IMG/VR virus record: IMGVR_UViG_3300046005_000204
Coordinates: 1 to 20,977 of that record
Strand: one strand, 5' to 3'
Length of the DNA stretch: 20,977 bases
DNA from: a virus
Of this stretch, positions 1 to 20,977 are shown piece after piece; position 1 is the first letter of the stretch; each line of letters starts with the position of its first letter. Under the pieces are notes generated by a model, which did not search any database, was not told where the DNA came from, and saw only the letters and a list, made by a program, of their open reading frames with translations. A program made the position numbers and the translations under genes.

Positions 1-2044
1 GAGTAGGTTCCGCTGGTTCAAAACCTTCCTCAACTCTGAACTCAGACTGAGGTACAGGGTTAACCCTAATGAAGTTGCCATTAGAGTCTAAGTCTAGGTC
101 ACCGTTACGGTATGCAGACTGCAGCATGTATTGGACATCTGAGTCACGCTTTAATCCGCTTGCCTGTTTAGCTACTTCCTGTGCCTTGGCGCTAGGAAGA
201 ATGCCGTCGGTGGTAAGAGACTTAATCTTGTCTACCGCCTTTTGATACTGATCAGGGCTGTAGTGGGTAGCACTGCTCTTCTCAGGCAGGTTCTGTGTTT
301 CTTCGTACTTTGGCAGTTCAGACAGCGATTTAAACGCAGAATGAAGCTGCGGCTGGGACATGCTAGAGAGATCATTGTCTCCTGTTGCCCGCTGCAGGAA
401 GTATTTAAACCCGACCGCGTCGGTGTTGATGTTCTTTTGCTTGGCGATGTTTACAACATCTTCTGGCTTGTAGATTACTTCACCGGTGTACCCGGTCTTA
501 GCTGCGATGAGACTGTTTAAATCAGCCTTCTCAGCTTCTGGCAGTTGACCGGGCATAGCATCCCGGATGTCTTCGATGGAGTAGTCGTTTAAACCGGGCT
601 TACCCATCTTCTTACGCTGCATGTCAACGTAGGCTGCAATCTTGGGTGAGCGGCTGGTCAGTTCTTCTTTGGTAAAACGACCCAGTGGGTTGTCCAAAGA
701 GTCGCCGACGGTCAAAGCCCTAGCAGGTTTATTCTCTTCTGGCGCAGCTTCAGTAACTTCTGGTGCAGCAGCTTCTGAGGCTGGGGCAGTCTTCTGGAAT
801 TGGTTGTACTCAGCAGCTAATTGCTCCAACTCTGGAGCCATTGCCTTGATCTGCTCTTCAAGTTCCTTGTTGTATAAACGGTCTGCGGTCTCAGTTACGG
901 ATCCTTCTTCGACCTTACGGATCTGTCCCTTGAGTTCAGCCTTACGCTTCTCTGCAGCCTGATACCGTCCTGCGATATCTTGAGGCTGTGGAGGGACTAC
1001 CTCCTGAGTGGCCTTTTGAGCCTCTGCGTCAGCGATTTGCTGCTCTTCATATGCTTTTTGCTGTACCTGTGCCTTGGCTCCCCGTTTGTCCAAGGCGCGA
1101 CCAGCAGTGCCAAGCGGTGACAAGAGAGCGGTTTGATACGCTATTTCGCCATATTCCTTGTAAGCCTCTGGGCCTGTAAGGGGTTTGCCTGCTTGGTAAC
1201 GCTGTATAGCCTGCTGAATAATTTCAGTTGGGAACTCGGCAGCAAAACCTATTGTTGTACCTTTGGTTATGGTGGCTGCAAGGCTTTCCTTGGCTAGTCT
1301 TTCAACAGATTCAGCACTACCTCTTACTAAGGCAGCTTCAGGAATTCCAAGCATTTTTCCAAAGATGCCACGCCCAAAAAATGGCAAATTAGCAACAGCA
1401 TCTAAAGCTGCTTGAGGAACCGCTGCTCCGGCTGCGGCTGGAACATTGATATCAATTGGTTTACCTGTACTAACTTGCTCTTCAGCTTGAGTTTCAACGT
1501 TTCCAGCAAGTTGACCGGGGTAACTAGCACCTACGGTTCCAGCAACGCCACCTAAAATAGCGCCGATAGCTCTACCACGACCGCCTAACACAGAGCCTAA
1601 TTTAGACCCCGCTGCCGCTCCGGTTCTTCCTCCAGCATACGATAGGCCAAACTGAGGTATTTGAGCAGCTATAACTTCAGGTGCATCTGAGGCAAGTTGA
1701 CCCAGACCAGAGAAGAATCCTTTTTGTTTAAACGCCTCTGCTGTTCTATCTAGGCTAGGGCTTTGTTCGTATTTCTTATCAAACTCAGCCTGACGAGCTA
1801 AAGCATCACGGGCAGCTTCATTCTTGTCACCAAAAGCTACACCGCCAGTGGTTTGAATGCCCGAAATAAGCTGCTCAATTCCCTTTTTTCCTTGAGCAAT
1901 TACACCTGATTCTTTGACAAACGGTTGTGCCGCTTCAGGTTTTAAAGAATATAACGTTGCAGTTAGTTCCTGCTCTGAAGCTCCCTCCGGGGCCTGTAAG
2001 TCATAAATGTTTCCATCAGGTGCTTGAAGGGAATAAATACGCAT
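1..2044 (-). CDS. Very large virion-type protein, N-terminal 681 residues (partial; runs off left edge)
   Basis: The frame is open from an ATG at 2044 to the window edge with no stop, giving at least 681 residues. Residues 1-35 carry a motif of the type IYxLxAPDG..Y.L.APEGASEQE that I recall at the N-terminus of giant phage virion proteins. Residues about 137-182 form a Gly/Ala-rich, glycine-zipper-like hydrophobic stretch. Around 270-312 a segment containing EFPTEIIQQAIQRYQAGKPL resembles 'large polyvalent protein' sequences. Residues about 318-440 are charged and probably coiled coil. It starts 5 bases after the stop of the lytic transglycosylase gene, with no clear Shine-Dalgarno sequence, so translational coupling is likely. 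I infer a polyprotein-like internal or ejected virion protein; the enzymatic domains usual in such proteins would lie beyond the edge. The coding call is firm and the role is inferred. Confidence 0.85.
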   Translation of the reverse strand, partial: MRIYSLQAPDGNIYDLQAPEGASEQELTATLYSLKPEAAQPFVKESGVIAQGKKGIEQLISGIQTTGGVAFGDKNEAARDALARQAEFDKKYEQSPSLDRTAEAFKQKGFFSGLGQLASDAPEVIAAQIPQFGLSYAGGRTGAAAGSKLGSVLGGRGRAIGAILGGVAGTVGASYPGQLAGNVETQAEEQVSTGKPIDINVPAAAGAAVPQAALDAVANLPFFGRGIFGKMLGIPEAALVRGSAESVERLAKESLAATITKGTTIGFAAEFPTEIIQQAIQRYQAGKPLTGPEAYKEYGEIAYQTALLSPLGTAGRALDKRGAKAQVQQKAYEEQQIADAEAQKATQEVVPPQPQDIAGRYQAAEKRKAELKGQIRKVEEGSVTETADRLYNKELEEQIKAMAPELEQLAAEYNQFQKTAPASEAAAPEVTEAAPEENKPARALTVGDSLDNPLGRFTKEELTSRSPKIAAYVDMQRKKMGKPGLNDYSIEDIRDAMPGQLPEAEKADLNSLIAAKTGYTGEVIYKPEDVVNIAKQKNINTDAVGFKYFLQRATGDNDLSSMSQPQLHSAFKSLSELPKYEETQNLPEKSSATHYSPDQYQKAVDKIKSLTTDGILPSAKAQEVAKQASGLKRDSDVQYMLQSAYRNGDLDLDSNGNFIRVNPVPQSEFRVEEGFEPAEPT

Positions 2045-2049
2045 AACGT

Positions 2050-4221
2050 TTAGGCTGGTCGTGATCCAACAATTTTAGCTCCGGGCAATGCAGGCATTGT
2101 ACTAGCAGCGGGTGCAACTGTGGTGTTATTAGGACCAGCGGGGTATTGGCTTTGAAGTGCGGCAACTGCGGCTGCATAGTCAGCAGCCATCTTCTTCCCG
2201 GTTGGGGAGTTAGAGTTCCTGAGAACTGGAGGATAAGACTCATCCAACTTTGCCATACCTTGTGCAATTTTTGCTGCCCTGTCAGTACCAGCAGACTCTC
2301 CCTTAATCTCTAGACCACGAGCAATAAGATCTGCATTGGTTTTACCTTGCTGGAAGACCTCATAGGCTTGTCTGTAAGACAGCTTTGGATCATCCCTCAT
2401 CAACCTTTCGATGACCTTGGTCATATCGGTCTTGTCCATCATCTTGGAAAGCACAGCGCGTTCTTCTTTCTCGCGCTCCTTCTTACCAGCCACGGCAGAC
2501 AGACCTGCATTACCAATATTCTCAAAGGCGTACTGAGATTTACCAGCCATCAAAGCTAGACCAAACTGCAGCCAATCATCGTTGGTAAAGCCTTTGGTTT
2601 TTGCAGATGGAGGAACAGCGTCCTTGGCATCATCAATGATTTCTTTTTGGTCTTTCTTGGTCAGGTCTTCCTTTTTAAGGGGGTATCTGTTCTCAAGACT
2701 TTGTATCTCTCTAGGCATATCTTCTGTAGAAGACTGAGCCGCAGGAGTGTTTAAAGCTTCAACTTGCTTGGCATCTGTCCGGCGAGGATCAGTTGCTGCA
2801 AATGCGCTGCGCTCGGTTTGAGCACCAGCAGCGTTTAAACCAGAAGCTATTCTTGGAACATTAACGGCTTTATTTACTCTGTTGACTTGGGCTGCCTTGG
2901 CTAAGTCGGCTGCTTCGGCCTGCTGACGTAACAATTTAGCAGTTTCGTTGGACTGGTCAACAGATTTTTGGGCTGCTCTAGCAGCATCTGTGTCACCCTT
3001 CAAAGCGCGAGCCAGTCGAGTGTTTTCTGCAGCGGCGCGGAGTGCTTGAGCTTCTTGCGTAAGGTTTTCAATGCCTTGCGCTACAGGTTTGGCAATACGA
3101 GTATTGGCTATTTTTTGTGCGGCAGCAGCGGCAGCAGCCACGGCTTCAGGAGTGGCTTGTACAGCCTCCTCAAGCGCCTTAGCACCACTTTGAATTCCTC
3201 GTGCCATACGAGGAGCACCACCAAAACCACCACCAAAGGCGTTTAGTGTGTTGGAGAAGTTACGCTGAAACTCTTGCGGGATACCAGCGTAGTCTGCGCC
3301 TTTTTCAAAGATAGATCGTTGATCTACAGGTTCTGGAGCCTGAACTCTGGGAGCATCGGCTCTGCGACCGGGGATTCCAAACTCATCAACTTCATAGCCG
3401 TCAACAACTCTAGGTTGAGATGATTGTGCATTAACCGCAGAAGCTGTTTGTGCTGCAGGTAAAGATTCGGCTTGTGCTGTAGATCCGGGTGCAAGTTTAA
3501 ACGCAAACTTCTGAAGCTTCTTCAGGTAACCCTGAGCTTCGGTTGGCAAAGCTGATGCATTCAATTCACCCTTGTTTGCACGTAAATGCTTGTTTAAGAC
3601 TGTCTCGCCTTGGTTGTAGGCTACAGCAATCTTAGCTGGATCTCCTGCGTACTTCTTGTTTAAATCAGCCATAAACGCAATGGAAGCGTCGATGTTTTTG
3701 TATGGATCTTTGCGGTCTTCTGGGTTTACACCGTAGGCTTTACCGGTGGCTTTGGTAAGTTGACCGATACCCTGTGGCCCTGTTGGAGATTGAGCGTCAG
3801 CCCTGTAGCCAGACTCAATTTTAAAAATAGAATCCACTAGAGAAGGATCTACACCACTTTCTTTGGCCCTTGCCAAGGCATATTCACGGTACACATCTTT
3901 TTCATTACGCGCCTCATTGCTGTAAACATCGCCACCTTTATCAAAGGCAACAATGCCACCGGAAGCCATATTCATGTCCACTGGCAAAGCAGCAATACCC
4001 ACATCTTCTGGTAGTTCAGTCATTGCAGAAAGCTGCTGATCAGCCACTGTAGGCTGCTGTTCCTCTGGGCGAGGTGCAGACCTTGTGTCTTTCCTGCGGA
4101 TAGACTCAGAAATTGCCAATGAGAATGCGTAAGGATCTTGCTTATGCATTTCTGCAAACTGCTTTAACTCCCCATCGGGAAGCATTGAGAGCTTACGTGT
4201 GATTTGAGTTACGTTGATCAT
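2050..4221 (-). CDS. Virion-associated lytic transglycosylase (SLT-type domain)
   Basis: This 723-residue protein has a soluble-lytic-transglycosylase-like domain at about residues 108-235. The likely catalytic glutamate is E136 in IFKIESGYR, followed by the GPQGIGQL motif (148-155) and an AYNQG motif (201-205), where family members usually have AYNxG. Such enzymes cleave the MurNAc-GlcNAc bond of peptidoglycan; in phage particles they open the wall locally during DNA ejection. Residues 86-98 hold a Gly-Gly motif (MASGGIVAFDKGG) seen in many phage virion proteins. Residues about 345-460 are Ala-rich and probably helical. The C-terminal region, with DDWLQFGLALMAGKSQYAFE, resembles segments of aquatic-phage virion proteins. 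The gene begins 3 bases after the preceding stop. Its place among large Gly/Ala-rich proteins supports an ejection role rather than lysis. The enzyme class is confident; the virion location is inferred. Confidence 0.88.
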   Translation of the reverse strand: MINVTQITRKLSMLPDGELKQFAEMHKQDPYAFSLAISESIRRKDTRSAPRPEEQQPTVADQQLSAMTELPEDVGIAALPVDMNMASGGIVAFDKGGDVYSNEARNEKDVYREYALARAKESGVDPSLVDSIFKIESGYRADAQSPTGPQGIGQLTKATGKAYGVNPEDRKDPYKNIDASIAFMADLNKKYAGDPAKIAVAYNQGETVLNKHLRANKGELNASALPTEAQGYLKKLQKFAFKLAPGSTAQAESLPAAQTASAVNAQSSQPRVVDGYEVDEFGIPGRRADAPRVQAPEPVDQRSIFEKGADYAGIPQEFQRNFSNTLNAFGGGFGGAPRMARGIQSGAKALEEAVQATPEAVAAAAAAAQKIANTRIAKPVAQGIENLTQEAQALRAAAENTRLARALKGDTDAARAAQKSVDQSNETAKLLRQQAEAADLAKAAQVNRVNKAVNVPRIASGLNAAGAQTERSAFAATDPRRTDAKQVEALNTPAAQSSTEDMPREIQSLENRYPLKKEDLTKKDQKEIIDDAKDAVPPSAKTKGFTNDDWLQFGLALMAGKSQYAFENIGNAGLSAVAGKKEREKEERAVLSKMMDKTDMTKVIERLMRDDPKLSYRQAYEVFQQGKTNADLIARGLEIKGESAGTDRAAKIAQGMAKLDESYPPVLRNSNSPTGKKMAADYAAAVAALQSQYPAGPNNTTVAPAASTMPALPGAKIVGSRPA

Positions 4222-4224
4222 AAT

Positions 4225-5127
4225 TTACATTCTGCTTATAGCGAGATCCGCAAGACCAGCACGAACTTGTCCACCCTGTTTAAACAGGCCAGCGGACTTT
4301 GCAGCAATGCCTGCACCAGCAACTTGGGTCAGCATTGAGGGAGGAGCTTGGTACATGGTAGATCCAAGCTGAGAGGTTGGTAAACCACGAACAATGTCAG
4401 ACATAAAGCCGATTTGCTTGTATGGGTAGTTCTGCTCTGCGTTGTAGTTTTGAGTTCCAACATTAAGCAGATTTTGAACCTGCTGCTGCTGCTGGGTTCC
4501 TAGTGCGTTCTGCAGGTTTAGGTTACCTGTGGTTTGTCCGTACAGGTTTTGACCTTGAGAACCTAATGCGGCATAACCTTGTAGTCCACGGCTTGTGTCT
4601 GCGTTAAACTGATTCTGGGCATTGGTGTAAGCATTCTGTAAGCCAGCAGCTTGGATATCACCTTGCTGAATCCCTAAGTTACGCTCACGCTCTGCTCGCA
4701 TGATTGCGTCACGGGAACCGCCAAAAGCGCCAGACTGTGCTGCTTGGGCTTGCTGTTGGGTTCCTTGAATGGCAGACATCCTTGCTGCGTCACGCTGTTG
4801 ATTCTGAATCACGCTTTGGATATACGGACTCATGTACTGGTCGGCTTGGGGTTGACCAAATGTAGCCCCTGCCAAATCCTCCAGACCTCCTGCGGATGTT
4901 TTTGAATAATACTCTTGGCCTAGCTTGCCTGCCTGTCCAAAAGCCTGCTTCTGTAAATCTGTAAACGCAGCAACCTGATCTCCTGAAAGACCCTGTGACT
5001 TAGCCCAGTCTGCGTAGCTTTGGTACGGGGTAGATACGGCTTGCTGCGCTGTACCAAGCAGAGTCTCTGCGTAAGGAGCAATTTGAGGGGCAAAGCCCGT
5101 TTGATACTGTACTGTTTGATCTGCCAT
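4225..5127 (-). CDS. Gln/Ala-rich virion protein, putative ejection protein
   Basis: This 300-residue protein is rich in Gln, Ala and Gly. A long, probably helical middle section contains YMSPYIQSVIQNQQRDAAR and QSGAFGGSRDAIMRAERERN, sequences I recall from conserved structural proteins of uncultured aquatic phages. There is no signal peptide or obvious membrane helix. Near the C-terminus LFKQGGQV (281-288) repeats the Gly-Gly motif also found in both flanking genes. The start is well placed: AGGGGC lies a few bases upstream of the ATG. Its position between the 626-residue protein and the transglycosylase, and its composition, fit an internal virion or ejection protein like the podovirus core proteins. 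This is inferred from order and composition; no catalytic motif is visible. Confidence 0.82.
   Translation of the reverse strand: MADQTVQYQTGFAPQIAPYAETLLGTAQQAVSTPYQSYADWAKSQGLSGDQVAAFTDLQKQAFGQAGKLGQEYYSKTSAGGLEDLAGATFGQPQADQYMSPYIQSVIQNQQRDAARMSAIQGTQQQAQAAQSGAFGGSRDAIMRAERERNLGIQQGDIQAAGLQNAYTNAQNQFNADTSRGLQGYAALGSQGQNLYGQTTGNLNLQNALGTQQQQQVQNLLNVGTQNYNAEQNYPYKQIGFMSDIVRGLPTSQLGSTMYQAPPSMLTQVAGAGIAAKSAGLFKQGGQVRAGLADLAISRM
4275..4288. repeat. 14-bp perfect palindrome around GTTTAAAC
   Basis: CCTGTTTAAACAGG reads the same on both strands. It lies inside the coding sequence of the 300-residue virion protein, at Leu-Phe-Lys-Gln. Its 8-base core occurs six times in the window (587, 1726, 2833, 3495, 4278, 11082). 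It may reflect codon choice alone. Confidence 0.35.
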
Positions 5128-5136
5128 GATTGCCCC

Positions 5137-7017
5137 TTATGCTGGAAGATAGCGAGCAGACTTGCTGTTCACTGCTGTTTTGTTTTTGCCGACTGTCTTT
5201 TTCCGCCCTGCCTGAATGCGGTCAAGCATCTTGTAAAGCTGTCTAGCTCCTGCCTCTGTAGAGCCATTGCCCAGTTCTGAAACAATTCTGGCTGGGACTA
5301 CAAACTCACCGTCAGCGAGTCGTGCTGGCTGCTTGCGTCCAATTCTAGCTGGGATGCTGTCAGACACACCGTCTCCGGGGCCTTTGAGTAGCTGCCCGCC
5401 ATCAGAGTAGCCGCCGAGAGAGCCTAAGCCGCCGCCAGCCAAGGCAGCAATACCGCCTTTGCTAAACATGCTACCGTCAATGCCGCCGTCTGGTGTCATG
5501 CCATAACCGCTATCAGTTACCCCGTAAGAACCGCCTTGGTTCTCGCCTTTATTACCCTCAGCAATAGCGTTGGCCTGTGCCTGTGCAGCATTAGCAGCAG
5601 CATTTACGGCTGCGTCATTTACACCTAAAGTATTGGCGGCGTTAGCCTGCGCTTGGCTCTCTACCTCTGCATTGGTTGCCGCATCTTGAGATTGCGTAGA
5701 AACCCCTGTTCCCAGTGTTCCTTCGTTATAGCCTGTATTCCAGCCACCGGTTACTGGGTTTTTGCCTTGAAAGACATCAACAACTGAATTAACCATATTA
5801 AGCGGGTTTAGAAAACTAAGGAACGATAAATCGTCTTTAATACGCGCTCCACGAGTTGTACCAACTGGGTTGCCCTCTGCTATATCTTTATCGTCTTCTG
5901 CATCCATAAAAGCATCAATACGTGCTTGTTCTTTGGGGTCTCTGTCACCTTTACCGGGCATAAGGCGTTCTTGCAAACTAGCCAAACCTGCAGTACCAGC
6001 AGTACCAGCAGTACCAGCAGCGCCAGCATCGGGAACCCACACATAGGTGTTTGTAGCTGCGTCTAGTACATAGCGACCGCCTGTTCTGGTAAGCATGTCT
6101 GCAGGCCGTATTGCACCTGTTGCAGACTTTTTAAACAACATTGGATTGGTTGATTCGGGTTTACCCATGAGGTAATCAAATGATTTTTGTGAGTCTGTAC
6201 GTGTGTCGTAAGCTACTTGAGCGTTCTCATCAACAGCGCCACCTTCAGCCATACTCCGCGAAGGTACTCCACCATATGTACCAACTGATTGGTTACCAAA
6301 CTCTCCTGTTGGTATTGCGCTTTCCTGATATATACGTCCTGTAACAGGATCACGCTTCATTGTGCGAATATATCCCGGAGAAGGGTTGGCTTCTGGTCCA
6401 GAATCTTTATTGCCAAATGAGTCCATTAACATTGGTGCTGCAAGCAATGCAAGATTCATCTTGTTGTCTTTAAGGAAGTCCATAGGCGCTTTTGCTGCTG
6501 CGCTAAAGCCTGTACCAATATCAGGTTTAGATGCTGCTTGAATAGCTGCGACACGCTCTGTATCCGTTAGGTTTGGCATAGTTGTGTCAAATGCAGCATT
6601 TGCTGCGCGAGCGTTTACACCGCTGCCCATGTCTCCCAAGCTTTGACCCAAACCAGCGCCACCATAAGCACCCATACCAGCCATGATGCCCTTCTCAAGG
6701 CTACCAGAAGCTAATCCAGAAATTCCACCAACGGTAAGGGCTGTGCCAGCCGCTTCACCAAGACCAAACAAGCCGCCAACAGCAGTACCAACTCCGGGAG
6801 CAAAAGCATTAAGTGCGAATCCTGCGACTGCGGGTAGGATGTTTTCTAAGAAGCCTGCTTCAGGAAGACCTGTTTCGGGGTTAATAGTCAGTGAACCGCC
6901 ATGTGCCATCGCTAGAGCCTGCAGACCCTGCACCTCTTTAGGAGACATGTGTACCAGAGTACGATCTGGGCCGCGACCTTGCGCTGCCATTTGGGTTGCT
7001 AGATTCTGTAGGCTCAT
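5137..7017 (-). CDS. Large Gly/Ala-rich virion protein with conserved C-terminal phage domain
   Basis: The protein has 626 residues. The N-terminus contains LVHMSPKEVQGLQALAMAHG and then TINPETGLPEAGF, a signature I recall from structural proteins of uncultured aquatic phages. Residues about 60-130 are a strongly hydrophobic Gly/Ala-rich stretch with glycine-zipper spacing, suited to membrane insertion or tight helix packing. A low-complexity AGTAGTAGTAG run lies near residue 335. The last hundred residues contain GGYSDGGQLLKGPGDGVSDS, then RLADGEFVVPARIVSELGNG, and a basic tail; this C-terminal block is shared by many phage virion proteins. The ATG overlaps the preceding gene's stop (ATGA). 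I infer an internal virion or ejection protein. It is not a tape measure in the classical sense, because no other long-tail genes accompany it. Confidence 0.85.
   Translation of the reverse strand: MSLQNLATQMAAQGRGPDRTLVHMSPKEVQGLQALAMAHGGSLTINPETGLPEAGFLENILPAVAGFALNAFAPGVGTAVGGLFGLGEAAGTALTVGGISGLASGSLEKGIMAGMGAYGGAGLGQSLGDMGSGVNARAANAAFDTTMPNLTDTERVAAIQAASKPDIGTGFSAAAKAPMDFLKDNKMNLALLAAPMLMDSFGNKDSGPEANPSPGYIRTMKRDPVTGRIYQESAIPTGEFGNQSVGTYGGVPSRSMAEGGAVDENAQVAYDTRTDSQKSFDYLMGKPESTNPMLFKKSATGAIRPADMLTRTGGRYVLDAATNTYVWVPDAGAAGTAGTAGTAGLASLQERLMPGKGDRDPKEQARIDAFMDAEDDKDIAEGNPVGTTRGARIKDDLSFLSFLNPLNMVNSVVDVFQGKNPVTGGWNTGYNEGTLGTGVSTQSQDAATNAEVESQAQANAANTLGVNDAAVNAAANAAQAQANAIAEGNKGENQGGSYGVTDSGYGMTPDGGIDGSMFSKGGIAALAGGGLGSLGGYSDGGQLLKGPGDGVSDSIPARIGRKQPARLADGEFVVPARIVSELGNGSTEAGARQLYKMLDRIQAGRKKTVGKNKTAVNSKSARYLPA
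5992..6027 (-). repeat. 9-bp in-frame tandem repeat (three exact copies plus one variant)
   Basis: On the plus strand agtaccagc occurs three times in a row (5992-6018), followed by a variant agcgccagc (6019-6027). On the coding strand it encodes Ala-Gly-Thr repeats in the 626-residue virion protein. The unit is a multiple of three, so slippage would change linker length without a frameshift. Confidence 0.8.
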
Positions 7018-7313
7018 ACTTTTACTTTCAGCACGTTACTGGCGGTTGTATCGTAGTAGACATCGCCTACACGAAGGTTAGCTAAATCTGCCTGAGTTGG
7101 CAAGCTCGGAGTGGCTGTTCCGGGGACAGGGGGTGCGCTCAATGCCGCAATTATATTGGCTCCGATGCGTTGTGTGGCGATGTTAATTGGGCCGCTGTTA
7201 TCTAGTTGGTTGAAATACAACCGCAGCAAGGTGGTAAATTGATCTTGGTATGCACGATCGTACTGATCCGGCGCAGCAGGAAGACGTGGGGCGACTACGT
7301 TCTTTTGTGCCAT
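7014..7313 (-). CDS. Small conserved phage protein, probably structural
   Basis: This 99-residue protein has no membrane segment or catalytic motif. A hydrophilic N-terminal part (YDRAYQDQFTTLLRLYFNQLDN) is probably a helix; a Pro-rich linker and a short C-terminal section with LRVGDVYYDTTASNVLKVKV, probably beta strand, follow. Small proteins of this pattern often lie between the nozzle gene and the ejection-protein genes in aquatic podovirus-like phages. The ATG immediately follows the TAA of the nozzle-like gene, and the TGA overlaps the ATG of the next gene, so expression is coupled to both neighbours. The function is unknown; a minor virion or assembly role is inferred from position only. 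Confidence 0.8.
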   Translation of the reverse strand: MAQKNVVAPRLPAAPDQYDRAYQDQFTTLLRLYFNQLDNSGPINIATQRIGANIIAALSAPPVPGTATPSLPTQADLANLRVGDVYYDTTASNVLKVKV

Positions 7314-9677
7314 TTATCGTCTGCCGTCAGGTCTGATGTCCACCCGTGGGCTACCTAGCTGCCACTGAGTACCAAGCGTGTTGCAACTTACTTTCATTGA
7401 CATCTGGCGACCGCGCACCCGAATGTTTACCTGCCCAGTGAAAGTGTCTAGTTCAATAGGGTATGTCTGCGTAGCTGTTACGGCTTGTGAGGCTGTAGCA
7501 CTTGTACCGCCCACCGATAAGGGGTTGTTGTACCCAGAGCCGGAGTTCTGCAATGGCAGAAGCTGCATTATTAGGCTAGGTGTAGTCCCATCTGTAGAGC
7601 CACGGAAGGTCAAGTCCGGCAGCATACGCCAAGCAAACGCCATGTTGTGCCCGTCACCGATGTCAAACTGAGAGCTTGTAATGCTTGACTCAATGGCTAT
7701 AGGAGTGTCGCCAGTATTGTCATCTACACCCGACTCGTGGTTGACAATGTTATATGAGTAGGTAGCCGCCATAGGAAAAGTACGTAGACCCGAATCCAGC
7801 CATGCTGTGCGAGCCATATTGCCGTACATCCAGATGTCTTCCAAATAGTTGTAGATCACGTAGCGGTCTACGGTAGTGGAGTTTGAGGAGCAGTAGAAGA
7901 ACCAAATCTCGTTAAAGCCCTCGTTGGTGTTAGCAAAAATCTGGTCGGCTTGCTGCAGATTGATGTCACTGTAAATGTACTGGCGCAGGTCACAGCGCAT
8001 GGTCTGAACTCGACCGTCGTATTTATAGAACTTGTCTATGCCCATCCAGAAAACAGCGCCAGAGCCAATAGCAGCGGCGTTAGGCCCCGCAATTGAGACG
8101 TTATCAGCAAGAAGTTGTGTGCCCCAGACGTAGGGTGGTCCAAGGTACTGCAGGGAATATATTGCCGAATCAGACCAAACCACGATCTCTTGGCGGCTTT
8201 GTATTGCGGTGACAATCTTAGAGCCGTGCGACAGGCGAATACTACCAGCTTGGTTTGTAATTGCGGGAGCCCACTCTAGGTACGACTCTTGGTCAGACCA
8301 GCGGATAAGCATGGGATCAAACTCGGTGCTTCCAAAGTCATTGGTTCCAAAACAAATGGTAAAACGGCTTGCATCAGAAATAATAAAGTTTGCCTGTGTC
8401 AGCGGAACGCTCGATGCTCCGTTTAATGCAGTAAGCGCAATGCCCCGCGAAGAGATTTTGTGTGTCCCAGACTGAGACCCCGACGTGTTAATTGTTGTTG
8501 ATAGTGTGTAGGTAAGACCTGTTGGCGCACCTGCCGTGGTTGTAACCCCGGAACCGCCTACAGTAGTGGATAGGGTAAATGTTGTAGCGCCATTGGTGGC
8601 TATAACGTAATAAGTTGTGGGGTCGGTGTATCCAGTAATAGAGCCTGTGCCACCCAAGGTTCCGCTAATTACTAATGACTGCCCAATAGCCAACCCAAAA
8701 CTTGGGGAAGTACAACCAAATTGCCCTGCTGTCCCTGTAATAGTTACGCCTGATAACGCTGCACTTGAAGTTGTGGATGTAGCTAGATTAAATGTGGTGC
8801 TTGATACATACCGTGTGTAGTACACCGTGCCCACAACAAGCCCTGTAGGTAGTGCCCCGTCAGTCTGAAACGTAATTGCTGTTTTGTCCGCTAGTGTTAC
8901 TGCTGTGGTGACTACGCAGGGGGTCGCAATTGTCATGGTCGCAACGACTGGGGTAACCCCAATGTTGGCATTCCACAGGTACAGAGGCCCGTTACGTGGC
9001 CCAAAAAGCAAGTCTTGACCAAAGTTGTTCTGGTTCCAAATACGCATATTGAGCAGGGTAGTAGCTCCAAAGCCCCAAGAACCCGAACCCCAAGCGCCTG
9101 ATCCCCAACCAACAGATGGAACTGAATATGCGGGGCCCACGTTAACTTGATACACGGCATAGACTGTGCCGCCACCCGTAGTCGAGGATGTTGCTGCTGT
9201 AGCAGATGTAATGGTGTAGGTAGTCGCGCTTAGGAAAGTAATCTGGTACTCGCCAAGGATGGTGATGCCGCCCACGGCTGTGCCGCCAAAAAACGTAACA
9301 AAGTCCCCATCCACATAACCACCCGCAGCGTCCGTTACTGTTACGGTAGTGGATAGGTTTACTGTTGTGAAGGGGTCGGTCAACGTGGATTCAGCGCGGA
9401 TAGGGGTAATGTCCCGGTAGAGACCACCAAGTTCAATGTAGAACTTTAAGTTCGTGCCAACACCAAGCAGGTTTAAAAAGCCCAGCGTGACCCAGTTTGA
9501 CAAAGAACGGCATACGCCTACAAATACTGCTGAAGATATACGCGCCCACCCCCCGATCTTCTCTGGCGTACCAAAACGGAACCTAATGTTGTCGGATTCA
9601 TAGTACCCACCTTCCGTTGTCAGTCGGGTTCCTTCTCGGTTAACACCGGGCTTGAGCAAAATTTTTTGTAAACTCAT
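7314..9677 (-). CDS. Tail nozzle-like beta-propeller protein (P22 gp10 type architecture)
   Basis: The protein has 787 residues, longer than the roughly 470 of P22 gp10. The N-terminus (KILLKPGVNREGTRLTTEGG, then NIRFRFGTPEKIGGW) is typical of a podovirus tail protein family. Propeller-like strands occur at about 495-625, including EIVVWSDSAIYSLQYLGPP, AVFWMGIDKFYKYDGRVQTM and DRYVIYNYLEDIWMYG. The C-terminal strand block ends with WQLGSPRVDIRPDGRR, as in gp10-type proteins. Two Thr/Ser/Gly-rich beta segments at about 97-178 and 243-400, with TVYYTRYVSSTTFNLAT and TTYYVIATNGATTFTLS, look like inserted adhesin-type repeats and explain the extra length. The family assignment rests on motif resemblance and gene order. 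It probably forms the tip of the short tail that closes the DNA channel. Confidence 0.78.
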   Translation of the reverse strand: MSLQKILLKPGVNREGTRLTTEGGYYESDNIRFRFGTPEKIGGWARISSAVFVGVCRSLSNWVTLGFLNLLGVGTNLKFYIELGGLYRDITPIRAESTLTDPFTTVNLSTTVTVTDAAGGYVDGDFVTFFGGTAVGGITILGEYQITFLSATTYTITSATAATSSTTGGGTVYAVYQVNVGPAYSVPSVGWGSGAWGSGSWGFGATTLLNMRIWNQNNFGQDLLFGPRNGPLYLWNANIGVTPVVATMTIATPCVVTTAVTLADKTAITFQTDGALPTGLVVGTVYYTRYVSSTTFNLATSTTSSAALSGVTITGTAGQFGCTSPSFGLAIGQSLVISGTLGGTGSITGYTDPTTYYVIATNGATTFTLSTTVGGSGVTTTAGAPTGLTYTLSTTINTSGSQSGTHKISSRGIALTALNGASSVPLTQANFIISDASRFTICFGTNDFGSTEFDPMLIRWSDQESYLEWAPAITNQAGSIRLSHGSKIVTAIQSRQEIVVWSDSAIYSLQYLGPPYVWGTQLLADNVSIAGPNAAAIGSGAVFWMGIDKFYKYDGRVQTMRCDLRQYIYSDINLQQADQIFANTNEGFNEIWFFYCSSNSTTVDRYVIYNYLEDIWMYGNMARTAWLDSGLRTFPMAATYSYNIVNHESGVDDNTGDTPIAIESSITSSQFDIGDGHNMAFAWRMLPDLTFRGSTDGTTPSLIMQLLPLQNSGSGYNNPLSVGGTSATASQAVTATQTYPIELDTFTGQVNIRVRGRQMSMKVSCNTLGTQWQLGSPRVDIRPDGRR

Positions 9678-9695
9678 GGCTCATTTTCCCATGAA

Positions 9696-10127
9696 TTAGG
9701 CAAAAGGTCGAGTACCGCTGCGGTCGATGATAAGCGCAACTCCTCTGGGTTCTGCGTCTTCTGTGTTGGGGATACTGATGTGTGTCCAACGGTCAAACTC
9801 GCGGATGATCTGGTCATAGGGTAAACCCGCAGCAATCACGGCGCGGACTACCTCATCTGGGGTCACTCCCGGTACTCGAAGGTCAGCCGCGCACCCCTTA
9901 CGATGCTGAGACTTGTCAGAACTTCCAACTGCATCGTTTACACGCTTACTGCGGAAGGCAGAGTTAATCATCACAGGTTTACCACCAAGGGTTTCTTTGA
10001 CCTGCTCCAGCAATTGCGCCAAGCGTTGCAGGTTACTAATTTCTTCCTGTGTTGGGCTGTTGTCAAACTCACGGTGGTCGGTGACGGTCAGTTCGTCAAG
10101 GGTAAAGTGTTTACTTAGGTGGGTCAT
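9696..10127 (-). CDS. Endolysin, peptidase M15 (D-Ala carboxypeptidase-like)
   Basis: This 143-residue single-domain enzyme matches the zinc-dependent M15 peptidase fold. Likely zinc ligands are H75 and D82 in SQHRKGCAADLR and H116 in WTHISI. E110 in IIREFDRWTH is the probable catalytic acid/base, and R59 in SAFRS is the conserved substrate-binding arginine. M15 phage lysins cut peptide bonds in peptidoglycan stems or cross-links. There is no signal peptide, so export across the inner membrane would need the holin encoded just upstream. The ATG overlaps the holin stop (AAATGACC), a typical holin-endolysin coupling. The key residues are all present and the length is normal for the family. Confidence 0.93.
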   Translation of the reverse strand: MTHLSKHFTLDELTVTDHREFDNSPTQEEISNLQRLAQLLEQVKETLGGKPVMINSAFRSKRVNDAVGSSDKSQHRKGCAADLRVPGVTPDEVVRAVIAAGLPYDQIIREFDRWTHISIPNTEDAEPRGVALIIDRSGTRPFA

Positions 10128-10540
10128 TTTTTACCTTTCATATCGGCTAATTTCTCAAGCGTTCTGCCACCAAAGTACGCGCCCATCACAAGCATCCCCC
10201 ACTGCCCAAGCAGCGTAACATAAGACTCGGAAATCTTGAAGCCAAAGCCGTCCAGAATAGCCAGCGTAAGGTAAGCGGTCAGGATATACACCAAGGTCAT
10301 TGGGCGCACATTTTTAGACAGCCACGAATCCGAAGCCATGTCAGCAGTCCAGCGGTCTGTAGTGTTTTGCTGCTCTGCTTTAAACATCTCGGTTTCGTTT
10401 GCCATTTGAGCCAACTCGCCATTTTGCTGCATCTGAAACAGTTCAGCTTTGGCCTTTTCAGCAGCAATCGGGTCGGGCAAAAAACGGTCAATGAGTTTGC
10501 CCCCAATAGCGGCAAGTGGGTTTAGGTCACTCAAGGTCAT
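10124..10540 (-). CDS. Holin, 3TM / gene-transfer-agent holin type
   Basis: This 138-residue protein resembles the GTA_holin_3TM family. An N-terminal segment (LNPLAAIGGKLIDRFLPDP) is followed by a Gln/Glu-rich helix with MANETEMFKAEQQ, then the conserved DSWLSKNVRPMTLVYI motif leading into a membrane helix at about 81-101. A second helix lies at about 107-125, followed by a basic tail. It would form lesions in the inner membrane that let the endolysin out. The ATG overlaps the preceding stop (CAATGACC) with an AGGAG sequence upstream, and its own stop overlaps the endolysin start. The motif and the endolysin neighbour make this a strong call. Confidence 0.9.
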   Translation of the reverse strand: MTLSDLNPLAAIGGKLIDRFLPDPIAAEKAKAELFQMQQNGELAQMANETEMFKAEQQNTTDRWTADMASDSWLSKNVRPMTLVYILTAYLTLAILDGFGFKISESYVTLLGQWGMLVMGAYFGGRTLEKLADMKGKK

Positions 10541-11154
10541 TGTTTACTCCTAGATAACATGGTTGCGGCAATACTCAGCATGGTTCGTGCTGATTCTAAG
10601 TTTTCGGGTTCGGTTTCCCATCCCACGGTTATCTGCCCCACAAACCGCCCCGGTTCAGGTGGAACACTGATTCTGCAAGTATAGGTAACGCCCTTGTTGA
10701 TGTACCAAATACCCATCTCAGACTGCGCTGTGCGGTACTCACCGCAAGGGATTTCGTTTGCCATCAGCTTCACAACGTCGGCGTTATTGGCTGCGTTGTT
10801 TGTAAACAGTCCGACATCCAGCCCGTCATTGGTTTTGTCTCTGCCGTCCTTGGCGTAGGCTCGGTACAGTATGCGAGTCCCGAACATTGGGTTGACTTTA
10901 AACACCGCAACGATAGTGGCGTTGGTGGTCTTAAACAGGTGGGCAGAAGCATCCTCAACACGGTCCTCGGCAATGCTGGGTATCTTCTTGGATTCTTTGT
11001 AAGCCCCAATAAGCAGGTCTTGGTTTGTGTACACAAAGTAACCAGCAAAAGCAACTACGCCCATGACAAGGATAGCGATAAGTTTAAACGGTGAATCCAC
11101 ATACCCAAGAACTTTATCAAGGGTTGAATTAGCGTTTAAAGTTCCTTCGCTCAC
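10537..11154 (-). CDS. Membrane-anchored protein of the lysis cluster, unknown function
   Basis: The 205-residue protein is given a GTG start because GTGA overlaps the preceding gene's stop and AAAGG lies about 6 bases upstream. An in-frame ATG further up (11223) would read 23 extra residues through the neighbouring gene and is less likely. One membrane helix lies at about 22-42 (FKLIAILVMGVVAFAGYFVY), then about 160 residues of mixed alpha/beta appearance. Cysteines C137 and C160 flank a section with GIWYINKGVTYTC and could form a disulfide if the C-terminal domain is periplasmic. The next gene encodes the holin. A role in lysis control or membrane disruption is inferred only from position. 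It is not a recognisable spanin, antiholin or lysozyme. Confidence 0.82.
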   Translation of the reverse strand: MSEGTLNANSTLDKVLGYVDSPFKLIAILVMGVVAFAGYFVYTNQDLLIGAYKESKKIPSIAEDRVEDASAHLFKTTNATIVAVFKVNPMFGTRILYRAYAKDGRDKTNDGLDVGLFTNNAANNADVVKLMANEIPCGEYRTAQSEMGIWYINKGVTYTCRISVPPEPGRFVGQITVGWETEPENLESARTMLSIAATMLSRSKQ

Positions 11155-11624
11155 AGCTTGCCTTTCATTGCAATTACACCCCAAGCCACCAAGAAAAATA
11201 TGGCGGCGGCTACCAGTATGCAAAGCCCCATCGTGATGGCCTCGTCTATTTCTTGCTTGCGGTTCTTAGCCGCTTTAGCATCCAGTATCTCCTGCACTTT
11301 CCTGCGCTGCACTATGCTGTTGCGCTCAAGCAGAATCTGACTCCACAACTGACTCTGGCCCTGATTGATAAAGTGCCACTTAAGTTCTTCCTCAGCCTTG
11401 TTCAGTTCATGCAGTTGCATGACTGTGCTCATCGCTTGGCTAGTGTCAGAAGAGTATTTCTTCTTTGGGTCTTTTACCGCTTCCTTGGCTACCTTTTCCT
11501 TCGCGTCAAAAAACTTCATCACGTCATTCGTGATGCCCTGCACATCTTTGCCCATTTTGATTGCGGCCTGAATGCCTTTAATGGCTCCTTGGGCTATGGC
11601 AAATGCGCTAATTGGGTCGATCAT
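11151..11624 (-). CDS. Tail-anchored membrane protein of the lysis cluster, unknown function
   Basis: The 157-residue start is placed at the ATG at 11624 because GGAGGTC lies 6 bases upstream; an in-frame ATG at 11639 would omit it. The N-terminal part (MIDPISAFAIAQGAIKGIQA) is amphipathic. The middle (about 40-125) is highly charged and probably coiled coil. A single hydrophobic helix lies at the end (about 131-152), leaving a short basic tail. This plan (helical, charged, tail-anchored) recurs in small conserved proteins near phage lysis genes. Its TGA overlaps the GTG of the next gene. It could regulate the holin, act as a spanin-like component or be structural; the sequence does not decide. 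Confidence 0.83.
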   Translation of the reverse strand: MIDPISAFAIAQGAIKGIQAAIKMGKDVQGITNDVMKFFDAKEKVAKEAVKDPKKKYSSDTSQAMSTVMQLHELNKAEEELKWHFINQGQSQLWSQILLERNSIVQRRKVQEILDAKAAKNRKQEIDEAITMGLCILVAAAIFFLVAWGVIAMKGKL

Positions 11625-11781
11625 TCTTGACCTCCACAACCCAGCGGCACACCCTCCCGTCCTTGTCTAAAAACTCATTGGCTCCATACTTCTCGCTCGG
11701 CAGTACGACGCGGCACACCAACACGATTTTTGTCTCGGTATTGGGCCACGGTACTTGAGCAGAAGCAATTGCATCAATCAT
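11608..11781 (-). CDS. Small 57-residue ORF in the lysis cluster
   Basis: This frame encodes MIDAIASAQVPWPNTETKIV and continues to a TAG at 11608. The ATG overlaps the stop of the upstream 63-residue gene (ATGA), and its end overlaps the start of the 157-residue gene by 17 bases. Without it there would be an otherwise atypical gap of about 150 bases between two genes in a fully packed operon. The sequence has VCRVVLPSEKYGANEFLDKD and then RVCRWVVEVK, suggesting a small beta-rich soluble fold with two cysteines. There is no signal peptide or membrane helix. I do not recognise the family. It is supported by the tight coupling and operon fit, not by homology. Confidence 0.68.
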   Translation of the reverse strand: MIDAIASAQVPWPNTETKIVLVCRVVLPSEKYGANEFLDKDGRVCRWVVEVKNDRPN

Positions 11782-11969
11782 TCGTCCGCAGGTAGTGGTG
11801 TGTTAATAACAGGGATTTCCTCATCTGCGCCGTAGACCTTGCCGCCTTCGGCTTGGTACTTTAAAAAGGCTTGGTAGTCTGTGTTAGCGGGGTCAAATGG
11901 AATAGATACACCATCAGACCTAACAAGCGCTTCATCACGCAAAATTTTATAAAGTGTATAAGTTACCAT
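11778..11969 (-). CDS. Small fibre-associated protein, putative assembly/accessory
   Basis: The 63-residue protein contains GVSIPFDPANTDYQAFLKY and then AEGGKVYGADE. The 'IPFDPANTDYQ' pattern recurs in small phage proteins encoded beside tail fibre genes and in tail-fibre-assembly-type sequences. It starts right after the TAA of the large fibre gene, and its stop overlaps the next ATG. A chaperone or fibre-tip accessory role is a reasonable inference from motif and position. No domain with a known activity is visible. Confidence 0.75.
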   Translation of the reverse strand: MVTYTLYKILRDEALVRSDGVSIPFDPANTDYQAFLKYQAEGGKVYGADEEIPVINTPLPADE

Positions 11970-13085
11970 TTACAACTCCGAAGAAAATGTTGCGGTGGAA
12001 GCTGTTGAATTTATAGCTTCAATAAAATAAGGAATTAAAGCTGTCATAGCTGTTGATGTTCCAATAACTTTTGCTATCAAAGTAGAAGATTCTGTTGCAG
12101 AAATAACAATGTTGCTTAATGTTTGAGATGTAACACCATTTGACGCAGCCCAAGACCCTGCGTATGCAAATGCTGGTGTAGCTCTCATTTTTACAGGAAA
12201 TGTTGTAAACGCTAACATTGATGTTGTGCTTGCCGCAGTGCCGCCAGTTGCAAATTTGTTATATACAGAATCACCACCATAAACAATGCAATACCGCTGT
12301 GCAAGCTGAAGCTCGGTGGAATAAGGCCGATAGTCAAACGATGTGGCTGTGCTGCCTTTTTCAAGCTGAACGCCTGTGATGTAGAAGGTGGCTCCGTTTG
12401 TGCCGACTACGCTGGTTGCTCCTGTGGCAGAGTCGTATTCTGTACCAGCCCAAGCACCAGCGGTTCCTGAATATGTAGAGCCAACACCTAATCCAATAGA
12501 GATGTAAAGACCGACACCGTTTGTAGTTAGCCAAGTCCCCGATGTATCTCCCGCAATAGTTACTGATTTTTGCTCCCATGTATTTGCGGAAGAAATTGTG
12601 TAACTAAAAGGATACGAGCGAGTATATGCACTGTTTCCAATTGACCCGCCAAATGTTCCTGTTAAAGAACTGCGCACCCAAAATGACAAGGTTACTGAAG
12701 CCGCGCTTGCAGTCCCCCACGCAAAATCTGAGATATTTAAGCCTTCAACCCGTTGGACAATTTGAAACAAATCGGTGCTACTTATGGAATATGCCGAACT
12801 TGATGTAACTCCAAGATAGTTAATAAATCCAGCGGGCGGCGTTACCGAACCAGCATTTTGCTGGACTGTAAATTTAGAAGCTACTGAACCATACGCAAAC
12901 CATCTATCAAGGGTATATTGAACGGCAGTAGTTTGAGTAAATGAAGCTGTACTACGCTGACTTATTCCCATCGCACCATTGATGATGCGGTTACGGAAGG
13001 CTAGACCACCATAAAACGCACTTGTGTTTTGGGTTGACGCATCATTGAATGTCAAACCATTTGTTCCGTTTAGACTTACTGACAT
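11970..13085 (-). CDS. Tail fibre / receptor-binding protein
   Basis: The 371-residue start is at 13085, where AAGGAGACACT precedes the ATG; an upstream in-frame ATG at 13106 would read inside the endonuclease gene. The N-terminus (SLNGTNGLTFNDASTQNTSA) is the short attachment-type motif of phage fibres. The segment FRNRIINGAMGISQRSTASF and YTLDRWFAYG then begin a beta-sandwich resembling carbohydrate-binding modules. FYITGVQLEKGSTATSFDYR and ELQLAQRYCIVY follow at about 235-270, a pattern common in fibre proteins. The Ser/Thr-rich C-terminal region is probably the host-contact part. Adhesion to a host surface glycan is inferred from the family. It is the first full fibre gene after the homing endonuclease insertion. 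Confidence 0.85.
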   Translation of the reverse strand: MSVSLNGTNGLTFNDASTQNTSAFYGGLAFRNRIINGAMGISQRSTASFTQTTAVQYTLDRWFAYGSVASKFTVQQNAGSVTPPAGFINYLGVTSSSAYSISSTDLFQIVQRVEGLNISDFAWGTASAASVTLSFWVRSSLTGTFGGSIGNSAYTRSYPFSYTISSANTWEQKSVTIAGDTSGTWLTTNGVGLYISIGLGVGSTYSGTAGAWAGTEYDSATGATSVVGTNGATFYITGVQLEKGSTATSFDYRPYSTELQLAQRYCIVYGGDSVYNKFATGGTAASTTSMLAFTTFPVKMRATPAFAYAGSWAASNGVTSQTLSNIVISATESSTLIAKVIGTSTAMTALIPYFIEAINSTASTATFSSEL

Positions 13086-13729
13086 AGTGTCTCCTTGTAT
13101 GCCCATTCCATTCCATACGCTGTTTTTGACTTACCTAAACAGCACTTACTAATTGTAGTTCCGTGTCCTTTGTAAGACCTAGCGGCTTCAGATACAGACA
13201 TAAATTCTTTTTGGGTTGTTAAACAAACAACAGCCTTTGATGGCTTACCCCCACCTTCAGGACGTTTTCTTCCGTACAACGGGCTGTTAACTCCTTTTGG
13301 CTTGCTAACACCCAGCATAGCGCCAACTTTTCCCCACATAGGATTTAACTCCCCAAGATACCGTGCGCTCATTTCTGGGCGGGGTATGCCTTTCTTTGGG
13401 TGCAATTTTCCATACATCGGGTGATGAACCCCAGAAGGCGCTCCGTCAAACCCGTTTTCCGCAATTAGGTTGGCCCACTCTGGGTTGTTTGCAACGTCAT
13501 GCAGTTCACTAAACTCTTTTGCGGCAGCAAGGCATCTGGCTTCTTCAAAGTAAACACCGAGAACGCCTACGTCAATGTCTTTGCCATGAACTTTTAAATG
13601 ACGTTTCCAGTAATGCCCACTACCTCTGTAATACTTTAGCGTATTCAGTTGTGCTGTTTTGCAGAAATACTTCAGCCCTGTGACCCTGTGCGTCATCACG
13701 AGCAAAGCAGTAGGTGCAAAATTACTCAT
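13076..13729 (-). CDS. Homing endonuclease-like protein with NUMOD3 repeats (GIY-YIG-like N-terminus)
   Basis: The 217-residue protein starts at MSNFAP; an earlier in-frame ATG (13768) only reads the fibre fragment out of frame. Residues about 8-95 (THRVTGLKYFCKTAQ, YYRGSGHYWKRHLKVHG, EWANLIAENGFDG) match a phage family I regard as GIY-YIG-like nucleases, though the usual YFG is YFC here and the fit is distant. Three NUMOD3-like DNA-binding motifs follow: HHPMYGKLHP (102-111), ELNPMWGKVG (127-136) and VNSPLYGRKRPEGG (147-160). The C-terminus (KAVVCLTTQKEF, SVSEAARSY, AYGMEWAYKE) resembles NUMOD1/IENR1. Such enzymes cut at a specific site and copy their own gene there. The start overlaps a fibre fragment's stop (ATGAGTAA) and its end overlaps the next fibre's start by 10 bases. 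Activity is not shown. Confidence 0.85.
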   Translation of the reverse strand: MSNFAPTALLVMTHRVTGLKYFCKTAQLNTLKYYRGSGHYWKRHLKVHGKDIDVGVLGVYFEEARCLAAAKEFSELHDVANNPEWANLIAENGFDGAPSGVHHPMYGKLHPKKGIPRPEMSARYLGELNPMWGKVGAMLGVSKPKGVNSPLYGRKRPEGGGKPSKAVVCLTTQKEFMSVSEAARSYKGHGTTISKCCLGKSKTAYGMEWAYKETLCQ

Positions 13730-13811
13730 TGCCAAACCCTGTTGCTGCTGTTGCCTGTACCGAGGCATCGTTGAACGTGATGCCTGTTGTGCCGCCTATT
13801 GATGTGGTCAT
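13722..13811 (-). pseudogene. 5' fragment of a tail fibre gene, cut off by the homing endonuclease
   Basis: A 29-codon frame encodes MTTSIGGTTGITFNDASVQA followed by TAATGFGNE, then TAA. It matches the N-terminal attachment motif of phage fibres, including the next intact fibre in this window (NGTNGLTFNDASTQNTSA). It stops just where related fibres continue with a (F)RNRIINGAM segment, exactly where the endonuclease gene begins. The ATG overlaps the stop of the upstream assembly-like gene. It is best read as the remnant of a fibre gene interrupted by the mobile gene. It may still be translated and could serve as a translational lead-in for the endonuclease, whose own Shine-Dalgarno sequence is weak. 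Confidence 0.75.
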
Positions 13812-14065
13812 TTTGGAAACTCCTCTTTTACCGCTGTGATTGCTGCCTTCCAAGTGTCCATGCCACCGTGATACAGCAGGTCAAGCTGGTCTGCAATTGA
13901 TGGGTATGCTGCGGCACGTTTGTCTTTGTATGCGTTGGCATCCATGTAGGCTTGCACAGCAGCCTCGCTGTATTGCACGGGGTTGCCAGCAGCGTCGAAG
14001 GCTTCATCGCCACGGATGGTTACTACTGTTGGATGCAGCTTATAAATTACTTCTTGTTTTATCAT
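13808..14065 (-). CDS. Small fibre-assembly-like phage protein
   Basis: The start is set at the ATG at 14065, which overlaps the preceding TGA (GCATGA); the upstream alternative at 14116 lies inside the previous gene. The 85-residue protein carries AAAYPSIADQLDLLYHGG (51-68) and WKAAITAVKEEFPK at the end. This 'YPSIxDQLDxLxH ... W...I..VK..FPK' pattern is widespread in small phage proteins next to tail fibre genes, often annotated as tail-fibre-assembly or XkdW-like. It is soluble, with no membrane segment. Fibre folding or attachment is inferred from the company it keeps. Confidence 0.8.
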   Translation of the reverse strand: MIKQEVIYKLHPTVVTIRGDEAFDAAGNPVQYSEAAVQAYMDANAYKDKRAAAYPSIADQLDLLYHGGMDTWKAAITAVKEEFPK

Positions 14066-14598
14066 GCTGCAATCTCCATAAGAGTAATTGTAGAAACTGC
14101 GGAAGCAACTTGGCAACCAGCAAGAGAAGTACCTGAATCTGATGCAATTTGTGTTTTGTAAGTTGTAGATGAAGTTGTCGCTGGACTATCTAAATAATTA
14201 GTGCTTGCAGAAGCAACACCAATAAATGCAGTTGAACCTGATGCAGCACCATATCTGCAAAATATAGATAAATCAGTAGAGTTTCTTAATAATTTGAAAT
14301 TTGCAGAAGTGTCAGAAGTGCTTTTGTAAACACCATTTTGACTTACTAATACAAGAATTTTGCTGGTTGTGGATGTTGGTGTAATTGAAGCAGTTAAACC
14401 TGTATCAGCATAAGTAACAGATGCGTTTGTAACTGCTGTTGAAGTTGTAGCATTAACCACCTGCAACACAGTGCCAGCCGTAGCTGTTGTCAGCATAGTC
14501 CCTGTCACCGCAGGGACTGTGACCGTAAAGTTACTAGCTGTGTTTGTTGGGACAAGTTCGATGCTTCCACCGCTTGCCGCTGCGAGTTTAACTCCCAT
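14062..14598 (-). CDS. Small tail fibre protein
   Basis: The 178-residue protein begins GVKLAAASGGSIELVPTNTA followed by SNFTVTVPAVTGTMLTT, a fibre-type N-terminal module I recall from many aquatic phages. The rest is Ser/Thr/Ala-rich and probably beta (TSKILVLVSQNGVYKSTSD; SIFCRYGAASGSTAFIG), ending with STITLMEIAA. It has no membrane segment. Its ATG overlaps the stop of the S74 fibre gene (TAATG), and its stop overlaps the next gene's ATG. A surface-exposed fibre or fibre-tip role is inferred. The binding target is unknown. Confidence 0.82.
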   Translation of the reverse strand: MGVKLAAASGGSIELVPTNTASNFTVTVPAVTGTMLTTATAGTVLQVVNATTSTAVTNASVTYADTGLTASITPTSTTSKILVLVSQNGVYKSTSDTSANFKLLRNSTDLSIFCRYGAASGSTAFIGVASASTNYLDSPATTSSTTYKTQIASDSGTSLAGCQVASAVSTITLMEIAA

Positions 14599-15470
14599 TA
14601 TTTGTTCTCCAGTGCTGTGAGTCGAGTGGTCAGGGATGTGATGAGGGCTTGTTGCTCTTGGATAGCGGCTGTTAGTGTGGCGACCAAGAAGCTGGTGTCG
14701 ATGCCTTGGTACTTGGGGCGTGTGGCCTCGTTGCCGTCTTTGTCGGTGTAGGTTTCAACTGCATCTTTCTCACCAACAACAGCTTCAGGCACAACCGCTT
14801 GCAATTCGTGTGCGATAAAACCTTGCCCAAATAATCCATCCTCTTTCCATGTGTATGTACACGGTTTCAACAATGCAACTTTATCAATTGCACCCGTCAT
14901 TGGTTGGATATTTTCTTTTAAACGGTAATCAGAGGTAGTGCCGTATGTTGTTCCACCAGCGGTGGTGCTTACTAAGCCTTTGTAGGCTCCTTGGTAGTAC
15001 AGGTAAATATTTTCACCCGTCTGGCTATTAATGCCTACTCCATAAGCGCCAGATGCATTTGTGTTTGTAAAATATGCCGTAAATTGAGAAGCTGTTGATT
15101 GAGAAACATTAAATTTTGAACCCCCACCCAAAGTGCTTGTAGTCCCCACCAGCAAGTTACCGCTGATGTCGATGCGGGCGCGTTCAGTACCGCCTCGTGA
15201 AAACACTAAATTACTGTTGTTCTCAATGTCCCAGTAATTTGTTGAAAGGTCATTTAATCGCAGCACAACAGCGCTTGATTTTGTAAGTTCAAGACGTGCG
15301 CCCGGAGAAGCAGTGCCAACCCCCACGTTCTGACTTGTATCAATCGTGACTGCTGTTGTCCCTGCGCTTTGTAGTGTTAAGGCTGTGGCTGCTGCGGATG
15401 TGACGGTGTTGGTGTTTGTGAGCGTATTTGCCCCTGTAACCGTACCTGACCCGTTAATTGTGATTGTCAT
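14598..15470 (-). CDS. Tail fibre with C-terminal S74 intramolecular chaperone
   Basis: The 290-residue fibre has a Thr/Ala-rich N-terminal shaft (about 1-60, with NVGVGTASPGARLEL, typical of fibre repeats), a middle beta domain, and a peptidase S74/intramolecular chaperone domain at about 178-290. The autoprocessing motif TTSDYRLKENI holds S180, D181 and K185, the likely Ser-Lys pair; self-cleavage would fall between S180 and D181. Further conserved parts are GQGFIAHELQAVVPEAV and YQGIDTSFLVATLTAAIQEQ, ending in a coiled-coil heptad. This domain trimerises the fibre and is then cut off. AGGAA precedes the ATG. The S74 call is strong. Confidence 0.92.
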   Translation of the reverse strand: MTITINGSGTVTGANTLTNTNTVTSAAATALTLQSAGTTAVTIDTSQNVGVGTASPGARLELTKSSAVVLRLNDLSTNYWDIENNSNLVFSRGGTERARIDISGNLLVGTTSTLGGGSKFNVSQSTASQFTAYFTNTNASGAYGVGINSQTGENIYLYYQGAYKGLVSTTAGGTTYGTTSDYRLKENIQPMTGAIDKVALLKPCTYTWKEDGLFGQGFIAHELQAVVPEAVVGEKDAVETYTDKDGNEATRPKYQGIDTSFLVATLTAAIQEQQALITSLTTRLTALENK

Positions 15471-15479
15471 GTTTGTTCC

Positions 15480-16055
15480 TTACAAAATTGTCCAGACCGA
15501 GCCAGACGGTACGGTTACTGTGATGCCATTGTTGATCGTCAGGGGTCCGGCGCTCATGGCATTCTTGTCTGTGGTGATGGTGTAGTCTTCCGTTACGGTG
15601 ATGTCATTCTCGTAAACAAAACCGTTTCCGGGGCCACCTGTTGCACCGCCTGACGATGAAATCTTAATAAAGTCAACCCCGTTCCAAGCTGCTACGCAAT
15701 TCTCGCCAGCACCCAAGGTAATCCCAGTGGTAGGTCCAGCACCTACGAGCTTGATGTTCTGTGTGCCCGATGTCTTGTTAATTAAGATATAGGGCTTTGA
15801 CCGGGCCGGGGCTGTGATGGTGCGAGTGACTGTGCCTCCCGCTGTCCACAAAATAATTGCCTGACGCGCTTGGTTGGCTGCTAGGTCCGTGGTGCTTAAA
15901 GTTACGTCAGAGTCCGCGCTGAGTGTAGTCGTGCCTGCTACAGCCGTGTCTAGTAGTGAGGTAATAGAGTCGTTGACTGTATCGCCCCAAGTGCCGTATA
16001 GCTCCCCATCGACCGGGAGGGCCAATCCTAAGAGCGTGGTTGCTGATGTGGTCAT
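15480..16055 (-). CDS. Tail fibre-like protein with C-terminal SVWTIL module
   Basis: The 191-residue protein starts TTSATTLLGLALPVDGELYG and TWGDTVNDSI, a motif typical of phage fibre or neck proteins in aquatic phages. The middle contains RTITAPARSKPYILINKTSG and GITLGAGENCVAAWNGVDF, compatible with a beta-sandwich. The last ~43 residues (ENDITVTEDYTITTDKNAMS, then GPLTINNGITVTVPSGSVWT) closely match the C-terminus of the next gene upstream (16112-16600), implying a shared module. AAGGATTTGAG precedes the ATG. The 56-base gap upstream is the largest in the window. A structural fibre role is inferred from these motifs and neighbours. Confidence 0.83.
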   Translation of the reverse strand: MTTSATTLLGLALPVDGELYGTWGDTVNDSITSLLDTAVAGTTTLSADSDVTLSTTDLAANQARQAIILWTAGGTVTRTITAPARSKPYILINKTSGTQNIKLVGAGPTTGITLGAGENCVAAWNGVDFIKISSSGGATGGPGNGFVYENDITVTEDYTITTDKNAMSAGPLTINNGITVTVPSGSVWTIL

Positions 16056-16111
16056 CTCAAATCCTTACGGGTATGTAGCTATTGTATTAAAAAATAATGG
16101 TTTTGGGTAGG

Positions 16112-16600
16112 TCATACGACTGTCCAAACCGAACCAGTAGCAATTGTTACCGTTATTCCGTTAGCCACCGTTACGGGGCCAGCACTCATCCCGTTGTAGT
16201 TTGCGGGTACGGCGGTGTCTTTGGTGATTGTGATTGCGTTCAGGTAGATGGAGCCGTCTGCTCCGGCGTATATCTCTTGGCCTGCTGTCTCGTAAGTGGA
16301 CTTGCTCGCTGGGTACGTTACAAAAACATCTTTAGTTCCTGCGGACAGGTTAACCAAGCTACCAGAATTGCTGGAAGTCAGCACCGTAGTACGAGACAGC
16401 GTTGTTCCAGAGGATGTGTACGTACCAATACCCACTTCAAACTCAGCCCCGCCGTTGGATGAAATAGTGTAATAGGTAGTGTTCCCATCACCGACGGCTG
16501 CAAAGGACTGGAACCCAATGGATGCACCTAGCAATGTAAGCGTACCTGTGCCCGTGGTTGTGGTGGTCTCCTTTACCCGGTCTGCCAGTACTAGTGCCAT
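16112..16600 (-). CDS. Tail fibre-like protein with DRVKETTTTTGTGT module
   Basis: The 162-residue protein opens with LADRVKETTTTTGTGTLTLL, a module found at the start of many phage tail proteins. It continues with GFQSFAAVGDGNTTYYTISS, EFEVGIGTYTSSGTTLSRTT and AGTKDVFVTYPASKS, all hallmarks of that family. The C-terminus (YNGMSAGPVTVANGITVTIA, then TGSVWTVV) is shared with the adjacent downstream fibre. AAGGA lies close upstream of the ATG, which follows the preceding TAA almost directly. It is probably a virion surface or fibre-base protein. The N-terminal module is sometimes fused to larger fibres, but here it forms a small stand-alone protein. Confidence 0.85.
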   Translation of the reverse strand: MALVLADRVKETTTTTGTGTLTLLGASIGFQSFAAVGDGNTTYYTISSNGGAEFEVGIGTYTSSGTTLSRTTVLTSSNSGSLVNLSAGTKDVFVTYPASKSTYETAGQEIYAGADGSIYLNAITITKDTAVPANYNGMSAGPVTVANGITVTIATGSVWTVV

Positions 16601-16603
16601 TTT

Positions 16604-17575
16604 TTATCCTTGCGTATTGACGACTACCCAATTGGTAGTCTGCGCGTCGTTAATCACACCCCATCCGGGGGTCTGTGCGCTGCCTATATTTTGCCAGCTT
16701 ACGGTCTGGCTGTCATTGATAACTTCCCATAGTAACCGCACTGAGAACGAATCTGAGCCAGTAGCCGCCTCTTGGAGCGCAGCAATGAACACCGCTGTGG
16801 CTACAAAAACATCCGATCCCGTTAGGCTTTCGGTTATTGCTGTCTCAAATATAGCCAAAGAACTTGTCGTATCTGTGACTGCCCCGGTCTCACTTATAAA
16901 CGCCACAGCCCCTAACTGTCCAAAACTTGCATCCGTACCGGTCGCAGTATCTTCCGAAGTACCAAAGAACACGAACGATGTAGCCAACGCATCCAGCCCC
17001 GAAGCAGACTCGGTTATCGAGGTAAAGAACGCCTGCCATGCTGCATCTGCGTCAGTCACTGCCCCGGTCTCTGTAACGGCTGTCTCAAATGTCTGTGCTG
17101 CGGAGTCTGTCTGTGTTCCCGTAGCCGCCTCTACCACGGCGGTAATAAACGTCTGTATTGCTGAAGCCGCATCTGTTACCGTGCCTGTTTCCGTCAAGGC
17201 TGACACATACACCTGCACTGCCGAATTAATGTCTGTTGCGGTCGCAGACTCTGCCAAACTAGGTGTAAACGTGCTTCCGGCTACTAAGTCAACATCGGTT
17301 ACGGTTCCTGTCTCTGATATTCCGGTAACAAATGTCTGCGTTGAACTTACTGTCTCTGAGCCTGTACCTGCTTCTGTAACCGCTGTCTCAAACGTCTGCG
17401 CTGAACTTATTGTCTCTGTACCTGTTGCTGTTTCTGCCAGAAAAGATACAAAAAGTTGTATAGCCGCTGCTACATCCGTCCCCGTGGCTGTCTCTTCAAT
17501 GCTAGACGCATAGGTAGTTGGGACTTGCCCAAGGGCGGCAAAGGGAGCCTGAGCAAAGGTGGCGTAGCCAAACAT
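16604..17575 (-). CDS. Tandem-repeat fibre protein (thirteen ~20-residue repeats)
   Basis: The 323-residue protein has a short leader (MFGYATFAQAPFAALG) and then thirteen near-regular 20-residue repeats at about 26-284. The pattern is hydrophobic-x-E-[ST/A]-[AG]-[TS/A]-G-[TS]-[DE]-(x)n-F-x-x-[AS], as in LAETATGTETISSAQTFETA and VTETGAVTDADAAWQAFFTS. It ends in a 40-residue tail where Trp recurs every 11 residues (283, 294, 305, 316), for example SAQTPGWGVINDAQTTNW. It is Thr/Ala/Glu-rich with no Cys and no membrane segment, so a beta-helical or elongated fibre shaft is likely. The ATG follows a small UUCG hairpin that contains the only purine-rich Shine-Dalgarno-like stretch. The leader resembles fibre proteins of uncultured freshwater phages from memory. 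The function is inferred. Confidence 0.85.
   Translation of the reverse strand: MFGYATFAQAPFAALGQVPTTYASSIEETATGTDVAAAIQLFVSFLAETATGTETISSAQTFETAVTEAGTGSETVSSTQTFVTGISETGTVTDVDLVAGSTFTPSLAESATATDINSAVQVYVSALTETGTVTDAASAIQTFITAVVEAATGTQTDSAAQTFETAVTETGAVTDADAAWQAFFTSITESASGLDALATSFVFFGTSEDTATGTDASFGQLGAVAFISETGAVTDTTSSLAIFETAITESLTGSDVFVATAVFIAALQEAATGSDSFSVRLLWEVINDSQTVSWQNIGSAQTPGWGVINDAQTTNWVVVNTQG
16724..17500 (-). repeat. Thirteen ~60-bp coding repeats
   Basis: The repeat protein is encoded by thirteen units of 60 bases (one of 63, and the last shortened to 54). They are mostly diverged, but some stretches are nearly identical, such as gctgtctcaaacgtctgcgc and gctgtctcaaatgtctgtgc at different units. 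All unit lengths are multiples of three, so recombination between units would change shaft length in frame. Confidence 0.85.
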
Positions 17576-17581
17576 GCGTCA

Positions 17582-17595
17582 AACCCCGAAGGGCT
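17582..17595 (-). promoter_or_regulatory. UUCG-tetraloop hairpin at the stop/start junction
   Basis: On the coding strand AGCCC-TTCG-GGGTT can fold into a 5-bp stem (one G-U pair) with a C(UUCG)G loop. It covers the stop codon of the 57-residue gene and the GGGG stretch that is the only Shine-Dalgarno-like sequence before the repeat-protein ATG at 17575. The stem is short and has no U-tract, so it is not a typical terminator. Ribosomes ending the upstream gene could open it, which would couple the two genes. Confidence 0.35.
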
Positions 17596-17767
17596 ACACC
17601 GCTTCTAGCTGTGCTTCATCAAACCAGCGTTGTTGTGGCTCACCATCAACAGTCCAGCCAATTAGGTACTGCACGTTGCCATCGTCGTCCATACGCATAG
17701 CCATGACAGGGCCTTGAGGAACCACTGCCTTTAATTGGACGGTATCGCCTTTTTTAAACTGTGCCAT
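17594..17767 (-). CDS. Small DUF2158/YodC-like protein
   Basis: The 57-residue frame starts MAQFKKGDTVQLKAVVPQGP and ends with RWFDEAQLEAV. The opening F.KGDTVQLK, a central W-containing strand (YLIGWTVDG) and a terminal F..AQLE motif match the plan of DUF2158/YodC-type small beta proteins, though the usual GGPxMTV is only loosely kept as VPQGPVMAM. AAGGA stands a few bases before the ATG, and it exactly fills the gap between its neighbours. Lying between two structural genes, it may be a small accessory or assembly factor. The function of the family is not established. Confidence 0.78.
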   Translation of the reverse strand: MAQFKKGDTVQLKAVVPQGPVMAMRMDDDGNVQYLIGWTVDGEPQQRWFDEAQLEAV

Positions 17768-17776
17768 GTTAAATCC

Positions 17777-18355
17777 TTAGCCAGCCAAGCTGAATGTGTA
17801 TGTGACATTGAGGGTATCGCCAGAAGCCACCGAACGGTCTCCGGGGGCTGTAAAGTCAGAGGCAGAGAACAGAACACCTGTCGTGCCAGACTTAGTGCTA
17901 TTGCTAACCAAAAACGCACCGCCCACAGTCGCTGTGGCGTTAATGGTAAACGATGCTGGAGAAGCAGAGTTAGTCTGTACCGATGGGTTGGCTGTAGTAG
18001 CTGTTCCGAAAGTAGCCACAGGGCGTGTAGCATTGCTGTAAGGAACGATTTCAGTCCAACCAGCATGAGATGCCATTGTGTCTCCAGCAGCAGGGCTGTT
18101 AGAAGCCGCAGCGCCGTACAGTCCAATATACCAAGCAGCGGTATATGCAGAGCCTTTGAAGTACTGGGCGTTCATGTCTTGTAAACCTTCGTTTACCACT
18201 AGGTTAGGGCAACGTGCTTCCCACTTCAGATTTCCATCTGCGTCAAGACACTGCATGGTGTAAACACCTTTGGCAGTTGCCGAATCCCCGGTGCTGTTGG
18301 CTTGCGTTAATGCGCTTGCTACTGCGTCTAGACCGTGTGCTTTTTCGTTGGACAT
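17777..18355 (-). CDS. Phage structural-type protein, unknown role
   Basis: The 192-residue protein contains KWEARCPNLVVNEGLQDMNA and YFKGSAYTAAWYIGLYG (about 44-80), then AGWTEIVPYSNATRPVATFG and a Ser/Thr-rich beta-like second half ending with VASGDTLNVTYTFSLAG. I recall this pattern, with NxLVxxGLxDMxxxYF and WYIGLYG, as recurrent in aquatic phage genomes beside tail genes. There is no membrane segment or catalytic motif. AGGAG lies upstream of the ATG. A virion or tail surface protein is inferred from context; decoration and receptor-contact roles are both possible. Confidence 0.82.
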   Translation of the reverse strand: MSNEKAHGLDAVASALTQANSTGDSATAKGVYTMQCLDADGNLKWEARCPNLVVNEGLQDMNAQYFKGSAYTAAWYIGLYGAAASNSPAAGDTMASHAGWTEIVPYSNATRPVATFGTATTANPSVQTNSASPASFTINATATVGGAFLVSNSTKSGTTGVLFSASDFTAPGDRSVASGDTLNVTYTFSLAG

Positions 18356-18364
18356 ATCAAACTC

Positions 18365-18778
18365 CTAGTTAGAACTGCGAATTAACGCTGAAGTGGCTGT
18401 ATTGGCTGGCATTGTGATGGTAAACGTACCGGTAGATGTTTTATCTGACCCAAAATCTAACACCGCAATGGACTTATTTCCTTGGCTGGCATTGTAAATC
18501 AAGGCACACCGTGCTGTCACGGATGTTGACCAAGACGTATTGGCCCAGTTAACGTAGACCGTGTACCCAGAAGTATTAAGTGCTACCCCGGTCATGACCT
18601 CGCCACCTGCTGTATAGCCTGACGCTACAACCTCATTGAGGGTGGTATATACCGTGGTAGTCTCATCAAGGTTAGCATCAGCCGTGTAGAGGGCAATCTT
18701 AATGGTGTCCGTCAGCAGGTTGTGTACCGCTTGGTACACCTCTGCTTTAAACGAAGTTGTCTGGGTTTGGACGATCAT
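18365..18778 (-). CDS. Phage structural-type protein, unknown role
   Basis: The 137-residue protein has QTTSFKAEVYQAVHNLLTDT and IKIALYTADANLDETTTVYT, then EVVASGYTAGGEVMTGVALN and a C-terminal beta portion with IAVLDFGSDKTSTGTFTITM. I recall this sequence type as a conserved virion-associated protein of many freshwater and marine phages. It has no membrane helix. Its ATG overlaps the stop of the adaptor-like gene, which points to stoichiometric production with connector parts. The mostly beta character fits a head-tail joining or surface protein. No function is assigned. Confidence 0.82.
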   Translation of the reverse strand: MIVQTQTTSFKAEVYQAVHNLLTDTIKIALYTADANLDETTTVYTTLNEVVASGYTAGGEVMTGVALNTSGYTVYVNWANTSWSTSVTARCALIYNASQGNKSIAVLDFGSDKTSTGTFTITMPANTATSALIRSSN

Positions 18779-19455
18779 GTGACTGCCTGACGATACTGAC
18801 CACTACGATACGCATCCTGACGCTCAAGGCCATCGCCAAGTCGTTTAGCCAGCATTAACGCTTCCTTGTACTTGCCATCGTAAAGAGCAACCATGTCAGC
18901 CTCACCCTTCATATAGGTGATTGCTTCCACCAACGACCCATAGAGCAACACGGAATCAAAGTTGTCGCCCAACCATGTAGTTAACGCGGTGGTAATGGAC
19001 TCAGGGTAATAGTAGTAATGTAGTTCTGCGTAGTACTGTGCATCTGGCGTTGGGCCAAGAATAAACGACAACTCATTGGTCGGTACAGGTGGGTTACCCG
19101 CAGTTGTAGTAGGCCCGAACAAAGCGTAGTACTTAGGTAGGGCTGTATCCGCAGGGGTTGGGTACGCTTCACGAATGAAGTTAACATCCTTGTTCAGCAA
19201 GTAATGGTACGTCTCCGTAGCCGTTCCGTAGCCCTCAATCACCGCTAACGAATAAGGCGAAAGGAAGTCACTGGGGCAAGACAGGTACTTGTTGTTGGTT
19301 GACAAAATACCCGTTACGTTCTTACGTATTGAAGGGAACTGAATGGTGTTGTAAATGCGCTGCTCTGCCTGCGTTATGAACGTATTCATATCCGTAGTTG
19401 GGAATGTGTTCTCCGTGTAATCGGAGATAGCAACCACTAGAGCAGCGTAGTTCAT
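18775..19455 (-). CDS. Head-to-tail adaptor-like protein
   Basis: The 226-residue protein begins MNYAALVVAISDYTENTFPT and has FITQAEQRIYNTIQFPSIRK (about 26-45), YLSCPSDFLSPYSLAVIEG, a central strand block with AELHYYYYPESITT, then the helical C-terminus TWLGDNFDSVLLYGSLVEAI and ending RSGQYRQAVT. This order (helical N-term, beta centre, helical C-term with a YGxLVEA motif) is that of phage adaptor proteins that ring the portal, such as those grouped with the SU10 adaptor. I identify it by pattern, not search. It starts in an ATGA overlap with the preceding small gene. An alternative is a neck protein of the same fold family. Confidence 0.75.
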   Translation of the reverse strand: MNYAALVVAISDYTENTFPTTDMNTFITQAEQRIYNTIQFPSIRKNVTGILSTNNKYLSCPSDFLSPYSLAVIEGYGTATETYHYLLNKDVNFIREAYPTPADTALPKYYALFGPTTTAGNPPVPTNELSFILGPTPDAQYYAELHYYYYPESITTALTTWLGDNFDSVLLYGSLVEAITYMKGEADMVALYDGKYKEALMLAKRLGDGLERQDAYRSGQYRQAVT

Positions 19456-19718
19456 GCCATTGGGCCTCGTGCCATTACACCTTTAGTAGCTGCGCCTGTG
19501 CCACGGATTTTAATTCCATCGGTCTTAGTTGGCTCGTTACCAGCGGATTTACTGATGTTGCCTACGCTTACGTCAAACGAGTCTAACTTGCTGCGGTTAG
19601 GTTCTTTGCCGGGATTCTCAGCAACGGTGACACCCTTGCCTGACATAGTGTGGGGTTTAGCGTAGAGGCTGGCAGGGCCAACTTCTTTACCCATGCGTTT
19701 CATGCTTTGTGTTGCCAT
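19452..19718 (-). CDS. Small basic phage protein, unknown function
   Basis: The 88-residue protein is basic and Gly/Lys-rich. It opens MATQSMKRMGKEVGPASLYA and ends with GIKIRGTGAATKGVMARGPM-A. The C-terminal 'KxRGTGAATKGxxARGPMA' ending is one I recall as strongly conserved in short-tailed aquatic phages. It lacks cysteines, membrane helices and catalytic motifs and is probably flexible. Its stop overlaps the start of the adaptor-like gene. A minor capsid, packaging or DNA-associated role is possible from its charge and place, but unproven. Confidence 0.8.
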   Translation of the reverse strand: MATQSMKRMGKEVGPASLYAKPHTMSGKGVTVAENPGKEPNRSKLDSFDVSVGNISKSAGNEPTKTDGIKIRGTGAATKGVMARGPMA

Positions 19719-19719
19719 A

Positions 19720-19908
19720 TTAGCCTCGCTTTTGATTAGCTACTTTAGCTAGACCACGGCCTAGCTTCAGCATTTCTTCATTGGTCTTGCCGCCCTTGCT
19801 GCCTTTGCCACCATGCTGGATGCCAACGGAGGGACCGCTATCGCCAAGATTTTTGCCTTTGGTTTTACCTTTAGAGGCTACGCCATCTGCAGCTTTTGTG
19901 TATGCCAT
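19720..19908 (-). CDS. Very small Lys/Gly-rich phage protein
   Basis: The 62-residue protein (MAYTKAADGVASKGKTKGKN onward, with a HGGKGSKGGKTNEEM section) is extremely rich in Lys and Gly and then forms a short helix EEMLKLGRGLAKVANQKRG. GGAGTTAATC before the ATG is a good ribosome-binding site. Its closest analogues in my memory are small conserved proteins just before the adaptor genes in aquatic phages. The high positive charge suggests nucleic-acid or capsid-surface contact. The role is unknown. Confidence 0.78.
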   Translation of the reverse strand: MAYTKAADGVASKGKTKGKNLGDSGPSVGIQHGGKGSKGGKTNEEMLKLGRGLAKVANQKRG

Positions 19909-19917
19909 GATTAACTC

Positions 19918-20307
19918 CTATGAAACGCTTACTGTGACTATACCAACATTTGTCGTCGCAACCAAATAGTTCTGCGTCAACGCAACGTCAAAAAAACTTG
20001 CTCCACCAACAGGGTTCCACCCCCACTGGATGTTCCTAGAACCGCCGCTAAGGTACCCATCAGACATTGGGCCCGAAGTAACATATGTGGTATCCCTACG
20101 CGGGTTACGCACTGCTTGCGGGTCTTCTACTGGGTACATACCCAACTGCAACTGGGGCTGGTCAGGGTCCCAGCAACTTGCACAGACCAACAAGTTGTAT
20201 ATCTTCGTCTTCTTAATCTCTTTCCTTAGCTCGGTCAGCTTGAACTGCGCTCCGCAACGATCGCACATGGCGATCGAGTGCTTGCCCGATGAGAACATGT
20301 TTGCCAT
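19918..20307 (-). CDS. Zinc-ribbon phage protein
   Basis: The start is placed at the ATG at 20307 (MANMFSSGKHSIAMCDRCGA), 2 bases after the preceding TAA; the upstream ATG (20382) would overlap that gene by 73 bases. The 129-residue protein carries a C4 zinc ribbon: C15-x2-C18 and C42-x2-C45 (MCDRCG ... VCASCWDPDQP). It continues with QLGMYPVEDPQAVRNPRRD and, further on, NIQWGWNPVGGASFFDV. The 'SSGKxSIAxCDxCG' opening and the 'NIQWGWNPVG' element are recurrent in related phages as I recall. It could be a virion-associated or DNA-binding protein. Its place in the connector block argues for structure or assembly. Confidence 0.84.
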   Translation of the reverse strand: MANMFSSGKHSIAMCDRCGAQFKLTELRKEIKKTKIYNLLVCASCWDPDQPQLQLGMYPVEDPQAVRNPRRDTTYVTSGPMSDGYLSGGSRNIQWGWNPVGGASFFDVALTQNYLVATTNVGIVTVSVS

Positions 20308-20309
20308 TT

Positions 20310-20977
20310 TTAGATAAACATTTGGCGCGGCACGAACCGCGAGGACGCTGTTTCTCTGTCTTCGGTAGACGCAAACTCCCAAGCCTCGTCATACTGTGAT
20401 TTCAAAATGTCTAACCGCTGCGCCCCATTGGGGACCTTCATCGCTAAATAGTACGCCAGCCCCGCAACCATGCACGGCAAAAACCGGAACGGCACGTCCA
20501 TTGTGTTCACACCGCCGCCTGCATCGTCAATACGGCGCATGCGCCAGTAAACCAGTTGGTACGTTGTGCTGTTGTCTGGGGTAGGCCAAACCGTCACAGA
20601 CGGCAGGTTCTGTGCGTATACAGGGCTTCCGCTGATGTGCGATGCCGCAGTTGTGCTGGCCTGCCCGCGTGCGCAGTACAGGAGTTGGTTGCCTACGATG
20701 GAGCCGTAGTAGATGATCTCGGACTCAATTATTACAAACCCTGTAGTGGGAAGCCCAAGCACTGAAGCCACTGAGATTGTTGTATCCGTAGCGGAGATTG
20801 CGCTTGTCAAAACTGTGCCGATCGCTGAGCGCTCGCTGTCGAGGCGCTGCATCCACAACTGGATTGGACGGGCTTGCTGCAACTTATTTGGAATCGTGGC
20901 ATAGGTAGACACACTTATGCGCGTAATGCTCAAATCGGCCTGTGTAGACGCGCTCCCGGCCCCTGTTCGGATGACAT
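20310..20977 (-). CDS. Head-tail adaptor or tail-tube-like protein, C-terminal part (partial; runs off right edge)
   Basis: The open frame reaches the right edge without a start that must be used. A TTG at 20933 is possible, but the in-frame codons above it read VIRTGAGSASTQADL, which fits the family, so the gene very probably begins outside. The 221 visible residues contain LSITRISVSTYATIPNKLQQ and RPIQLWMQRL, then VTVWPTPDNSTTYQLVYWRM with RRIDDAGGG, and DVPFRFLPCMVAGLAYYLAM, VPNGAQRLDILKSQYDEAWE and RFVPRQMFI. This is a well-marked pattern of podovirus-type connector or tail tube proteins. The middle segment (about 38-105) is a beta-rich insert with DTTISVASVLGLPTTGFVII. The family call rests on motif memory. 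Confidence 0.8.
   Translation of the reverse strand, partial: VIRTGAGSASTQADLSITRISVSTYATIPNKLQQARPIQLWMQRLDSERSAIGTVLTSAISATDTTISVASVLGLPTTGFVIIESEIIYYGSIVGNQLLYCARGQASTTAASHISGSPVYAQNLPSVTVWPTPDNSTTYQLVYWRMRRIDDAGGGVNTMDVPFRFLPCMVAGLAYYLAMKVPNGAQRLDILKSQYDEAWEFASTEDRETASSRFVPRQMFI

Follow-up and report, generated by a model that had tools for sequence, protein, structure and literature searches.

The mobile atp6 element of Allomyces is similar to the replacement elements of fungal mitochondria. In these mitochondria, a homing-type element has been found to bring with it a replacement N-terminal part of its host gene (PMC7315562). T4-like phages carry free-standing homing endonucleases such as SegF, SegG, and MobE, and in phage Aeh1 mobE splits nrdA (PMC2988022). 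HEG islands and domain-swapped homing genes have also been described in phages (PMC10448857). Free-standing phage homing genes, split genes, start/stop overlaps with upstream ORFs, and domain swaps are thus already known (PMC2988022, PMC10448857).

We analyzed a fibre locus in a 20,977-base IMG/VR virus record (hereafter the window, meaning this whole stretch), which comes from an aquatic virus of bacteria and has its large structural genes all on the minus strand. An earlier note on this DNA had described a short fibre stub, an endonuclease gene, and an intact fibre gene in succession; all of these elements lie on the minus strand at the place given there and are as described (Table 1). Upstream of the stub is the gene of a small protein ending in ...KEEFPK, whose stop codon overlaps the stub start. 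The endonuclease gene has an ATG at 13729 and a stop codon at 13076-13078, and ATGAGTAA is therefore a start/stop overlap of the stub stop with the endonuclease start. The neighboring fibre has its own start as well, an ATG at 13085 that falls within the final endonuclease codons (ATGTCAGTAA). With its own start and stop codons, and with no match and no intron found in an Rfam scan of the window, the endonuclease gene does not lie within a self-splicing intron or an intein. Scans for tRNAs, for promoters and terminators, and against Rfam gave nothing exceeding chance. Elsewhere in the window, positions 16604-17575 (minus strand) encode a protein of many degenerate repeats (ETGTVTD...), and these repeats probably also account for a long open frame of 344 aa on the other strand. 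Positions 14598-15470 (minus strand) encode a second fibre-like protein, whose C-terminus carries a Peptidase_S74 (endosialidase chaperone) domain (Pfam, E 4.5e-13); several small fibre-like genes lie in the same region.

Table 1. Features of the fibre locus, in window coordinates.
Feature	Position	Strand	Evidence
Stub, displaced 5' end of a fibre gene, 29 codons	13722..13811	-	Sequence MTTSIGGTTGITFNDASVQATAATGFGNE*; 93/93 nt match to L040
Free-standing homing endonuclease gene, 217 aa	13076..13729	-	PHROG 314 and predicted fold
AAGGAG, Shine-Dalgarno-like motif for the fibre, within the 3' end of the endonuclease gene	13091..13096	-	Position common in relatives
New fibre head, 31 codons, co-travelling with the endonuclease	12993..13085	-	Unrelated to L068 head; co-variation; L100/L107
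Head/body joint, codons NRIINGAM, presumed homing region in empty alleles	12969..12992	-	Clustered stub breaks; recoding
Fibre body, carbohydrate-binding-module-like	11970..12974	-	L068 match; fold matches CBM families 4, 11, 22
Complete fibre gene, 371 aa, FRNRIINGAM, begins MSVSLNGTNGLTFNDASTQNTSAFYGGLAFRNRIINGAM	11970..13085	-	ORF reading

The endonuclease had been taken for a homing nuclease bearing NUMOD3. The first part of this description is upheld by a match to PHROG family 314, "homing endonuclease" (E 4e-9), and by the predicted fold; the second is not, as NUMOD3 remains under the Pfam cut-off (18.3 vs 20.4 bits), next to further weak NUMOD/HTH matches. The structure predicted from 24 aligned relatives comprises a confident N-terminal domain (residues 1-90, block pLDDT about 80-94) and a confident C-terminal domain from about residue 161, with an uncertain linker between them. 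For the N-terminal domain (residues 5-94), the best match is I-TevI, whose catalytic domain aligns over 88 residues with Z 8.8, ahead of weaker UvrC GIY-YIG domains; the C-terminal domain resembles the DNA-binding regions of I-HmuI (Z 7.9) and, with Z 5.3, of I-TevI. The model thus pairs the catalytic fold of a homing nuclease with a DNA-binding domain set apart from it, and the lack of any nuclease or DNA-binding fold, which would have spoken against a homing gene, was not observed. No Pfam GIY-YIG match was obtained for the window family, in which the canonical residues are replaced; the GIY and YIG positions of the window protein read LLV and YFC (by eye), and the protein lacks the GIY...YIG signature. 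We therefore call it GIY-YIG-like by its predicted fold, with putative catalysis, as a protein that works like this class rather than a proven member.

A second endonuclease family found in the same slot (L020 type; loci used for comparison are given by L number) matches both GIY-YIG and NUMOD3 in Pfam. Our initial view that the two families are unrelated was dropped after the structure search, which suggests that the catalytic folds are of the GIY-YIG type in both and that the DNA-binding parts differ. One gene is a chimera of the two (L006:4001-4792, window-type front and L020-type back): its nt 1-323 are 95% identical to the window gene and its nt 447-784 are 91% identical to the L020 gene. 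The same locus has lost the stub motif. A scan of a genome collection for the window-type endonuclease returned no relative, the PDB contains no sequence relative, and the only matches among sequenced phages are two Vibrio phage records at 32% identity. No homing gene was found among the other window proteins scanned, leaving a single endonuclease at the locus.

Phage tail fibres are mosaics of head and variable body, and to our knowledge the agent that makes the cuts in these mosaics is mostly unknown. In the predicted structure of the window fibre, the first 45 residues have low confidence, and this head is probably flexible; a well-defined beta-rich body begins at about residue 50. The best fold matches of the body are carbohydrate-binding modules, fitting a putative receptor-binding role. 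At the boundary between head and body, the NRIING residues are invariant or nearly so in 35 fibres. Such a joint is a good target for a homing enzyme, and its short stretch of conserved DNA permits crossover there.

Comparison with other loci revealed that the window combines three sources. The 93 nt up to 2 nt before the endonuclease start, that is, the stub and 13 upstream bases, equal the 5' end of the L040 fibre gene at 93 of 93 positions. The L040 fibre is uninterrupted and continues GFG-FKNRLINGSM, the match to the stub breaking 7 nt before the N codon of NRIING. The comparison with endonuclease-free relatives that had been called for thus yielded an uninterrupted gene joining the stub sequence to an NRLING-type body. 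Uninterrupted (empty) alleles are also present in L167 and L168, and L100/L107 form a near-isogenic pair. These alleles bear out the earlier proposal that a homing gene was inserted in a fibre gene just before RNRIINGAM. The fibre body, in turn, matches that of L068 over ~640 nt, from 12974 to about 12333, with 29-30 of 30 nt identical per bin (97-100%). This match starts 18 nt into the joint and is preceded, before the joint, by chance-level identity. In L068, which is endonuclease-free, the head is another one (MTLAVNIAQSGANNVSF), and the gene before the fibre is small and does not encode a nuclease. Between stub and body, the window has the endonuclease and a new head unrelated to that of L068. 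Since the stub is the 5' end of L040 and the body is that of L068 under another head, the window consists here of an old stub, an inserted block of endonuclease plus new fibre head, and an old body. The element thus includes a foreign part of its host gene and has left the displaced part behind as a stub, with the old body retained, which is what one would expect to remain after an endonuclease-plus-head cassette had been inserted at the joint.

The downstream fibre had instead been regarded as the rest of the split gene, restarted from a separate start. A simple split of this kind, in which the endonuclease was inserted and the downstream part regained a start in place, would agree with the stub and the downstream fibre being of the same general motif type. 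We nevertheless consider it very improbable, as the downstream gene has a whole second head, complete and different, and its body, shared with L068, is joined at a sharp break relative to that locus. The window is an IMG/VR fragment and might as such be an assembly chimera, but the same stub-endonuclease-fibre order with the same junctions is present in three more IMG/VR contigs from other metagenomes (L001, L002, and L003), and related arrangements with analogous junctions occur in dozens more; we give an assembly artifact almost no credence.

A scan of IMG/VR for the two endonuclease families gave 57 loci after removal of identical copies (25 of the window type and 32 of the L020 type), and in every one of them the gene immediately following the endonuclease is a fibre gene whose joint is of the NRIING type. 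Among 64 endonuclease-plus-fibre loci examined, the fibre start usually overlaps the endonuclease stop, and in 60 of them the 3' end of the endonuclease gene contains a Shine-Dalgarno-like motif for the fibre. A fibre stub precedes the endonuclease in about half of the loci, fused to it in frame in a few (L099, L174, L175, and L188); elsewhere the endonuclease follows the stop codon of a non-fibre gene. Among stubs that have an intact counterpart, 20 loci with about a dozen head types place the break within -10 to +12 nt of the NRIING N codon (L183 and L192, whose alignments overrun the break, were left out); as exceptions, the stubs of L005 and L020 are shorter and end at about -60. Nuclease-like genes of other kinds (HNH and additional GIY-YIG types) were recognized by eye in the same slot in L036, L079, L121, L203, and L206. 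No endonuclease is annotated beside the fibre in any of five phage records that have related fibres, four of them from named isolates and one uncultured. More distant window-type endonucleases occupy a second slot in L196-L210 (e.g., L205:552-1178), immediately behind a small gene whose product ends in ...PADE; a PADE-like tail also closes several of these endonucleases, as though the end of that gene had been captured. In the fibre region at L134:2030-4010, there are two GIY-YIG-like genes that differ from one another, and the fibre-like genes that immediately follow them differ as well.

The stub could itself be functional, as a leader peptide that couples translation to the endonuclease. 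The ATGAGTAA overlap would fit this, as would L005/L006, in which a 45-nt in-frame deletion took out the stub motif and kept the stop/start overlap. However, in L020 the endonuclease starts only after the stub has ended, and a fibre stub is absent from about half of the loci, so we judge a leader function improbable. Translational coupling may still exist as a by-product, compatible with homing.

Fibre stubs are also found without an endonuclease, in L013 (5230-5485) and L027 (5240-5360), where the next gene is in each case a different fibre gene that has a Shine-Dalgarno motif of its own; the L027 stub breaks at AAGAACCGC, inside the joint itself. It follows that stubs can arise or persist without an endonuclease. 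The earlier note had named a stand-alone stub ORF in endonuclease-free relatives as evidence against insertion, and these two loci come close to it, as stubs that stand before other fibres.

We then compared loci whose endonucleases are 95-100% alike (L242/L243/L244, L174/L175, L187/L190, L252/L254, L246/L253, and L024/L185). Their heads are 92-100% alike, mostly together with the first 60 nt past the joint, while their bodies are only 57-68% alike and the upstream DNA is mostly 57-81% alike (in L024/L185, the upstream DNA is alike as well). The near-isogenic pair L100/L107, from two metagenomes, delimits the exchanged tract. On the left side, 1594 nt are identical except for two bases in the last 11 nt; L107 has the endonuclease and L100 lacks it; on the right side, all 21 differences fall in about fibre codons 5-25 and are followed by 1360 identical bases. 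Whichever the direction of the event, the exchanged piece is, as the alignment has it, the endonuclease plus the head. L100 already has a recoded joint, and the pair may therefore record a loss rather than a gain. Among fibres with no endonuclease, too, heads recur as shared blocks flanked by unrelated sequence on both sides, upstream and downstream. These blocks and the stubs of L013 and L027 make the joint a general recombination point, and such endonuclease-free control pairs weaken the idea that head swapping is driven solely by the endonuclease. The endonuclease may have caused some of the joint events and later been lost, or it may exploit a point that recombines anyway.

The joint sequence itself differs beside the endonuclease. 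Fibres without either endonuclease mostly read GGN TTY AAR AAC CGC ATC ATC AAY GGY GCN ATG at the joint. In L020-type (GIY-YIG family) loci, the AACCGCATCATC core was kept, meaning within two mismatches, in 3 of 28 loci, against 60 of 82 without an endonuclease; two of the three exceptions (L273 and L274) have an N-terminal sequence start unlike that of the rest of the family. The recoding is varied (TCA AGA, AAT AAA, AGA ATT ATA, and CGC CTG). The contrast was robust to clustering at 80% identity (p 2e-4) and was also seen where the amino acids NRII are unchanged (2/9 vs 55/72). A GC-stratified permutation (p 5e-5) rejected the recoding as a mere effect of AT-rich genomes. A bias from fetching the controls by their similarity to the window fibre was likewise discarded, as control fibres fetched through the upstream gene gave the same picture (15/17 with the common core). 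Window-type loci keep the core, but the upstream half of the joint, GGN TTY AAR/CGN AAY, is intact in only 2 of 25, compared to 52 of 91 (p 0.01 after clustering), a weaker contrast because the changed bases belong to the head and are confounded with head type. Taken together, the two contrasts look like homing immunity with different sub-sites in each family. These joint changes also bear on whether the endonuclease is a mere passenger in a piece swapped by ordinary or illegitimate recombination at the conserved joint. The head blocks common to unrelated contexts without endonucleases and the L027 stub, cut at the joint with no endonuclease, agree with a passenger; the family-specific joint changes beside the endonuclease, the several nuclease types in the same slot, and the joint exchange of endonuclease and head in L100/L107 do not, and we regard this explanation as unlikely.

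We consider it likely that a free-standing homing endonuclease gene restores the fibre gene that it invades by carrying a complete replacement 5' end, the head. The enzyme would most likely cut the fibre genes of other phages at or near the conserved NRIINGAM joint, between flexible head and carbohydrate-binding body, and repair would copy the endonuclease and the head into the break. On the right side, crossover would take place within 20-60 nt of conserved joint sequence, so that the recipient would keep its own body under the new head. On the left side, the old head of the recipient would stay as a short stub feeding ribosomes to the endonuclease, or, in exchanges that extend across the upstream gene, would disappear. 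The new head would bring a joint sequence no longer cut by the enzyme. Cleavage, its exact site, homing during co-infection, and the immunity given by the altered joint are steps that we infer; the composite structure, the clustering of breaks, the co-travel of endonuclease and head, and the altered joint are read directly in the sequence. Homing is favored by the stub identity with L040, the sharp break relative to L068, breaks at one joint across head types, co-travel, L100/L107, recoding, the predicted fold, and the lack of an intron. Counting against it are head sharing without endonucleases, L013 and L027, the recoded joint of L100, the missing GIY-YIG residues, and the confounding with head type.

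It had also been proposed that the locus could drive the exchange of host-range genes between phages. Since the endonuclease and the head would move while the putative receptor-binding body stays, our data support this idea only indirectly. The arrangement could nonetheless explain part of the mixing and matching of phage tail fibres. It places a nuclease gene at the exact joint in dozens of lineages, with altered neighboring joints and near-isogenic alleles that show the exchanged tract, making homing-driven fibre shuffling directly testable. It also indicates that a selfish gene can invade coding sequence without a self-splicing intron or intein, by bringing along the missing 5' end. We are evenly divided on whether it represents a distinct and widespread phage mobile element, a homing gene that targets the conserved joint, always comes with its own uncuttable head, grafts this head to new bodies in repeated rounds of homing, and is thereby a main engine of fibre mosaicism in aquatic phages, with at least two endonuclease families that each have their own protected joint form.

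In the full-text literature, with most subscription journals outside it and hence as weak evidence of absence, we did not find this arrangement described for phage fibre genes, and the report on HEG islands makes no mention of tail fibres (PMC10448857). The systems of that report resemble the present one in having homing genes at the boundaries of exchanged DNA and swaps of nuclease and DNA-binding domains, as in L006. HEG islands are, however, large, have a nuclease gene on either side, and lack sharp ends, whereas the element here has one endonuclease gene, with no second one on the other side of the cargo, measures about 0.75 kb overall, and ends sharply on the right, at the joint. With the T4-type genes, the locus shares a stand-alone nuclease gene beside or inside a conserved gene, a start that overlaps the upstream ORF, and an assumed alteration of the carrier's target. 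T4-type insertions lie between genes or leave two split halves, and descriptions of them include no replacement front end for the target gene. The fungal mitochondrial elements do bring one: as here, a foreign N-terminal copy is supplied, the resident part is displaced, and the gene gains a new front end. Those elements are described as introns of mitochondrial genes, while the one described here is a free-standing gene that acts on a phage virion gene, occurs in many lineages, and has the joint of its neighbor altered.
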